Assembly: GCF_000174415.1 (NCBI RefSeq)
Contig: NZ_ACJM01000001.1
Coordinates: forward strand, 310,001-374,000
Length of the DNA: 64,000 nucleotides
Direction: 5' to 3'
Source: Dethiobacter alkaliphilus AHT 1
GTDB taxonomy: Bacteria; Bacillota; Dethiobacteria; Dethiobacterales; Dethiobacteraceae
Positions 1 to 64,000 of this stretch are shown piece after piece. The first letter of the stretch is position 1. Every line of letters starts with the position of its first letter. The position numbers and the translations under genes are program-made. Under the pieces are notes generated by a model. The model was not told the origin of the DNA and ran no database searches. It saw only the letters and a list, made by a program, of their open reading frames with translations.

Positions 1-684
1 GACTTTGAGGTACAAATCCCCCCGCTGACCTTCGGGACCGTCGCCCTGGCCGCGGAGCCTTATTTTGCTGCCGTCCCGGGTCCCCGGAGGAACCTTTACC
101 GTCAGTGTGCGCGGCGCCTGAGTCTGTCCCGTGCCGGCACAGCCCGGGCAGAAATTGTTACCACTAATGCCGCTGCCGCCGCAGTGGGGGCAGGCTTGCG
201 GAGCGTTTAGCTGAATTGTTTTTTCCCCGCCATGATATGCTTCTTCCAGGGTCAGGGATAGCTCCGCCTCCACATCGGAGCCGCGGCGCTGCTGTTGCCG
301 GCCGCTTCTTTGCCCGCCAAAAGCATCGTAGCCGGGCCGAAAGCCGCCAAAGATTGTTTCAAAAAAGTCGCTGAAGCCGCTGTCCTGGCCCGCCGAAGAA
401 TAGAAATGCATATCATCCATGTCCGGGTGGGGGCGGAAGTCATCGCCGCTTTGCCAGTTTTGACCCAACCGGTCGTACTTGGCTCTTTTTTCCGGATCAC
501 TTAGCACTTCATGTGCTTCGTTGATTTGCTTAAACTTTTCTTCCGCCGCCGCTTTTTCATCTCCGGAGTGCAGGTCGGGATGATATTTGCGGGCCAGCTT
601 GCGATACGCTGCTTTGATGTCCTTTTCGCCGGCAACCCGGGGGATGCCCAGGACTTCATAATAATCCTGAAATTTTATACCCAT
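1..684 (-). CDS. DnaJ-like J-domain co-chaperone, C-terminus cut by window edge
   Basis: Reverse-strand frame open from the ATG at 684 to the window edge (228 codons seen). An N-terminal J domain carries the HPD tripeptide at residues 35-37, which stimulates DnaK ATPase, followed by a Gly/Phe-rich linker (GFSDFFETIFGGF) and a C-terminal substrate-binding domain (PPGTRDGSKIRLRGQG). The cysteine-rich insert is short: I see only two CXXC motifs (CPHCGGSG and CPGCAGTG), enough for one zinc site, where classical DnaJ has four repeats. It is therefore nearer to single-zinc or CbpA-like DnaJ proteins. It lies 21 bp downstream of dnaK and is presumably co-transcribed with it. The missing C-terminus prevents a length comparison. 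Confidence 0.9.
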   Translation of the reverse strand, partial: MGIKFQDYYEVLGIPRVAGEKDIKAAYRKLARKYHPDLHSGDEKAAAEEKFKQINEAHEVLSDPEKRAKYDRLGQNWQSGDDFRPHPDMDDMHFYSSAGQDSGFSDFFETIFGGFRPGYDAFGGQRSGRQQQRRGSDVEAELSLTLEEAYHGGEKTIQLNAPQACPHCGGSGISGNNFCPGCAGTGQTQAPRTLTVKVPPGTRDGSKIRLRGQGDGPEGQRGDLYLKV

Positions 685-705
685 TTTTCATCCCGCCGTT
701 TCTCC

Positions 706-2577
706 TTATTTTTCTTCAAACTCGGCATCCACCACATCATCATCGTTATCGTCCCGGCTTTGGCCGGTTGCCGCTTCTTCTGCCGCCGGCCCCGCCGCTG
801 CCAGGGTGCTGAGTGCCTGTTGCAATTCGGAACTTAATGTTTGAATTTTACTGAGATCAGCCTGTTCTTCCAGAGCTTTGCGCAAATCGGCCACCAGGCT
901 TTCCACCCGCTCTTTGTCGGCAGCCGGTACGTTTTCTCCCGCTTCCTTAAGCTGCCGTTCTGCGGCGTAGGCCAAAGCGTCTGCCTCATTTCTGGCATCC
1001 GCCTCTTCCTTGCGCTTGCGATCTTCCTCCGCATGCTTCTTGGCGTCATCCACCATGCGCTCTATTTCAGACTGTTCCAGATTGGTGGAGCCGCTGATGG
1101 TAATCTTCTGTTCTTTACCTGTGCCCTTATCCTTAGCGGAAACATTTAAAATGCCGTTGGCATCAATGTCAAAAGTCACTTCGACCTGGGGTACGCCCCG
1201 CGGAGCAGGGGGAATGCCGTCCAGTTTAAACTGGCCCAGGGTGCGGTTGTCTTTGGCCATTTCACGCTCACCCTGCAGGATGTGGATGTCTACCGCCGGC
1301 TGGTTGTCTTCCGCGGTGGAAAACACCTGAGTCTGCCGGGTGGGTATGGTGGTGTTTCGTTCAATGATTTTTGTCATCACACCGCCCATGGTCTCCAGAC
1401 CCAATGAAAGGGGAGTTACATCCAAAAGAACCACGTCTTTTAACTCACCGGTAAGCACGCCGGCCTGAATGGCAGCTCCCACCGCCACCACTTCATCCGG
1501 GTTCACACCCCTGTTTGGCTCGCGTCCTCCGGCCATCTCCTTCACAAGTTCCTGTACCGCCGGAATCCGGGTGGAACCTCCCACCAAAATCACCTGATCC
1601 ACATCATTTTCGGTAATTTTGGCATCGGTCAGTGCTGCTTTGATGGGGCCGCGGCAGCGCTCCACCAAATGCTGTGTCAGTTCGTTAAACTTGGAGCGGG
1701 TCAGTTTCATCTCCAAATGCTTGGGCCCCGACGCATCGGCGGTGATAAAGGGGAGGTTTACCTGGGTTTCGGTAACCGAGGACAGCTCAACCTTGGCCTT
1801 TTCCGCTGCTTCGGTAAGGCGTTGCAGGGCCTGTTTATCCTGGCGCAGGTCAATGCCGTAATCCTTTTTGAATTGATTGGCCAACCAGTCCACAATTTCC
1901 TTATCAAAGTTGTCGCCACCCAGGTGGGTATCACCGTTGGTGGAGCGAACCTCAAACACTCCGTCGCCCACATCCAGGATGGACACGTCAAAGGTGCCGC
2001 CGCCTAAATCAAAGACAAGAATGGTTTCGTTTTCGTTTTTATCCAAACCATAGGCCAGTGCGGCGGCGGTGGGCTCGTTAATAATCCGTAGCGGATTAAG
2101 TCCGGCGATGGTTGCCGCATCCTTTGTGGCCTGCCGCTGCGCATCGTTAAAATAGGCCGGCACCGTAATTACCACATCTTTAACCTGATCGCCCAGATAA
2201 CTGGACGCATCGTTTGTCAGTTTGGTAAGAACTTTGGCCGCAATTTCCTCCGGAGCGTACAGCTTGCCTTCCACATCAAAGCGTACCGCATCATCGGGTC
2301 CCGCCACCACTTTATAGGGAACCAGATTAATTTCCTCACTAACTTCAGAATACTTACGACCAATGAAGCGCTTAACTGAATATAATGTGCGCTCCGGGTT
2401 CAGGGCTCCCTGGCGCTTGGCAATCTGGCCCACCAAGCGCTCGTCACCTTTAAAGCCCACAACCGACGGCGTGGTGCGTGCGCCTTCCGCATTGGGGATA
2501 ACCTGAGGCTCGCCCCCTTCCAACACTGCTACAACTGAGTTTGTAGTACCCAGATCAATACCTACAGCTTTAGCCAT
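706..2577 (-). CDS. dnaK: Molecular chaperone DnaK (Hsp70)
   Basis: ATP-dependent cytosolic chaperone of 623 residues, normal for DnaK. The nucleotide-binding domain starts with [14 protein letters not shown] (phosphate-1 loop at residues 7-13), continues with the [10 protein letters not shown] phosphate-2 motif and [10 protein letters not shown], then the linker [13 protein letters not shown], the substrate-binding domain, and the acidic tail [13 protein letters not shown] chose the ATG at 2577 because a GGAGGGA site lies just upstream. An in-frame extension to 2652 reads through non-conserved sequence. It is second in a heat-shock operon behind hsp20. No grpE or hrcA is adjacent, so the nucleotide exchange factor must be encoded elsewhere or this is a secondary dnaK locus. 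Confidence 0.97.
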
Positions 2578-2742
2578 CTGACATTCCCTCCAAAATTTAG
2601 TTATTTCTCTTTCCCAATTATACCCAACCCAGCCAGGCAATCGATTAAACAAATCTTAAAAATATCTCTGCAACTATGCGAACTGCAAAGCATTATAATT
2701 TCCGCATACAAGAAATGGCGCCCTTACCGGTCGCCAAATCCA

Positions 2743-3189
2743 TTAATCCTGTATCTTCAACTGCCGTCCCTGACGCTTCTCCACATCCTGCTTGGGAAGC
2801 ATCAATTCCAGAACCCCGTCTTTAAACTTTGCTTCGGCCATTTCTGCCTGAAGAGGTTCCCTGAAAGGCACAGTGCGGGTAAAAGAGCCGCTGCGCCGTT
2901 CTTTAACAACATACTGTTCCTGTTTTTCTTCCTTTTCCTCCTGGTATGTGCCATTGATGACTACACTGTCTTCCAATACCCGCACATCCAGATCTTTGGC
3001 ACTTACTCCGGGGATGTTTGCCTTAAGCCGATACGCCTTGCCCTTGTCAATCACATCCACCGATATGCCATGATTGGGTGCCACCGCTTCCATCGATGTG
3101 CTAAACGGGAAGAAGTGGTCAAAGAGGTCGTCCATCTGCTGCCGCAGTGTGGTGATGTTAAATGGTTCACGGGGAATCAGAGAAATCAT
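2743..3189 (-). CDS. Hsp20 / alpha-crystallin small heat shock protein
   Basis: Small heat-shock holdase of 148 residues that binds unfolding proteins without ATP and hands them to DnaK. The alpha-crystallin domain spans roughly residues 40-140 and ends with the family signature around KFKDGVLELMLPK. The N-terminus (MISLIPREPFNITT) precedes the HFFPF segment typical of bacterial Hsp20. The start has an AAGGGATG ribosome site. It is the first gene of hsp20-dnaK-dnaJ, directly under a CIRCE operator, so HrcA control is expected for the whole unit. About 165 bp separate it from dnaK, and I see no strong terminator there. Confidence 0.93.
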   Translation of the reverse strand: MISLIPREPFNITTLRQQMDDLFDHFFPFSTSMEAVAPNHGISVDVIDKGKAYRLKANIPGVSAKDLDVRVLEDSVVINGTYQEEKEEKQEQYVVKERRSGSFTRTVPFREPLQAEMAEAKFKDGVLELMLPKQDVEKRQGRQLKIQD

Positions 3190-3222
3190 GCTAACACATC
3201 CCTTCTATATAAATTTTATGTT

Positions 3223-3249
3223 TTAGCACTCTCCCCTCACGAGTGCTAA
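3223..3249 (-). promoter_or_regulatory. CIRCE operator (HrcA binding site)
   Basis: Perfect TTAGCACTC-N9-GAGTGCTAA inverted repeat, matching the canonical CIRCE exactly in both arms and spacer length. It lies between the hsp20 promoter and start codon, where HrcA would block transcription of the heat-shock genes. hrcA itself is not in the window. Confidence 0.97.
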
Positions 3250-3253
3250 TTTT

Positions 3254-3283
3254 AGTTTACAATAAAAGCAAAAAACTTGGCAA
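3254..3283 (-). promoter_or_regulatory. Vegetative promoter of hsp20-dnaK-dnaJ
   Basis: On the reverse strand TTGCCA (3278-3283) and TAAACT (3254-3259) are 18 bp apart, immediately upstream of CIRCE. That is the usual arrangement for HrcA-controlled promoters. The remaining sequence to 3504 is AT-rich with no other element I can support. Confidence 0.6.
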
Positions 3284-3504
3284 ATAGCGTTTTAGGCCGA
3301 AACGAAATACAATGGTCAGGAAAGGTCAGATAAATTTGATTAGCTTAGTCTTTTAAAATCTTTCGTTATATTTCACATGTTTTTGCCGCTCTCGTTCCAT
3401 ATATTACAAATGTCTGAATTAAATCTCCAGAGGCAGGGTAAGAGGAGAACAGTGCTGAACATAATTAACCATAAATTTTTCACAAGCAAAAGAAAGAGGG
3501 TGAG

Positions 3505-4830
3505 ATGACGATGAAAAAAACCTTGGCCTTACTTGCAATTATTGTGACCTTTCTTATTCTGCAGGGCTGTGGTGGACAACAGTCGCCACAAGAGTCTGAC
3601 CGGGAGCAGGCGGCAAATGACTCTCCAGTATCAGAGGAAGAAGTGTTGTTTAACCCCGGTGATTTTGAGGATCCCTCCGTTTGTGGCGGATGCCATGGTG
3701 AAATTCATCAGGCCTGGAGCGGCTCCATGCATGCAGCAGCCTGGACCAATGAACTTTACCAACCGGATTATCTGTTGGCTGCGCAGGAAACAGACGGGGC
3801 CACAGATGTCTTCTGCGGGGAATGTCATGCGCCGGTGGCGGTGAGGGTGGGGCAGCTCCCCCCGGTGGACGGCAGTGAGTTTGATGATACTTCCCGCCAA
3901 GGTGTTTCCTGTGATTTTTGCCATACCGTATCAGAGGTAAAAGAGCCGGTAAACGTGCAGAGCATATCAGAGCCGGGTCGGCTAAAAAGGGGCCCGCGGG
4001 GCGATACTGTCTCACCGGCGCACGACACTGTATTCTCTGAGTTGCACACGGACCCCGCTTTTTGTGGGGCCTGCCATAATGTCCGCCACCCAACCAGCGG
4101 TACAATGGTGATTGATACCTATGATGACTGGCTGGACGGCCCCTATGCCGAAGAAGGAATTACCTGTCAGAATTGCCATATGACACCTACGCCGGGAGTG
4201 GGGAAAAATCCCGGCAAGTCTGCCACCATCGGTGATGCTCAGGAAAGAGATCATGTTGCTACCCACTTCTTCGTGGGCGGAAGCTCCTGGACACTAAACC
4301 GGCGCGGCTATGAGGAGCATGCGCAAATGGCAGAAGAAAACCTGCGGTCCGCTGCAGAATTAAGCCTGGACGGTCAGGTAACAGCAAATGGTCTGGAGCT
4401 GACGGTAACGGCGGAAAATGTGGGTGCCGGGCATGCTATTCCCACAGGAGTTACGTATATCCGGAAAATGTGGCTTGAGCTAACGGTGGAAAACGAACAG
4501 GGCGAAGTGGTCTATGTATCCGGGCACACAGATGACGATAATCATGTTGACCCTGATGCGGTCTTTTACCGTAAACTGTTTATTGACGGCGACGGCAATC
4601 AAACCAGTAAAAGCTGGCTGGCGGAAGGTATTGGTTATGACCGCCGCATTCCTGCCGGGGGTAGCGACAGTGAAACATATATAATTGACGCTGTGGGCTC
4701 TTCGTATACAGCCACAGTGCGGCTTTTGTACAGAACTACGACCCAGGAAGCGTTAAACAATCATTTAAGCGAAGAGGACCTGGAGATTGAAAGTGTGGAA
4801 ATGGCAAAGGAAACAATAGTTATTAATTAA
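3505..4830 (+). CDS. Pentaheme cytochrome c lipoprotein
   Basis: Exported electron-transfer protein of 441 residues. A signal peptide ends in a lipobox (LILQGC, Cys22), so it should be anchored to the outer face of the membrane. Five CXXCH heme-binding motifs are visible: CGGCH (60-64), CGECH (104-108), CDFCH (136-140), CGACH (187-191) and CQNCH (221-225), with extra His residues as possible distal ligands. The layout resembles the cytochrome c554/multiheme family. The remaining ~200 residues lack Cys and look like a beta-rich domain. A single-membrane anaerobe would use this for extracellular or periplasm-like electron transfer; the partner is unknown. It is monocistronic and followed by a hairpin terminator. 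Confidence 0.88.
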   Translation: MTMKKTLALLAIIVTFLILQGCGGQQSPQESDREQAANDSPVSEEEVLFNPGDFEDPSVCGGCHGEIHQAWSGSMHAAAWTNELYQPDYLLAAQETDGATDVFCGECHAPVAVRVGQLPPVDGSEFDDTSRQGVSCDFCHTVSEVKEPVNVQSISEPGRLKRGPRGDTVSPAHDTVFSELHTDPAFCGACHNVRHPTSGTMVIDTYDDWLDGPYAEEGITCQNCHMTPTPGVGKNPGKSATIGDAQERDHVATHFFVGGSSWTLNRRGYEEHAQMAEENLRSAAELSLDGQVTANGLELTVTAENVGAGHAIPTGVTYIRKMWLELTVENEQGEVVYVSGHTDDDNHVDPDAVFYRKLFIDGDGNQTSKSWLAEGIGYDRRIPAGGSDSETYIIDAVGSSYTATVRLLYRTTTQEALNNHLSEEDLEIESVEMAKETIVIN

Positions 4831-4836
4831 AACAGT

Positions 4837-4870
4837 TTCCCGCCCTGACAGGGCGGGAACTAAATTTTCC
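4837..4870 (+). terminator. Intrinsic terminator after the cytochrome gene
   Basis: A 10-bp stem TTCCCGCCCT/AGGGCGGGAA with a 3-nt loop, followed by an imperfect T-rich stretch (TAAATTTTCC). Confidence 0.7.
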
Positions 4871-5022
4871 CAAAGCAGTAATTGTTATTAGTTAAATATT
4901 ACAGAGTTATTAATCAAGCCTTACATACTATTAAATTTAACAATCAGGGCAGGATAAAAGCACTTACCCGCGAAGATGTATCCGGATACCTTGCGAAAAG
5001 TATGTTTTTGAAGGAGAGCCTT

Positions 5023-6437
5023 ATGACTGAAAACGGAGTATTATTGCACTATCTTAAATTTCTCTCCCGCAACCGTAAGTCTCAACCACAGCAACAGCAA
5101 GTAAACACACAAACCTTGCCCCCTGAGATGTTTAGCGTCTCCGAGGCCCTAATTGTTATCATGGACAAAGAGGAAAAGATAGTGGAATTCAATGCTGCGG
5201 CAGAGCGCCTGTCCGGTTACACTCGCCAGGAGATGGTGGGAAAGACCCTTGCCGGTCTGGTGCCGCAGGAAGAGTTGGGTTGGGTCAGCGAAGCGATTCA
5301 GGAAGTTGCCAGGGACAATCTCCCCTATAGTATAGAGAATCACTGGCTTGCCAAAGACGGGTCCAAACATCTTATTCACTGGGCCATTACTAATATTAAG
5401 ACCCCTGACGGAAAAGTTCAGTACGTGGTGGGTACAGGTTTGAATATTACAGAGGTAACTCAACAGGAGAGAAGACGTAACCTGTTGATGAATATCCTGC
5501 ATACCCTGGCCAGTTCTCACACTGAAAAAGACACGCTAAAGGCAATTTTGCAGCAGATTCAGGACTATACAGGCTGTGATGCCGCCGGTATACGGCTGCG
5601 CAAAGGCCAGGACTTTCCCTATGCAGAGGCAGTGGGATTTTCCGATAAATTTCTGACCCGAGAGGCGAGCCTGTGGTCTATCAAAACGGGGAAATGGCCC
5701 GTAATGATGACGGAGTGCCTGTACTTGACTGTATGTGCGGCCGTGTGATCCGGGAGGATTTGGAGGAAACTCTGGTATCGCTTTCTGCCTCCGGTGCATT
5801 TTATACCGGAGACATCAACCAACTTTGTTCTGAGCTGGGTAAAAAAAATATTGACTTTAATGTTCGCAATTATTGCGGTGCAGAAGGATATCGTTCCATT
5901 GCCCTGATTCCCCTGCGTGCACAGGATGAAATAGTGGGGCTTTTGCAGTTAAATGACCGTAAACCCCATAAATTCAGTGAGGACAACATTGAATTTCTTA
6001 ACCTGGCCGGCAAGAGTATCGGTACCGCTCTGACCCGTTTCCGGGCAGAGCAGGCCCACCGGCGCAGTGAGATGCTGTTGGATGAAATCATCCAAAAAGC
6101 CCAGGACGGTTTCTCCCTAACTACTCCGGAGGGACGGGTGATTATTTATAACAATGCCATGGAGGAGATTTCCGGATATACCAGGGAAGAGGTGGACAGA
6201 CACGGCTGGTATTACCTGATTTTCCCCGTTGAAGAAGACCGGAAGCTGGCCATCCAAAAAGCCCGTCTGGCCATTGCCGGTAAGCTGGAGCACTACGAGC
6301 TGCAAATTACCTGTAAAGACGGCACGAAAAAGCCGGTAATCCTGTCGCTGACGCCGCTGGAAATTGACGGCCAAACCTTTAATTTTACGGTAATGATTGA
6401 TTTATTCAAAAAATATAAAACAGAAGATATGTTCTAA
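5023..6437 (+). pseudogene. PAS-GAF-PAS sensor protein gene split by a -1 frameshift
   Basis: Two frames together encode one protein. The first (to 5748) carries a PAS domain (FSVSEALIVIMDKEEKIVEFN...) and the first half of a GAF domain. The second, read from codon GTG at 5673, completes the GAF (IALIPLRAQDEIVGLLQLND) and adds a second PAS (GFSLTTPEGRVIIYNNAMEEI). Joining codon CTG at 5671 with GTG at 5673 restores continuous homology (EASL-VVYQNG), so one base is missing near 5673. The start is ATG 5023 behind AAGGAG at 5011-5016; the in-frame TTG at 4882 is less likely. No kinase, GGDEF or other output domain follows, so even the repaired protein is a sensor without a recognised effector. 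A real mutation or a sequencing error are both possible. Confidence 0.8.
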
Positions 6438-6442
6438 AAAAG

Positions 6443-6466
6443 AAACGGCCCCGCATGGGGCCGTTT
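6443..6466. terminator. Bidirectional terminator between convergent genes
   Basis: Stem AAACGGCCCC/GGGGCCGTTT with loop GCAT. T-rich on the + strand and followed by TCTTTTTT on the - strand, so it can serve both the PAS gene and the convergent radical SAM gene. Confidence 0.85.
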
Positions 6467-6482
6467 TGCATGGCTGCAGAAG

Positions 6483-7358
6483 CTACAGGCGGACCTGCAG
6501 CGGGTCGCGAAACTGCTTTTCATCCAGAGAGAGGGCATGGTCAATTTGTTTTAACATGGCTTCTTTGTCTCCGGGGAATTTACCGCTCACATTCCAGTAG
6601 TTGGAGATGTGGTCACTGTACAACGTGCTGGAAATACCCTCCAGATGTTCAATGAACAGGCGTGTTTCCGCCAGAGCTTCATGGGGGGAGAGCAGTTTGA
6701 AGTCCCCTTTTTTAAACATGTCATATAAAGGTGTTCCCTGCGCCGGCATTAGAGTGCGCAGCCGGATAAAATCCGGGTTAATGCGATTTAGCACCCGGGC
6801 GCTGTTTTGGGCATGCTGCTCAGAGAGCGTTTTTCCCCCGGCACCCACAATAATATATTCACTTAACTCGATACCCGCATCTTTTATCATCTGTCCTGCC
6901 CGGACAATGCCTTGGGCATCCACCCCTTTATTCTGCAGCCGCAGCACCTCATCGTCACCGGATTCCATGCCGGAATGGATCCTTGACAGCCCCGCTTCCC
7001 GCAGCGCCACCCAGTCCGCCGGTTTCTTTTTGGTAATAAAGCGGGCCGAGCCATAGGATGTGATGCGCTCCACAGCAGGAAACAATTGGCGGATGCAGCG
7101 AAGAATCTCCACCAGATGATCCGTTTTCATAACAATGGTGTTGCCGTCTGCCAAAAAGATAGTGCGTACCGAATCACCGTAATAGTCCCGGGCCATAGCA
7201 AGGTCCTCTTTAATTTCGTCTACAGAGCGCAACCGAAAGCGGCTTTGCCGGTACATGGAGCAAAAAGTACAACGATTGTGGGGGCATCCCACCGTGGCCT
7301 GAATAATCAGACTGCCCGCCTCACTGGGCGGACGGTAAACCATTCCCTCATAGCGCAT
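6483..7358 (-). CDS. Radical SAM protein with CX4CX2C cluster motif
   Basis: 291-residue radical SAM enzyme. The iron-sulfur binding cysteines are C25, C30 and C33 (GCPHNRCTFCSMYR), a CX4CX2C spacing rather than the common CX3CX2C. This GCPHNRCTFC form recurs in a family often labelled HemN- or coproporphyrinogen oxidase-like, whose substrate is not established. Further family traits are FLADGNT and SGMESGDDEVL. ATG 7358 has a GGGAGGTGAG ribosome site. It is monocistronic and convergent with the PAS gene. I would not assign a specific reaction. Confidence 0.8.
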   Translation of the reverse strand: MRYEGMVYRPPSEAGSLIIQATVGCPHNRCTFCSMYRQSRFRLRSVDEIKEDLAMARDYYGDSVRTIFLADGNTIVMKTDHLVEILRCIRQLFPAVERITSYGSARFITKKKPADWVALREAGLSRIHSGMESGDDEVLRLQNKGVDAQGIVRAGQMIKDAGIELSEYIIVGAGGKTLSEQHAQNSARVLNRINPDFIRLRTLMPAQGTPLYDMFKKGDFKLLSPHEALAETRLFIEHLEGISSTLYSDHISNYWNVSGKFPGDKEAMLKQIDHALSLDEKQFRDPLQVRL

Positions 7359-7457
7359 ATACTCACCTCCCGAAAAACTATGAACATATGAATCACTGCC
7401 ATCATAATCATTGTAACATGAGCCGTCTTTCCTTTCAGGTTCTTTAAGAAATTGTCA

Positions 7458-7487
7458 TTGACTTTTTCCGGATAACCGGGGTACAAT
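7458..7487 (+). promoter_or_regulatory. Promoter of the marR-MATE operon
   Basis: TTGACT (7458-7463), an 18-bp spacer, and TACAAT (7482-7487). Just downstream, TCAAA (7496-7500) and TTTGA (7510-7514) form a small inverted repeat overlapping the ribosome site, which could be an operator for the MarR protein. Confidence 0.6.
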
Positions 7488-7524
7488 TTAATTGTTCAAA
7501 ATCTAACCATTTGAGGTGACACAT

Positions 7525-7974
7525 TTGGACATCAACAAAGAAATTAAGGAGACAGAGCAGCTCTTTTTAGAGCTTTTTCCTTTATATTACCATAAATTTG
7601 GTGCCATTTTCCGTGAAGATGACGGTTTGCCCATGCGCTGCACCAAAAACCAAAAGCGGGCTATTTTGCTCATTGCCAAAGGCAATGACGTCACATCTTC
7701 GGAGTTGGGCCGCTGTCTGGACATGCGCAAAGGCAGCCTCACATCCCTGTTGGATTCGCTGGAAGAAATGGGACTGGTGAGGCGCAGACCGGATGACCAT
7801 GACCGCCGCCGGACATTACTCTACCTCACCGCAGACGGCAAAGACTATTTTGCAAAGATGATGAAGCGGCATGAAAATATGTTTACCGAAATTATATCTA
7901 CACTCTCTCCCGAAGACATTAAGCGTATCCGCCACGGGCTGCGGGACGTTGTTGACGGACTGAAGAAAATCTGA
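7525..7974 (+). CDS. MarR-family winged-helix regulator
   Basis: About 149-residue transcription regulator. A winged helix-turn-helix lies in the middle (TSSELGRCLDMRKGSLTSLLDSLEEMGLVRRRPDDHDRR), with the conserved DxRR wing. The TTG at 7525 is preferred because GAGGTG lies 6 nt upstream; a GTG at 7516 would sit inside that site. It ends 13 bp before a MATE transporter gene, the classic pairing in which MarR represses its own operon until a toxic ligand binds. The ligand is unknown. Confidence 0.88.
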   Translation: MDINKEIKETEQLFLELFPLYYHKFGAIFREDDGLPMRCTKNQKRAILLIAKGNDVTSSELGRCLDMRKGSLTSLLDSLEEMGLVRRRPDDHDRRRTLLYLTADGKDYFAKMMKRHENMFTEIISTLSPEDIKRIRHGLRDVVDGLKKI

Positions 7975-7987
7975 CGGAGGCTTTTTT

Positions 7988-9364
7988 ATGGTATCGACCA
8001 AACAACTGGCAGAAGGAAATATACCCAATCTGATTATGAAGTTTTCCGGGCCGGCCATTGTGGGGATGGTGGTAATGTCCATTTACAATGTGGTGGACCG
8101 GATTTTTATCGGCCGCTACGTTGGCTCGCTGGGCTTGGCAGGTGTAACCGTTTCGTTTCCGTTAATGACGGTAATCATGGCTTTGTCCATGCTGGTGGGC
8201 ATCGGCGCCACCGCCCTGATTTCCATTCGCTTAGGAGAGCAAAAAAACAGTGAAGCAGAAAAAGTGATGGGCAATGCCCTGGCTCTCTTTCTTCTGGTAT
8301 CTCTGGTCCTGACTGTTTTTGGCCTGGCCTTTCTTGACCCGCTTCTGACCCTCTTTGGTGCCAGCGCCAATGTATTGCCCTATGCCCGGGACTACATGCA
8401 GATTATCCTGTGGGGCTGTGTTTTTCAGATCCTCAGCTTTGGCGTTAACAATTTTATCCGCGCCGAAGGAAATCCTCATATTGCCATGTTTACCATGGTA
8501 ATCGGTGCGGTGCTCAACATTATTCTTGATGCGGTGCTGATTCTCGGCCTGGATATGGGCGTAGCCGGCGCGGCATTGGCCACCATCATCTCCCAGGCAG
8601 TTTCTGCGGCCTACGTTATGTACTACTTTTTGCGGGGGAAAAGCCTTTTAAAGTTCCGCCCCGGTTGCCTGCGGCTGCAGCGTGTACTGGTAAATGAGAT
8701 TGTGGCCGTAGGCGCTCCTGCATTTCTCAAGCAAATTGCCACCAGCCTGATTGTGGTTATTCTTAATAACAGTTTGCTTCATTACGGCGGAGATATGGCT
8801 ATTTCTGCCTTCGGTGCCATCCACAGCATCCTGGTACTTATTTTGATGCCCATTTTTGGCATCAGCCAGGGTATTCAGCCCATCATCGGCTATAACTACG
8901 GAGCAAAGAAGTTCGAGCGGGTTAAGCAGACGCTGTATCTGGGAATTCTGGTCTCAACGGGCATTGTCCTGGCAGCCTTTGTAGCCATTGTCCTGGTGCC
9001 GGAGCGTTTCATTGCGCTCTTTTCCACCGATGCGGAGCTGGTAGCGATAGGCAGTGCCGGTTTGCGTGGCTTTTTGGCTTTCCTGCCCATCATCGGCTTT
9101 CAGATTACCGGCGCCAATTATTTTCAGGCGGTGGGCAAACCCCGCCAGGCCGTATTTTTAAACCTTTCCCGTCAGGTTCTGCTTTTCATTCCTGCACTAT
9201 TAATCCTGCCCCGCTACTATGGTCTGGCAGGAATCTGGATGGTGGGACCGGTGGCCGACTTTTTCTCATCCGTAATTACCGCCATCTGTCTGGTAATTGA
9301 AGTCCGCTATCTGGACCAACAGGAGCGGGAATACACCCTAAGAGCGCAGTTTGACGCGCAGTAA
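7988..9364 (+). CDS. MATE-family multidrug/Na+ (or H+) efflux transporter
   Basis: 458-residue integral membrane protein with about 12 hydrophobic segments in two related halves, the expected size for MATE antiporters. The N-terminal segment (SGPAIVGMVVMSIYNVVDRIFIGRYVGSLGLAG) and the mid-protein ISQGIQPIIGYNYGA are family hallmarks. It exports cationic drugs or metabolites. The ribosome site GACGGAGG precedes ATG 7988. Co-transcribed with the marR gene and probably with the half-permease genes downstream (21 bp gap). Confidence 0.92.
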   Translation: MVSTKQLAEGNIPNLIMKFSGPAIVGMVVMSIYNVVDRIFIGRYVGSLGLAGVTVSFPLMTVIMALSMLVGIGATALISIRLGEQKNSEAEKVMGNALALFLLVSLVLTVFGLAFLDPLLTLFGASANVLPYARDYMQIILWGCVFQILSFGVNNFIRAEGNPHIAMFTMVIGAVLNIILDAVLILGLDMGVAGAALATIISQAVSAAYVMYYFLRGKSLLKFRPGCLRLQRVLVNEIVAVGAPAFLKQIATSLIVVILNNSLLHYGGDMAISAFGAIHSILVLILMPIFGISQGIQPIIGYNYGAKKFERVKQTLYLGILVSTGIVLAAFVAIVLVPERFIALFSTDAELVAIGSAGLRGFLAFLPIIGFQITGANYFQAVGKPRQAVFLNLSRQVLLFIPALLILPRYYGLAGIWMVGPVADFFSSVITAICLVIEVRYLDQQEREYTLRAQFDAQ

Positions 9365-9385
9365 AGCGCAAAGGGGGAATATCTT

Positions 9386-9925
9386 TTGAAACGGACCATG
9401 TTTATTATGTCCCTGGCGGTGGTGGGGTTGGCAATTTCCGCCTGGTACCAGGGAGGAATGGATTTGCTGGGTACCGGTGTTATGGCTGGAATACTGATGT
9501 TCATTGATGTCCTGCCCATGCTAATTGCCGCCTTTGCCGTCAGCGGCTTGGTGCAGGTGCTTATCAACCCGCAAATGATCAATAACTTTTTAGGTGAGGG
9601 CAAGGGTTTAAAAGGGGTAACTCTGGGAGCAGTGGCCGGTAGCGTGATTCCCGGCGGTCCCTATGTGTACTATCCCTTAAGCGCTTCCTTTGCGACCGCC
9701 GGTGTGCAGGCATCCACCCTGATGGCCTTTGTGGTCTCCAAAAGCCTTTGGGATTTGGCCCGCATTCCCATGGAGGTAGCCATCATCGGTTTCACACCAG
9801 CCATGATTCGCCTGCTGGTCACACTGCCATTTCCCATTCTCGCCGGTCTTTTGGTCTACTGGTTTTATCCCGGCCTGACCCGGCAAATGCTGCCGGTGCA
9901 AAAGATGGAGGAGGATAAACAATGA
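9386..9925 (+). CDS. Half-size permease, UPF0718/DUF318-like, first subunit
   Basis: 179-residue membrane protein with about five hydrophobic segments. It contains VIPGGPYVYYPLSA after a GLVQVLINPQMINNFLGEGKG stretch, as in the predicted permeases of the DUF318 (COG0701) family. Normal members are about twice as long; this gene and the next each encode one half. TTG 9386 follows AAGGGGG. Its substrate is not known; relatives have been linked to metalloid or organoarsenic export. Overlaps the next gene by ATGA. Confidence 0.72.
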   Translation: MKRTMFIMSLAVVGLAISAWYQGGMDLLGTGVMAGILMFIDVLPMLIAAFAVSGLVQVLINPQMINNFLGEGKGLKGVTLGAVAGSVIPGGPYVYYPLSASFATAGVQASTLMAFVVSKSLWDLARIPMEVAIIGFTPAMIRLLVTLPFPILAGLLVYWFYPGLTRQMLPVQKMEEDKQ

Positions 9926-10416
9926 CCACCACAATTCTCATCCTGGCCGCCCTGGCTTTGGCTTTGTTCATTGCTGCTTTGCGCCGCAAAGACGGCAGCC
10001 ATACAGAAGGCCTGGCCTCCGGAGCCAAACTTTTTTACTCATACCTGCCCCTGCTGCTGCTGGCCTTTTTAGCTGCCGGCCTCCTCCAGGTGGCCCTGCC
10101 TCCGGAGCTTATCAGCGGCTGGTTAGGTGCGGAAGCGGGCTGGCGCGGGATTCTCATCGGCAGTTTTTCCGGTATGCTGGTGGCCGCAGGTCCTTATGTT
10201 TCCTTTCCCATTTTTGCCTCCATCATGCAGGGAGGAGCGGGCATCGGTACCGTTGTGGCACTGGTAACCAGTTGGTCCTTGTTAACATTTTCCAAACTGC
10301 CTTTTGAGCTGGCGGTTTTGGGCCCCAAATTTACGGTGGTTCGCATCACCATTGTCATTCTCATGCCGCCCATAGCCGGATTTCTTGCCCATATCTTTTT
10401 TGCCGGCATTCTCTAA
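9922..10416 (+). CDS. Half-size permease, UPF0718/DUF318-like, second subunit
   Basis: 164-residue membrane protein, visibly homologous to the preceding one: both have a leading helix, then GL(V/L)QV...LG, then (G/A)GPYV(Y/S)(Y/F)P. Start ATG 9922 overlaps the upstream stop codon, implying translational coupling and a stoichiometric pair. Together the two halves would build the 8-10 helix core that a single-chain DUF318 permease has. The transported solute cannot be inferred from sequence. Confidence 0.72.
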   Translation: MTTTILILAALALALFIAALRRKDGSHTEGLASGAKLFYSYLPLLLLAFLAAGLLQVALPPELISGWLGAEAGWRGILIGSFSGMLVAAGPYVSFPIFASIMQGGAGIGTVVALVTSWSLLTFSKLPFELAVLGPKFTVVRITIVILMPPIAGFLAHIFFAGIL

Positions 10417-10469
10417 TCAAGAAAGTTTGGTGCATAATAAACAAAGGTAAATGATATCGGGAGGAAGTT

Positions 10470-11462
10470 ATGTCAGAAATTTTAGCACACGTGACCCGGG
10501 GCGGTGCGGTGGAATGCATACACCGCGGCGACCTGGTGGTGACGGACACAGAAGGTAAAATTGTTTTTTCCATTGGCGATCCACAAAAGCATACATATTG
10601 GCGCTCTGCCGCCAAGCCTTTTCAGGTTATTCCTCTGGTGGAAGCAGAGGGGATGAAACGTTTTGATTTCAGCGGCCGGGAGCTGGCGCTGATGACCTCC
10701 TCACACGGAGGAGAAGAGACCCATGTAGCAGCGGTACAGAGTATCCTTGATAAAATAGGGCTGACCGCCGATGCCCTGGAATGCGGGGCGGCCCCACCCA
10801 TGTACCGGCGCGCCGCTAATAAAATCCTAAAAGAGGGCGGTTCATTTTCTGTTTTCACCAATGCCTGTTCCGGCAAACACGCCGCAATCCTGGCGTTAGC
10901 CAAAATACGTGACTATCCGGTGGAGGGCTATTCCCAGCCCATACACCCGGCGCAGCATGAAGTGCTTCGCGCCGTGGCCGACTTGGCCGGGCTGATGCCC
11001 AAAGACCTGACCATCGGCATCGACGGCTGCGGCTTTCCCGTTTTTGGCCTGCCCATCTACAACATGGCCATCGCTTATGCCCATCTGGCCAACCCTCACC
11101 GCTTTCCCCAATCCCGCCGCAGCGCTCTGGAGACCATCGCTATGGCCATGACCGCCCATCCACACTACGTAGCCGGCACCAACCGGCTGGACACAGCCCT
11201 GATGGAAGCCACCGGCGGCCGCATCCTGGCCAAAGTGGGCTCTGAAGGTGTCTATAACGTCAGCATCACAGACCAGGGCCTGGGCCTGACCCTAAAAATA
11301 GAAGACGGCAACTTCCGCCCCTTCGGGCCCGTCATCATCGAAGCCCTAAAAAAGCTAAACGCCCTCACACCAACCGAGTTGGAAACCCTCCACCCCCACC
11401 ACCAAGTCTACCTGCAAAACCACCGCAAACAAACCATCGGCCAAATAATCCCCACCCTCTAA
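10470..11462 (+). CDS. L-asparaginase II family (thermolabile type) protein
   Basis: 330-residue protein of the Rhizobium-type asparaginase family (PF06089), unrelated to classical AnsA/AnsB. Visible family signatures are YWRSAAKPFQ near the N-terminus, MTSSHGGEETHV, NACSGKHAAILA in the middle (a Cys-Ser-Gly-Lys motif likely at the active site), and GIDGCGFPVFGLP. It would hydrolyse L-asparagine to aspartate and ammonia in the cytosol. It has its own GGGAGG ribosome site and sits about 54 bp after the permease pair. The last ~50 codons are unusually rich in C-ending codons. Confidence 0.85.
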   Translation: MSEILAHVTRGGAVECIHRGDLVVTDTEGKIVFSIGDPQKHTYWRSAAKPFQVIPLVEAEGMKRFDFSGRELALMTSSHGGEETHVAAVQSILDKIGLTADALECGAAPPMYRRAANKILKEGGSFSVFTNACSGKHAAILALAKIRDYPVEGYSQPIHPAQHEVLRAVADLAGLMPKDLTIGIDGCGFPVFGLPIYNMAIAYAHLANPHRFPQSRRSALETIAMAMTAHPHYVAGTNRLDTALMEATGGRILAKVGSEGVYNVSITDQGLGLTLKIEDGNFRPFGPVIIEALKKLNALTPTELETLHPHHQVYLQNHRKQTIGQIIPTL

Positions 11463-11464
11463 CG

Positions 11465-11494
11465 GTGGACAGAGGGACAGGTTTATTTGTCCAC
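11465..11494. repeat. GGGACAG-type palindromic repeat, copy 1
   Basis: GTGGACA (11465-11471) and TGTCCAC (11488-11494) flank AGGGACAGGT. This is the first of several intergenic palindromes sharing a GGGACAGGT or ACCGTCCC core. Confidence 0.6.
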
Positions 11495-11528
11495 ACATAT
11501 ATTTCCATTTTCTTCACGTGCCCATTGC

Positions 11529-11557
11529 GAGACAAAGGGGACAGGTGATTTTGTCTC
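11529..11557. repeat. GGGACAG-type palindromic repeat, copy 2
   Basis: GAGACAAA (11529-11536) and TTTGTCTC (11550-11557) flank GGGGACAGGTGAT. Same core as copy 1, 35 bp away, but with different arms. Confidence 0.6.
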
Positions 11558-11559
11558 AC

Positions 11560-11587
11560 AGCCGCGAATTCGCGGCTTTTTATTTTG
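11560..11587 (+). terminator. Intrinsic terminator of the marR-asparaginase region
   Basis: Perfect palindrome AGCCGCGAATTCGCGGCT followed by TTTTATTTT. From here to 11809 (about 220 bases) I see no gene or element. Confidence 0.85.
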
Positions 11588-11809
11588 CCTCCACTTTCCA
11601 GACCTTATCTGATCTGAAAACAACAGTTTCAAAAACCAAGCTTAATGACTCCATATCTTCAGGAACTGTTTCAAAGTAGAGGGTCTGATATTTCCAGCCT
11701 GAAAAGAGCGGGAGCCAGGGTTACATTTCCTGCTGTTGCGTACTTAAGAGGCACGGAGAAACTTCTTGCAGAAACTAACGTAATTCTTGTCTGCGCTTCA
11801 AATATTTAG

Positions 11810-11836
11810 TAAACTTTGTTAAATATTGCAGGATAA
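11810..11836 (+). promoter_or_regulatory. Sigma-28 (SigD)-like promoter of the chemoreceptor
   Basis: TAAACTTT (11810-11817), 11 nt, then CAGGATAA (11829-11836). The sigma-28 consensus is TAAAGTTT-N11-GCCGATAA: the -35 matches 7 of 8, the -10 keeps GATAA, and the spacing is exact. It lies about 60 bp upstream of a chemoreceptor gene. Confidence 0.45.
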
Positions 11837-11896
11837 TAATATTTCTTGTTGAAATATATTATATATTTCTGAAAATTGACTACTGGAGGTGTACTT

Positions 11897-13294
11897 ATGA
11901 CAAACCAGGAGAACAGTTTTATCCGTAAAAATGAATTACAAACAAATCTATTTGTACTTAAAGTTCTCTACCTGATTTTTCTCGGTGGGATATCCCTTAT
12001 TGCAATTATGATTGGGACAGGGATTTTGGATACCACTTGGACCGCTTGGTTGATTATGTTTCTGGGAATGGGTGTGCCGGTAGGAATCGCCACTTTGCTG
12101 CAACGCTCTTTCACTGCCCATCCATTTATAAAATACATCTTAGTTCTCACATCTATCGTAGGCTTTGGGGTCATTGTTGGCGCAAATGATATTAATCTGT
12201 CGTTGTCACCGTTGTGGCTTGGTTCATTAGCTCTCAGTGTTCTTTACTTTAACTTTCCGCTAACTATCGTCACAGCACTTACAGTGACTGTGACCAATGC
12301 CGTTTTCGTTTTTTCCGCTCCCGGCAGAGGTATGGAGGCCGCCGACATGTCGATTATGGCTGCCAATTCGTTAGCTTTTTTTATTGCTGCCTGTGCCATC
12401 TCTTTTTCCTCCTATAAAGGGCGGGAAATGTTAAATCAAAGTATTGAACTGCAAAGCAAAGCAAGTAGACAGGCTGAGGTAATGACAATGATTGTAACTG
12501 AAGCACAAGCTGCGGCAGGTAAGGTTAATTTAGCGGGAGAAAGTCTGGCAGCGTCTTCTCAGGAGATAAGCGCCAGCCTGGAGGAGGTTGCCGCTACAGC
12601 AACTGAATTCTCCGGCAATGCGCAAAATATGTCTCTCCGGGCCCAGGAGATGCAGGAAACGGGCAGCCAAATTAACCTGAAGGCCAGGGACGGGGGGGCG
12701 GCTATCAATAGCGCCATGAATGAAATGGAGGAGATTGACACCAGTGTTGCAGGAATGCAGGACATAATAGTTACACTGCACAATCAGTCAAAAAATATTG
12801 GTAGCGTAACCGAGACTATCATTGGTATAGCCGAACAGACAAACTTACTTGCTCTTAATGCCGCCATTGAGGCGGCCAGGGCAGGAGAGCAGGGTAAAGG
12901 ATTTGCTGTGGTGGCAGAAGAGGTGCGTAAACTGGCAGAGCACTCCGCCCAATCTGCTGCCGAGATTTCTCAGTCAATTCAATCTGTGGAGCTACAGGCG
13001 CAAAAGGCCGCGGAAAATATGGAGCAAAATGCTGCCAAGGTTAAATCCGGGTCTGAAGTGGTAACAAATGCGGGGCAGATTTTTGAAGCCATTATTGGGG
13101 AAATTGGCCAAGTAGCAGAGCAGATTCAGGATATCGCTGCATCATCTCAGGAAATCGGCTCAGGGAGCGAAAGCCTGTCAGCAGCAGTAGAGGAGCAAAC
13201 TGCCACCATGACCGAAGTGGCAAATACTGCTGCGGGATTGCAGGAAACTGTTAACAGTCTGCTTGAAGTATTACAGAAAAATGATTACGCTTAA
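11897..13294 (+). CDS. Methyl-accepting chemotaxis protein with integral-membrane sensor, no HAMP
   Basis: 465-residue receptor. The first ~180 residues contain about six hydrophobic segments and no large extracellular loop, so the ligand is sensed in or near the membrane. A long coiled coil follows and contains the highly conserved signalling tip ([20 protein letters not shown] then [14 protein letters not shown]) that contacts CheA and CheW. No HAMP domain is evident. ATG 11897 follows GGAGG (11885-11889); the upstream TTG frame is rejected. Monocistronic, with its own sigma-28-like promoter. Confidence 0.92.
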
Positions 13295-13303
13295 ACCTGG
13301 CAA

Positions 13304-13335
13304 GCCAGCCACGGGGACCGTTCCCCTGGCTGGTT
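13304..13335. repeat. GGGAC-type palindrome, also terminator-like
   Basis: CCAGCCA-C-GGGGA, loop CCGT, TCCCC-TGGCTGG, directly after the chemoreceptor gene. It carries the GGGACCGTTCCCC form of the dispersed core and could end the upstream transcript. Confidence 0.55.
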
Positions 13336-13398
13336 GCTTTATTGCTTAAGCTTTTGTAACTAACCGTCGCGGTTTGGACCACAAGATGTGGGAGCGGG

Positions 13399-13439
13399 TG
13401 AGACTTTGAGAACCGTCCCGGGAGTCTCAGTGTGCAAAA
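13399..13439. repeat. CCGTCCC-type palindromic repeat
   Basis: TGAGACT (13399-13405) and AGTCTCA (13433-13439) flank a GAGAACCGTCCCGGG core. A further GGTCCGTCCCC lies at about 13464-13474. These are members of the dispersed family. Confidence 0.55.
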
Positions 13440-13567
13440 AATTGCATGGTTTTTGCAAAAAAAGGTCCGTCCCCGGTTTGCGGAAATATTTAATAGTAGA
13501 TAAAAGCAGGGATAAGGGGGGAAAATGCAGAATAATACGTAAAATTCGACTAGTTGGAGGTTTTTTT

Positions 13568-14140
13568 GTGATAGATCAGGAGAAGATTCAAAAAGCGGTC
13601 CGCATGATTTTGGAAGGTATCGGCGAAGATCCGGACCGGGAGGGTTTGCAGGATACACCGGCACGGGTGGCAAAAATGTATGGTGAAGTGTTTTCCGGAC
13701 TGCACTGTGATCCCTGTGATCATCTGGAGACCTGTTTCTACGAAGAAAAACATGACGAAATGGTGCTGATTAAGGATATCAGTATCTACTCCATGTGTGA
13801 GCATCATCTGTTGCCTTTTTACGGCAAAGCACATGTGGCCTATATTCCCAATCCGGAAAAGATCACCGGCCTGAGCAAGCTGGTGCGGGTGGTGGAGACA
13901 CTGTCTCGCCGGCCGCAGCTGCAGGAGAGGTTGACTACTCAGATTGCCGACACCATTGTGGAAAAGCTGGATGCCAAGGGCGTTGTGGTGGTCATCGAAG
14001 CCGAACATCTGTGTATGACCATCCGCGGTGTGAAAAAGCCCGGCTCCACCACAGTTACCTCGGCGGTGCGCGGCATCTGCCGCACCAACCATCTTACCCG
14101 GGCCGAAGCCTTTTCGCTGCTTAAGGGAACCCATCGGTAA
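13568..14140 (+). CDS. folE: GTP cyclohydrolase I
   Basis: Converts GTP to 7,8-dihydroneopterin triphosphate, the entry step of folate synthesis. 190 residues, as expected for the type I enzyme. Zinc and catalytic motifs are present: [20 protein letters not shown] (Cys and His zinc ligands) and the second Cys in [19 protein letters not shown] 13568 is used because GGAGG sits at 13556-13560; the longer upstream frame runs through repeat DNA. It is the first gene of an eight-gene folate/pABA operon, and the next gene starts directly at its stop codon. Confidence 0.95.
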
Positions 14141-14629
14141 ATGGACCGCGTACAAAAACTTACCGCCGATCCTGATTATCGGCGGTATCTTTGCGTGACC
14201 GCCCAATACGAAACGGAGCGGCCATTTTGCCGCCACGACTTCAATCACCTGCTGGATGTGGCGCGCATTGCCTGGATTCTCTGCCTGCAGCGCAGCATTG
14301 ATATCGGGCAACCGGTGGTTTATGCCGCTGCCCTGCTCCATGATATCGGACGTTTTGCCCAATATGAAGATAAAGCGGTGGACCATGCAGCAGAAAGTGC
14401 CCGTCTGGCCGAACCGCTTTTAATTAAGCACGGCTTTGCCGCAGCGGAAATCAGCACCATTTTGCCCGCCATCACTGCTCACCGCCTGCCGCCGGAGCAG
14501 GTGGAAGACCCGTTTTCTGCGGTTTTAGCGGAAGCCGATGATTTATCCCGGCGTTGTTTTGACTGTACGGCCCAAAAAGGCTGCTATAAATTTGACCGGA
14601 TGGCCACGGCCAAAGGTATCCGGTACTGA
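14141..14629 (+). CDS. HD-domain metal-dependent phosphohydrolase in folate operon
   Basis: 162-residue HD-superfamily protein. The ligands are visible as H of FNHLLDVAR, the HD pair in AALLHDIGRFAQY, H of KAVDHAAES, and a late D in LAEADDLSR. The ATG begins immediately after the folE stop (TAAATG), implying tight coupling. Folate synthesis needs removal of phosphates from dihydroneopterin triphosphate before FolB. No Nudix FolQ/NudB is in this operon, and this is the only unexplained hydrolase in it. HD enzymes act on pterin phosphates in archaeal methanopterin synthesis (MptB). My inference is that this protein supplies that step; this is not shown by sequence alone. Confidence 0.82.
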   Translation: MDRVQKLTADPDYRRYLCVTAQYETERPFCRHDFNHLLDVARIAWILCLQRSIDIGQPVVYAAALLHDIGRFAQYEDKAVDHAAESARLAEPLLIKHGFAAAEISTILPAITAHRLPPEQVEDPFSAVLAEADDLSRRCFDCTAQKGCYKFDRMATAKGIRY

Positions 14630-14641
14630 TGGGGAGGTACC

Positions 14642-15475
14642 ATGACAGACAAACTGACCATCAAAGAAAAAGAATATAATCTAAAAGACCATACCCTGAT
14701 CATGGGGATTTTAAATGTAACCCCCGACTCTTTTTCCGACGGCGGTAATTATATCGACCCGCAAAAAGCGGTGCAGCATGCCCTGCAGATGATCGAAGAG
14801 GGGGCACACATCATCGATGTGGGCGGTGAATCCACCCGCCCCGGCTTTGCAGCAGTTTCTGCCGAAGAGGAAAAGGCCCGGGTAATTCCTGTTATCCGCG
14901 CCATTGCTGCTGCCACCGATGTGCCCATCTCCATCGACAGCTACAAGGCGGATGTGGCAGAAGCAGCTCTGGAAGCGGGTGCGGCCATGTTAAACGATGT
15001 TTACGGCGGCAAGCGTGACCCGGATATGCTGAAACTGGCGGCCAAAGCCGATGTGCCCATCTGCCTGATGCACAACAGAAATGAAGCACTATATCAGGAC
15101 CTGTTGGCCGAAATTAAGGCCGATTTGCTGGAAAGTGTGGCCCTGGCTCAAGAAGCAGGCGTCCGCAAAGAAAATATTATTCTCGATCCCGGTATCGGTT
15201 TTGGTAAAACGCCAGCCCATAATCTGGCGGTGATGCAGCGCCTGGACGAGCTTACAGCGCTGGGGTATCCCATGCTCTTGGGCACTTCCCGCAAATCCAT
15301 GATCGGCAAGGTTTTGGACTTGCCGGTGGAGGAGCGGGTGGAGGGAACTGCGGCCACCGTGGCTTACGGTATTACCCGGGGCTGCCGCATCGTGCGTGTC
15401 CATGATATTTTGGCCATGAGCCGTGTGGCCCGCATGACCGACGCCATGTTGGCGGGGAGGTTTTTAGATGGATAA
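14642..15475 (+). CDS. folP: Dihydropteroate synthase
   Basis: Joins 6-hydroxymethyl-dihydropterin pyrophosphate to p-aminobenzoate; the target of sulfonamides. 277 residues. Family signatures are MGILNVTPDSFSDGG and HIIDVGGESTRPG near the N-terminus, then PISIDSYKADVAE, NDVYGG, DPGIGFGKT and LLGTSRKS. Ribosome site GGGGAGG. Its last 8 bases overlap folB. A short N-terminal extension (about 15 residues) precedes the TIM barrel. Confidence 0.96.
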   Translation: MTDKLTIKEKEYNLKDHTLIMGILNVTPDSFSDGGNYIDPQKAVQHALQMIEEGAHIIDVGGESTRPGFAAVSAEEEKARVIPVIRAIAAATDVPISIDSYKADVAEAALEAGAAMLNDVYGGKRDPDMLKLAAKADVPICLMHNRNEALYQDLLAEIKADLLESVALAQEAGVRKENIILDPGIGFGKTPAHNLAVMQRLDELTALGYPMLLGTSRKSMIGKVLDLPVEERVEGTAATVAYGITRGCRIVRVHDILAMSRVARMTDAMLAGRFLDG

Positions 15476-15821
15476 AATCATTTTGGAAAATATGCTTTTC
15501 TATGGCTATCATGGTGTTTTGCCGGAGGAAAACACTCTGGGCCAGCGCTATGCCGTAAGCGTTGTACTGGGTACAGACATTAAGTCTGCCGCCGCAGATG
15601 ACGATCTGACCAAATCTTTAAATTATGCCGAAGTCTACAACGCGGTTAAAGGCATCATGGAAGGGGAGCCAGCCAAGCTATTGGAAACACTGGCCGAGTC
15701 CATCTCCGGTCGTATCCTGGCCATGGGGGCAGAGACCGTACGTGTCACCGTGAAAAAGCTTCATCCGCCAATCCCCGGCCAGATGGATTTTGCTGCGGTG
15801 GAAATAGAGAGGAGCCGGTGA
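15468..15821 (+). CDS. folB: Dihydroneopterin aldolase
   Basis: Cleaves 7,8-dihydroneopterin to 6-hydroxymethyl-dihydropterin and glycolaldehyde. 117 residues, full length. Motifs are MLFYGYHGVLPEEN (with the conserved Tyr/His and Glu), LNYAEVYNAVKG, and a C-terminal VRVTVKKLHPPIPGQMDFAAVEI containing the catalytic Lys. Overlaps folP upstream and folK downstream. Confidence 0.95.
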   Translation: MDKIILENMLFYGYHGVLPEENTLGQRYAVSVVLGTDIKSAAADDDLTKSLNYAEVYNAVKGIMEGEPAKLLETLAESISGRILAMGAETVRVTVKKLHPPIPGQMDFAAVEIERSR

Positions 15822-16309
15822 TGGCCAAAGCATTTCTGGGCTTGGGCTCCAACCTGGGTGAGCGGCAAAAACAACTGGACTTTGCCGTTGAGCGGCTGCA
15901 GGCCCATCCCCAAATCACAGACCTGAAAGTTGCCAAGTATCTGGAAACGGAGCCGGTGGGTTATCTGGATCAGGATAAATTTCTAAACACCGTGGTGGAG
16001 CTCTCCACAACCCTGGCTCCCCATGAGCTGCTGGCGGTGGCCCAGGAGATTGAACAGGCCGCCAAGCGGGTGCGGGTGATCCGCTGGGGCCCGCGCACTC
16101 TGGATGTGGACATTCTGCTCTATGATGCCCTGTGCCTGGATGAGCCGGATTTGACCATCCCCCATCCCCGCATGCGGGAGCGGGAATTCGTTTTGGCTCC
16201 ACTGGCCCAAATTGCGCCGGATGTGGCCATTCCCCCTGACGGCCGCACGGCCCGGCAGCTTTTAGACCAATTACGAAAAAGCGGGTGTTTTGATGCTTCT
16301 AATGATTGA
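15821..16309 (+). CDS. folK: 6-hydroxymethyl-7,8-dihydropterin pyrophosphokinase
   Basis: Transfers pyrophosphate from ATP to hydroxymethyl-dihydropterin, making the folP substrate. About 162 residues. Signatures are [13 protein letters not shown] at the N-terminus, the pterin-binding segment, and [15 protein letters not shown] with the Mg-binding DxD, followed by [19 protein letters not shown] 15821 overlaps the folB stop (TGATG); a GTG one codon earlier is possible. Confidence 0.96.
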
Positions 16310-16895
16310 TAACTACGATTCCTTTACCTATAATCTGGTGCAGTTTCTGGGCGAATTGGGCGCTGATATCCGGGTTATTCGCAACCGCAGTATTCATCCG
16401 GCAGAAATCACCGACCTGTCCCCGGAGCGGATTATCATCTCTCCGGGCCCCTGCACTCCCAACGAAGCCGGCATCTCCATGGATGTAATCAGCCGCTATG
16501 CCGGTAAAATCCCCATCCTGGGCATTTGTCTGGGGCATCAGTGCCTGGGCCAGGTGTTTGGTGGCCGTGTTATCCGGGCCGCTCTGCCGGTGCACGGTAA
16601 AACTTCACAGATTCAGCATACCGGCCGCGGCGTCTTTTCCGGCCTGCCGACCCCGTTTTCTGCCACCCGCTACCACTCACTGGTGGTGGAGCGTAAAACC
16701 CTGCCACAGTGTCTGGAAATTACCGCCGAAAGCGAGCAGGGGGAAATAATGGGCCTGCGCCATAAACAGATTCCTTACCTGGAAGGGGTTCAGTTTCATC
16801 CCGAGGCCATTCTCACCGAATACGGCAAGGACCTGCTGGCTAATTTCCTGCGCTACCCGGCCCATGGAAAGGAGGGGGCGCGGTGCGTAAGCTAA
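16293..16895 (+). CDS. pabA: Aminodeoxychorismate synthase, glutamine amidotransferase subunit
   Basis: Class I glutamine amidotransferase supplying ammonia to PabB. About 200 residues. The N-terminus [17 protein letters not shown], the nucleophile Cys79 in [11 protein letters not shown], and the His-Glu pair in [12 protein letters not shown] form the complete triad. Its start lies inside the end of folK (overlap about 17 bp) and its end overlaps pabB, so it is translationally coupled. PabA and TrpG are hard to separate by sequence; the folate operon context decides for pabA. Confidence 0.93.
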
Positions 16896-18316
16896 AACCA
16901 CAGGTGGCAGAGATTACTCTGGATCGCCCCTTAGACGAAGTCTTTGCCCCCTTTACAGAAGAGGCGTACCCTTTCTGGCTGGACAGCAGTAAACCCGGCG
17001 GGCAGATGGGCCGTTGGTCTTTTATGGGCAGCAATCCCTTTTTGGTGCTAAAAACTTACGGCCGCCGCATCATTCTGGAAGAAAACGGTGCTACCCGGGA
17101 GTTTGATGCTAACCCCTTTGAAGTGCTGCGAGAGCAGCTAAAGCGCTTCACCCTGGAGCGGGGTGATTTGCCCTTTCCCTTCATCGGCGGCGCCGTGGGC
17201 TTCTTCTCTTATGATTTGGGCCGCATGGTGGAAAATTTGCCCGACGATACAGTAAACGACTTAAACACCCCGGATATTTATCTGGGTTTTTACAGTACCG
17301 TCATTGCCATAGACCATGAAGAAAACCGCAATTATATCATCGCTTCCGGATTGCCCCTGGAGGGTGAAGAAGCTTATAACAAAGCCATGGACGATATGGC
17401 TGCCATTAAGCAAAAAATCAGCCGTCCGGTAAAACTGGATGACCCCTGGGATGAGCAGAATATTGCAGCAGGTGAAATCCGCACCTTCTTTACCCCCGAT
17501 ACTTACGGGCAGGCGGTGGAGCGCATCCGTGACTACATCACCGCCGGCGATATTTATCAGGCCAACATGACCCAGCGCTTTGACGCGCCCCTGAAGATGC
17601 GGCCCTACCAGCTCTACCGCCGCCTGCGCCAGGCCAATCCGGCGCCTTTTGCCGCTTATCTGGACTGCGGCGACAACTTTCGGGTTTTTAGCTCCTCCCC
17701 GGAGCGCTACCTGCTTTTAGAAGATAATGTGGTGGAGACCCGCCCCATTAAAGGGACCCTGCCCCGCGGCAAAACGCCGGAAGAGGACCAGCAGAACGCC
17801 GAAGCGCTGTTAAAGAGTGAAAAAGACCGGGCGGAGCTGGTGATGATTATCGACCTGGAACGAAATGATCTGGGCCGCGTCTGCTCCTACGGTTCTGTTC
17901 ACGTACCGGAATTAATCGTTTTGGAAAAATACACCACCGTCTTTCATTTGGTTTCCACCGTCCGCGGTGAGCTGGCTCCCGGCAAGGATTTTGTGGACCT
18001 CTTAAAAGCATCTTTTCCCGGCGGCTCCATTACCGGCGCGCCAAAAATCCGGGCTATGGAGATCATTGAAGAGCTGGAACCGGTACGCCGCGGCGTATAC
18101 ACCGGCTCCATCGGTTACGTAGGCTTTGACGGCCGTGCCGATTTAAACATCGTTATTCGCACCTTTATCAATAAAAACGATAAGGTCCACCTGCAGGCCG
18201 GCGGCGGCATCGTCTTTGATTCCCAGCCTTATCCCGAATATCAGGAAACACTGCATAAAGCCAAGGCACTCCTAAAAAGCCTGGGTGTTAATCAGTTTCC
18301 GGAGGTGCAAAAATGA
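16883..18316 (+). CDS. pabB: Aminodeoxychorismate synthase component I
   Basis: Aminates chorismate to 4-amino-4-deoxychorismate using PabA ammonia. 477 residues from GTG 16883, overlapping pabA by 13 bp. The chorismate-utilising C-terminal domain contains [16 protein letters not shown]; the Lys in PIKGT is characteristic of PabB (TrpE has PIAGT). [24 protein letters not shown] and [20 protein letters not shown] follow. The N-terminal regulatory-like domain is retained. Confidence 0.94.
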
Positions 18317-19146
18317 CGGACTATATTTTCCTAAACGGTACCCTTGTCATGGCGCGTACCGGCCGCATCGGTGTTACGGACCGCTCTTATCTGTTGGGGG
18401 ACGGCCTGTTTGAAACCATCCTGGTTAAAGACGGCAAGCCTGTCTACCTGCAGGAGCACCTGCGGCGCCTGTTAACGTCCTGTACCTACCTGCAGTACCA
18501 ACCACCCACAAAAGATGTTTTATGCGAAGCGGTGCAGGAAGTCATCGCCGCCAATTCCCTGACCACCGGCAGTCTTCGTCTGACCGTCTCTCCCGGGGAG
18601 AGCCAGGGCCTGTTGCCCAAAGAAGGCAGCGCTTTAAACATCTTGGTGACCTTTCGCCGCGGCGAGCCCTATGCCGCTGAACTCTACGAAAGAGGGTTTA
18701 GGGCAATAATAGCCCAGTCTACCCGACGCAATGAATATTCGCCGCTGTCCCACCACAAAACCACCAACTTTCTGGACAGCATTCTGGCCAGAAAAGAGGC
18801 ACAAGCCGCCGGCTGCGATGAAGCCATTCTGGTTAACACCAGCGGCCATGTGGCCGAAGGGTCGGTAAGCAACCTCTTTATCGTGCAAAACGGACAGGTT
18901 CTTACCCCGCGTGTTGAAGACGGCGCCCTTGCCGGTATTATGCGCCATAAGGTGCTGGAGCTTTGCCAGACGCTTTCCATTCCCGCAGGAGAAGAAAGCC
19001 TGACCGCCCAGCAGCTGGAGCAGGCCGAGGAAGCATTTTTGACAAATTCTCTTCTGGGTGTGATGCCTCTGGCCCAAATCCAGTCTACTGTTTTTAAAGA
19101 CCGCACCATCACCGACCAACTGGCTAAGTCATTCATAGTAAATTAA
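18313..19146 (+). CDS. pabC: Aminodeoxychorismate lyase
   Basis: PLP enzyme of fold type IV, releasing pyruvate from aminodeoxychorismate to give p-aminobenzoate. 277 residues. Visible are GDGLFETILVKDGKPVYLQEHLRRL, the PLP-Lys region LSHHKTTNFLDSILARKEAQ, NTSGHVAEGSVSNLFIV and EEAFLTNSLLGVMPL. The ATGA overlap with pabB and the operon context favour pabC over branched-chain or D-amino acid aminotransferase. Last gene of the folate/pABA unit. Confidence 0.9.
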   Translation: MTDYIFLNGTLVMARTGRIGVTDRSYLLGDGLFETILVKDGKPVYLQEHLRRLLTSCTYLQYQPPTKDVLCEAVQEVIAANSLTTGSLRLTVSPGESQGLLPKEGSALNILVTFRRGEPYAAELYERGFRAIIAQSTRRNEYSPLSHHKTTNFLDSILARKEAQAAGCDEAILVNTSGHVAEGSVSNLFIVQNGQVLTPRVEDGALAGIMRHKVLELCQTLSIPAGEESLTAQQLEQAEEAFLTNSLLGVMPLAQIQSTVFKDRTITDQLAKSFIVN

Positions 19147-19166
19147 GCGAGAACAGAGGAAGATCC

Positions 19167-19862
19167 ATGTCAGAAATCAATAAATTTATCCAGGCGTTAC
19201 AAAACCATAAACCGCTGGAATGTGTCTGCAACCCCTGGCGGGACTATCACCATGAATACGATATCGGGGAGGAAGCGCCTGCTTTGCGTGCCGCACACCT
19301 GCAGCACTATCTGCACCTGCGCGTCCCACAGGCCCGCTTTATCCTGGTGGCTGAAGCCCTGGGGTATCAGGGCGGCCGTTTCTCCGGCATCGCCATGACC
19401 TCCGAGCGTATCCTGCTAAATAACCATCAACATGTTCAACCGGCTGCCGTTTTTGACCCTCAGCACTTTAGGCGTACCAGCAGCAAAGATAGCAAACACC
19501 TCTCTGCCACCCAAAAAAAGCTGGGCTTTAATGAGCCCACCGCCACTGTGGTGTGGGGGGAAATCAGGGACAACAATATCAGCCCCAGTGATGTGATACT
19601 TTGGAATATCTTCCCCTTTCACCCGCACAAAGCGGGCCAACCCCTTACCAACCGCACACCGAAGGAAGCGGAAAAAGAAGAGGGCCTGGTGTATGTAAAA
19701 ATGCTGCAACAACTCTGTCCAAAAGCAGAGATCATCGCCATAGGCAATCAATCTCACCAGACGCTGCAGAAATACGGCATAGAAAATAAAAAGGTGCCGC
19801 ATCCCTCCATGGGGGGCGTCACCCGTTTCCGCCAAGCCTTTAAAGAGCTGGTACAACAGTAA
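19167..19862 (+). CDS. Uracil-DNA glycosylase superfamily protein
   Basis: 231-residue protein resembling the uracil-DNA glycosylase fold. An early FILVAEALGYQGGRFSGIAMTSER region corresponds to the active-site loop, VILWNIFPFHPH to the central strand, AIGNQSHQTL to the third, and VPHPSMGGV to the C-terminal His loop. It would excise uracil from DNA. I see no four-Cys cluster, so it is not a typical Fe-S family 4/5 enzyme. It follows pabC by 20 bp and may be co-transcribed, ending at a strong terminator. Confidence 0.75.
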   Translation: MSEINKFIQALQNHKPLECVCNPWRDYHHEYDIGEEAPALRAAHLQHYLHLRVPQARFILVAEALGYQGGRFSGIAMTSERILLNNHQHVQPAAVFDPQHFRRTSSKDSKHLSATQKKLGFNEPTATVVWGEIRDNNISPSDVILWNIFPFHPHKAGQPLTNRTPKEAEKEEGLVYVKMLQQLCPKAEIIAIGNQSHQTLQKYGIENKKVPHPSMGGVTRFRQAFKELVQQ

Positions 19863-19891
19863 ACCCCAATCAAAAAGATTGGGGTTTTATA
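19862..19891 (+). terminator. Intrinsic terminator of the folate operon/UDG transcript
   Basis: AAACCCCAATC, loop AAAAA, GATTGGGGTTTT. An 11-bp stem with a short T-run. Confidence 0.88.
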
Positions 19892-19895
19892 GCGG

Positions 19896-20231
19896 TTACA
19901 TAGTTTTGTCATGGGGCTGCGGCCGGGCATTTTTTAAAATGCCTCCCGCCAGTTGGCCTAAAACGGCGGCGGCAATAAGAACAGGCGCCATCCAGGCAGG
20001 GATGCCGGAACTGCTCCGAATCAGATAAATCAGGGGCACAGCCAAATGAATGGCCACAAACCACTGTACAGTAAACTTCCTGGTAGTCACGCGCCACATG
20101 CCCAGTGGAACATTTAGGCCAAAGGCCAGCATGGCCACCGCCACAGAGATTACAAACTGCAAAGAAAACGCCTCCGCATCCCTAAGTTCTTCTTTTACTT
20201 TACACGCAATAAGCTCTGTTGACAATGGCAT
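19896..20231 (-). CDS. Small membrane protein of unknown function
   Basis: About 111 residues with three to four hydrophobic segments (FVISVAVAMLAFGLNVPLG, WFVAIHLAVPLIYLI, MAPVLIAAAVLGQLAGGIL). Not recognised. An ATG at 20231 gives no overlap with the upstream gene; an alternative start at 20267 overlaps it by 23 bp. No strong ribosome site at either, so it is probably translated by coupling to the gene before it. Confidence 0.6.
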   Translation of the reverse strand: MPLSTELIACKVKEELRDAEAFSLQFVISVAVAMLAFGLNVPLGMWRVTTRKFTVQWFVAIHLAVPLIYLIRSSSGIPAWMAPVLIAAAVLGQLAGGILKNARPQPHDKTM

Positions 20232-20244
20232 ATTATGGCAATGG

Positions 20245-20709
20245 TCAGGCGCTGCCAAACAAATCAAATCCCAGGTACGTGGCCGCGGTAATGGCCACAG
20301 TCCAGAGACAAAGGCTTAGTGTCATCCAATAGATGGTGGCACGCTTTTCAGAACCGCAGGACAGGCCGATAAACGCCGCCAGATGCGCCCCTGTGGCCAG
20401 TGGGCCCAAAAGCGCCAGGCCGGGCAAACCATATTTTGCCGCAATCTCCCGGGCGCGAACCACCCGTTTGGAGACCGGCTTCTCTTGGGAAGAATCTTTC
20501 TTGGCGGTCCGCCAAGTGCGGTATTTTTCATAAAAAACAATCAGGAGAAATACGGTGAGAAAGTTACCCACAAAGGCGCTCACGCCAACCAGCACCGGGT
20601 TTAATCCCCGCACAATCCCAATGGGAATCACTATTAATATTTCAAACCAGGGAACGGCTGCCAAAACAAAAATCAGCAAATATTCCCCAATAGTAATCAG
20701 CCAGTTCAT
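20245..20709 (-). CDS. Small multidrug export family membrane protein
   Basis: 154-residue membrane protein resembling the putative small multi-drug export family (PF06695). It has an N-terminal hydrophobic pair (LLIFVLAAVPWFEILIVIPIGIVRGLNP), a basic cytosolic loop (KYRTWRTAKKDSSQEKPVSKR), then YGLPGLALLGPLATGAHLAAFIGLSCG. AGGAG precedes ATG 20709. Transport activity is inferred only from the family name. Forms a pair with the downstream membrane gene. Confidence 0.75.
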   Translation of the reverse strand: MNWLITIGEYLLIFVLAAVPWFEILIVIPIGIVRGLNPVLVGVSAFVGNFLTVFLLIVFYEKYRTWRTAKKDSSQEKPVSKRVVRAREIAAKYGLPGLALLGPLATGAHLAAFIGLSCGSEKRATIYWMTLSLCLWTVAITAATYLGFDLFGSA

Positions 20710-20815
20710 TATTAACTCCTATGAAAAAGTATTAGTGCTGCTGAATTGCCCAAATAGTACTATAAATCCAATCAGCAAAAAGTGCAAGTAAATTATGTTG
20801 GAGAGAATAGAAAAG

Positions 20816-20862
20816 TGGGACAGTTGGACCTGCCTGTCCTCGCAGAGGGTCCCCGTGTCCCA
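20816..20862. repeat. GGGACAG-type palindromic repeat with nested stem
   Basis: Outer arms TGGGACA (20816-20822) and TGTCCCA (20856-20862). An inner GGACC...GGTCC and TGC...GCA give a nested hairpin. It lies directly upstream of the htpG promoter. Confidence 0.6.
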
Positions 20863-20867
20863 GAATA

Positions 20868-20896
20868 TTGACAATGTGGCAGACTTTTGCTATATA
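20868..20896 (+). promoter_or_regulatory. Promoter of htpG
   Basis: TTGACA (20868-20873), 17 bp, TATATA (20891-20896), with the GTG start 46 bp further. A vegetative promoter; no CIRCE is present here. Confidence 0.75.
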
Positions 20897-20942
20897 AAAT
20901 ACTAGCGCCACAGAAAAAAAACAGACGAAGGGGGAGTTTATA

Positions 20943-22808
20943 GTGGTAAAAAAAGAATTCCAGGCCGAGTCCAAACGACTGCTGGAGCTGATGGTCAACT
21001 CTATTTACACCCATAAGGAGATTTTTTTGCGCGAGTTAATCTCCAATGCCAGTGATGCCATTGACAAAATTTATTACCGCGCCCTGACAGATGAAAATCT
21101 GCAGTTTAACAAGGACGATTATTACATCAAAATTTCCATTGATAAGGAAAACAGAATCGTTAAGATTTCCGACACCGGCATCGGCATGACCGACAAGGAG
21201 CTGGAAGAAAATCTGGGCGTTATCGCCAGAAGCGGCTCTTTGGCCTTTAAAAAAGAAAACAAAGCCAAGGAAGGCTACGATATCATCGGCCAGTTTGGCG
21301 TAGGCTTTTATTCGGCCTTTATGGTGGCGGACAACGTCACTGTGATCAGCCGGGCCTTGGGCAGCGACCAGGCCTGCAAATGGGAATCCAACGGCATTGA
21401 CGGCTACACCATGGAGCCCGCCGCTAAAGAAGCGGTGGGAACCGATGTAATCTTAAAAATCAAAGAAAATACCGAAGACGAAGACTTCGACCAGTTCCTG
21501 GAAGAGTACAGGTTAAAGTCCATCGTTAAAAAGTATTCCGACTTTATCCGCTACCCCATTAAGATGGACTTGACCAAGTCCAAGCCCAAAGAAGGCAGCG
21601 AGGACGAATACGAACAGTACACCGAAGAAGAAATCGTCAACAGCATGATTCCCATCTGGAAGAAGAATAAAAGCGAATTAAGTGCAGAGGACTACGAAAA
21701 CTTCTATACGGAAAAGCGCTACGGCTTTGACAAACCGCTGCGCTATATCCACATCAGCGCCGAGGGCACCATTAGCTACAAAGCAATCCTTTTTATCCCT
21801 GAGACAATTCCCTTTGACTACTACACCAAAGAATACGAAAAGGGTCTGGAGCTCTACTCCAACGGCGTGTTAATCATGAACAAATGCGCAGACCTCCTGC
21901 CCGACTACTTCAGTTTCGTCAAAGGCATGGTGGACTCAGAAGACTTATCTTTAAACATCTCCCGGGAAATGCTGCAGCATGACCGGCAGCTAAAGCTCAT
22001 CGCCAAAAATCTCAAAACTAAAATCAAAAATGAGTTGAAAAACCTGCTGGAAAACGACAGGGAGAAGTACGAGAAATTCTATGAAGCCTTCGGTCGCCAA
22101 CTAAAATACGGCGTCTACAGCGATTTCGGCGCCAATAAAGAAGACCTGCAGGATCTGTTAATGTTCTATTCCTCCACGGAAAAGAAAATGGTAACCTTAA
22201 ATGAATATGTCTCCCGCATGCCCGAAGAACAAAAATACATCTACTACGCTTCGGGAGAATCCATTGAAAAAATAGACAAGATGCCGCAAACCGAGCTGGT
22301 GGCCGACAAAGGCTATGAAATTCTCTACTTCACCGATGATGTGGATGAATTCGCCATTAAAATGCTGCGCCAGTACCAGGAAAAAGAGTTTAAATCGGTC
22401 TCCAGCGGTGATCTGGGCATTGAACAGGAAGAAAACGATTCCGAAGACCAGGCTCACCAGGACATGTTTGCCAAAATGAAAGAGCTCTTAAAAGACAAAG
22501 TAACAGATGTTAAGCCCTCCCAAAGGCTGAAAAACCATCCGGTCTGCCTGGCCACCGAAGGGGACGTAACCATTGAAATGGAAAAAGTCCTCAGCGCCAT
22601 GCCCAACAACCCCAACATTAAAGCAGAGAAAGTCCTGGAAATCAATATTAACCATCCGGTCTTTAAATCCCTAAAAGATGCCTACGAGCAGGACCCGGAA
22701 AAACTGGAACTCTACACCGACGTGCTCTACAACCAGGCACTGCTCATCGAAGGGCTGCCTCTAGAAGATCCGGTAAGCTTCACTAACAACATCTGCAAAA
22801 TTATGTAG
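20943..22808 (+). CDS. htpG: Chaperone HtpG (Hsp90)
   Basis: ATP-dependent Hsp90 chaperone of 621 residues, full length. The GHKL ATPase domain shows [19 protein letters not shown] and [16 protein letters not shown]; the middle domain shows PFDYY and LNISREMLQ; the C-terminal dimerisation domain ends the protein. GTG 20943 follows GGGGGAG. Monocistronic between a good promoter and a strong terminator. Confidence 0.97.
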
Positions 22809-22811
22809 CAT

Positions 22812-22846
22812 AAGAGCCACTTTCCTGAGAAAGTGGCTCTTAATTT
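22812..22846. terminator. Terminator between htpG and gdhA
   Basis: AAGAGCCACTTTC, loop CTGA, GAAAGTGGCTCTT: a perfect 13-bp stem. It serves htpG and may also terminate the convergent gene. Confidence 0.88.
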
Positions 22847-24122
22847 AGTTAATCCAACCTCTGGTTTTCATCACATTGGCCAGCCGCAGAATAGCATACA
22901 TAAACGCTGCCTCCCGCATATCAGGACTGTCCTCACACTCACACTGGTAATTGTAGATATGGTTGAAAGCTTCCACCATTTTCATCTGCAGCCGCGCCTC
23001 AATTTCTTCTTCGGTCCAGTAGTAGTTGTAATTGTTCTGTACCCACTCGAAGTAGGAGACAATCACACCGCCGCAGTTGGCCAGAATATCGGGGACCACC
23101 AGCACGCCGTTTTCTTTCAGTACTTTATCTGCCTCCGGCGTAGTGGGCCCGTTGGCCCCTTCGGCGATAATTTTTGCCTGGACATTACAGGCCACATCCC
23201 TTGTAATCTGATTTTCCATGGCACAGGGCGCAATAACGTCACAATCCAGGGCAAACAAAGCATCGGAATCGATATCTTCACTTTCAGGGAAGCCTTTGAC
23301 CGAACCGGTTTCCTTTTTAAACTCCATCAGCGCTTCCACATCCAGTCCCGCCGGGTTATAAGCTCCGCCACCTGAGTCGGTAACCGCAATCACCGTGGTA
23401 CCCATATCTTCCAAAAACACTGCGGTATAATAACCAACATTACCAAAGCCCTGCACCGCAGCAGTGGCTCTTTTCATGGAAAGATCCTTAACCTTGGCAG
23501 CTTCGCGAATGGCATAAACCACCCCGCGGGCCGTGGCGGTATTTCTGCCCACACAGCCCCCCATATCCAAAGGTTTGCCGGTGATAACCCCAAAGTCGTT
23601 ATACTGCTGAATCTTGCCGTACTCATCTGCCATCCAGGCCATAACCTGTGCATTGGTACCCACATCCGGTGCCGGGATATCCCTTTGGGGGCCCAAAAAC
23701 GAAGCCATGCTGCGCATATATTGCCGACTCAACCGCTCCAGCTCTTTTTGCGACATCTGCCTGGGATTGCAGGACACTGCCCCTTTACCGCCGCCAAAAG
23801 GTACCCGGGCCACCGCACATTTAAGGGTCATCCAGATGGACAGAGCCTTTACTTCATAGGCATCCACATCGGGATGAAAGCGGATGCCCCCTTTATAAGG
23901 ACCCAACAAATCCATATGCTGTGAACGGTAGCCGGTAAACACCTTGATTTTGCCGTCATCCATTTCCACCGGTATGGAAGCTTCCACAATTCTGTCCGGT
24001 GATTTCAGCCATTCATACACATCCTCTGCCAAACCTAGCCGGGCCACCGCTTCCCGAATCCGCCTCTGCGCCACTTCATATGTATTCACTTTTTCCTTGC
24101 CTGTAATTTCGCAAACCTTCAT
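22845..24122 (-). CDS. gdhA: Glutamate dehydrogenase (Glu/Leu/Phe/Val family)
   Basis: Oxidative deamination of glutamate or the reverse, NAD(P)-dependent. About 425 residues. The catalytic domain shows GPYKGGIRFHP (substrate Lys), RVPFGGGKGAV and DIPAPDVGTNAQVMAW; the Rossmann domain shows VQGFGNVG. The C-terminus has DILANCGGVIVSYFEWVQN. I prefer ATG 24122, six nt after GGGGGG; the ATG at 24128 abuts that site. Close catabolic paralogues with similar specificity exist, so the exact amino acid substrate is inferred. Monocistronic. Confidence 0.93.
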   Translation of the reverse strand: MKVCEITGKEKVNTYEVAQRRIREAVARLGLAEDVYEWLKSPDRIVEASIPVEMDDGKIKVFTGYRSQHMDLLGPYKGGIRFHPDVDAYEVKALSIWMTLKCAVARVPFGGGKGAVSCNPRQMSQKELERLSRQYMRSMASFLGPQRDIPAPDVGTNAQVMAWMADEYGKIQQYNDFGVITGKPLDMGGCVGRNTATARGVVYAIREAAKVKDLSMKRATAAVQGFGNVGYYTAVFLEDMGTTVIAVTDSGGGAYNPAGLDVEALMEFKKETGSVKGFPESEDIDSDALFALDCDVIAPCAMENQITRDVACNVQAKIIAEGANGPTTPEADKVLKENGVLVVPDILANCGGVIVSYFEWVQNNYNYYWTEEEIEARLQMKMVEAFNHIYNYQCECEDSPDMREAAFMYAILRLANVMKTRGWIN

Positions 24123-24291
24123 GTACATCCCCCCTGTAATAAGCTATGCCAAACTAATTAATAATTTAACCCTATCAAACATCAATCGCCAGAATGTTAA
24201 AAAACCATTGCATTTTATAAAGAGGCAGGATTTAACAACACTTCTCCATAAATTAACCAGAAACCTGCCACAGAAGTGAGGAGGCCGCATC

Positions 24292-25515
24292 ATGCGCAAC
24301 AAAACCCGCTACCTGGTGCTGGTGGTGTTTCTTTTTCTGGCTATGCTTAGCGCCTGCCAGACTCCCGAAGAGCCCGAAGATACCACCCCACCCATCGATC
24401 CCCCAAACGGAGAAGAGGATACTCAGTACCCGGAAGAAGAGCTTCCCTACACCGTGGAGGAAGTTTTCTCCGGCCAAGAGTTTGACCGTCCCCTGGATAT
24501 TCAAAATGCCGAGGATAGCTCCGGTCGTATCTTTGTGGTGGAGCAGGGCGGCCGCATCCATAGTCTTTCCGGAGAAGGTGCCGCTGAATCCCAGCTGTTT
24601 TTGGATATCAGTGACCGTGTCGATGACAGCTCCTATGAAAAGGGCCTTTTAGGATTGGCCTTTCACCCGGATTTTGCCGAAAACGGCCTTTTCTATGTTA
24701 ACTATACCGATACCACAGATACGGTCATTGCCCGCTTTAGCATCGACGAAGAGAACCCCGAAGCCGCAGACCCTGCCAGCGAAGAACAAATCCTTACCTT
24801 CGATCAACCCTACAACAACCACAACGGCGGCCAACTGGCCTTTGGCCCCGACGGTTACCTTTATATAGCCACCGGCGACGGCGGCGGCGCCGGAGACCCC
24901 CAGGGCCACGGCCAGGACCGCAGCACCCTGCACGGTAATATCCTGCGTATCGATGTTGACACCGAAGATGAAGATGAGAAATATGCCATACCCCCGGATA
25001 ACCCGTATGCCGGCAATACCCGCGGTTTCCGGGAAGAAATCTACGCCTACGGTTTTCGCAATCCCTGGCGCTTCAGCTTTGATGAGCGCACCGGAAACCT
25101 CTGGGCGGCCGATGTGGGCCAGGACAGGGTAGAAGAGATCAACCTGGTGGAAAAGGGCAAAAACTACGGCTGGAACATCATGGAGGGCAGCCTTTGTTTT
25201 GATCCGGCCACCGATTGCGATACCTTTGGCCTGGAAATGCCCGTCTTTGAATATCACCACCCCATTGGCCGTTCCATCACCGGCGGCTATGTCTACCGGG
25301 GTGAGCGCTTCGGGGACCTCTACGGTGCCTACATCTACGGCGACTTTGTCACCGGAATGATCTGGGCCCTCTGGTACGACGAAAACTCCTACCCCATAAA
25401 CGCCACCTTAGCCGACACAAACCTGCAAATCACTTCCTTTGGCCTCTCCGAAGAGAACGAGCTCTACCTCTCCGACTACAACGGCAAAATCTACACCATA
25501 ACCCAAAACCAATAA
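24292..25515 (+). CDS. Glucose/sorbosone dehydrogenase-family lipoprotein
   Basis: 407-residue exported lipoprotein. The signal peptide ends in LSAC (Cys22), then an acidic Pro-rich linker (residues 23-55). The rest is a six-bladed beta-propeller of the soluble aldose/sorbosone dehydrogenase type: GLLGLAFHPDF, HNGGQLAFGPDGYLYIATGDGGG, YAYGFRNPWRFSFD, GQDRVEEI and GKNYGWNIMEG. Relatives use PQQ and Ca to oxidise sugars at the cell surface. No PQQ biosynthesis is in the window, so catalytic activity is uncertain. Monocistronic. Confidence 0.85.
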   Translation: MRNKTRYLVLVVFLFLAMLSACQTPEEPEDTTPPIDPPNGEEDTQYPEEELPYTVEEVFSGQEFDRPLDIQNAEDSSGRIFVVEQGGRIHSLSGEGAAESQLFLDISDRVDDSSYEKGLLGLAFHPDFAENGLFYVNYTDTTDTVIARFSIDEENPEAADPASEEQILTFDQPYNNHNGGQLAFGPDGYLYIATGDGGGAGDPQGHGQDRSTLHGNILRIDVDTEDEDEKYAIPPDNPYAGNTRGFREEIYAYGFRNPWRFSFDERTGNLWAADVGQDRVEEINLVEKGKNYGWNIMEGSLCFDPATDCDTFGLEMPVFEYHHPIGRSITGGYVYRGERFGDLYGAYIYGDFVTGMIWALWYDENSYPINATLADTNLQITSFGLSEENELYLSDYNGKIYTITQNQ

Positions 25516-25552
25516 AAGTGGGACAGAGGGACAGGTCAACTGTCCCACTTTT
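25514..25552. repeat. GGGACAG-type palindrome acting as terminator
   Basis: Perfect 13-nt arms AAAAGTGGGACAG (25514-25526) and CTGTCCCACTTTT (25540-25552) around AGGGACAGGTCAA. The left arm overlaps the stop codon of the sugar dehydrogenase gene, so it can double as its terminator. Best-preserved copy of the family. Confidence 0.75.
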
Positions 25553-25633
25553 GTGCCATATTGTCTCCACACAACAAAGGAATTGCATGTTCGCTATGTA
25601 GCCCGAAAACAGAATGTGTTCGCCCATTATGAC

Positions 25634-25664
25634 CCGGTTAATGCCCTCAGGGAGCATTAACCGG
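25634..25664. repeat. Isolated 11-bp inverted repeat
   Basis: CCGGTTAATGC (25634-25644) and GCATTAACCGG (25654-25664) around CCTCAGGGA. There is no T-tail, so it is not an evident terminator. It lies 108 bp upstream of the next gene, and its function is unknown. Confidence 0.6.
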
Positions 25665-25771
25665 CAGTCTGTGCAATTGATTTGCACTTATAGCTTTTCC
25701 GGATACTCAACCAGTAAAACTTTTGCATCTGGAACCATTCATACTAAGGTAACAATTTCAAAGAGGGGTAG

Positions 25772-26224
25772 ATGATGAAAGACAGATTTTCCAACGGTTT
25801 TCTGGCAGGATTTCTAGCAGGGATAGTCCCTGTGGTAATTAATTTCAGTGGGCGCGCCCTGGACCTTACTACCATTGTTTGGTCAGATTTTATCGCACTT
25901 TTTATTTTCGGGTCCATGACTACAGAAGGAGCCGCAGAGTTGGTATTTGCGGTAAGCGTTCTAACAGTGTTTCTGGGAGTCCTTGGCGGTATCTTTGCCC
26001 GCTATATCCTTCCCAGCCTTAACAGTCAACGCCACCTTTTTAAAGGGTTGCTATTTGGCACCACTTCCTGGATATTATTCTTCTCCATTCCTTACCTGTT
26101 TCAGCTGCCGGATTTAGATGAAGTTGCTCTAAAAAGTGCTATGACCAACTTCATCAGTGCTTCCCTTTGGGGCTTAACGATGGCCTATATCCTCAAAAGG
26201 ATAGATAATAAAGTATCACAATAA
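25772..26224 (+). CDS. Unknown integral membrane protein, paralogue of the gene at the window's right edge
   Basis: 150 residues with four hydrophobic segments. The start KDRFSNGFLAGFLAGIVPVVINF closely resembles RDRFTNGFISGIVGSLIGVPISF of the partial gene at 63612. Shared features are the early basic (K/R)DRF(S/T)NGF, a middle TTE/TSE-containing loop, and a late KGLL(F/Y)G. I do not recognise the family. GAGGGG lies upstream of ATG 25772 (ATG 25775 also possible). Flanked by its own terminator. Confidence 0.72.
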   Translation: MMKDRFSNGFLAGFLAGIVPVVINFSGRALDLTTIVWSDFIALFIFGSMTTEGAAELVFAVSVLTVFLGVLGGIFARYILPSLNSQRHLFKGLLFGTTSWILFFSIPYLFQLPDLDEVALKSAMTNFISASLWGLTMAYILKRIDNKVSQ

Positions 26225-26238
26225 TTCTGCTAATAATG

Positions 26239-26270
26239 AGAGTACACCCAGCCGGGATGTACTCTTATTT
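26239..26270 (+). terminator. Intrinsic terminator
   Basis: AGAGTACA (26239-26246) and TGTACTCT (26258-26265) close a CCCAGCCGGGA loop, followed by TATTTA. Confidence 0.6.
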
Positions 26271-26330
26271 ACTTACTTCCTGCAAACACTCCACTTCTTA
26301 AAGGGATACAATACCGGCATGTGGAATCTC

Positions 26331-26366
26331 TTAGGAATGAATTCCTATTTATAGGACCGTCCCCTA
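26331..26366. repeat. Degenerate CCGTCCC-type repeat
   Basis: TTAGG...CCTAA arms enclose AGGAATGAATTCCT and GGACCGTCCCC. A weaker member of the dispersed palindrome family, just upstream of the NERD-helicase gene. Confidence 0.4.
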
Positions 26367-26388
26367 ATTACTTAATGAGGTGAGCCAT

Positions 26389-28032
26389 ATGGCCCGGATG
26401 ATTCCCGATCTTGACCCCCAAACCATCGAAAATGACGGTGAGCGCCAATTCTATACTGCCGCAGCCCGTCTTCCCAAAGAGTATACTGTCTTTTACTCAT
26501 TTAAGTTTCTGACCCCGGAGGAACACGGCCATGCCGAGGCACTGCGGGAAGCGGACTTTGTTATTGTTCATCCCGCACTGGGTTATCTGGTGGTGGAGGT
26601 AAAGCAGGGGGAGGTAGCATATAAAGAAGGCCAGTGGCAAATCGACCATAACGGCACCTGGGCACCGCTTAAGAATCCGGTGGAGCAGGCCCGTACCGCC
26701 ATGTTTGCCATCCGGGAACAGTACAGGCAAACCGCCCCCACTGAAGTCTTCCCCCTGAAAATTAAATACGGCGTAGCTTTTCCGCATTGCAATGCCATTT
26801 CCGGCACTCTGCCGCCCGATCTGGATGAAAACAGCATTTTTTTGCAGACAGACTTAGACACCATGGAGGAGAAAATACTAATCCTGTTTAATGCTGAAAG
26901 CATGGTCCAGCAGCGGCAGGCGGCAGATATTCTGATTAATAAAGTTCTTGGCCCTTCTTTTAAGATCTATGTCCGTTTAGACCAACAGATTGAACAGTTT
27001 AACCGTCAGGCAGAGAAGCTTCTCACTGAAGAGCAGCAGCGCATCCTGGACGAAACGGAGTTGGACCGGCAAAAAATCTTTTTTGGTTCCGCTGGAACCG
27101 GCAAGACTTTTTTGGCCATGGAAAAAGCCAACCGACTGGCCGCCGACGGCCATCAGGTACTGCTGACCTGTTTTAACAAAAATCTGGCTCGGTACATGAA
27201 CAAAGAACTGTACTCACCTAAAATAACCGTAGCCAACTTCCATGACTACCTACTGCGTACGCTGCAGGAGCAAAACCCGTCCCTTTCAGTACCGCAGGAT
27301 CAGGCCCAATGGTCACAGTTTTTCTCAGAAGTATTACCGGAAGCCGGTTTCGACTATTTCGCCTCTCTTCCTGAACAAGAGAAGTTTTCCGCCCTTATCG
27401 TCGATGAAGGGCAGGACTTTCACGAAGAATGGTTCATGTGCCTGCAAAGCATGGTGCAGGATGACGGCCATTTCTATATCTTTGCCGACCCCGGCCAATC
27501 CCTGTTTACAGAAGATAATTCTTTTCTTAATAAACTGCCGCTGTCCAGGCACCGTCTGACGCAAAACCTGCGTAATACTCAAGCCATCAATAACTGGCTG
27601 GCTGCTTTTATTCCCAAAAATATGACGCTAAAAAGCCGCCTGCAGGCCGGCATGCCAGTCAGCACTTTTGTCTGGGAGGATGCTGCCGCAGAGAAGAAAC
27701 TCATCGAAGATGAGGGGGGCCGCCTGGTAAGCCAGGGTATAAAACCCAAACGCATCACCATTCTTTCCCCCAACAAAAAAGAAAAAAGCAGCCTGGCAGA
27801 AACCGCGTCCCTTAAAGGCTGGCCCATCGGTGATATCAACGACGTTAACCCCAACGCCATCCGCTTTTCCACCATTCGTTCTTTTAAAGGACTGGAAGCA
27901 GATGTTGTCTTTCTTATTGGCATAAAAGAAGGGACTCAGGCCTGTACCCCCGCCGATATCTACGTGGGCAGCTCCCGGGCCCGCTTCCTCCTGTATGTAT
28001 TCCACCATCAGCACATACAGATTAAACCCTAA
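26389..28032 (+). CDS. NERD-domain superfamily 1 DNA/RNA helicase
   Basis: About 547 residues. An N-terminal nuclease-related NERD domain (residues ~10-115) has ADFVIVHP and YLVVEVKQGE, the D and ExK of the fold. A UvrD-like helicase core follows: Walker A GSAGTGKT around residue 235, Walker B LIVDEGQD around 337, TQNLRNT, FSTIRSFKGLEADVV and the arginine-finger segment GSSRARFLLYV. It probably couples nucleic-acid unwinding with cleavage in repair or defence. ATG 26389 is six nt after GAGGTG; a GTG at 26380 lies inside that site. Confidence 0.88.
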   Translation: MARMIPDLDPQTIENDGERQFYTAAARLPKEYTVFYSFKFLTPEEHGHAEALREADFVIVHPALGYLVVEVKQGEVAYKEGQWQIDHNGTWAPLKNPVEQARTAMFAIREQYRQTAPTEVFPLKIKYGVAFPHCNAISGTLPPDLDENSIFLQTDLDTMEEKILILFNAESMVQQRQAADILINKVLGPSFKIYVRLDQQIEQFNRQAEKLLTEEQQRILDETELDRQKIFFGSAGTGKTFLAMEKANRLAADGHQVLLTCFNKNLARYMNKELYSPKITVANFHDYLLRTLQEQNPSLSVPQDQAQWSQFFSEVLPEAGFDYFASLPEQEKFSALIVDEGQDFHEEWFMCLQSMVQDDGHFYIFADPGQSLFTEDNSFLNKLPLSRHRLTQNLRNTQAINNWLAAFIPKNMTLKSRLQAGMPVSTFVWEDAAAEKKLIEDEGGRLVSQGIKPKRITILSPNKKEKSSLAETASLKGWPIGDINDVNPNAIRFSTIRSFKGLEADVVFLIGIKEGTQACTPADIYVGSSRARFLLYVFHHQHIQIKP

Positions 28033-28157
28033 ACCGTTTCCTTTTCACCGCGCCATATTCTTTCCCTGGGAAACTATCCTTGTATGTTGACCGCTGGGCA
28101 GGTATAATAAAAGTATAATTGCAAGAATATTCTGATTACTATAAGGGGCGTGTGGCA

Positions 28158-30089
28158 GTGAAAAAATTTTTGTTATTCAAAGGCCAACAAACCGATGTGG
28201 CCGAGATATTAAAGCAGGTAAACCCTTTTAGCTGTTTGGATACCGACACCCTAAATACCCTGGTAGAAAATGTGGAGGTAAAGCAATTCCACTCCGGGGA
28301 ATACGTTTATCGCCAGGGAGATGATTCCCTGCAGTCTTTGTTTGTGGTGGTCAGTGGTTTAGCTGAAATCAGTATTCTGGACGAACAGAGCAGGGAGACG
28401 GTTGTTGCCACCCGCAAGCCCAGGGATTTTTTTGGCGAGACCGCTTTTTTATCCGATGACCCCTACATTGCCTCGGTAAGGGCAGTGGAGGATCTCACGC
28501 TGCTCAAACTGCCCTTTGATATTTTTGAAAACATCCTCAGCCGCCACCCCGAATTCTCCAGCCAGTTTAGTAAAATCCTCACCGCCAGAATGCGGTTGAT
28601 TTACCATATCCAGATGTCTGGAGCATCGTCGGGCTACGTTATAGACCAGCCCATGCACAAACGGGTGGCTGATTTAATGTCCGCTCCCGTTATTACCTGC
28701 CTGTCCGGCAATGAGATAACGGATTTGGCCCGCACCATGACCTCCAGAAACGTTTCCTCTATTATAGTTACCGACCAGGATGAAAAACCCATCGGTATCA
28801 TCACTGAAAAAGACCTGGTAAAAAAAGTGGTGGCAGCAGGCTGCTTTGTAAAATCACTAAAAGCAGAGGATATTATGAGTGAGAACCTGCTGACGGTAAA
28901 ATCCGATGCTTTTTATTACGAAGCGCTGTTAACCATGGTGGAGCACAGCATTAAACATCTGGTGGTCACTGCAAAGGACAAAGCCATCGGCATGATTACA
29001 ATCCGGGACATGATTGAGTCCCGCGGCACCGCAGCGCTCAAGGTTGCCAAAAACATAGAACTGCAGGATACCATCGAAGATTTGGCTCGCACCGGTGAAA
29101 AAACCGATGCGGTACTGGAAGGCCTGGTGGTGGAAAACGCCAGCAGCAAGGAAATCCTGCAGCTTATTACCCAACTCTTTGACCGACTTACCCGCAAGGT
29201 AATCCGCATCTGTGAGCAAGAGATGATAGATGAGGGCTACGGCCCCCCGCCGGTGGCCTACAGTTGGATATCCATGGGCAGCAGCGGGCGCCAGGAACAG
29301 TTTGTCAAAACCGATCAGGATAACGGTATTATTTATGAAAACGTGCCGGCGGAAAAACAAGAGGAAGTGGCCGCCTATTTTCTCCGTCTGGGAGAAAAAG
29401 TGGTGGACGGCCTGCACCGCTGCGGGTTTGCTTTATGCCCCGGCAATGTCATGGCCTCCAACCCCATGTGGTGCCGTTCCCTGCGGGACTGGATGAAAGT
29501 CATCACCAAATGGGTTAATGTAATGGACCCGGAAAACGTCAGGTTGATGACCATTTTCCTGGATTTCCGCCACATCTCCGGAGAAAAGAAAGTTTGTGAC
29601 AAGCTGTGGAAGTATGTTATCAATAAATTCCAGGAATCTCCCAGTGTCCTGCATTTTCTGGCCCAAGATGACCTTAGCCACCGGGTACCCCTGAACTTCT
29701 TTAAGCAAATTATTGCTGAGAAGACAGGGGAGAAGCAGGGCCTGGTTAACCTGAAAGCATCGGCCAGTGTTCATCTGGTGGATTGCCTGCGCATTTTTGC
29801 CCTCAGGGAAAAAATTACCGCCACCAATACTTTGGAACGTTTAGATGCTCTGGCCAAACGCAATGTGTTCTCCCCCGACAACGCCGAATCCCTGACCTCG
29901 GCGTATGAAACGCTAATGTCTTTTCGCATCTGGCAGAGTCTTTTGCAGCTTAACGCCGGCCAGGAGCCGGATAATTACATCGATCCCAACCAACTGACCA
30001 AAAGAGAAAAGGCGGCCTTGCGCGAAGCCTTTATCGTGATAGACCGTCTGCAAAACCTGACCAGCCACGCCTTTAAAGCGTACAATTAA
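28158..30089 (+). CDS. cNMP-binding / CBS / DUF294 nucleotidyltransferase-like signal protein
   Basis: About 643 residues. In order: a cyclic-nucleotide-binding domain (FHSGEYVYRQGD, FFGETAFLSDDP), two CBS domains (VADLMSAPVITC..., AEDIMSENLLTV...), a DUF294 nucleotidyltransferase-like domain (ISMGSSGRQEQFVKTDQDNGI, around residues 370-390) and the DUF294 C-terminal substrate-binding domain. It resembles bacterial GlnD-like regulators of unknown target. GTG 28158 (or 28152) follows AAGGGG; a TTG at 28119 is open but unsupported. Monocistronic, no PolC-type exonuclease partner adjacent. Confidence 0.87.
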   Translation: MKKFLLFKGQQTDVAEILKQVNPFSCLDTDTLNTLVENVEVKQFHSGEYVYRQGDDSLQSLFVVVSGLAEISILDEQSRETVVATRKPRDFFGETAFLSDDPYIASVRAVEDLTLLKLPFDIFENILSRHPEFSSQFSKILTARMRLIYHIQMSGASSGYVIDQPMHKRVADLMSAPVITCLSGNEITDLARTMTSRNVSSIIVTDQDEKPIGIITEKDLVKKVVAAGCFVKSLKAEDIMSENLLTVKSDAFYYEALLTMVEHSIKHLVVTAKDKAIGMITIRDMIESRGTAALKVAKNIELQDTIEDLARTGEKTDAVLEGLVVENASSKEILQLITQLFDRLTRKVIRICEQEMIDEGYGPPPVAYSWISMGSSGRQEQFVKTDQDNGIIYENVPAEKQEEVAAYFLRLGEKVVDGLHRCGFALCPGNVMASNPMWCRSLRDWMKVITKWVNVMDPENVRLMTIFLDFRHISGEKKVCDKLWKYVINKFQESPSVLHFLAQDDLSHRVPLNFFKQIIAEKTGEKQGLVNLKASASVHLVDCLRIFALREKITATNTLERLDALAKRNVFSPDNAESLTSAYETLMSFRIWQSLLQLNAGQEPDNYIDPNQLTKREKAALREAFIVIDRLQNLTSHAFKAYN

Positions 30090-30127
30090 CGTAAGCAAAT
30101 ATTAATATCTAAATTTTCAGAAAATTA

Positions 30128-30156
30128 TTGCAATATTCGTCAGGATGTGCTATATT
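30128..30156 (+). promoter_or_regulatory. Promoter of candidate sRNA
   Basis: TTGCAA (30128-30133), exactly 17 bp, TATATT (30151-30156). Predicted start near 30162, more than 200 bp upstream of the next coding start. Confidence 0.7.
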
Positions 30157-30161
30157 AATAG

Positions 30162-30288
30162 CAACATAGCAAGTCCCTACACTTCACATTGAGTGTCAAG
30201 AAGCAACCAGTTTCTTGTTAGAGGCTGTGCCCCTCCCTGCACAGTTCTCTCACCTTTCAAAACCGCGGCAGAGACCGCGGTTTCTTTC
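30162..30288 (+). ncRNA. Candidate small RNA with C-rich anti-Shine-Dalgarno loop
   Basis: A consensus promoter and an intrinsic terminator bracket about 125 nt without an ORF. Predicted hairpins are ACACT/AGTGT (30179-30196), CAAGAA/TTCTTG (30197-30217) and CTGTGC/GCACAG (30225-30244). The third displays the loop CCCTCCCT. A terminator, AAACCGCGG/CCGCGGTTT (30260-30283) then CTTTC, ends it. C-rich loops of this kind are used by Gram-positive sRNAs to pair with ribosome sites. The loop is the exact complement of AGGGAGGG at 30571-30578, the ribosome site of the second coat gene downstream. The family is unassigned. It could instead be a leader of the coat genes, but the terminator argues for a separate RNA. 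Confidence 0.6.
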
Positions 30289-30379
30289 ATTGTAAAGAAT
30301 TTTTCACCAAGAATATAAAAAAATTTCTACCGCATACTACTACTGAAAAACACACCACAAAAAGAAAGGGGTTTTGAGA

Positions 30380-30565
30380 TTGGCTCAGATTAACCAGCAG
30401 GAGTTAGAGAACCTGCGCCATCTAATCGGTGCCCATGAAACAGGTGCTCAGAAGCTTGAAAGCTATGCGCAGCAGTGTACAGATCCCGAGTTTCAGCAAA
30501 TGTTCCAGCAATCTGCCAACAGTGCCCGTCAGACAAAACAGAAGTTAATGCAATTTTTAAGCTAA
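30380..30565 (+). CDS. Small CotF/YhcQ-like spore coat protein, first of pair
   Basis: 61-residue helical protein (MAQINQQELENLRHLIGAHET...), rich in Gln and related to the N-terminal half of CotF-like coat proteins. TTG 30380 lies eight nt after AAAGGGG; a TTG at 30374 is too close. It is followed after 19 bp by a second coat gene. Implies a sporulating host. Which coat layer it joins cannot be told. Confidence 0.7.
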   Translation: MAQINQQELENLRHLIGAHETGAQKLESYAQQCTDPEFQQMFQQSANSARQTKQKLMQFLS

Positions 30566-30584
30566 ACAAAAGGGAGGGAATTAA

Positions 30585-30836
30585 GTGCAAGATAAAGATA
30601 TGGTAAATGATGTCCTATCGCAAATTAACGCCAGCCTAGGTAACTACGCCAAAGCAATTTCCGAATGCTCTAATCCCCAGCTAAGGCAAGCGCTGCAGCA
30701 AATCAGGGACTCAGATGAGCAGTTCCAGTTCCAACTGGCGCAGAAAGCCACTCAAAAAGGTTTCTATCAGCCGGCCCAACAAGCCAACGACCAAATGGTA
30801 CAACAATACAAGAATCAGCTTAACCAACCAAGCTAA
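30585..30836 (+). CDS. CotF-family spore coat protein, second of pair
   Basis: 83 residues: MVNDVLSQINASLGNYAKAISECSNPQLRQAL... then GFYQPAQQANDQMVQQYKNQL, the helical CotF-type coat domain. GTG 30585 follows AGGGAGGG (30571-30578), an unusually strong ribosome site that is complementary to the loop of the candidate sRNA. Probably expressed in the mother cell late in sporulation; no sigma-K or sigma-E promoter could be assigned with confidence. Confidence 0.82.
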   Translation: MQDKDMVNDVLSQINASLGNYAKAISECSNPQLRQALQQIRDSDEQFQFQLAQKATQKGFYQPAQQANDQMVQQYKNQLNQPS

Positions 30837-30840
30837 ATCA

Positions 30841-30875
30841 AAAGCACGCCAGGTTTTCAAGCCGGCGTGCTTTAA
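30841..30875. terminator. Terminator between coat genes and convergent gene
   Basis: AAAGCACGCC (30841-30850) and GGCGTGCTTT (30864-30873) with a 13-nt loop. Symmetric enough to work for both strands. Confidence 0.8.
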
Positions 30876-31991
30876 CTATCTCAGAGACCAAGCCATTCCA
30901 TCTTCATCGGTTGCAAAATACTCATCATTCTCCTTGCAAAAATAAGCCCAATAACCGCTGTAATTTAGAGAGGGGGAGACCGCCAGGATTTTTTTTCTCC
31001 CCACCACCTGATTTGCCCTGTACCTGGGCGGCCGCGCCAACTGTAACGGTTGCTCTGCGGGAAAGGGCATATTAGCTTCAGACATGGCCCCACCATGCAT
31101 ACGCACAATATCCTGCACAATCTGTTCTGTCTCATTCAAACACTGTCGATCACAATCCAAATCGGCAATCCGGTATAACTCCAAATGAAACTGGTCCCGG
31201 CACTCATACCAGATTCCACTGCCGTCATGTTCACTAAACTTGATAAAATAATGCCAAACACTGTCTGCATCGGGACAGTCCCCCACAGCAAGCACTTCAA
31301 TCTTTCTGGCTCCGTCATCAAACTGCTGACCAACAGTAAACTTAGGCGGTCTGTGGATCTCTGTTTCCATAAAGTCCGGCATCTCATCAACATACCGGGT
31401 AGACTTCTCTCCAATTCTTATCTCTTCGTACAGCTTTTTTAACTGTTCCAGCTTACTTAGTATCGGCCTTTTTTCATGTTCCTCAAGTAATCGTTCTGCT
31501 TTGGCTAGATCCTGCTCCAACTCCGGCCCGTATTCCTCTAATAATTCCCTGATATCCTCAGCAGGCCCAGCGGGGCATGAAAAAGCAAGGGAGTTAAAAA
31601 GTACACCGGGAAACTCCTTTGTTTCCACCAGAGTATGCTCCTGAAAAGCCAGGATGGTCTTTATGGTATACCCCCAGCCCTCCCGCAAGTATTTCCGGGC
31701 ATTTTGCTCCAGTTTCTCAAACAAAGCTTCAACATGCCCGTTATGAATAACTTCGGTACCCTCTTCAGCAAAGATATTCACCTGATTATTGCCCGGCCGC
31801 TCCAAAATCTCATGTAAAACTCTTAACTTCCTGCGCAAATTTATTGGCACCACATCCGGATTCAGCGATTCCCTGTCACCCACCCGAATAATGGGATTAT
31901 GCTTTTTTAATAATGGCAAATATACTTCAACGGTATAATAGCTGTACAGGAAGCCAAAGAGTTTCATATCCATGAGCATCACCCTTTCCAT
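30876..31991 (-). CDS. Hypothetical protein, 371 residues
   Basis: Not recognised. Cytosolic-looking and acidic, with no signal peptide or membrane segment. The N-terminal half is mixed helix/strand with a YLREGWGYTIKTIL segment. A helical stretch (residues ~175-215, many Glu and Lys) precedes a C-terminal half with two similar beta-rich patches, each containing WHYF or YWAYFC. ATG 31991 is supported by AGGAG five nt upstream. Monocistronic. Confidence 0.6.
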   Translation of the reverse strand: MERVMLMDMKLFGFLYSYYTVEVYLPLLKKHNPIIRVGDRESLNPDVVPINLRRKLRVLHEILERPGNNQVNIFAEEGTEVIHNGHVEALFEKLEQNARKYLREGWGYTIKTILAFQEHTLVETKEFPGVLFNSLAFSCPAGPAEDIRELLEEYGPELEQDLAKAERLLEEHEKRPILSKLEQLKKLYEEIRIGEKSTRYVDEMPDFMETEIHRPPKFTVGQQFDDGARKIEVLAVGDCPDADSVWHYFIKFSEHDGSGIWYECRDQFHLELYRIADLDCDRQCLNETEQIVQDIVRMHGGAMSEANMPFPAEQPLQLARPPRYRANQVVGRKKILAVSPSLNYSGYWAYFCKENDEYFATDEDGMAWSLR

Positions 31992-32184
31992 ATACACTCC
32001 TGTTTTCAAACTTTCCACTTCAGGAAAAAAACTCCTGCTGTACAGTGGTTACTGCAAATACTCATTCTAAATGTTAGCAAAACCAAGATAATGGAAGGCC
32101 ACCTATATGTACCATTTTTAAAAAGCATAAAGTCTGGCTGGTAGCCAAAAATAAAAAAAAGGAGAGGAACTAAACTAACTAAAG

Positions 32185-32751
32185 ATGAAAATCAGAGACA
32201 GGATAATATTAGGCATGGTTGCCGGGCTAGCTGGGAATGTAATTAAAACTGCATCGGATGAATTTATGCTCAGTAAAAAGCTGTCAAAAAGGTCATTTCG
32301 CTCCACCGCCGCAGGTGTCTGGGTATCAAAAGAAAAAGAGGCTACAAATGTTAACGGACAGTTGTTGGGCCTACTCTTTGATTTTGGCCTGGGATCAATA
32401 GGAGGTATAGGAACCACCTATCTTCTATCTAAAACAGGCCGTGACCATGTAATTCCCAAAGGAGTTCTGGCTGGAATAACCGTTGGCTCCACAATAACTG
32501 CCTTACTTAGCGTTTTCCCAAACAATAAAGTAAAACCCAAAGATGCGGCAAGTAATTTAGCATACATGTTCAGCCACGCCCTTTATGGCATAACTACCAC
32601 AGCACTGGTGGCTAAAATGGGCCATGCTTCACTGTTTGATCCTAAGCCCCTAAATAATTATCTCCAACCCACAGAGTATACATCAGAGGAAATCAGGGAC
32701 ACAGCTGCACTACGACAATCACAGGAAAGGGAAAGTGCCATGTATCATTAA
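32185..32751 (+). CDS. Membrane protein of unknown function
   Basis: 188 residues with about four hydrophobic segments rich in Gly and Ala (IILGMVAGLAGNVIK, GLLFDFGLGSIGGIGTTYLL, GVLAGITVGSTITALLSV, HALYGITTTALVAKMG). The pattern recalls YqhR or DUF1440-type clostridial membrane proteins, but I cannot fix the family. A GGAGAGG site lies about 18 nt upstream of ATG 32185, which is rather far. The terminator stem overlaps its last codons. Confidence 0.65.
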   Translation: MKIRDRIILGMVAGLAGNVIKTASDEFMLSKKLSKRSFRSTAAGVWVSKEKEATNVNGQLLGLLFDFGLGSIGGIGTTYLLSKTGRDHVIPKGVLAGITVGSTITALLSVFPNNKVKPKDAASNLAYMFSHALYGITTTALVAKMGHASLFDPKPLNNYLQPTEYTSEEIRDTAALRQSQERESAMYH

Positions 32752-32768
32752 AGGCACTTTTTTTTGTT
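32732..32768 (+). terminator. Intrinsic terminator overlapping the gene end
   Basis: AAAGTGCC (32732-32739) and GGCACTTT (32753-32760) followed by a run of nine T. The left arm encodes the last residues of the membrane protein. Confidence 0.85.
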
Positions 32769-32896
32769 GCACAAACAGAGAGGGAAACGTACTGCAAGCC
32801 AAGAATTAATAGGTAATTATTGCTATTTATCTGGGACACAAGCATGTCTTGCCCGTAGGGTATAATCTTTACCACATCTTCATAAGGGGGATTTCC

Positions 32897-35800
32897 ATGA
32901 ACATCCTGTTAAAAACCCTGGCCCAAATCTGCCGGACCCATAAAATCCAGGAAAAACTTTTGCTCTGCAATACTCTCTCCACCGGCCATCAACTCCTGGA
33001 GAGCCTGAGCAAAGAGAATGTGCCCTGGCTAAACCTGCGTCCCGTCACACCCTTGGAACTGGCCACAGAACAGGCCAAACCCATGCTACTTACCAAAAAC
33101 ATAACCATTCCCACCGAAGGACAACTCCTGTTCCTCTTAGAAGAAATCCTCCAACAAATGCGGGCTAACTCCCAACTCCAATATTTTGCCGAACTACATA
33201 ACCAAAACTCCCTGACCCGAGTACTCTACCCTACCATCAAAGAACTACGCCTCACCGGCATCACTGCTTCCCAACTAAACGAATCATCCTTTGTGGACCC
33301 CTGTAAAGGCCAGGAAATAATCACAGTCCTTACTCTCTGGGAAGAAAAACTATCCTCCCTAAACTGGGCTGATGCCGCCACCATCTATAACATAGCCCTT
33401 CAAACCAAAACAAACAGCAGTCCTTACTACCTTATTCCCGAAGACCTGGATCTATCACCGCTGGAGCTGACCTTTGTCAAACACCTGACATCCCACAAGC
33501 AAATTATCCTCCCTCAGGACCCAGTCCTAAACCATTCTCACAGCCATACTTTTACCACACCACAACCTACTCCCCAAAGCCCCCTGTCCTGGCTCTTTGA
33601 CCCCCAAAACTCACCGCAACCCCCGGAGCTTACCATCCTGCGTGCTTACGGTCAGACAAACGAAATCCGTCAGGTTCTGCGCCATCTGCAACAAGAAAAC
33701 ATCCCCTTAGATAACGCCGTAGTCTGCCACACCAGCACCAAATATATTCCCCTGATCTTAACCATCACAGCCAGCCAAAACATACCGGTAACCTTTGCCG
33801 AAGGTATTCCCTTAGGCTTTACCCGGCCGGGCCGCTTCACCCTGCAGTTAATCCGCTGGATAGAAGAGCGCTACACTTCTTTAATCCTTCACCAACTGAT
33901 GACCAGCGGCGACATGCGTCTGACCTCAGCCACCACACAAGCCCGTCTGCTGCGCCAGGCAAACATCGGTTGGGAGCGCAGCCGCTACATACCCTGCACA
34001 GAATCGCTTCATCAATCCATCCTGCAAAAAGCAACCGCAGCCACCAATGAAGGAAACGACCCCTACGCCCAATATCTCCACCAACAAGCCGAGCATGTAT
34101 CTACACTAAAACAAACCCTAACCCAAATCTTCTCCCGCATCCCCGACGCCACCGACGGTAACGTCAGCTTCCCTAAGCTTTGCCGGGGAATCTCCCAGAC
34201 CACCTCCACCTACGCCCGCATCAGCTCCCCCACAGACGGCCTGGCACTGGCCGCCATCCAGGACACCCTCACCGAAGCAGCCCACGCCTTCAGCGGCACA
34301 CTCCCTTTGCGCGAAGCACTGCGCCGCCTGCATCAGGTCCTGGATACTCTCCACACCGCCGCCTCACCCCCTAAACCGGGCCACCTACACATCACCGGCC
34401 TAAACCAGGCAGCCTTTACCCACCGCCCGGTAACCTTCATGGTGGGCCTGGACGCCAACTTCCCAGGCTCCGGCCTGCAGGATCCGGTCCTTCTAGACCA
34501 GGAAAGAGAGCAGATCCACCCGGAATTATCCCTTCTGACCCACGAACCTGCCAAAAGACAATACCGCCTGGCCCGCTACCTGTCTTCTCGCCGCGGCCAA
34601 ATCATCCTCAGCTACCCATCCTACGATACAGTAGAAGGCCGCCATACTTCCCCCGCCGCCATCCTTTTGCAGGCCCACCGCCTGCAAACCAACAACCCCA
34701 CCGCCGACTACTCCGCTCTACAAGAATCACTCACCACACCGGCCGGCTTTCTGGCCCCATCACCGGACCAATTCACCACCCTGGAAGAATGGTGGTTAAC
34801 AACCACGCTTAAAAATCTCTCTGCCCACAACATTAACACGGTAACAGCCTGTTATCCCCACATTGCCTCCGGATTAGAAGCCCACCAACACAGAGCAGGC
34901 ACCGACTTTACCCCTTATGACGGCAGGGTAGACCCGGATTTGGACCGCGATCCCCGCATTTCCCAAACCCTGACCCTGTCTGCCACCCAATTTGAAAACC
35001 TGGCCAACTGTCCTTTCGGCTACTTTCTGCGCTACGTACTGCGCATCCAACCACCGGAGGATGCAGAGTACGATCCCGGCACCTGGCTGGACCCCTTAAC
35101 CCGCGGCTCCTTACTCCACGACATCTACTGCACCTACCTGCGCCAAACACACAACCCGGATAACCCCCAGCCTCCCAACAAACAAACACTGCTATCCATA
35201 GCCGAAGACCTCATCAATCAAACCAAACAAACCCTGCCGCCGCCCAGCGACATGGTCTTTGAGCACGAGAAAGAAGAGCTCCTCCGCGGCCTGGAAGTCT
35301 TCTGGCGCGTAGAAGAGTCCGCCCAGACCAAGCCCGCCTTCTTTGAAGTGCCCTTTGGTTTTGGCCAACAGGAAGCAGAAGAAGCGGGACTGGGCCTCTC
35401 CGAGCCGGTTACCGTCACCCTGTCCGACGGCAAAGAAATCCGCATCCGCGGCCGCATCGACCGCATCGACTACGGCACCGCAGAGAACCTCTACCAGGTC
35501 TGGGACTTTAAAACCGGCAGCACCTACGGCTACGAAGAACAGGCAGTATTTAAGCAGGGCCGCCAGATCCAACACGCCCTCTATGCCTTTGCCGCCGAAG
35601 CCATCCTCAAACAGTCCGGCACAGACCACAACGCAAAAGTGGAAGCCTCCGGCTACCTGTTTCCCACAGACAAAGGGGAAGGCCAGCGCTTTGCCCGCCT
35701 GCAGGCCAACCGCCACCAGATCCTGGAGCTTCTCAGCCAAGGACTGGACATTGTGGCCACCGGCACATTTTGTGCCACCGATGACCAGAACCGCTGCACT

Positions 35801-35911
35801 TTCTGTGATTTTAAAATTGTCTGCAGACACCCACAAGCAAGCATACAAGCCAAAGAGAAAAAAGAGCATCCCGATCTGGATGCCTGGAGGGGGTTAGAAG
35901 ACTATGAATAG
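32897..35911 (+). CDS. addB: AddB-like helicase-exonuclease subunit
   Basis: About 1004-residue partner of AddA in the RecBCD-type double-strand break resection complex. The C-terminal PD-(D/E)XK nuclease is visible (IRGRIDRID...YQVWDFKTGS). Iron-sulfur cysteines frame it: CPFGYFLRYVL near residue 700 and CTFCDFKIVCRH at the end. I see no intact Walker A at the N-terminus; GQTNEIRQVLRHL marks an inactivated helicase fold, as in other AddB/RexB. ATG 32897 follows AAGGGGG. It overlaps addA by eight bases. Codons are strongly C-rich. Confidence 0.85.
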   Translation: MNILLKTLAQICRTHKIQEKLLLCNTLSTGHQLLESLSKENVPWLNLRPVTPLELATEQAKPMLLTKNITIPTEGQLLFLLEEILQQMRANSQLQYFAELHNQNSLTRVLYPTIKELRLTGITASQLNESSFVDPCKGQEIITVLTLWEEKLSSLNWADAATIYNIALQTKTNSSPYYLIPEDLDLSPLELTFVKHLTSHKQIILPQDPVLNHSHSHTFTTPQPTPQSPLSWLFDPQNSPQPPELTILRAYGQTNEIRQVLRHLQQENIPLDNAVVCHTSTKYIPLILTITASQNIPVTFAEGIPLGFTRPGRFTLQLIRWIEERYTSLILHQLMTSGDMRLTSATTQARLLRQANIGWERSRYIPCTESLHQSILQKATAATNEGNDPYAQYLHQQAEHVSTLKQTLTQIFSRIPDATDGNVSFPKLCRGISQTTSTYARISSPTDGLALAAIQDTLTEAAHAFSGTLPLREALRRLHQVLDTLHTAASPPKPGHLHITGLNQAAFTHRPVTFMVGLDANFPGSGLQDPVLLDQEREQIHPELSLLTHEPAKRQYRLARYLSSRRGQIILSYPSYDTVEGRHTSPAAILLQAHRLQTNNPTADYSALQESLTTPAGFLAPSPDQFTTLEEWWLTTTLKNLSAHNINTVTACYPHIASGLEAHQHRAGTDFTPYDGRVDPDLDRDPRISQTLTLSATQFENLANCPFGYFLRYVLRIQPPEDAEYDPGTWLDPLTRGSLLHDIYCTYLRQTHNPDNPQPPNKQTLLSIAEDLINQTKQTLPPPSDMVFEHEKEELLRGLEVFWRVEESAQTKPAFFEVPFGFGQQEAEEAGLGLSEPVTVTLSDGKEIRIRGRIDRIDYGTAENLYQVWDFKTGSTYGYEEQAVFKQGRQIQHALYAFAAEAILKQSGTDHNAKVEASGYLFPTDKGEGQRFARLQANRHQILELLSQGLDIVATGTFCATDDQNRCTFCDFKIVCRHPQASIQAKEKKEHPDLDAWRGLEDYE

Positions 35912-38900
35912 GGTACAACTCCAAGATGAACAGGCCCGCCAGGCCATTAAAACCCGCTTAACTGAAACCTTCCTGGTGGAGGCGGGTGCAGGCTCAGGTA
36001 AAACCACCAGCCTGGTCCAACGCATGACCGCCTTAATTTCTACCGGTCAATGCCAAATGGAAAACATGGCCGCCGTCACTTTCACCCGCAAAGCCGCCGG
36101 TGAGCTGCGGGAGCGCTTTCAGGAAAAGCTGGAAAAGGAGTACCAAAGCACAACGGACCCCACCACCAAACAAACCCTGGAAACAGCTCTTTCCCAGCTG
36201 GACCGCGCCTTTATAGGCACCATCCATTCCTTTTGTTCCCGGCTTTTGCGCGAGCGCCCGGTGGAAGCGGGCATGTCCCCGGACTTTACCGAAATTGAAG
36301 GACTGGAAGAGAAGATCCTGGCCCAGACCGCCTGGGAGGAGTACCTCCTGGAAGTGCGTTTTACCCAACCCCAACTCTTAAAACAAATCCGCCAAATAGA
36401 TGTCTCACCCCAGGACCTAAAAGAAGCCTACCACCAGCTAACCCTCTATCCCGATGTGGAACTGGCCACAACTTCCGCATCATACCCCGACTTTGCCCCG
36501 GCCCGCAAATCCCTAAACGATCTCTTGCTCTTAGCCGAAACAGCACTACCGCTAAATCCCCCTGATGGAGGCTGGGACCAACTCCAGCGCCTGTTGCGCC
36601 AGGCTCTGCGCTGGCGACGCTTTTTTGACTTAAGTGATGACCGCAACCTGATTCGCCTGCTGTCCAAACTAAACAAAAAGAAAAAAGTAGTGCAAAAAAA
36701 ATGGCTCACCAAAGAGACCGCCAAACAAATCCAGGCCTTTTTCGATCATTTCCGGGAAAGCGACATCCAGCCCACCCTCCGCCAGTGGTGGGAATACCGT
36801 TATCCCCATCTCTTGGAATTCCTCTTGCCCGCCGTAGCCCATTTCCAAACCGTGCGCCAAAGGGAAAACCAGGTCAACTTCCAGGACCTTTTAATGCGCA
36901 CCGCCGCACTGCTAAAAAACAACAGTGAAGTGCGCGGCTATTTCCAAAACCGCTACACCCATCTGTTAGTAGACGAATTCCAGGATACCGACCCCATCCA
37001 GGCTGAAATCATGATGTTTCTCACCGGTTGTGACCTCACTGAAACCGACTGGACCAAAATCTCGCCTAAACCCGGCGCCCTCTTTGTGGTGGGGGACCCT
37101 AAACAGTCCATCTACCGCTTTCGCCGCGCCGACATCGACACCTACAACCGGGTTAAAGACCTGATAAAAAAAGCAAACGGTGAAGTATTACACCTCACCG
37201 CCAATTTCCGCTCCCTTACTGAAATCATTGACTGGGTCAATCCGGTCTTTGATGACCTCCTGACCCAATCGGTTGCTCCATACCAGGCAGACGCCGTTCC
37301 CATGCAGCCCGTCCGTAAAAACCACCCGGACAACACCGGCGGAATCTTTAAAATTGAAATCCCCGGTATCACCTACCACAAACAGGAAACCATCGTCTCA
37401 GAAGACGCCGCCCGCATCGCCGCCTGGATACGCACTTGCCTGGACGGAAACGTAACCCTGACCCGCACCGCCGAGGAAGAACAGGCAGGCCTGTCTGCCA
37501 CACCATCACCAAACGATTTCTTAATCCTGGTGCGCTATAAAGACTACATGTCTCTCTACGCCCGCGCCTTAGAAGAGTACAACATCCCGTTTTCCCTCTC
37601 CGGCGCCAGCGACATCGCCGCTTCCCGGGAACTACAGGAATTACATCTCCTTCTACAAGCCCTGGCCGACCCGGACAACCCGGTGCCTCTGGTGGCCACG
37701 CTCCGCGGCCTGTTCTTTGGCGTAAGCGATGAGGACCTCTACCGGCTAAAGAAAGCAAACGGCCGTTTCTGTTTACTTTCCCCAATCCCCGACGACCCCA
37801 CAGTAGAAAGCTTCATCCCCATCTGGGAAAAACTCCAACAATACCGCGCCTGGACCCGCGAGTTGCCGCCCAGCAGTGCCATTGAAAACATCATTTCCGA
37901 CCTGGGCTTAATTCCCTATGCCTTGGCCGGCAGCATGGGCAAAGGCCGCACCGGCTATATTCTCCAGCTCCTGGAGCTAATCCGCAGCCGCGAACAAAAC
38001 GGCCAAACCACCTTCCCCGCCACCGTAGATTTTATCAGTGAGCTATTGGAAGCGGGCATGGAAGAGGAGCTGGACGTGGAAGCGGGCATCGCCCCGGCGG
38101 TGCGCATCATGAACCTGCACAAAGCAAAAGGGCTGGAAGCACCGGTAGTCTTTCTGGCTAACCCCGGAAAAACGGTCACCCGCGAACCAAACCTCCACGT
38201 CTCCCGCACATCAGGAACCCCAAAGGGCTACCTGCAAATCAGCAAACGGGAAAACTACGCTTCCGAAATATTTGCCCAACCCACCAACTGGGAAGTACAC
38301 CAAGCCGAAGAAACCCTCTACCAACAGGCAGAGGAAGCACGCCTGCTCTATGTTGCCGCCACCCGCGCCAAAAACATCCTCATCATCAGCACCTACCCGG
38401 CCAAAGCAGACAAAAGCCCCTGGCACCCTTTGGAAGAATTCATGGAAAGCATCCCAACCCTGGACATCCCCCAAGTGCAACTGCCTGCAAAAGAAGAACC
38501 GCAAACCCAGATCACACCGGAAACCCTCCAAGCCGTAAACCAACAAATCCAGGAAAACATTGCCCGGGTAATTACCCCCACCTATACCCGCTGCACGGTA
38601 ACGGACCTAACCAAAGACGCCCAAGCTCCCGAACGCCGGCACACCGGCCGCGGTATGAGCTGGGGTAACGTAATCCACAATGCTCTAGAAGCCCTGGTTA
38701 AGTACGAAAACATAGACCTGGAAGCCCTGATTCCCCAATTACTGCAGCAGGAAGGACGCGCTGAAGATGAAAAAGAAGAAGTGCTTACACTTCTTCAAGA
38801 AATAACAGAAACACCATTTTGGCAGCGCGTGCAAAGCGCCTCCGAAAAGCACACCGAAATACCTTTTGGCATCTACGAAAATGACCACTACCTCACCGGC

Positions 38901-39113
38901 ACCATTGATCTGGCCTTCCGCGAAGCAGAAGGCTGGGTCCTGGTAGACTACAAAACCGACACAGTCCGCGACGATGTCCACCGCCAGGAATTAGTCAACT
39001 ACTACACCCCGCAGCTAAAAGAATACGCCAAAAGGTGGGAAGAGATGACGGGGGAGAGGGTAAAAGCTAAAGGTATTCTGCTGATAGATGAAATGTTTTA
39101 TGCATCTATATAG
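35904..39113 (+). CDS. addA: AddA helicase-nuclease subunit
   Basis: 1069-residue UvrD-type 3'-5' helicase with a C-terminal nuclease. Walker A GAGSGKT at residues 28-34, AAVTFTRKAAGELR, IGTIHSFCSRLL, LVDEFQDTDPIQ (Walker B), VVGDPKQSIYRFRRAD, LTANFRS, MNLHKAKGLEAPVV, LLYVAATRAKN (motif VI), and the nuclease motif WVLVDYKTDTV near the C-terminus. With AddB it degrades DNA ends to a Chi-like site and loads RecA. Slightly shorter than the ~1200 residues of Bacillus AddA. Confidence 0.9.
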   Translation: MNRVQLQDEQARQAIKTRLTETFLVEAGAGSGKTTSLVQRMTALISTGQCQMENMAAVTFTRKAAGELRERFQEKLEKEYQSTTDPTTKQTLETALSQLDRAFIGTIHSFCSRLLRERPVEAGMSPDFTEIEGLEEKILAQTAWEEYLLEVRFTQPQLLKQIRQIDVSPQDLKEAYHQLTLYPDVELATTSASYPDFAPARKSLNDLLLLAETALPLNPPDGGWDQLQRLLRQALRWRRFFDLSDDRNLIRLLSKLNKKKKVVQKKWLTKETAKQIQAFFDHFRESDIQPTLRQWWEYRYPHLLEFLLPAVAHFQTVRQRENQVNFQDLLMRTAALLKNNSEVRGYFQNRYTHLLVDEFQDTDPIQAEIMMFLTGCDLTETDWTKISPKPGALFVVGDPKQSIYRFRRADIDTYNRVKDLIKKANGEVLHLTANFRSLTEIIDWVNPVFDDLLTQSVAPYQADAVPMQPVRKNHPDNTGGIFKIEIPGITYHKQETIVSEDAARIAAWIRTCLDGNVTLTRTAEEEQAGLSATPSPNDFLILVRYKDYMSLYARALEEYNIPFSLSGASDIAASRELQELHLLLQALADPDNPVPLVATLRGLFFGVSDEDLYRLKKANGRFCLLSPIPDDPTVESFIPIWEKLQQYRAWTRELPPSSAIENIISDLGLIPYALAGSMGKGRTGYILQLLELIRSREQNGQTTFPATVDFISELLEAGMEEELDVEAGIAPAVRIMNLHKAKGLEAPVVFLANPGKTVTREPNLHVSRTSGTPKGYLQISKRENYASEIFAQPTNWEVHQAEETLYQQAEEARLLYVAATRAKNILIISTYPAKADKSPWHPLEEFMESIPTLDIPQVQLPAKEEPQTQITPETLQAVNQQIQENIARVITPTYTRCTVTDLTKDAQAPERRHTGRGMSWGNVIHNALEALVKYENIDLEALIPQLLQQEGRAEDEKEEVLTLLQEITETPFWQRVQSASEKHTEIPFGIYENDHYLTGTIDLAFREAEGWVLVDYKTDTVRDDVHRQELVNYYTPQLKEYAKRWEEMTGERVKAKGILLIDEMFYASI

Positions 39114-39144
39114 GATTAGGCTGTTGACTTGAACTGAAATGTTT

Positions 39145-39173
39145 TTGCTCTTCCTGTTTTTCCCTGATATAAT
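39145..39173 (+). promoter_or_regulatory. Promoter of the mntA-hepT pair
   Basis: TTGCTC (39145-39150), 17 bp, TATAAT (39168-39173), with the mntA ATG 23 bp downstream. It lies in the short gap after addA. Confidence 0.65.
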
Positions 39174-39195
39174 TATGGTAACTGGAGGTGGGTTT

Positions 39196-39627
39196 ATGTC
39201 GGAAATGCTGAAATTAGATGACAAACTCTTGGCCTTGCGTGAACTGTTTCCTGCACTACCCCATGTGCAAACAGTATTTTTATTCGGCTCCTACGGTACA
39301 GAGTATCAAACGCCTCTCAGTGATATTGATTTTGCCGTCTACTTTAATAAAAAGGTATCTGTTGACGATGAAGCAGATCTGCTAAGTAAGCTTTCAATCG
39401 CTTTGGACACAGACAGGGTGGACTTGGTAAATCTGAATAAAGCACCATTATCGCTTCAGTTTAATGTAATTTCCGAAGGTAAAATCATCTATGAACGCGA
39501 CTATATTGCAACCTGTGATTTTATAGAGAAAGTTATAAAATATTACCAGGATTATGCCATCACCCTTCACAAGTTTAATCGGGTTTATGATCAGTCCTTT
39601 AGGGAGGCGTACCGGGATGGTGAATAA
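39196..39627 (+). CDS. mntA: MntA-type nucleotidyltransferase antitoxin
   Basis: 143-residue minimal nucleotidyltransferase. The signature GSX10DXD is complete: G31-S32 and D43-I-D45 (FLFGSYGTEYQ...SDIDFAVYF). In characterised MntA-HepT pairs this enzyme adds AMP to a tyrosine of HepT and so neutralises it. ATG 39196 is seven nt after GGAGG; an upstream in-frame start is not supported. Overlaps hepT by 11 bp. Confidence 0.85.
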   Translation: MSEMLKLDDKLLALRELFPALPHVQTVFLFGSYGTEYQTPLSDIDFAVYFNKKVSVDDEADLLSKLSIALDTDRVDLVNLNKAPLSLQFNVISEGKIIYERDYIATCDFIEKVIKYYQDYAITLHKFNRVYDQSFREAYRDGE

Positions 39628-40048
39628 AGACGTGCTACGCAAAAAAGTTCAATACATTGAAGCCAATCTCGAGAAGCTGGCTTACCTAAAGCAACTGTCG
39701 TCACAGGAGTTTATTGAAGACTTTCGTAATATAGAAACAGCAAAGCACCTGTTACAGGTTTCCATTGAAGCAATGTTGGACATCTCCAACCATATCATTG
39801 CCAGAAATCGCTGGGGCACTCCTGATAAAAGCGCTGATTCCATCAGGTTGTTACGGGAAAAAGGATATTTCTCAGAAGCAGAAGAAGAACTGTTTACTAA
39901 AATGATTAAGTTTCGCAACAGAGTTGTAGATCTCTATCACGACATCAATGAAAAGGAAGTATACAAGATACTACAGGAAAATCTACAGGATTTTTCCCGC
40001 TTTCTTAAATCAATAGCCAAAAACAATTTTAGCAATCCGCAAAAATAG
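39617..40048 (+). CDS. hepT: HepT-like (DUF86) toxin with altered catalytic motif
   Basis: 143-residue all-helical HEPN protein, partner of MntA. HEPN RNases of this family use RX4HXY. Here the segment KFRNRVVDLYHDI gives R100, D105 and Y107: the catalytic His position holds Asp (codon GAT), while the Tyr that MntA modifies is kept and a His follows it at 108. The toxin may thus be inactive or use the shifted His. ATG 39617 lies after AGGGAGG and inside the end of mntA. Confidence 0.8.
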   Translation: MVNKDVLRKKVQYIEANLEKLAYLKQLSSQEFIEDFRNIETAKHLLQVSIEAMLDISNHIIARNRWGTPDKSADSIRLLREKGYFSEAEEELFTKMIKFRNRVVDLYHDINEKEVYKILQENLQDFSRFLKSIAKNNFSNPQK

Positions 40049-40087
40049 ACGGACCATTTTTCCCTATAAGTATTCAGAAGAGCTCGA

Positions 40088-40429
40088 TTAGTTTTCCAGT
40101 AGCCTAACTTTATAAGCTCCGTGAATCTGTGCCGGATAGCTCTCGGCAACACCGCCTGTGTAATAAATCTCGACCCGCATTCCGCTTTCTATATCCCCAA
40201 CAGATATTTCTCTGCCTTGAGCATCCACCAGTTCCGCCTCACCGACGTAAACAAAAATACGGTCCGCAGAGCTTAATTCAGCAGAGCCCTCATCAGGTTC
40301 CACCAATAATGAAGTGTCCTCATTCTCAAGCACTGTGGCGGTAAAATCAGTGCCTTCAATAAATCGATTGCACCCTGCCACCATGATAAAAATCGCCACA
40401 CAGATAACCAAAACACAAATTTTCTTCAT
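40088..40429 (-). CDS. Small lipoprotein, DUF3221-like
   Basis: 113 residues. Signal peptide with lipobox VAGC (Cys20), then a compact beta-rich domain (TATVLENEDTSLLVEP... GMRVEIYYTGGVAESYPAQIHGAYKVRLL). The YTGxxAESYPAQI pattern is typical of DUF3221-type Firmicutes lipoproteins of unknown function. Reverse strand, between the hepT and HTH-Uma2 genes. Confidence 0.75.
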   Translation of the reverse strand: MKKICVLVICVAIFIMVAGCNRFIEGTDFTATVLENEDTSLLVEPDEGSAELSSADRIFVYVGEAELVDAQGREISVGDIESGMRVEIYYTGGVAESYPAQIHGAYKVRLLEN

Positions 40430-40700
40430 AGAAACACCCCCTGGTTTATTGGACTAAATATATTTTAAGTTTGTTCCAGGCCTCTGTGGATACATTACTC
40501 CATAGAGCCTGTAAGGTAGCATGCTATTTCAGAAGGACGATTAAGCGGGATACAAAATTGCATAATAATCGTACCATGGGCGGGTCATTTGTTAACCAGC
40601 TCATTTTCTGTAATTGTGGACTTTTGGCCGCCATAAGTTTTTCCCTTTTTGTGTTGTTTTTACTATTCTACCGGCAATGAGTCCTTTAGCTTGCATCTTG
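40430..40700. other. Intergenic stretch without supported gene
   Basis: An open frame encoding a hydrophobic peptide (about 34 residues from an ATG near 40575) exists but has no ribosome site. Its right end (from about 40655) matches the region near 48275, showing that the duplicated segment begins before the promoter of the HTH-Uma2 gene. Confidence 0.4.
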
Positions 40701-40739
40701 TTAACTTATATTGACAAGAGTTAATAATAGTTGTAAACT
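40701..40739 (+). promoter_or_regulatory. Promoter with overlapping TTAACT-N12-AGTTAA palindrome
   Basis: TTGACA (40711-40716), 17 bp, TAAACT (40734-40739): a near-consensus vegetative promoter only about 25 bp before ATG 40765. Arms TTAACT (40701-40706) and AGTTAA (40719-40724) straddle the -35 box, a natural operator position. Both promoter and palindrome recur at 48320-48358. Confidence 0.75.
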
Positions 40740-40764
40740 GAAAGCAACTGGGGGGTGAGTTTTT

Positions 40765-41520
40765 ATGGATTCCCGAGAGCTTATTACAGCTCAGGAGTTA
40801 GCCGATTCTTTAAGGCTTTCTGTAGATACAATCTGGAGATATACCCGGGAAAAAAGAATTCCTTATGTGGAGATTGGTCAAAGGCAGTACCGGTATAATA
40901 AACAGAGTGTGCTAAAAGCGTTGTCGGGAGAAGATTTTTGTGCTCTTGCCAAGGAAGAATCAGCTCCCTACCAGGACAAAAAGAAACTAACCTATGCAGA
41001 TTATGCAAAACTCCCAGAAGAGCCTGGCTATCGCCATGAGATTATAGACGGAGTACTCTTGCGCGATCCTTCTCCGACCTTTCACCACCAACGTGTTTCC
41101 AGACGGCTGCAGCGAATACTGGAAGATTACTTTTTCAAGGTGGATCCAAAGGGCGAAGTTTTTGATGCCCCGCTCGATCTTTCCTTAGCCGAGTATACTG
41201 TGGTACAACCTGATTTATTATACCTGCCGGGCAGCAGGCCTCCCCAAAATAACCCGATAGATGTTGTTCCGGAGTTGGTTGTGGAAGTTATTTCACCTTC
41301 TACCGGCAAAAAGGATCGGGTCCTAAAACTGAACCACTATCAGGCAGCGGGAATCCTTCATTATTGGATTGTAGATCCGGAAGAAGGCATTATAGAGGCT
41401 TATGAATTGCGGGAGGGACATTATGTGTCCATGGTCAGAGCTCACACAGGCACTTTCTCTCACCCAAGTTTCACAGGGCTTTCTTTTGATATTGAAACGC
41501 TGTTTAGCAAACCAAGCTGA
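40765..41520 (+). CDS. HTH (excisionase-type) fused to Uma2-family endonuclease domain
   Basis: 251 residues. The first ~55 form a MerR/excisionase-like helix-turn-helix (LITAQELADSLRLSVDTIWRYTREKRIPYVEIGQRQYRYNK). Residues ~70-240 are a Uma2 (DUF820) PD-(D/E)XK domain, with YRHEIIDGVLL, VVQPDLLYLP, PELVVEVISPSTGKKDR and HYWIVDPEEG. Uma2 proteins usually lack a DNA-binding domain; the fusion suggests a site-specific nuclease or an autorepressor. The leader is very short, with GGGGGGTGA as ribosome site. Confidence 0.82.
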   Translation: MDSRELITAQELADSLRLSVDTIWRYTREKRIPYVEIGQRQYRYNKQSVLKALSGEDFCALAKEESAPYQDKKKLTYADYAKLPEEPGYRHEIIDGVLLRDPSPTFHHQRVSRRLQRILEDYFFKVDPKGEVFDAPLDLSLAEYTVVQPDLLYLPGSRPPQNNPIDVVPELVVEVISPSTGKKDRVLKLNHYQAAGILHYWIVDPEEGIIEAYELREGHYVSMVRAHTGTFSHPSFTGLSFDIETLFSKPS

Positions 41521-41628
41521 AGAACGAAGCTGCTTAACTCACGGGTCACGTTTTTCTTCGGTTCATAATGCTCAAAATAAAGGAATGATAAGTCCTGAAT
41601 AGAAATTAAATAATATCAACTTATCTGT

Positions 41629-41677
41629 AAATACCGCCTGACTCTGCCTGCATACTGCAAAAGAGCGGGCGGTATTT
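41629..41677. terminator. Terminator-like hairpin
   Basis: AAATACCGCC (41629-41638) and GGCGGTATTT (41668-41677) close a 29-nt loop. It ends the HTH-Uma2 transcript and separates it from sbcDC. Confidence 0.6.
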
Positions 41678-41745
41678 GTAAATGTGCAGGCCATCACCCA
41701 AAAATGGCCGAAGCAGATGAACTTTGAATTTCAGGGAGTGATCAA

Positions 41746-43047
41746 ATGACCATCAGTATGATTCATTGCGGAGACATTCATTTAGGCTTTGATCAATATA
41801 ACAGCGAAGAAAGATTTCATGACTTTCACCGCTCATTTTTAAATATCGTAGACTATGCCATAGAAAACAGGGTGGATTATTTTGTTATCGCCGGTGATTT
41901 CTTTAATAAGCGCAGTATTAATCCCAGAACGCTAAGTCAGGCCATTGACGGATTAAACAGACTCAGAAAAAAAGAAATTCGGGTAATTGCCATTGAGGGA
42001 AACCACGATAAAGCTCCCTACGGCCAGGGAGATTCCTGGATGGATTTTTTAAACCAACAAGAATACTTTTACCTGCTAAACCCTCGCTTTGACCAGGGAG
42101 ATCTTGTTTTGGAGGCATATGAACAAAAACAGGGTGGAAGCCTGGTGGCATTTCCCGGGATTAGGTTTGTGGGCCTTGGTTATCAGGGTTCTATGACCGC
42201 CCGCAGGCTCTCTGAGCTTAATGAGCAGCTGGAAAAATCAGAAGAGGTTACTATCTTACTACTGCATTCAGCCGTCAATAACCTGCTGCATCTTGGCGGC
42301 ATAAAATATGAAGATATTGCGCTATTAAAAGAAAAAATAGATTATGTGGCCATGGGCCATATCCATCAGCGCTACGAACTAGACCACTGGATCTATAATC
42401 CCGGCAGTCCGGAGTGCTGGGATGTGGGAGAAGGCGCTAAGGAAAAAGGTTTTTACCATGTTGTTTTTGCCGATGGCCAAAAAAATGTAACCTTTGTTCC
42501 CAGTTTAAAGCGCCCCGTTCATTCCTTGGCCGTTAATGTTTCCGGGTGTGAAGAGTTAGATGAAGTTTACGCTCTTTGTGATGAAGAAGTGGACAAGCTG
42601 GATATAAAAGAAGACAGCCGCCCCATTGTCCAGCTGATAATTAAAGGCTATACCCCTTTTAATCCCCTGGCCATTGATACTAAGCTGTTGGAAGAAAAAA
42701 TAGCCAACACCCTGGACTGCCTGATTGTGGAAGTGGTAAATAACGCTGTGATGAAAGGCAGCCACCACGCCACCTCCGATGGCCCTGAAATGAATCGGGA
42801 TGATTTGGAACGGGAAGTGTTGCGCGGCCTCTTTATGGAAAAAGGTAATCTGTCCCCCTGGGTAGATGAGCTGGTGGATCTCTCCCGAAACGTTAAGGAA
42901 CTCATCCTAAAAGAGGCAGATGAGCAGTCCGTCTCTGCTCTTGTTGAAAGTCTGGCAGAAAAAATTGTGGCAGAGGATTTGGTTCAGGATTGTGAAGAAC
43001 AAGTGGCTGCTGCAATGGAATCCAATGATGAGGGAAGTGAAGCGTAA
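41746..43047 (+). CDS. sbcD: SbcD/Mre11-family DNA exonuclease subunit
   Basis: 433-residue metallophosphoesterase nuclease, partner of the SbcC ATPase. Motifs are HCGDIHLG (I), VIAGDFFNKR (II), IEGNHDKAPY (III), LLHSAVN (IV) and AMGHIHQRYE (V), giving the full two-metal site. The C-terminal part (residues ~280-433) is acidic and probably binds the SbcC coiled-coil base. The stop codon overlaps the sbcC start (TAATG). Cleaves hairpins and blocked DNA ends. Confidence 0.9.
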   Translation: MTISMIHCGDIHLGFDQYNSEERFHDFHRSFLNIVDYAIENRVDYFVIAGDFFNKRSINPRTLSQAIDGLNRLRKKEIRVIAIEGNHDKAPYGQGDSWMDFLNQQEYFYLLNPRFDQGDLVLEAYEQKQGGSLVAFPGIRFVGLGYQGSMTARRLSELNEQLEKSEEVTILLLHSAVNNLLHLGGIKYEDIALLKEKIDYVAMGHIHQRYELDHWIYNPGSPECWDVGEGAKEKGFYHVVFADGQKNVTFVPSLKRPVHSLAVNVSGCEELDEVYALCDEEVDKLDIKEDSRPIVQLIIKGYTPFNPLAIDTKLLEEKIANTLDCLIVEVVNNAVMKGSHHATSDGPEMNRDDLEREVLRGLFMEKGNLSPWVDELVDLSRNVKELILKEADEQSVSALVESLAEKIVAEDLVQDCEEQVAAAMESNDEGSEA

Positions 43048-46000
43048 TGAAAATATATGAACTTCACTTAAAAAACTGCAAATGTTATGAGGATGAGACC
43101 ATCAACTTTCAGGAGGGTCTAAACTTTATTTCCGGTGTAAACGGAGCGGGAAAGACCACCATCATTGAGGCCATCGGACTGGTTCTGTTTAACTTTTTAC
43201 CCTACAATGCCAAACAATTTGTCCGGGACGGCAAAAAGAGCGGCGAAATCCAGGCTCTCATCGAAGCAAAGGATGAAAGGCTCTACAGGATCATCCGTAA
43301 GTTCAACAAAACCACAAAAACCTTGAAATGGGAAGTCTATGATGAAGAAACAAACACTTGCCTTGATGAACTCCACGGCAGTGATGACGTTTCCCGCTGG
43401 ATAAAAGAGAGCATCGGCATAGATCCGGAAGATAGCCTGGAAAAGATTTTTGAGCAGGTAATCGCTGTTAATCAGGGGCTTTTTGCCGCGCCCTTTTTAG
43501 AAACCAACGCAAACCGCAAAAGGATTTTTGATGAGATCCTAAAAGTTGCCGGCTACCGTGAAGCCTTTGAAAAAAGCAGATCCCTGAAAAGCTATATTGA
43601 AGGAGAAGAAAAGGAACTAAAAGCCATAACAGAGCACCTGGAAGAAGAAATAAAAGACATTCCCACAATCCAAGAAGAAATCACTAAAAACCAGCAGGAA
43701 TATGAAAAACAAACCCAAAACTATGCGGCAGCGCAACAAAAAAAGCAGCAACTGGAACAAAAAGACACAGAGTGGACCAAGTTAAAGGAAACAATAGATG
43801 CCCGGCAAAATGAGAAAAACCTTTTAGAGCAGACACTTATCTCCCTAAAAGAAAAAATGGACTCCTTAGACAAACAAAAAAAAGAAGCAAAAAAGGCACG
43901 GGATATCCTGGCAGAGACAAAAGAGGCCTATCTGCGCTACCAGAATAACCAGCAAGATCTAAGAGGGTGGGAAGAAAAGAAAAAGCAAAGGGATGCCCTA
44001 AAAGAAGATCTGGACAAAGCTGCAAAAGATCATTCCACCGAAGAAAAAGGTATTGAGGTAGAGACAAAAAACAATGAGCTAAGAGCCCAAGAGCTGCAAG
44101 ACAAGCTTAAAGCCTTGCAAACTAAAGAATCCGCCACAGCCCAAAGTTTGCAGGCAATTGAAGACGACCTTAAGCGGGTAATGTCCTGGGAAACCAGAGA
44201 AGTATCCCGGTTTTTTGATCCTTGGCAAACCTGGTTTAATAACAACAGCAGTTTAATGGCAGATGCACACTACGCCCTACAGTCGGTGGAGGAATTAACT
44301 GCTGAAATTAAGGAAATTCAAAACGAGATTCAAGATTTGCCCCAAAAGGAAGAAGACCTTTCTTTGCTTGTAACTTCAATTGCCAAGGGAGAAGAGTTAT
44401 TGCAAAAGAAATCCTCCCTGATAGCAAGAAAAGAGGCCCTTGTCCAAAATGAGACCCACTTAGCTGCAGGGCGCTGCCCAATTATCCAGGAGGCCTGCCC
44501 CAGCCAAAAAGTAGCCGGGGATTTAAGCAGCTATTTTGCCAACGAACTAAAAGAAATTGAAGAAGGGCTAGCCCAGCTAACCGAGCAGCTGGCTCAACAT
44601 GAAAAACAAAAAGTGAAACATGATGAGCTAAAGGACCAGCTCACATTGGCCAGAAATCAAAAAAGCACAATGGAGAAAAAAGAAAAACTCCAGGAAGAAA
44701 AAACAGAAGAACTGCGCCGGTTAGTAAAAAAGGTCTCCCTCAAAGAAGCACTGGATTTAATAAAAACCGGGCAAAGAGAATACCTGGCATTAGAACAACT
44801 GGTTAATGAAATAAACCTCTGGCTCTCTGCTAAAGACTTTATCACAGTAGAGCCCTTTAATTATCAGCCGCTACATTGCCAGGCCATTTTAGACCTGCTT
44901 ACAGAAATAGAAAGAGCGGGCCTGGATGATGCCGGACAAATCAGAGACTGGCTAACAAAATGGGACCAGCTGGAGGCAGGTTCCCAAAAGTGGCTGGAAC
45001 AAGCCCAGGAACAGGTTAAAGAATATCAAAAATGGCTAAGCGATATTTTGCAGGCTGTAAGATTAAAAGAGCAGGAGATTAAGCAGCAGCACGAATTCTG
45101 CTTAAACGAAATAAAAGACTACCAGAACCAAGAGCAGCACCTAAAGGATAAGAATGCCGAATTGGAAACCAGAAGAGAAAACCTGAAATTACTTCAAAAA
45201 GAGATAGATAAGCTAACGGATAGCCTGGCGCAATTTTCCCAGGTGGAAGATAAAGTAGATTCCCTGAAAAAAGCCCTGGAAAACGACCAAAAATCCTACG
45301 ACTTATATAATGAAAACAAGCAGGCCTCAGAGCGATTGGAAATAATCGAGCAGGAGATAAAAGAATGCCAAGCCACAGTCAGTGAAACTAACCAAAAAAT
45401 TGAAGCCCTGCAAGCAGAACTAAATGAGCTGCTAAGCCACTATGACTCAGCAAAGCATCAGGACATCAAAGATGAGCTAAAAAAAGCAAGCGAACAGGTA
45501 ACGGAACTCAAAGTTTACCTTGAGCAAATTAAAAAAGACGCCAAGCGCCTAAAAGAGCAATTAGATGAGTTATTAAAGAAGAAATCACAATGGGAGCAAA
45601 ACAGATATAAACTCCTGGTCAAGAATAAAACCAGGGAACTGGCCCAAACCATCAGAGAGACCATAAAAGATGCGGCGGACCCTGTGGCCCACGTCTACCG
45701 CCAGTACCTGTCCGCCGAGGCCAATGAAATCTACCGGCATGTTTCCAACGAAAATGTTCAGGTTGAGTGGGCCTCAGAGTATGAACTGCAGCTTAAAGAT
45801 AACTTCCATGCCAAAGAAAGAGTTCGCGTCTTTAAACAACTCTCCGGCGGCGAGCAAATGACCGCAGCATTAGCGGTCAGGCTTGCCCTGATGAAGATGC
45901 TCTCCGATGTGAAGTTGGGCTTCTTTGATGAGCCAACAACAAACCTGGATTCTTCCAGACGCCAAAACCTGGCCATGGCCATTCAAAAGTCCACCAAAGG

Positions 46001-46112
46001 ATTTGAGCAGCTCTTTGTTATCAGCCATGACGACGCTTTTGATACCCTCACAGAAAACACAATATCCCTGGAAAAAGACGAGGGCACCGGCACCGGAGTT
46101 AAGATGTACTAA
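43047..46112 (+). CDS. sbcC: SbcC/Rad50-family SMC-like ATPase
   Basis: 1021 residues. N-terminal Walker A GVNGAGKT (30-37), then ~800 residues of heptad-rich coiled coil. At the apex, near residues 475-490, lies GRCPIIQEACPSQ in place of the standard CXXC zinc hook. The C-terminal half has the signature LSGGEQMTAALAVRLALM, Walker B LGFFDEPTTNLD and ISHDDAF. It tethers DNA ends for SbcD. Coupled to sbcD by start/stop overlap. Confidence 0.9.
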   Translation: MKIYELHLKNCKCYEDETINFQEGLNFISGVNGAGKTTIIEAIGLVLFNFLPYNAKQFVRDGKKSGEIQALIEAKDERLYRIIRKFNKTTKTLKWEVYDEETNTCLDELHGSDDVSRWIKESIGIDPEDSLEKIFEQVIAVNQGLFAAPFLETNANRKRIFDEILKVAGYREAFEKSRSLKSYIEGEEKELKAITEHLEEEIKDIPTIQEEITKNQQEYEKQTQNYAAAQQKKQQLEQKDTEWTKLKETIDARQNEKNLLEQTLISLKEKMDSLDKQKKEAKKARDILAETKEAYLRYQNNQQDLRGWEEKKKQRDALKEDLDKAAKDHSTEEKGIEVETKNNELRAQELQDKLKALQTKESATAQSLQAIEDDLKRVMSWETREVSRFFDPWQTWFNNNSSLMADAHYALQSVEELTAEIKEIQNEIQDLPQKEEDLSLLVTSIAKGEELLQKKSSLIARKEALVQNETHLAAGRCPIIQEACPSQKVAGDLSSYFANELKEIEEGLAQLTEQLAQHEKQKVKHDELKDQLTLARNQKSTMEKKEKLQEEKTEELRRLVKKVSLKEALDLIKTGQREYLALEQLVNEINLWLSAKDFITVEPFNYQPLHCQAILDLLTEIERAGLDDAGQIRDWLTKWDQLEAGSQKWLEQAQEQVKEYQKWLSDILQAVRLKEQEIKQQHEFCLNEIKDYQNQEQHLKDKNAELETRRENLKLLQKEIDKLTDSLAQFSQVEDKVDSLKKALENDQKSYDLYNENKQASERLEIIEQEIKECQATVSETNQKIEALQAELNELLSHYDSAKHQDIKDELKKASEQVTELKVYLEQIKKDAKRLKEQLDELLKKKSQWEQNRYKLLVKNKTRELAQTIRETIKDAADPVAHVYRQYLSAEANEIYRHVSNENVQVEWASEYELQLKDNFHAKERVRVFKQLSGGEQMTAALAVRLALMKMLSDVKLGFFDEPTTNLDSSRRQNLAMAIQKSTKGFEQLFVISHDDAFDTLTENTISLEKDEGTGTGVKMY

Positions 46113-46143
46113 AGACTCCTAAACTGTGGAGGAGGGATACAGC

Positions 46144-46512
46144 ATGGAGGTTTTTGCAGAATACTTAGCTCGTATTGATAACCCGCAGCACCGGGCCCGG
46201 ATGGAGGAAGTTTTAAGGTGGGTAACTAAGAAATTTCCTCAGCTAAGACCAAAAATTGCCTGGAATCAGCCTATGTTCACCGATCATGGCACATTTATTA
46301 TCGGCTTTAGTGTAGCCAAATATCATTTGGCTGTGGCCCCTGAAAGGGCGGGGATTAATCATTTCTCTGATGAGATTGTGAAGGCCGGCTATGATCACAC
46401 CAAGGAGTTGATACGTATCAAGTGGGACAACTCTGTTGATTTTTCATTACTTGAGAAGATCCGTTTTAATATTTTGGATAAGGCAGACTGTTCAACTTTT
46501 TGGCGGAAATAG
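46144..46512 (+). CDS. DUF1801 / YdhG-like protein (putative iron chaperone fold)
   Basis: 122 residues ([55 protein letters not shown]...). The KIAWNQPMF and [12 protein letters not shown] segments are typical of the DUF1801 fold, sometimes annotated as a frataxin-like iron chaperone. ATG 46144 lies after GGAGGAGGG, 31 bp past sbcC, so it may share that transcript. Exact role unknown. Confidence 0.8.
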
Positions 46513-46548
46513 AAGAAACCGCCGGTCATTTGACCGGCGGTTTCTTCT
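46511..46548. terminator. Perfect 38-nt palindromic terminator
   Basis: AGAAGAAACCGCCGGTCA, loop TT, TGACCGGCGGTTTCTTCT: an 18-bp perfect stem at the end of the sbcDC-DUF1801 unit. Confidence 0.88.
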
Positions 46549-46778
46549 ATGGACGGACAGTGCTTCTTATCTTTGCTGCGATAAACGGATTACAATCCTG
46601 GGGTCAGTTTCTCACAGTCCACCCATTAACCCTATTGAGTTTCACATCATGAAAGATTCGTATGAATAATGAAATATTTCTTTCTGCTACCTATCATTCA
46701 TAGTATAATATTTCGTAACATCATGCAGTTCTCAAAACTGCAAAGTAGATGGAACCCAGAGGAGAGGAAGAGTGTCCA

Positions 46779-48155
46779 ATGATTAATGAAAAAGATCTCG
46801 CCGCTTTGTCGTATGATGAAGCACCGAAAATGGTCACAAAGGTACCCGGCCCCAAAGGAAGCGAAGTTCTTGAAGATTCCTTCGCCTATGAATCCATGGC
46901 TCGCGGCGCAGGCCGCTACCCCATGGTCTATGCCGAGGGCAAAGGCGCAACCGTCAAAGATCCAGACGGCAATGTCTTTATCGACATCACCGCCGGTGTG
47001 GCCGTAAACTCCGTTGGCCGCCTACACCCCCGAGTCATCTCCGCCATGCAGGAGCAAATGGGCAAGCTGCTCCACGCCGGTGATATGTCCAACATTAAAC
47101 GCACCGAACTGGCCAAAAAAGTAGCCTCCGTTGCACCGCCGGGCCTGCGTGATAACTGCACCACCTATTTCACCCAGTCCGGCTCCGGTGCTGTGGAAAC
47201 CGCCATCAAGTTTGTCCGCAGCATTACCGGACGCAGCCAGATTGTCGCCTTCCACGGCGCCTATCACGGCGTTTGGCTTGGTGGCAACTCTCTGACAACC
47301 GGCGACCAGTACCGCAAAGGCTACGGTCCCTTCATGCCCGGTGTGATCCATCTGCCCTACCCCTATTGCTACCGCTGCTGCTTTGGTCTGGAATACCCCA
47401 GCTGTAAGCTCCAGTGCGCCAAATACGTCGACTATGTCCTAAACACTCCCTACACCGGAGCCGACGACGTGGGGGCCTTAATCATCGAAGCCCAACAGGG
47501 CGAATCCGGCTATGTGCCCGCCCCACCGGGGTACCTGGAAATAGTCAAGGAAGCCTGTGAAAAACACGGAGCCCTCTACATCTCCGACGAAGTCCAGGCC
47601 GGCGCTGGCCGTACCGGCAAAATGTGGTGCATCGAACACTACGACGTCGAGCCCGACATGATCACCTGGGGCAAAGGAATGGGCGGCGACGTCTCCATGG
47701 CCGGCCTCACCCTGCGCAAAGACCTGGCTGAAAAAGTAGCCGACTACTCCCAGCCGAATACCTGGGCGGCCAATGCCATGACCTGCGCCGCCTCCCTGAC
47801 CAACATCGAAATCCTCACTGAAAATGACAAGGCCCTCATCAACCGCTGCGCCGAACTGGGCGAAGAAATCTCAGCCCAGATCCGCGAAGCCGCAAAAGAC
47901 ATCGAAACCATCGGTGATGTCCGTGGCAAAGGCTTAATGATCGGCATCGAAATGGTCAAAGACAAAGAATCCCGCACACCGCTTGACGGGGACACCATGG
48001 GCGGTCTGATGATGGACCTTCTCAACAAAGGCATCATCATGGTCCCCTGTGGCCGCTACGGTAACGTCTTCCGCTTTATGCCCTCTCTGGTTCTCACCCG
48101 CGAACACGCCCACAAAGCCACAGAAATCTTCCTCGATGCAGTAAAAAAAGTCTAA
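46779..48155 (+). CDS. Class III (acetylornithine/GABA-type) aminotransferase
   Basis: 458-residue PLP enzyme of fold type I. Motifs are NVFIDITAGVAVNSVG, TQSGSGAVETAIK, FHGAYHGVWLG, ISDEVQAGAGRTGKMW and the PLP lysine near residue 299 in TWGKGMGGDVSM. A Cys-rich insert (PYCYRCCFGLEYPSCKLQC) recurs in clostridial and archaeal GABA-aminotransferase-like enzymes. The substrate is likely an omega-amino acid, but not fixed by sequence. ATG 46779 follows AGGAAG; ATG 46749 is an alternative. A TATAAT lies at 46704-46709. Monocistronic. Confidence 0.88.
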   Translation: MINEKDLAALSYDEAPKMVTKVPGPKGSEVLEDSFAYESMARGAGRYPMVYAEGKGATVKDPDGNVFIDITAGVAVNSVGRLHPRVISAMQEQMGKLLHAGDMSNIKRTELAKKVASVAPPGLRDNCTTYFTQSGSGAVETAIKFVRSITGRSQIVAFHGAYHGVWLGGNSLTTGDQYRKGYGPFMPGVIHLPYPYCYRCCFGLEYPSCKLQCAKYVDYVLNTPYTGADDVGALIIEAQQGESGYVPAPPGYLEIVKEACEKHGALYISDEVQAGAGRTGKMWCIEHYDVEPDMITWGKGMGGDVSMAGLTLRKDLAEKVADYSQPNTWAANAMTCAASLTNIEILTENDKALINRCAELGEEISAQIREAAKDIETIGDVRGKGLMIGIEMVKDKESRTPLDGDTMGGLMMDLLNKGIIMVPCGRYGNVFRFMPSLVLTREHAHKATEIFLDAVKKV

Positions 48156-48165
48156 CTAACCAAAT

Positions 48166-48200
48166 AGGAGCCTGCTTCAACCAAGGCAGGCTCCTTTTTT
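48166..48200 (+). terminator. Intrinsic terminator of the aminotransferase gene
   Basis: AGGAGCCTGC (48166-48175) and GCAGGCTCCT (48186-48195) followed by T6. A separate palindrome GCTTCGCA-GTT-TGCGAAGC lies at 48219-48237. Confidence 0.9.
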
Positions 48201-48274
48201 ATACCGGGAAATTATAACGCTTCGCAGTTTGCGAAGCTGCTAAGGATCGCAGTCTTCTTGCCTCCCCTGTGTTC

Positions 48275-48394
48275 TTTCTATTATTTTTCGATTAATAAGT
48301 CACCTTAGCCTGTATAGTGTTAACTTATATTGACATGAGTTAATTACAGATGTAAGCTGAGAGAAGCAGGGAGGTGATTTTTATGGATTCCTAA
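48275..48394 (+). pseudogene. Dead copy of the HTH-Uma2 promoter and first codons
   Basis: Sequence from about 48275 aligns with 40655-40776. It shares the TTAACT/AGTTAA palindrome (48320-48325, 48338-48343), TTGACA (48330-48335), a 17-bp spacer, TAAGCT (48353-48358), a GGGAGGTGA ribosome site and ATGGATTCC. The next codon is TAA (48392-48394), so translation stops after three residues. The rest of the HTH-Uma2 gene is absent; similarity ends here. The promoter itself looks intact and could still fire into the SnoaL-like gene. Confidence 0.75.
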
Positions 48395-48470
48395 GAACGA
48401 TTTCTAGGAGTGCTTAATGACCCTGTATTCATTAGCGGAGATGGCCTAGCCTAAAATAGGAGGATTTTAT

Positions 48471-48866
48471 ATGCCGAGAGTAACAAGAGAAAGATTGCAG
48501 GAATTTGAGGATTTTCTAGCTTCATATAATAAATGCTGGTATGAAAAAGATTTAAGTGAATTAAGAAAAATCCATGCTAATGACGGAGATATAATCTATT
48601 TTGATAATCATAAAGATTGCGATTCATTTGATATAGATGACCATCTAAAAAAAGTCAAACATTTCTTTGAAACAGGAAATATTGTTAATCTGCTTTATGA
48701 GAATATGATTGTCTATGAGAACAATAATAGTGCCTGCATTATTGTTACATTAAGATACTCAGACAAACCGAAACCGGGGGTCAGGTCTACATATTATCTG
48801 GAAAAAGAAGAAATGAGTTGGCGCATACGTCATATTCATTATTCCTTTGACCCAAATGAGGATTAA
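48471..48866 (+). CDS. SnoaL-like / NTF2-fold protein
   Basis: 131 residues, AT-rich codons unlike the flanking genes. The pattern (FEDFLASYNKCWYEKDLSELRKIHANDGDIIYFDNH... then WRIRHIHYSFD) fits the SnoaL-like or DUF4440 cone fold. These proteins are small ligand-binding or isomerase-like domains with varied roles. AGGAGG precedes ATG 48471. It may be read from the promoter of the dead HTH-Uma2 copy 100 bp upstream. Possibly acquired by transfer. Confidence 0.7.
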   Translation: MPRVTRERLQEFEDFLASYNKCWYEKDLSELRKIHANDGDIIYFDNHKDCDSFDIDDHLKKVKHFFETGNIVNLLYENMIVYENNNSACIIVTLRYSDKPKPGVRSTYYLEKEEMSWRIRHIHYSFDPNED

Positions 48867-48889
48867 AGTACTGACGACCAGCTACCACT

Positions 48890-49033
48890 ATGCACAAAAC
48901 ATGGTGGAAAAAGTTCACTCTTACTGCTTATAATGACAGATTGATTGATGTAAAAAGAAGGCATTGGGTCGATATGTTTAAAGAAATGAGTTCTGTTATT
49001 ATCCAGTTTGAAGATGTCTTTCGCCGTAATTAA
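48890..49033 (+). CDS. Very small ORF, possibly a remnant
   Basis: 47 codons (MHKTWWKKFTLTAYNDRLI... FEDVFRRN). AT-rich like the preceding gene but with no ribosome site. It may be the 3' remnant of a larger gene rather than an expressed peptide. Not recognised. Confidence 0.25.
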   Translation: MHKTWWKKFTLTAYNDRLIDVKRRHWVDMFKEMSSVIIQFEDVFRRN

Positions 49034-49101
49034 AAACATATCCGCCAGTTTTATTGCACAATATTCACCGTATTTATGATAAAATAAAGGGATAGCATTA
49101 T

Positions 49102-49125
49102 ACCGTGGGAAACCACGGTTTTCTT
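49102..49125 (+). terminator. Terminator-like hairpin in the leader of the SNF2 gene
   Basis: ACCGTGG, tetraloop GAAA, CCACGGT, then TTTTCTTC. It sits about 45 bp upstream of the SWIM-SNF2 start, downstream of a possible promoter (TTGCAC near 49055 and TATGAT near 49076, short spacing). It could end upstream transcription or attenuate this gene. Confidence 0.6.
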
Positions 49126-49166
49126 CATGCCATAGCCTTTAGATCCAACATAAGGGGAGAACGCAT

Positions 49167-52100
49167 TTGACAAGACAAGGATTTGCAAAAACATGGTGGG
49201 GTAAAAACTGGATAGAGACCCTTCGCCATACCGGCTTTAGCAGCCGGCTCCCCCGGGGTAAAAGCTACGCCACCGAGGGTGCGGTCCGGGAGGTAAACAT
49301 CAAAGACGGTACCGTCACTGCCCTAGTGCAGGCCTGGCGCAAAACAGCCTACAGCATTACCATCCGGTTGGAGCCCTTTTCCCCTGCAGAAAAGAAAACC
49401 ATTAAAAAACTGATCACCGCAAACCCTGCCCTGGCAACTGAGCTGTGCATGGGAAGTCTGCCGGATGCTTTGATCTCCACCTTAAGACAGCAAAACATAT
49501 CTCTGTTCCCCGCCAGCTGGAAAGCAGTTAATGCCAACTGCTCCTGCCTGGACTGGGCCAATCCCTGCAAACACCTGGTGGCAGTCTTTTTGATTCTCTC
49601 CGGCAAAGTAGACAAGGACCCGTTAATTCTCTTTGAGTTGCGCGGAGTAAGCCGTCAGGAGCTGGTAGTTGCCGCCGGCCCAAAAAAGATTCCAACCGCC
49701 AAAGACCACTTCATACCCATCGCTGAAGTGGCACTTCAAAAAACAACAGACCCGGACCTTACCCTAACAAGCCTTGCCGAAAGACAAAGTGAGCTAAATA
49801 CAGTATTCTCCATGTTAAATGACTCTCCACTGTTCTATAAACAGGAAAACTTTAAAACGGTACTCCTAAATGGCTATAAAGCAGTAGCCAAATCGGCAGC
49901 AAAAAAGATGAATCTTTCTAAAGACCATCTCCCCGATATACAAAACACGCACATAACCTTAATCTATGGCCCAAAAGGCCACCCCCTCATGAACACCCAA
50001 GCCTTTTTTTACCCCGAAGACACATTACACCAGGATATGGCCGCAAAAAATGCCACCTATGAAGTGCCGGTACCACAAAACAACAACCTTACCATCAAAC
50101 CCATCAGCGGTAAAGTAACCACCGCAAAGTCCTTACTGGACATGATGCTTTGCCAAAACCTTATTATGGCAGGCACCCCGGAAATCCGCTTTTTAAGCGC
50201 CGCAGCCTCCACAGCACTTATCCTGGCAAAACTCTCTCTTTTCATCCCTGAAGCAGTACCCCTTGCCCGGGGAAACTTCTATATCCGCTACCGTCCCCTC
50301 ATAAAAGATGAACATGTCCAAGAAGTAATAACTACCCTGGCAGCCATGATGCCGCCATCACTGATCTATCGCAAAACCGACCAAACAGTACTCTCAGGAC
50401 AGGAGGGAGTGGAGGAAGTACTCTCCCTGTACCTGTCATTTCTGGTCCAAGAATATGCCCAGATGTTTTGGGACGATAAAATAAGTGCGGCCTTTTCCTG
50501 CCACGCCCCCTATGAAGCCCAAAGTTTCACAGAGCAACAAACAATAAAAGCTGTGGCCGACTGGCTGGCGCCTCTGGCCATGGCCTCGTCGCGTTTCTCT
50601 CCGGTAATCCGGGTAGAGCCACCCACAGGTAAGCAAAAAGAGTTTCGTCTCTGGCTGGATGTAGAAGACAGAAATGATCCACTGGCTACGCCAATCCCCC
50701 TGGCCCAGATATTATCCGCCAAAACAGCCTTTGGCTCTCCCACAAGCGATGTCCTGGCCGACATCAGCACCATCGTCACCATAGCCGGCCGCTACCGCAC
50801 TGAACTAAAAGATCTCTTCGCCGCAGACGGCGGCCCCATTACACTAACGGGCGATGAGCTGCTAACCTTCCTAAATTCTGCCAAAAGCTCTCAATTGCCC
50901 GGCCTTAGCATCATCCTCCCCAAGGAACTGCGTACCGCCGCAAGTGCCCGTTTAGTCCTAACGGCTAAAACACGCAAAAAAACTGTCAGCTATCTTTCCT
51001 TAGCAGAGATGCTGGACTTTTCCCTGGATGTGGCCCTGGGAGATGAGCGCTTAAGCAAGGAAGAGTTTATTGCCCTGGCCCAAAACGCCCATGGAATCGT
51101 GCGTTGGCGCGACCGCTATTTCATGTTGGATGCCGCCGATGTGAAGCGCATCTTAACCCAGTTGGATAAACCCTTACCCAAGATGAACTCCTTCAAGGTA
51201 TTACGCGCCGGCTTAACCGGTGAAGCAGGAGAGGCCATCTTTGAAGCAGACCACACCCTAAAAAACCTTTTAGCCAATCTACACACCATCGAGGAACCCC
51301 CCCAGCCAAAAGACTTAAAAGCCAATCTCCGCCCCTATCAACAAAGAGGCTGGCGCTGGCTCTATACCAATCACCATAGAGGCCTGGGCTCCTGCCTGGC
51401 AGACGATATGGGCCTGGGTAAAACCCTGCAGGTCATCACCCTCCTACTCAAACTAAAAGAAGAAAATGCCCTGCAAAAACCGGCCCTCGTCGTCTGTCCC
51501 ACCACACTTCTTGGTAACTGGGAAAAGGAGTGTGCCCGTTTTGCTCCCACCCTAAAAACAACAGTCTGCCACGGTCCCGCCCGTAAACTAATAACCGACG
51601 ATACCGACCTTGTCATCACCTCCTACGGTGTTCTTCGCAACGACAAAAAGACTTTTGCCAAACTAAACTGGCCGCTTTTAATCATCGACGAAGCACAAAA
51701 CATAAAAAACGCGGACACCGCCCAGGCTCGGGCCATAAAAGAAATAACCGCCCAGGGCCATATTGCCCTGAGCGGTACTCCGGTGGAAAACAGATTAGAC
51801 GAACTGTGGAGCATCTTCGACTTTTTGCTCCCCGGCTTTCTTGGCTCCCGGGATGCTTTTTCCCGCCGCTTCTCCATCCCCATCGAAAAGTACCACGATG
51901 CAGAAAAGGTAGCAACACTGCGCAAAGCAACTTCCCCGTTTATTCTCCGCCGCATGAAAACCGATAAAAACGTCATAGCCGACCTGCCGGATAAAATCAT
52001 CAAGCCCCAGTATTGCCACCTCACCACCCAGCAGGCAGCACTCTACCAGCAAATAGTGGAGCGGGAAATGTCCGCCGTCTCAGAAAGCTCAGGCATGGAA

Positions 52101-52724
52101 AGAAGAGGCCGCATCTTAGCCTTAATGACCTCACTGAAACAAATCTGCAACCATCCTGTCCATTTCTCCAAAAACGGTGCCCCTTATCCTCAAAACTCCG
52201 GCAAAGCCCAATTAGCCTTTCAACTTTTGCGCCAAATCCTCCAGGACGGAGAAAAAGCCCTGATTTTTACACAGTACAAACAAATGGGTGATATCCTCAT
52301 CCGCATGCTGGAGGCAGAGCTAAATCAACCATTGCCATTTTTCCACGGCAGCCTCACCCCAAAACAAAGAGAACAACGCATAGAAGAGTTCCAAAACAAT
52401 CCCCACACCCCACTAATGGTGGTCTCTCTTAAAGCCGGCGGCACCGGCCTGAATCTTACCGCCGCCACCCACGTCCTCCACTATGACCTCTGGTGGAACC
52501 CCGCCGTAGAAGACCAGGCCACAGACCGTGCCTATCGCATCGGCCAAACCAAAAACGTCACCGTACACCGCTTTATCACCCTGGGCACCCTGGAAGAAAA
52601 AATAGACACCATCCTAACAGCCAAAAAAGACTTAGCCGATCTCACCATCTCCGCCGGCGAAACTTGGCTCACTGAAATGTCCGACACAGACCTAAAAGAA
52701 CTCTTTAGCTTAAGCAAAACATAG
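49167..52724 (+). CDS. SWIM zinc-finger SNF2-family helicase/translocase
   Basis: 1185 residues. An N-terminal SWIM zinc finger (CSCLDWANPCKH, residues ~125-136) is followed by a ~550-residue region specific to bacterial SNF2 proteins. The SWI2/SNF2 motor has LADDMGLGKT near residue 746, LLIIDEAQNIKN, ALSGTPVENRLDELWSIFDF, then the helicase C lobe ending in GTGLNLTAATHVLHYDLWWNPAVEDQATDRAYRIGQ. It moves on double-stranded DNA to remodel protein complexes, probably in transcription recycling or repair. TTG 49167 follows AAGGGGAGA. Its last 12 codons are duplicated at 58003. Confidence 0.92.
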   Translation: MTRQGFAKTWWGKNWIETLRHTGFSSRLPRGKSYATEGAVREVNIKDGTVTALVQAWRKTAYSITIRLEPFSPAEKKTIKKLITANPALATELCMGSLPDALISTLRQQNISLFPASWKAVNANCSCLDWANPCKHLVAVFLILSGKVDKDPLILFELRGVSRQELVVAAGPKKIPTAKDHFIPIAEVALQKTTDPDLTLTSLAERQSELNTVFSMLNDSPLFYKQENFKTVLLNGYKAVAKSAAKKMNLSKDHLPDIQNTHITLIYGPKGHPLMNTQAFFYPEDTLHQDMAAKNATYEVPVPQNNNLTIKPISGKVTTAKSLLDMMLCQNLIMAGTPEIRFLSAAASTALILAKLSLFIPEAVPLARGNFYIRYRPLIKDEHVQEVITTLAAMMPPSLIYRKTDQTVLSGQEGVEEVLSLYLSFLVQEYAQMFWDDKISAAFSCHAPYEAQSFTEQQTIKAVADWLAPLAMASSRFSPVIRVEPPTGKQKEFRLWLDVEDRNDPLATPIPLAQILSAKTAFGSPTSDVLADISTIVTIAGRYRTELKDLFAADGGPITLTGDELLTFLNSAKSSQLPGLSIILPKELRTAASARLVLTAKTRKKTVSYLSLAEMLDFSLDVALGDERLSKEEFIALAQNAHGIVRWRDRYFMLDAADVKRILTQLDKPLPKMNSFKVLRAGLTGEAGEAIFEADHTLKNLLANLHTIEEPPQPKDLKANLRPYQQRGWRWLYTNHHRGLGSCLADDMGLGKTLQVITLLLKLKEENALQKPALVVCPTTLLGNWEKECARFAPTLKTTVCHGPARKLITDDTDLVITSYGVLRNDKKTFAKLNWPLLIIDEAQNIKNADTAQARAIKEITAQGHIALSGTPVENRLDELWSIFDFLLPGFLGSRDAFSRRFSIPIEKYHDAEKVATLRKATSPFILRRMKTDKNVIADLPDKIIKPQYCHLTTQQAALYQQIVEREMSAVSESSGMERRGRILALMTSLKQICNHPVHFSKNGAPYPQNSGKAQLAFQLLRQILQDGEKALIFTQYKQMGDILIRMLEAELNQPLPFFHGSLTPKQREQRIEEFQNNPHTPLMVVSLKAGGTGLNLTAATHVLHYDLWWNPAVEDQATDRAYRIGQTKNVTVHRFITLGTLEEKIDTILTAKKDLADLTISAGETWLTEMSDTDLKELFSLSKT

Positions 52725-52831
52725 CCAACGGCACACAACGGTCTCCTTGGTTCTGAAATTGTTTAGAATTTGTTTAGAGAGCTCCTCTATTATAAAAGCA
52801 AGACAGTTAATATTTTTGAGGAGGTTCTCAA

Positions 52832-53038
52832 ATGGAAGATGCTCTTATTGGCGCCATTGTTCTGTGGGCTGTGTCGGCTTTATTCATGCTTTTCCCTGAA
52901 CAATTGTTAAAGGTGCAGACAGAAACCTATAAGATAATGGGAGCGGAGTTTCGTTATACCGCTAAAACAGTAAGGTTCATCAGGTTAATTTCCCTTGTCT
53001 TAATCGTTGTGGGTTTTATAGTATTCTTTTTTGGTTAG
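52832..53038 (+). CDS. Small two-TM membrane protein, copy 1
   Basis: 68 residues with hydrophobic segments near residues 5-22 and 49-67 and a basic middle. It differs from the copy at 58153 at only three positions (K/Q, I/V, I/M), despite many silent changes, which points to purifying selection. GAGGAGG ribosome site. Upstream, both copies conserve tandem TTGTTTAGAAT/TTGTTTAGAGA blocks and an A/T-rich -10-like TATAAAA. Function unknown. Confidence 0.75.
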   Translation: MEDALIGAIVLWAVSALFMLFPEQLLKVQTETYKIMGAEFRYTAKTVRFIRLISLVLIVVGFIVFFFG

Positions 53039-53049
53039 AACAGACGCCT

Positions 53050-53075
53050 GCCCTAAAACATTAGGGCTTTTTTTC
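53050..53075 (+). terminator. Terminator of membrane protein copy 1
   Basis: GCCCTAA, loop AACA, TTAGGGC, then T7. Confidence 0.85.
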
Positions 53076-53211
53076 TGCTCTTTTATAAACAGAAACCGTT
53101 TCGCTTGCTGATACGCTGTTTCAACGGAAGAGGTGTGACAACTCTTATACCATAAAGGATTCCTCTGCGCTATGGCGAATAGGTAAAGATTACTAAGAAG
53201 GAGGCTTAATT

Positions 53212-54012
53212 ATGAAAGAACAAAAGGTTCCATATAATCTATCCGGTATAATTGTTATTCTAATGATAATCAGCTCTGTGGGAGGGCTATTAATAGATAA
53301 CCTATACCGCGATAATGCCTTTGTAAGCGCGTTATGGCGCAGTAATGACTATGTCACACTAATTGTGGCTGTCCCCATATTTATAATCTCCCTGCTTGGT
53401 GCCAGAAAAGGGGAGCCCAGAGCCCTTTTAATCTGGTTTGCCATGCTGTGGTACACTTTCTATAATTACATCTTTTACTTATTCGGCGCCGCGTTTAATG
53501 CCTTCTTTTTGCTCTATGTAACACTGTTTACCCTGTCGCTTTATGCCCTCGTTTTCGGACTGCCCCATTTAGATATTACAAAAATAAAAGAACGGTTTCC
53601 CGCTGATTTGTCCGTTAAGTGGATCAGCGGCTATATGCTTTTTGTAGCCGCAGGCTTAAGTGTTGTATACACCATACAATCCCTTAATTTCATTGTAACC
53701 GAACAGCTTCCCGAGATTGTGGAGATAACAGGGCACCCCACCAGTATTGTCTTTGCCATTGATTTCCCCTTTCTCATAGTCCCCTTTGTTCTCACCGCCA
53801 TCTGGCTGTGGAAACAACAGCCCTGGGGCTATGCCCTGGCGTTTATTCTTAATGTCAAAGGAGCCATCTACACCCTGGTTTTGGCAGTTGGCTCCTATTC
53901 TGCCGGAGCAACGGCAGAAATGCCGATGTGGATTATCTTAACCATAGCCGGCATCATTGTCAGCGTGTACATGTTGACAAACATGGCAGGAAAGAGCGTG
54001 AATAATGGATAG
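53212..54012 (+). CDS. Polytopic membrane protein of unknown function
   Basis: 266 residues with seven or eight hydrophobic segments and a short cytosolic loop (HLDITKIKERFPADLSVKW). No recognised family motif. AAGGAGG precedes ATG 53212. Overlaps the SPL-type radical SAM gene by eight bp, so the two are coupled; a functional link is not evident. Confidence 0.7.
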   Translation: MKEQKVPYNLSGIIVILMIISSVGGLLIDNLYRDNAFVSALWRSNDYVTLIVAVPIFIISLLGARKGEPRALLIWFAMLWYTFYNYIFYLFGAAFNAFFLLYVTLFTLSLYALVFGLPHLDITKIKERFPADLSVKWISGYMLFVAAGLSVVYTIQSLNFIVTEQLPEIVEITGHPTSIVFAIDFPFLIVPFVLTAIWLWKQQPWGYALAFILNVKGAIYTLVLAVGSYSAGATAEMPMWIILTIAGIIVSVYMLTNMAGKSVNNG

Positions 54013-54877
54013 AACAAAAACCGTTGAACCAATTACAGCCCAAAGCGCTTTAAACAAATTAAAGCGAAAAATCCCCTACGGATGGGATTTAAATATTTAC
54101 CGTGGTTGTGAACACGCCTGTCAGTACTGTTATGCCATGTACTCTCACAAACATCTGGGAGATAAGAATTTCTTCCAGGATATCTGTGTTAAGGAAAACA
54201 TCGTTGAACTGTTGGAAAAAGAACTTAGCGCTGACTCCTGGCAAAGGGAAGTAATAAACATTGGCGGAGTAACCGACAGTTATCAGCCGGCAGAACAGGA
54301 CCTTAAGTTAATGCCCCAGATCCTAAAACTCTTGATCAAATATAAAACACCGGCCATTATTTCAACTAAATCAAACCTTGTCCTAAGAGATTATGACCTC
54401 ATTGACGAGTTGTCCCGCATTACGTATGTAAACATAGCCGCTACCATCACCACCATGGATGGGGCCATAAGAGAAAAAGTAGAGCCCGGCAGCGCCACCA
54501 GTATCCAGCGGTTTGAAGTCTTAAAAACCTTTAGAAAAACCAATGCCAGCACCGGCCTGCATGTTATGCCGATCATACCACGTATCACCGACAATGAATC
54601 TAATTTTACCCAGATGTTCGAAGCCGCTAAAACAAGTAATGTCCACTATGTACTACCGGGCACCCTCTATTTAAGAGGAAGCACCCGCAAACACTTTTTT
54701 GCCTTTATTGAAAGGGAGTTTCCTCATTTAACCGCAGAATTAAGTACCATCTATAAAACAGGCGGCGCGGACAAAGCCTATAAAACAAAGCTCTATGAAA
54801 TGGTCAACCGCCTAAGAACCAAATATAATCTCTCCAGCAGCTACATGGCTCCCATGAAAGAGAAACTACCTAAATAA
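54005..54877 (+). CDS. SPL-type radical SAM protein
   Basis: 290-residue radical SAM enzyme of the SplB-related group (COG1533). Cluster cysteines C35, C39, C42 in YRGCEHACQYCYAMYSH (CX3CX2C). Further traits are INIGGVTDSYQPAEQDLKLM, ISTKSNLVLRDYDL and MPIIPRITDNESN. True spore photoproduct lyase has a different C-terminus and a key Cys, which I do not see. The substrate is therefore unknown. Confidence 0.85.
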   Translation: MDRTKTVEPITAQSALNKLKRKIPYGWDLNIYRGCEHACQYCYAMYSHKHLGDKNFFQDICVKENIVELLEKELSADSWQREVINIGGVTDSYQPAEQDLKLMPQILKLLIKYKTPAIISTKSNLVLRDYDLIDELSRITYVNIAATITTMDGAIREKVEPGSATSIQRFEVLKTFRKTNASTGLHVMPIIPRITDNESNFTQMFEAAKTSNVHYVLPGTLYLRGSTRKHFFAFIEREFPHLTAELSTIYKTGGADKAYKTKLYEMVNRLRTKYNLSSSYMAPMKEKLPK

Positions 54878-54890
54878 CGCTTTCCACCAG

Positions 54891-54926
54891 AAAAAGCATC
54901 TGATTTACAATCAAATGCTTTTTTCT
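54891..54926 (+). terminator. Intrinsic terminator
   Basis: AAAAAGCAT-C-TGAT...ATCA-A-ATGCTTTTTT, a stem with one mismatch and a T-run. Confidence 0.75.
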
Positions 54927-55011
54927 CTGCCATTAAAGGGTAATCGCTGTGCTCAATAGAAAAAAAGATAATAAGAAGCGGGGATACCAATACAATAAGG
55001 GAGTAATTTAC

Positions 55012-55227
55012 ATGTTATCTCAATATTTTTTGATTAAATCGGGCGAAATTATAATCAGAAACCTGTTACTTTGTGCTGTAGTCTTGTTATTATTTGCTGG
55101 TATTCGGAGATTTTTTAATATTGATTTCAACTTAGTCTATGTGCTTTTGGGTGCAATTTGTTATCGTATAGTCGTAGAAATTATAAACTATAGAAAGTTT
55201 ATTTATTGTTCCGACAAAAGCATTTAA
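55012..55227 (+). CDS. Small membrane protein
   Basis: 71 residues, two hydrophobic segments (IIIRNLLLCAVVLLLFAGI and FNLVYVLLGAICYRIVVEI). AAGGGAG precedes ATG 55012. The 85 bp just upstream (from TTAAAGGGTAATCGCTGTGCTCAATAG-like sequence) recurs at 58553-58640 without the gene. Its stop falls at the junction with a gene fragment. Unknown function. Confidence 0.55.
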   Translation: MLSQYFLIKSGEIIIRNLLLCAVVLLLFAGIRRFFNIDFNLVYVLLGAICYRIVVEIINYRKFIYCSDKSI

Positions 55228-55228
55228 G

Positions 55229-55312
55229 CCCATTCCTAATATAGTGTTTTGGATTTTCGTTCTAGGATTAGTAATCGCACTGGCTGGAACACTAGCCGCA
55301 TATAGAAACTAA
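55229..55312 (+). pseudogene. 3' fragment of the 61-residue membrane protein gene
   Basis: Reads PIPNIVFWIFVLGLVIALAGTLAAYRN then TAA, matching PIPDLLFWIFVVGLVIAFAGTLVAY of the gene at 57652. The 5' half and start are missing. A truncated duplicate. Confidence 0.8.
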
Positions 55313-55337
55313 ACACCTAAAGAGGAAGGTGCCGCAG

Positions 55338-56102
55338 ATGCAGTTTAATAAATATATAGGGATTGACTATTCCGGTGCCCGATCACCCCAATGCCGATTA
55401 AGCGGACTACAGGTTTACCTCAGTAAGCACTCTCAATTACCCCAAATAGTCAAAACACCCTCAGAACCTGCCAATCAGCATTGGAACTGGAGTAGAAAAG
55501 AAGTGGCCCACTGGCTCATAGAACAAATAAAAGAGGATTTAGTGATTATCGGAATAGATCATTCTTTTTCCTTCCCCGACTCCTATTTCAAACGCTACGG
55601 ATTACAAACCTGGGATGAGTTCCTCACAGATTTCTGTCAGCATTGGCCCACCCACGAACCCTATTATGTAGACGACCTCAGAGACAATAACCCCCGTACA
55701 GGTAACAACACTGACCTGCGCCTCACAGAATCCTGGACATCCTCAGCAAAAAGTGTCTTCCACTTTGACGTACAGGGACAGGTGGCCAAATCCTCCCATG
55801 CCGGTATCCCCTGGCTTTACCACATCCGCCAACAAATCGGCAACCGCGTCCATTTCTGGCCCTATGACGGCTTTGAAATCCCACCTCTAAAAAGCGTCAT
55901 CGCTGAAGTATACCCATCCATCCTGAAAAACCGCTACCTCAAAGAAGACCGCAACCCAGACCAACACGACGCCTACTCAATCTCCCGCTGGCTAAACGAA
56001 GCAGACAACAAAGGAATCCTCAATAACTATTTTAACCCGCCCCTCACAGACGAAGAAATAGAAATCGTTTCCCGTGAAGGCTGGATCCTGGGAATCTATT
56101 AA
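55338..56102 (+). CDS. DUF429-like RNase H-fold protein
   Basis: 254 residues. Two RNase H-like segments, KYIGIDYSGARSPQ and LVIIGIDHSFSFPDSYF, then VIAEVYPSILKNRY and a conserved DQHDAYSISRWL; this is the pattern of DUF429 predicted nucleases. ATG 55338 follows GAGGAAGG. A mutated 3' fragment of this gene is found at 61838. Role unknown. Confidence 0.7.
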   Translation: MQFNKYIGIDYSGARSPQCRLSGLQVYLSKHSQLPQIVKTPSEPANQHWNWSRKEVAHWLIEQIKEDLVIIGIDHSFSFPDSYFKRYGLQTWDEFLTDFCQHWPTHEPYYVDDLRDNNPRTGNNTDLRLTESWTSSAKSVFHFDVQGQVAKSSHAGIPWLYHIRQQIGNRVHFWPYDGFEIPPLKSVIAEVYPSILKNRYLKEDRNPDQHDAYSISRWLNEADNKGILNNYFNPPLTDEEIEIVSREGWILGIY

Positions 56103-56153
56103 ACAAAAAAGACCGCAAAAAGAAATACTTCTACACAGAAGGAGCAGAGATTT

Positions 56154-56981
56154 ATGCCAGTGGAAAGAGGATACTTACAAGACCGTTTTGTCCAATCCGT
56201 TATTGTAGGGGCTATATTATTAGCTTTGATTTGGGTTGGCAATATTTATACCTTTCAGCAGTACCAACTTACTGAGCCACTGTTTCTGCCGCACAATTAT
56301 GAGCTTAACTATAATGACACAGATATACTGGATTTGTATTATTTGGTTAGTGCAAATGATAAGGCTGAAGTTATCTTTTTAAGCTTTCCCGCTTTAGATT
56401 CAACATTAAGTATATATCCATCCGTGCGGTATCAGCAGCGCGGTGATTATTATCTAATAAAACAAGTCCAAGTTCAACTAAATGAAGAACTCATAAGTTC
56501 TCTGGATGCTTCAGAAGTACTCTTGGAAGAGGCCAATGTTACCTTTGATAATGGTATTGAAGGTACCTTCAATATTGGCCAGATTCGTCTCCACGCAGAA
56601 CCGGTCCCCAGCCACTTTGCCTGGCAATCCTGGGGAGGCGGTGGCAATAACACCGGTAATCATAATTTCGTGGCAAATGAAACGGTTGAAGTTGTGGGGC
56701 TTGATTCTGCGGGCGATTATGATTTGCCGGATATAAGGCTAAACGGCGAATCTATTTCCCAAGATCTGTTTCCTTTCACTGTCACTACAGGCAGACGGTT
56801 AAATGTGGAATATGCACTGGAATCTCCACATGATTTCCAGGACTTTAATTTCGCCAGGGGCCTGACCTTGTTAACTAGAACTGAAGATGGAGAAAAAGGG
56901 CAAACACACTTTAGAATCGATTATTTTCAACTCCAGGTAAATGAAATGAAGAAACTTCTCAGGAACCGAGGTGAGCTCTAG
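56154..56981 (+). CDS. Membrane-anchored protein, unknown
   Basis: 275 residues. One N-terminal membrane anchor (VIVGAILLALIWVGNIYTF) and a long outside domain with beta-strand pattern and a Gly/Asn-rich loop (SWGGGGNNTGNHNF). AAGGAG precedes ATG 56154. Overlaps the next gene by one base, suggesting the two proteins work together. Not recognised. Confidence 0.65.
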   Translation: MPVERGYLQDRFVQSVIVGAILLALIWVGNIYTFQQYQLTEPLFLPHNYELNYNDTDILDLYYLVSANDKAEVIFLSFPALDSTLSIYPSVRYQQRGDYYLIKQVQVQLNEELISSLDASEVLLEEANVTFDNGIEGTFNIGQIRLHAEPVPSHFAWQSWGGGGNNTGNHNFVANETVEVVGLDSAGDYDLPDIRLNGESISQDLFPFTVTTGRRLNVEYALESPHDFQDFNFARGLTLLTRTEDGEKGQTHFRIDYFQLQVNEMKKLLRNRGEL

Positions 56982-57559
56982 TGTATGCAACCTTTTACAA
57001 TAATTTGTTTTGGGGCTTTTTCCTGGCATTTTTTGATCTGAGAATATCCGGCATTAGTATAACACCTGATTTCGTCGGGTTTATTATTATTTACAATGCA
57101 TTAGATAAATTAGCACAACAACATGACAACTATAATAAAGCAAAACCGTTTGCCCTCATCCTAATATTCTTATCATTACCAAACACCTTTGAACTGCATA
57201 ACCAAAATCTACTAACCAATCCGATAGCAAATCAGAACCTTTTTTTAATATTGCTGAGCCAGATACAAATGATTATGTCTATATTGTTAATCTACTATAT
57301 CTGTGGCGCAGTTTCAGCACTGGCTAATTCTAATGGATTAGCACATCTCCACAACGAAAGCCACAATCTCTGGCTTGTTTTTCTGGCCACATCCGCTGCC
57401 ATCTTACTAACCACTCCATTTACACTTACTATTCTCCTTGGCAATAATACACCCTTAATTATTCTCTACATCATATTATTACTTGTCCATATTGCTTTCC
57501 TGTTTTTCTTGCGCCATGCCCAAAGGCAGTTGGGCGAAAGCCTGTACCCGGGTATTTAA
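56981..57559 (+). CDS. Polytopic membrane protein, unknown
   Basis: 192 residues with about five hydrophobic segments. GTG 56981 overlaps the previous stop (TAGTG), so expression depends on translational coupling. AT-rich. The N-terminus (FFLAFFDLRISGISITPDFVGFIIIYNALDKL) resembles small Bacillus/Clostridium membrane proteins without a known role. Confidence 0.65.
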   Translation: MYATFYNNLFWGFFLAFFDLRISGISITPDFVGFIIIYNALDKLAQQHDNYNKAKPFALILIFLSLPNTFELHNQNLLTNPIANQNLFLILLSQIQMIMSILLIYYICGAVSALANSNGLAHLHNESHNLWLVFLATSAAILLTTPFTLTILLGNNTPLIILYIILLLVHIAFLFFLRHAQRQLGESLYPGI

Positions 57560-57651
57560 ATCCAAAAAGAACGCTCCTGCGGTCTTAATCGAAAGTAGGA
57601 TAACCGTCTTTTCACATTTCGAGACTCATCAATAGATATGGAGGGAGAATT

Positions 57652-57837
57652 ATGAAGATAAATAAGGCAGCAAAAGCCGGAATCATAATAGAGATCATAG
57701 CACTTGTCATCATGATACTTCTGGTTTTATTTAATCAGCCTATTCCTGATTTACTGTTTTGGATTTTCGTTGTAGGATTAGTGATTGCATTTGCTGGAAC
57801 ATTAGTCGCCTATTCAGAAAGGGTTACAAAACAATGA
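57652..57837 (+). CDS. Small two-TM membrane protein
   Basis: 61 residues, two membrane segments (GIIIEIIALVIMILLVLF and LLFWIFVVGLVIAFAGTLVAY). GGAGGG precedes ATG 57652. A truncated copy lies at 55229-55312, so the local duplication included this gene. Confidence 0.65.
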   Translation: MKINKAAKAGIIIEIIALVIMILLVLFNQPIPDLLFWIFVVGLVIAFAGTLVAYSERVTKQ

Positions 57838-57839
57838 AA

Positions 57840-57968
57840 GAGTGCATAAAAAGTGTGCCTCTTGCCTGTCTATGATTTTAGGTCTGCTGAGCACAACCCT
57901 TTATCCATAAGCAGCCTAAGCGATGAGCATTTCAATGCAGAAATTGAAAAAATCACTTCAATTCTTTA
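57840..57968. pseudogene. Possible gene remnant
   Basis: A short + frame near 57895-57968 reads NPLSISSLSDEHFNAEIEKITSIL then TAA, protein-like in composition but without a start. The parent gene is not in the window. Confidence 0.35.
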
Positions 57969-57991
57969 AAGGGGTGAGGGACTGACCCCTT
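57969..57991. repeat. GGGAC-type small palindrome
   Basis: AAGGGGT and ACCCCTT around GAGGGACTG. It lies at the junction where the right copy of the duplicated segment begins. Confidence 0.45.
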
Positions 57992-58002
57992 CTGGGAAAT
58001 TA

Positions 58003-58038
58003 GACCTAAAAGAACTCTTTACCCTTAGTAAAACATAG
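58003..58038 (+). pseudogene. Last 12 codons of the SNF2 gene, duplicated
   Basis: Encodes DLKELFTLSKT then TAG, compared with DLKELFSLSKT at the end of the gene at 49167. The remaining SNF2 sequence is absent. It fixes the duplication breakpoint. Confidence 0.85.
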
Positions 58039-58152
58039 CCACCGGCAATAAAGCACACACCGTCCCCTTGGTTCTGAAATTGTTTAGAATTTGTTTAGAG
58101 AGCGCCTTTATGATAAAAGCAAGACAGTAAAAATCTTTGAGGAGGTTCTCAA

Positions 58153-58359
58153 ATGGAAGATGCTCTTATCGGCGCCATTGTTCTGTGGGCTGTGTCGGCG
58201 TTATTCATGCTTTTCCCTGAACAATTGTTAAAGGTTCAGACAGAAACCTATCAGGTGATGGGAGCCGAGTTTCGCTATACAGCGAAGACAGTAAGGTTCA
58301 TCAGATTAATGTCCCTTGTCTTAATTGTTGTGGGTTTTATAGTATTCTTCTTTGGCTAG
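58153..58359 (+). CDS. Small two-TM membrane protein, copy 2
   Basis: 68 residues, 65 identical to the copy at 52832. Same ribosome site, same tandem TTGTTTAGA blocks upstream, same terminator type. Retention of both copies almost unchanged at protein level suggests both are used. Function unknown. Confidence 0.75.
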   Translation: MEDALIGAIVLWAVSALFMLFPEQLLKVQTETYQVMGAEFRYTAKTVRFIRLMSLVLIVVGFIVFFFG

Positions 58360-58372
58360 AATAGACGCCTGG

Positions 58373-58397
58373 GCCCTAAACCTTAGGGCTTTTTTTC
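58373..58397 (+). terminator. Terminator of membrane protein copy 2
   Basis: GCCCTAA, loop ACC, TTAGGGC, then T7. Confidence 0.85.
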
Positions 58398-58726
58398 TTC
58401 CCTTTCGTACACAGAAACCGTCTCGCTGACTGATACGCTGGTTCAACAAAATAGGCTGCCTCTGCTCAGTGTGGCAACTCCTATGCCAGAAGGATTCCTC
58501 TGCCCTCTGCCGAATAGGTAAAGATTACTAACTGGGCGATGATGTCTGCCTCTTAAAGGGTAATCCCTGTGCTCAATAGAATAATTTGGATGGGATCAGG
58601 CCTTCTGGAAGAATTTAGTAATGGAGCAATTTACAAGGTTGTTCTAATAAAGTAAAGCATCAATCAAAGTTTGCCTGTCTATCGACAGTAAGTGTTAACA
58701 GATAAGTATGTTGGGAGTGACAATAA
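58398..58726. other. Gene-free stretch built from duplicated flanks
   Basis: The first part (to 58530) matches 53076-53197. The middle part (58553-58640) matches 54928-55014, the leader of a small membrane gene that is missing here. A small CTGTC-TATC-GACAG hairpin lies near 58676. I see no gene. Confidence 0.5.
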
Positions 58727-59794
58727 TTGTTGCGCAGACAAAAGCTTGCCTTTGGCGTGGTGTTGGGGGTGATTCTTATAATTGCTTTGTGGGGGCTGTA
58801 TCCCGCTTCAACTCCGCCAATAAAAGATGATCGGGGCAATATAGTACCACAGAGCATCGCGACTCTGGAGAAGATACAAATCGGCGGTATGGATCAATGG
58901 ATTCTGATCCGGGGCCGTGATACGGCCAATCCGGTATTGCTATGGCTGCACGGTGGCCCGGGAGCGGCCCAGATCCCGATAGCCCGGCATTACAACGGGA
59001 TTCTGGAAGACGATTTTATCGTCGTTCATTGGGATCAGCGCGGCGCCGGTAAATCGAACCCCCGTGATTTTGATGAACAGTCCATGGCTTTTGAGCAGTT
59101 TATCAGTGATACTCATGAACTGACACAATACCTGAAAGAGCGCTTCAACCGGGAGCAGATATTCCTGGTCGGCCATTCCTGGGGTTCTCAGCTTGGAATT
59201 AAGGTGGTGCAGTCCTATCCCGAGGATTATCATGCCTTCGTGGGGGTAAGCCAGACGGTCGACTCTGCCAGGGGTAGCAGCATTGCTTATGCCTGGCTGC
59301 GGGAACAGTTTGAAGAGAGTGGCAACACCAGGGAATTGCAGCGCTTGGAGGAGCTGGGACTACCTCCGTACACCGACCACCAAATGTATGTCAAGTTCGC
59401 TCAAATGATCATCTCAGCGGGCGGCGGTCTGGACGTGGGTGTTGGAAGGCTGGCCGTAATCGCCCTGCGTGCACCAGAGTATCGGGCGGCAGATTATGTT
59501 TCCTGGCTGCAGGGTTCAACCCGGGGTAGCGGCGCAATGTGGGAGGAGACCAGAGAATTCAACATGTTTAGAGACGTACCGCAGATTATGGTGCCGATTT
59601 ACTTTTTTTCCGGTGTCCTTGACTATAACACGCCCTTCAAACTTGTGAAACAGTATTATGCCTATCTTGATGCTCCCTACGGTAAGCAACTGGTTCGGTT
59701 TGAAGAATCGGCGCACGCACCATTTATGGCCGAGGCTGAGAAGTTCAACCAAGAATTGGTCAGGGTAAAAGAAGAAATAATTGGGACAGAGTAA
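58727..59794 (+). CDS. Alpha/beta hydrolase, proline iminopeptidase-like, membrane-anchored
   Basis: 355 residues. N-terminal membrane anchor (AFGVVLGVILIIALWGLYP), then a hydrolase domain with LWLHGGPG (oxyanion hole), VVHWDQRGAGKS, nucleophile LVGHSWGSQLG, and a late SAHAPF holding the catalytic His. HGGPG plus DQRG is typical of the prolyl aminopeptidase S33 family. Higher GC than the flanking DNA. Start is TTG 58727 with GGGAGTG upstream. Substrate unknown. Confidence 0.85.
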   Translation: MLRRQKLAFGVVLGVILIIALWGLYPASTPPIKDDRGNIVPQSIATLEKIQIGGMDQWILIRGRDTANPVLLWLHGGPGAAQIPIARHYNGILEDDFIVVHWDQRGAGKSNPRDFDEQSMAFEQFISDTHELTQYLKERFNREQIFLVGHSWGSQLGIKVVQSYPEDYHAFVGVSQTVDSARGSSIAYAWLREQFEESGNTRELQRLEELGLPPYTDHQMYVKFAQMIISAGGGLDVGVGRLAVIALRAPEYRAADYVSWLQGSTRGSGAMWEETREFNMFRDVPQIMVPIYFFSGVLDYNTPFKLVKQYYAYLDAPYGKQLVRFEESAHAPFMAEAEKFNQELVRVKEEIIGTE

Positions 59795-59926
59795 ACTATT
59801 TTAACGGTTTTTTGGCCACTTATGTATGCACGAAAAGAATGTGACGTTGAGGTTGTAGACCATGTGCTTTACCTTTATTAACAGCCGTGATATTATTTTA
59901 TTGAAATTTAAGGGAGGAATGTTTTT

Positions 59927-59986
59927 ATGTCTAAAAAACTGCAGTCGGTGCCGGGAGCCAGAGAAAGCTCCTGCACATCAAATTAA
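59927..59986 (+). CDS. 19-residue ORF with strong ribosome site
   Basis: MSKKLQSVPGARESSCTSN behind AAGGGAGGA. The opening resembles the N-terminus of alpha/beta small acid-soluble spore proteins (a VPGA motif), so it may be a truncated SASP gene. The rest of 59795-60050 holds nothing I can support. Confidence 0.3.
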   Translation: MSKKLQSVPGARESSCTSN

Positions 59987-60050
59987 GTAACGGAGTTTCC
60001 TCTGGCAGGGTTACACAAAAATAAATTGTAACCTACAAGGAGGAGCAGTA

Positions 60051-60776
60051 ATGGAACATATATATGAGTTGTATAATGACCTGCCAAGACAAGGGCCTGG
60101 AGATAATGCCTCTACAAAAAGAGCATTAAGCTTAATTCCTGTTTTACCGGAAAAGCCGTTGATTCTAGATATCGGCTGCGGCTCAGGAATGCAGACCATA
60201 GAACTTGCCCGAGCGACAAATGGAACAGTTACAGGAGTAGATAACTACCAACCGTTTCTCGATGTTCTCCTGGCTAATGCCAAGCACAATGTAAAGACTG
60301 TTAACGCTTCTATGGATCAGCTACCCTTTGACAAAGGCACGTTTGATTTGATTTGGTCTGAAGGTGCTATCTATTTAATGGGATTTGAAAACGGCTTGAA
60401 TTACTGGCGTGATTTCTTAAGTCCCGGAGGGTATATGGCTGTTACCGAAATTACCTGGTTAAATGATAACCCACATCACGAGCCAAAGTCTTTTTGGCAA
60501 GCTGCATACCCTGAGATGAAGACGGTAGCAGAAAACCTGAAAACTATCAAATCAAGCGAATATCGCAACATAGGCAACTTTGTACTGCCGGAAAGCTCTT
60601 GGTGGGAAGACTATTACTTCCCGCTTCTTTCCAGAATCGAGTGGTTTCGGAAAAAATACTCCGGCAATAATGCCGTATTAGCAATAGCTGATGAGGTAGC
60701 AGCCGAAATTGACCTTTACCGCCGGTATTCCGATAACTACGGATATGTATTTTATGTAATGCAGAAATCAGACTAA
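60051..60776 (+). CDS. SAM-dependent class I methyltransferase
   Basis: 241 residues. The Rossmann motif I is LILDIGCGSGMQTIEL, followed by TGVDNYQPFLD (SAM ribose acidic loop), the NASMDQLPFDKGTFDLIWSEGAIYLMGF motif IV/post-I region, and LSPGGYMAVTEITW. It is a small-molecule or ubiquinone-type methyltransferase; substrate unknown. AAGGAGGAG precedes ATG 60051. Followed by a strong terminator. Confidence 0.85.
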   Translation: MEHIYELYNDLPRQGPGDNASTKRALSLIPVLPEKPLILDIGCGSGMQTIELARATNGTVTGVDNYQPFLDVLLANAKHNVKTVNASMDQLPFDKGTFDLIWSEGAIYLMGFENGLNYWRDFLSPGGYMAVTEITWLNDNPHHEPKSFWQAAYPEMKTVAENLKTIKSSEYRNIGNFVLPESSWWEDYYFPLLSRIEWFRKKYSGNNAVLAIADEVAAEIDLYRRYSDNYGYVFYVMQKSD

Positions 60777-60781
60777 TACTA

Positions 60782-60818
60782 AACAAACTGCCGGCCATAA
60801 AGGCCGGTAGTTTGTTAT
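60782..60818 (+). terminator. Intrinsic terminator of the methyltransferase gene
   Basis: AACAAACTGCCGGCC, loop ATAAA, GGCCGGTAGTTTGTT: a 15-bp stem with one G-T pair. Confidence 0.8.
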
Positions 60819-60857
60819 AAAGAAGAATCAACAGTCTGTATTTTTGGTTGTTTTAAA

Positions 60858-60886
60858 TTGCGCAAACAGGTAAATATTGCTATAAT
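60858..60886 (+). promoter_or_regulatory. Vegetative promoter
   Basis: TTGCGC (60858-60863), 17 bp, TATAAT (60881-60886). The nearest coding start is 320 bp away. Confidence 0.65.
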
Positions 60887-60892
60887 TTATTA

Positions 60893-60948
60893 GCAAATAT
60901 TGAACAGCTTCACGGTTTTCAAGCTGCTCAGAATTTTTTATATCACAA
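60893..60948 (+). ncRNA. Possible short RNA or attenuated leader
   Basis: Starting from the promoter at 60858, about 55 nt end in CAGCTT...AAGCTG followed by CAGAATTTTTTA, a terminator-like hairpin. The following 60950-61205 contains CCGTACG-CC-CGTACGG (61046-61061) and no gene. Either a tiny RNA or a regulated leader for the two small genes downstream. Confidence 0.35.
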
Positions 60949-61205
60949 ATCATTGTCATGTACTGCATTTGGACTCCCCCCCGGTCAAATAATACATACA
61001 CCTAAACCAATGGCATGTTCGCATCTATAACCAGACCCGGTGCTTCCGTACGCCCGTACGGCCTATTAGTGCACACTTTTCTTTGTCAAAATATCTGGTA
61101 TTAGATTGAGCATTAGAAGGATTTGGTAGTATTGAAAAGAAATAGTTATTTTGTAGAAGTTATAATTTGTCTACGTATAAAGAATGAAGGGGCAAGGGCG
61201 AGGAA

Positions 61206-61349
61206 ATGTTTGGTAAAATGAAGAACTTTGTTTCCTTAATCGTTTGCTCGTTTAAGTATGTAAAAATGAAGTTCTGGGGAAAGAAACAACAGAATTATAT
61301 GCTCTGGAAATTAATGATGAAGAAAGAGTCTGGTCCCCACAGAGAATGA
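61206..61349 (+). CDS. Small basic protein, 47 residues
   Basis: MFGKMKNFVSLIVCSFKYVKMKFWGKKQQNYMLWKLMMKKESGPHRE: Lys-rich with a short hydrophobic part. GCGAGG lies just before ATG 61206. Not recognised. 28 bp ahead of another small Lys-rich gene, so the two may form an operon. Confidence 0.4.
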   Translation: MFGKMKNFVSLIVCSFKYVKMKFWGKKQQNYMLWKLMMKKESGPHRE

Positions 61350-61377
61350 AAAAGCATGAAAGATGAGGTGACCCGTC

Positions 61378-61629
61378 ATGAAGATTTTCGGACAAAAAGA
61401 GTTGCCTAAAAAGTATCAGACTTCATTTCTCAAAGGATTAAAAAGTGGGGCTGCCCAAGTGTGCAGTGATACACCATGCATTATTGTGGACGAAGCTATG
61501 CCGGAAAAAATAGTTAAGGCAGCTGATATTGATCTGTCCAAAAAAAAATCAAAAGCTACATGCGCACCTAGCGTTAAGATAAAATATGGTAGAATTAAAA
61601 AAGCAAATCCCAAAAGAAAAATCGTTTAA
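61378..61629 (+). CDS. Small Lys-rich protein, 83 residues
   Basis: Starts MKIFGQKELPKKYQTSFLKG and ends in a Lys/Arg-rich tail (IKKANPKRKIV). Three Cys (VCSDTPC, TCAP) might bind a metal or form a disulfide. GAGGTGAC precedes ATG 61378. No recognised family. Confidence 0.55.
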   Translation: MKIFGQKELPKKYQTSFLKGLKSGAAQVCSDTPCIIVDEAMPEKIVKAADIDLSKKKSKATCAPSVKIKYGRIKKANPKRKIV

Positions 61630-61662
61630 TCCAGGTGGTTGGTGAAGCTACCTGGATTTTGT
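61628..61662 (+). terminator. Intrinsic terminator
   Basis: AATCCAGGT (61628-61636) and ACCTGGATT (61650-61658) with a 13-nt loop, then TTGTT. Confidence 0.75.
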
Positions 61663-61665
61663 TCC

Positions 61666-61839
61666 CTATGAGCATTGTTTTTCTTTTTCCAGGGAACACG
61701 TCAGCTCATTGGCAATACTCAAACTGTCTAGCCTCATAATACTTTCCTCAGACCGACCAAAGCTTAGTAAATTAATGCTTCCGTACCACACAATTCTCTG
61801 ATCCAAAATGGCAAACTTCTGGTGAAGACCGGACCCATC
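61666..61839 (-). pseudogene. C-terminal fragment of a phospholipase D-like (HKD) protein
   Basis: The reverse strand reads GLHQKFAILDQRIVWYGSINLLSFGRSEESIMRLDS... to a TAG at 61666-61668. HxK(x4)D plus WYGSINLLS is the HKD active-site pattern of PLD-like nucleases often found at the end of helicases. No start; the frame is cut at 61838 by another remnant. Confidence 0.65.
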
Positions 61840-61899
61840 CCTCACAGACGAAGAAATAGAATCGTTACGCGTGAAGGCTGGATCCTAGGTATCTATTAA
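61838..61899 (+). pseudogene. 3' fragment of the DUF429-like gene
   Basis: Matches 56041-56102 (LTDEEIE...REGWILGIY then TAA) and the following AAAAGACCGCA. One A is lost after GAAATAGAA, shifting the frame. It directly abuts the PLD fragment. The rest, to 62015, contains no gene. Confidence 0.75.
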
Positions 61900-62015
61900 A
61901 CAGAAAAGACCGCAGTAATCTAAAGCAACGTTCGTAGCTTGCCAGGTACTTCATGTAAAAATCGCTACGCCTACGGTATCTACCACAACAATAGCAGCTT
62001 GTTATACCACCAGAC

Positions 62016-62052
62016 TTGTTGGGCTAAAGAAATTAGTATATAATATCTTTAG
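62016..62052 (+). promoter_or_regulatory. Promoter and operator of the Phd/RelE pair
   Basis: TTGTTG (62016-62021), 17 bp, TATAAT (62039-62044). Arms CTAAAGA (62024-62030) and TCTTTAG (62046-62052) form an inverted repeat across the -10 box, a fitting site for autorepression by the antitoxin-toxin complex. Confidence 0.7.
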
Positions 62053-62073
62053 ATTGGTAAGGGGGATGGTTTC

Positions 62074-62346
62074 ATGCCAAACATTAAATCCAGTACGGAC
62101 TTAAGGAATAACTATAATGAAATTTCTACATTCTGCCGTGAAAGCAGGGAGCCTGTCTTTATTACGAAAAACGGACAGGGTGATTTGGCCGTTATGAGCA
62201 TGGAGGTTTATGAGATGCTAATCGGTAAGCTTGAACTATACCGCCAGCTTGACGAGGGAAGGGCGGCGGTAGCAGAGGGCAGGAAGCGTCCGCTCGAAGA
62301 TGTCATGAGAGACATCCGCCAGGAAATTAAAGATGGCAAGATATAA
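62074..62346 (+). CDS. Phd/YefM-family antitoxin
   Basis: 90 residues. The Phd/YefM N-terminal DNA-binding fold is recognisable (IKSSTDLRNNYNEISTFCRESREPVFITKNGQGDLAVMSMEVYEML), with an acidic helical C-terminus for toxin binding. AAGGGGG precedes ATG 62074. The stop overlaps the toxin start by 14 bp. Confidence 0.88.
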   Translation: MPNIKSSTDLRNNYNEISTFCRESREPVFITKNGQGDLAVMSMEVYEMLIGKLELYRQLDEGRAAVAEGRKRPLEDVMRDIRQEIKDGKI

Positions 62347-62647
62347 GGTTGACATATCTGAACCTGCTGAAAACGACCTTCGCGACATTGTTAGATATAT
62401 CTCCGCGCAACTGTCTGCGCCTATGACGGCAATTAAGATGATGGATACCATGAACGAAGCGATAGCGGGACTTGCTCTTATGCCGCAAAAATGCTCTTTT
62501 GTGACGGATGAAAGACTTGCAATGTTAGGATATCGCAAGCTGCCCGTAAAGAACTATATTGTCTTTTTCACGATAAACGAAAAGTCAAAAGTCGTTGATG
62601 TGGAGAGAATCCTCTACACAAGACGCGACTGGCACCGTTTCCTCTAA
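62333..62647 (+). CDS. RelE/ParE-family toxin
   Basis: 104 residues with the ParE/RelE pattern: YKVDISEPAENDLRDIVRYISAQLSAP, MPQKC...LGYRKLPVKNYIVFFTINEKSKVVDVERILYTRRDW. The GYRKLPV...YIVFF and R(I/V)LY..RDW segments are diagnostic. RelE-type toxins cut mRNA on the ribosome and ParE-type toxins block gyrase; sequence alone does not decide. Cognate to the overlapping antitoxin. Confidence 0.88.
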   Translation: MARYKVDISEPAENDLRDIVRYISAQLSAPMTAIKMMDTMNEAIAGLALMPQKCSFVTDERLAMLGYRKLPVKNYIVFFTINEKSKVVDVERILYTRRDWHRFL

Positions 62648-62769
62648 ATGTCTTTTCCGTCTGCGGCCACTTTGAATGTTGTCCCCAGGGATATTTTCTG
62701 ACACCAGCGGTCCTACTATTTCGCGGAAATATTGCTTAAAAAACCCCAAAAATTTTTTTATAAAAACGC

Positions 62770-62798
62770 TTGCAATGAAAAAAATAATCTGCTACAAT
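62770..62798 (+). promoter_or_regulatory. Promoter of the large candidate RNA
   Basis: TTGCAA (62770-62775), 17 bp, TACAAT (62793-62798). The expected start at about 62805 is one base before the 5' arm of the closing stem. Confidence 0.75.
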
Positions 62799-62804
62799 GT
62801 CACT

Positions 62805-63258
62805 AAGCACCATCCCTATAGTAAGTCAGGTTAAACATTTTTTGTAAGAGCGATTTCGTTTTTTGCAGGAAGTAGTTACCAGTCTTTTAAGTGGATCGTG
62901 TTTTTTTGTTTTCGGTTTAGTGTTTTAACAAGTAAGAAGAAGCAATTTGGTATTAAGAAGGTAAGAGGTTGGAAGTTAAAAAGTAAAAAGTAAAGAGTAA
63001 GAAGTAAGTGTAAAAGGTTAACAGTAAGAGTAAGTTAAGAGAAGTAAGCATTAAAAGTAAGATGGAGAAGTTAGTGAGAAGTAAAGATTAAAAGTAACAA
63101 GTAAAAGCAAGATGTAAGAAGTAAGGAAGTGCTTTAAGTATCTTTAAGAGGTTAATGTTAGTAGAAGTTTCTCGAGTGTGTTTGTCAAGTTGTTTGGTAA
63201 ACCTATAGGGATGGTGCTACTTGTAAAAGAGGTCTGCATAGCTGCAGACCTCTTTTTA
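62805..63258 (+). ncRNA. Candidate large structured non-coding RNA closed by a 16-bp stem
   Basis: The 5' arm AGCACCATCCCTATAG (62806-62821) is perfectly complementary to CTATAGGGATGGTGCT (63203-63218). Just past the 3' arm lies a terminator, AAAGAGGTCTGCA-TAGC-TGCAGACCTCTTT (63226-63255) plus T-run. Between the arms the first ~110 nt are U-rich. About 62930-63140 is purine-rich with some 15 degenerate AGTAAG or AAGTAA units, stop codons in all frames and no ribosome-site/ORF pair. Promoter, closing stem and terminator fit together as one ~450-nt RNA. I do not recognise it as OLE, GOLLD, ROOL or 6S RNA. A MITE-like element with 16-bp ends is the main alternative. Confidence 0.65.
62930..63140 (+). 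repeat. Purine-rich degenerate AGTAAG repeat tract
   Basis: About 210 bp almost free of C on the + strand, built from variants such as AAGTAAAAAGTAAAGAGTAA and GAAGTAAG at irregular 6-10 nt spacing. Not a CRISPR: the units are too short and there are no unique spacers. Confidence 0.75.
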
Positions 63259-63293
63259 TTTTCTTGGGAAAGGATGCATCAGGATTATGATGC

Positions 63294-63548
63294 ATGAGTC
63301 CCCGACCGAAAAACAATCTGGATTCCGCATTATCCAAAAGCGACTTTGTTATCTTCAACAATCTAAACAAAATGCCCATACAAACTCATCCAGATTCTGA
63401 ATTAGAAGATCCATTATGTAACACGGCAGTTCTATTACTGGTAGCGTCTTCGCTATTTTTATTTGAATTCTTCTTATCCCCAACTCCAAGACCCCCTATT
63501 AGTAGCAGGACCCATAAAATGGAGTTAGGAACCGTACTTCACTGCTGA
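63294..63548 (+). CDS. Hypothetical small protein with one hydrophobic segment
   Basis: 84 residues. Hydrophilic N-terminus, one hydrophobic segment (AVLLLVASSLFLFEFFL) and a Pro/Arg-rich tail. The ribosome site is weak (AAGGA), and GCATCA/TGATGC arms surround it. Not recognised; may not be expressed. Confidence 0.35.
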   Translation: MSPRPKNNLDSALSKSDFVIFNNLNKMPIQTHPDSELEDPLCNTAVLLLVASSLFLFEFFLSPTPRPPISSRTHKMELGTVLHC

Positions 63549-63611
63549 AGACATGATTAATTCGGATTTTGGGAAATACTATGTTCAACGATCCAGCAGG
63601 AGGACTTATTG

Positions 63612-64000
63612 GTGAGAGACCGATTTACAAATGGATTCATCTCTGGTATTGTTGGTAGCTTAATTGGGGTTCCAATCAGTTTTATACTGCAAGCTTTGGG
63701 GTTTGCTGAGGTTCAAGCAGTAGATTTTACAGCTAAGCTGCTTTATGGCAGACCTGCTATGATGACCAGTGAGATTGTTTGGGCAACAATTATTGGCATA
63801 GGGTTTGCGGGAATATTTGGGGCATTATTTGCCTATTTAATCTTGGCCATTGATAGCAAATACTTGTATCTCAAAGGACTCCTTTACGGTCCCATAGTTT
63901 TTTATCTCTGGTACTCTTTTGTGCTTTTGACCATTGTTGGACAAGTGGAAGTTATAACATTGACTACATCAATTGCAAACACAGTTGCCAACATGATTTA
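63612..64000 (+). CDS. Membrane protein, partial; paralogue of the gene at 25772
   Basis: Open from GTG 63612 (GGAGGA seven nt upstream; TTG 63609 also possible) through the window edge, 129 codons seen. Starts VRDRFTNGFISGIVGSLIGVPISFILQALGF, with later TSEIVWATIIGIGFAGIFGALFAYLILA and YLKGLLYGPIVFYLWY. The order of segments matches the 150-residue protein at 25772, so the two are paralogues. Function unknown. Confidence 0.75.
   Translation, partial: MRDRFTNGFISGIVGSLIGVPISFILQALGFAEVQAVDFTAKLLYGRPAMMTSEIVWATIIGIGFAGIFGALFAYLILAIDSKYLYLKGLLYGPIVFYLWYSFVLLTIVGQVEVITLTTSIANTVANMI

Follow-up and report, generated by a model that had tools for sequence, protein, structure and literature searches.

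6S RNA refolds between states. Like the RNA described here, it is the product of a stand-alone gene and has paired ends (RF00013). The large bacterial SRP RNA (RF01854) likewise comes from an RNA gene and has paired ends, and in f135 genomes it is a near neighbour of our RNA. OLE, GOLLD and ROOL (for example, PMC12286853) offer a second parallel, as large structured RNAs that lack open reading frames (ORFs) and whose function is unsettled. Attenuators and riboswitches offer a third: mutually exclusive helices share one strand, and one of these helices is followed by a U-run.

The locus lies in a 64,000-nt stretch of the Dethiobacter alkaliphilus AHT 1 genome (contig NZ_ACJM01000001.1, positions 310,001 to 374,000 of the forward strand), the whole of which we call the window. 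An earlier note on this DNA had described a promoter, a pair of inverted arms and a terminator. The promoter, TTGCAA-17-TACAAT, is where the note had put it, with an extended −10 TG besides, and the arms are indeed a perfect 16-nt complement, with 381 nt between them. Their length is beyond chance: inverted repeats reached 13 nt at most when 62796-63224 was shuffled 1,000 times with dinucleotides preserved, and 16-nt arms arose in none (0/1,000). The terminator hairpin has 14 pairs; it begins 6 nt past the right arm and not eight bases, the one detail in which the note was off. The predicted transcript opens with AAGCACCATCCCTATAG from 62805 and folds with z = −3.6 relative to shuffles. A search of the genome's contigs found the RNA in a single copy. 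Directly upstream is a type II toxin–antitoxin pair, identified with Pfam as a Phd/YefM antitoxin (62074-62346) and a ParE toxin (62333-62647).

Table 1. The RNA gene and its parts, in positions of the 64,000-nt window.
Feature	Position	Strand	Basis or remark
Promoter, sigma-A type, TTGCAA-17-TGnTACAAT	62770..62798	+	Window sequence and family comparison; −35 box TTGCAA 62770-62775, −10 box TACAAT 62793-62798, spacer 17 nt, extended −10 TG
Whole RNA gene, predicted start A62805 to terminator end	62805..63257	+	Conserved −10 spacing, terminator, homologs
P1 5' arm of closing stem, AGCACCATCCCTATAG	62806..62821	+	AGCAC-C-AUCC part is also the predicted P1alt 5' strand
P2, 5' hairpin domain	62822..62884	+	Base helix with GG(U)/ACC; GAC/GUC in most members
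Conserved motif GGAUCGUG and U-run (family GGRUnGUGUUUUUU), predicted P1alt 3' strand	62893..62907	+	Pair counts, truncated folds
AGTAAG-rich, C-poor insertion, ~190 nt, private to the window copy	62926..63122	+	Absent from nearest relatives in alignments
Conserved 3' domain, AAGGAAGTGCTTTAAGTATCTTTAAGAGGTTAATG	63123..63160	+	Aligned with AGTTAGGAAGTGTATTAAGTATCTTTATGGTTACAA of relatives G047, G210, G143 and G175
P1 3' arm of closing stem, CTATAGGGATGGTGCT	63203..63218	+	Inverted repeat and closing-stem comparison
Intrinsic terminator	63225..63256	+	Hairpin after stem in 36/36 complete members

BLAST over 60 related genomes returned three relatives, each then inspected base for base. Two are complete; the third, in G002, lacks its 5' end where the end of a contig cuts the RNA. 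All three were recovered with R1, a covariance model built on the 5' domain, which also detected four more in a Bacillota-wide sample of 398 genomes. With BLAST and covariance models combined, the family comprises 41 loci in 40 genomes of anaerobic Bacillota (the window genome counted). The RNA was detected in 4 of 98 genomes of the window's class, window included (R1, confirmed with model R3), in 33 of 113 from the class to which Desulfotomaculum gibsoniae and D. acetoxidans belong (a second model, with the same 33 from a third), and in 2 of 3 and 1 of 4 genomes of two small classes; because detection in the sample hinges on a first-look filter, the counts of genomes without it are upper bounds. 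D. acetoxidans carries two diverged copies (L121 and L122, 395 and 292 nt), each with promoter, closing stem and terminator.

The family is absent from Rfam 15. At the gathering threshold nothing matched the RNA in the window, 7 relatives and 15 further loci, while the same scans did recover nearby SRP RNA, tRNA and a lysine riboswitch; permissive scans gave chance-level matches only. BLASTN against phages and plasmids gave no match to the RNA. Nineteen loci on viral contigs that carry a 16-base motif are not family members (best score with model R3 15 bits, E = 0.7), and BLAST matches in G009, G028 and G022 appear to be unrelated DNA in which the family features were missing on reading. We found no literature on this RNA among sources outside subscription papers, and an earlier description is possible.

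To the counts of gene anatomy, 36 complete extracted copies contributed, the window copy among them. All 36 have a −35 box of TTG type; the 17-nt promoter spacer and the extended −10 TG each occur in 35 of 36, and the predicted RNA start falls exactly 6 nt past the −10 box in 33 of 36. In every copy (36/36) the closing stem is followed, a few bases on, by a terminator hairpin. The register of start, closing stem and terminator that the earlier note had pointed out in the window is thereby repeated across the complete copies, and the shared order of parts runs promoter, start, closing stem, 5' hairpin, GGRUnGUGUUUUUU, terminator. Excluding the terminator, the RNA measures 221–414 nt, and no copy is longer than that of the window (414 nt vs 221–393 nt in the other 35). 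Its C content is 13.9% across the family vs 20.4% in the flanks, and 7.2% in the window copy. The note had seen no ORF with a ribosome site; the longest ORF within the window RNA has 21 codons, and the longest per member (11–63 codons) is inconsistent between members, with none conserved. With this fixed register, compensatory change and no conserved ORF, the locus is, on comparative grounds, a probable stand-alone structured non-coding RNA gene.

Two further features were seen in Desulfotomaculum-type copies. The terminator sequence GAGAGAAGGC...GCCTTCTCTC is kept across many of them (L058, L060, L061, L063 and others), a conservation that exceeds what a terminator needs. A Shine–Dalgarno-like AAGGAGGA is conserved in the middle domain of many of them (among them L063, L068, L069, L079, L081 and L087); because no start codon follows it, and because it is missing from Dethiobacter-type copies, we ruled out a leader peptide or ribosome trap as a family trait.

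The middle of the RNA aligns poorly between lineages, so pairs were counted only for P1, the base of P2 and the P1alt helix described below. For P2, consensus folds and pair counts on the family alignments gave 90–94% of cells paired. For P1, 95.3% of cells were paired in 28 sequences, and its covariation score was reached in none of 500 shuffles. One P1 pair is C-G in 17 sequences, U-A in 7 and U-G in 2, and a second is U-G, U-A or C-G in 10, 7 and 6 sequences, respectively; most of the remaining pairs show either no change or change in one strand, and the covariation support, though real, hence falls on few positions. The perfect 16-bp stem of the window is itself a variant, as in other members a single additional base bulges out close to the end (GGATGGTTGCT). 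Comparison across homologs shows P1 pairing to be preserved under sequence change: the arms diverge with pairing kept and not without compensation, which strongly supports the earlier note's view of a functional RNA rather than a chance repeat.

RNAalifold on the 5' domain alone paired the arm AAGCAC-C-AUCC with the conserved GGRUnGUGUUU, forming the helix P1alt. That the 5' arm of P1 is also complementary to GGRUnGUGUUU is new here; the single closing stem of the earlier note stands as far as P1 pairing goes, but the arm's second possible partner had been overlooked. The 10 pairs of P1alt are kept in 98.6% of cells across 29 sequences from several classes. Two positions of the motif vary freely. 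Opposite U, the R is A or G, both of which pair; opposite C, the n is A, C or U, and a G, with which the helix would be complete, does not occur. Changes in P1alt are one-sided and pair-preserving; since its 5' strand hardly varies, there is no double compensation, and its pair counts are unexceptional relative to shuffled letters, a weaker control than the one for P1. Predicted energies are about −9 kcal/mol for P1alt vs −18 to −29 kcal/mol for P1. Folded without proteins or kinetics, RNAs cut at the U-run were predicted with high probability to form P1alt in 35 of 36 copies (G143 folds otherwise), and full-length RNAs to form P1 in 36 of 36; the second D. acetoxidans copy is one of these 36, whereas L079, in which the standard motif is missing, is not.

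Comparison of loci shows the gene anatomy, the conservation of the 5' domain and the independence from neighbour genes; the working of the RNA by strand exchange we infer. The reading that we favour, and consider fairly likely, is a stand-alone, trans-acting structured RNA that would exchange strands between two states. Transcribed from its own housekeeping promoter, the RNA would start one base ahead of the closing stem and end at its own terminator, giving predicted products of ~220–410 nt plus terminator. During synthesis the 5' arm would first pair with the nearby GGRUnGUGUUU to form P1alt, enclosing P2 and lying just upstream of the U-run. Once the 3' end is made, the stronger distal arm would displace GGRUnGUGUUU, and P1 would seal the molecule, leaving GGRUnGUGUUUUUU free for contact with a protein or another RNA. 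The variable, C-poor middle would accept insertions, the AGTAAG core being one.

With the U-run directly behind it, P1alt resembles an attenuator, and the two could also cause weak pausing or attenuation within the gene. The base of the P1alt helix is rich in A-U and G-U pairs, and several f135 members have an A interrupting the U-run, so the combination would be weak as a terminator; given that weak helix base, we treat internal termination as no more than a possibility. Extended further, the model would make the locus a riboswitch-like attenuator inside a free-standing RNA gene, in which the polymerase would stop at ~100 nt if no signal, protein or pairing partner lets it continue, a proposal that we think unlikely. 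If true, one gene would give rise to RNA of two kinds, one short and the other long and sealed, and a non-coding RNA rather than an mRNA would be regulated.

The principal alternative to strand exchange, possible though somewhat unlikely in our judgement, is that the RNA adopts the closed P1 form only, GGRUnGUGUUUUUU being conserved as a single-stranded binding site to which the arm is complementary by accident. In its favour, P1 exceeds P1alt in strength by a wide margin in all members, full-length folds are always P1, and repeated two-sided base changes are seen in P1 but not in P1alt. Against it stand the retention of the 10 P1alt pairs in 98.6% of cells among several classes and a motif whose variation preserves pairing.

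The earlier note had suggested that the AGUAAG repeats could be a sponge that binds a protein or small RNA in many copies. In the window copy the enrichment is clear, with 8 AGTAAG in 62925-63130 (shuffle mean 2.1, maximum 6), and the shorter GTAAG is above expectation in one group of relatives, f135 (10 vs 2.3). Yet the block is peculiar to the window: the other 35 complete copies hold 0–2 AGTAAG each, neither the nearest relatives nor the f152 group show enrichment of GTAAG, and the ~190-nt segment that separates the U-run from the 3' domain (AAGGAAGTG...AAGTATCTTTA) aligns with no counterpart in the nearest relatives. The conserved parts lie elsewhere in the RNA. With at most two AGTAAG in any other copy, the sponge idea lacks support, and as an account of the RNA we hold it to be very improbable. 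We conclude from these comparisons that the core expanded in this lineage, within a length-tolerant region, and that the family does not function as a sponge.

Gene neighbourhoods bear on whether the RNA could instead be a cis-acting leader or attenuator of the gene downstream. A DUF6789 membrane protein gene follows the RNA both in the window (63609-64000) and in G002 (L031:13027-13575), and dsrC follows it in many f152 genomes, where the RNA has rlmH and dsrC as neighbours. A strong terminator nevertheless closes the RNA in every copy, and the neighbours vary by lineage: f135 genomes have the RNA beside a DEAD-box helicase and beside tRNA and SRP RNA, and g309 has it adjoining an ArsR-like regulator (identified by eye). 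Loci compared between lineages revealed no conserved regulated gene downstream, and we give a cis-acting role hardly any credence; because the neighbours differ by lineage, the RNA probably acts in trans. DsrC co-occurrence was set aside as a functional lead, since DsrC is near universal in the Desulfotomaculum-type class (109 of 113 genomes, vs 33 of 113 for the RNA) and its adjacency says nothing of function. The G002 DUF6789 protein is below the Pfam cut-off, and the gene was not seen beside the RNA elsewhere. In G047 the RNA lies beside an ORF (L029:8927-9673, − strand) that joins a Phd/YefM antitoxin domain to a Uma2 nuclease-like domain.

A MITE or some other mobile element, or an inverted repeat arisen by chance, would fit the long terminal inverted arms and the patchy presence in the window's class, but is almost certainly wrong: shuffles exclude chance, the arms vary with pairing kept, the promoter and terminator stand in fixed register outside them, and, where the earlier note had said that many copies flanked by target-site duplications would mark a MITE, there is one copy per genome apart from the two in D. 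acetoxidans.

What emerges is a well-supported, unnamed RNA family that spans anaerobic Bacillota of several classes, sulfate reducers and soda-lake bacteria among them, for which Desulfotomaculum gibsoniae, D. acetoxidans and Desulfoscipio sp. L provide anchor species with complete genomes. A covariance model of the family would let annotators find the RNA and seek its expression in existing data, and the sequence-conserved core with its two-partner arm is a concrete structural hypothesis, testable in vitro.

Set beside the known systems, the RNA differs from each. It has no RF00013 match and a length and sequence unlike those of 6S RNA, and an ordinary 6S RNA of the same genome is encoded elsewhere (contig C6, 95.7 bits). 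The large bacterial SRP RNA is a separate gene, and both genes stand side by side. Unlike OLE, GOLLD and ROOL, the window RNA has no Rfam match, is smaller and C-poor, and has a 5' arm with two potential partners. Whereas attenuators and riboswitches have mutually exclusive helices like those proposed here, this family has no conserved regulated gene downstream, and its RNA ends at a terminator of its own.
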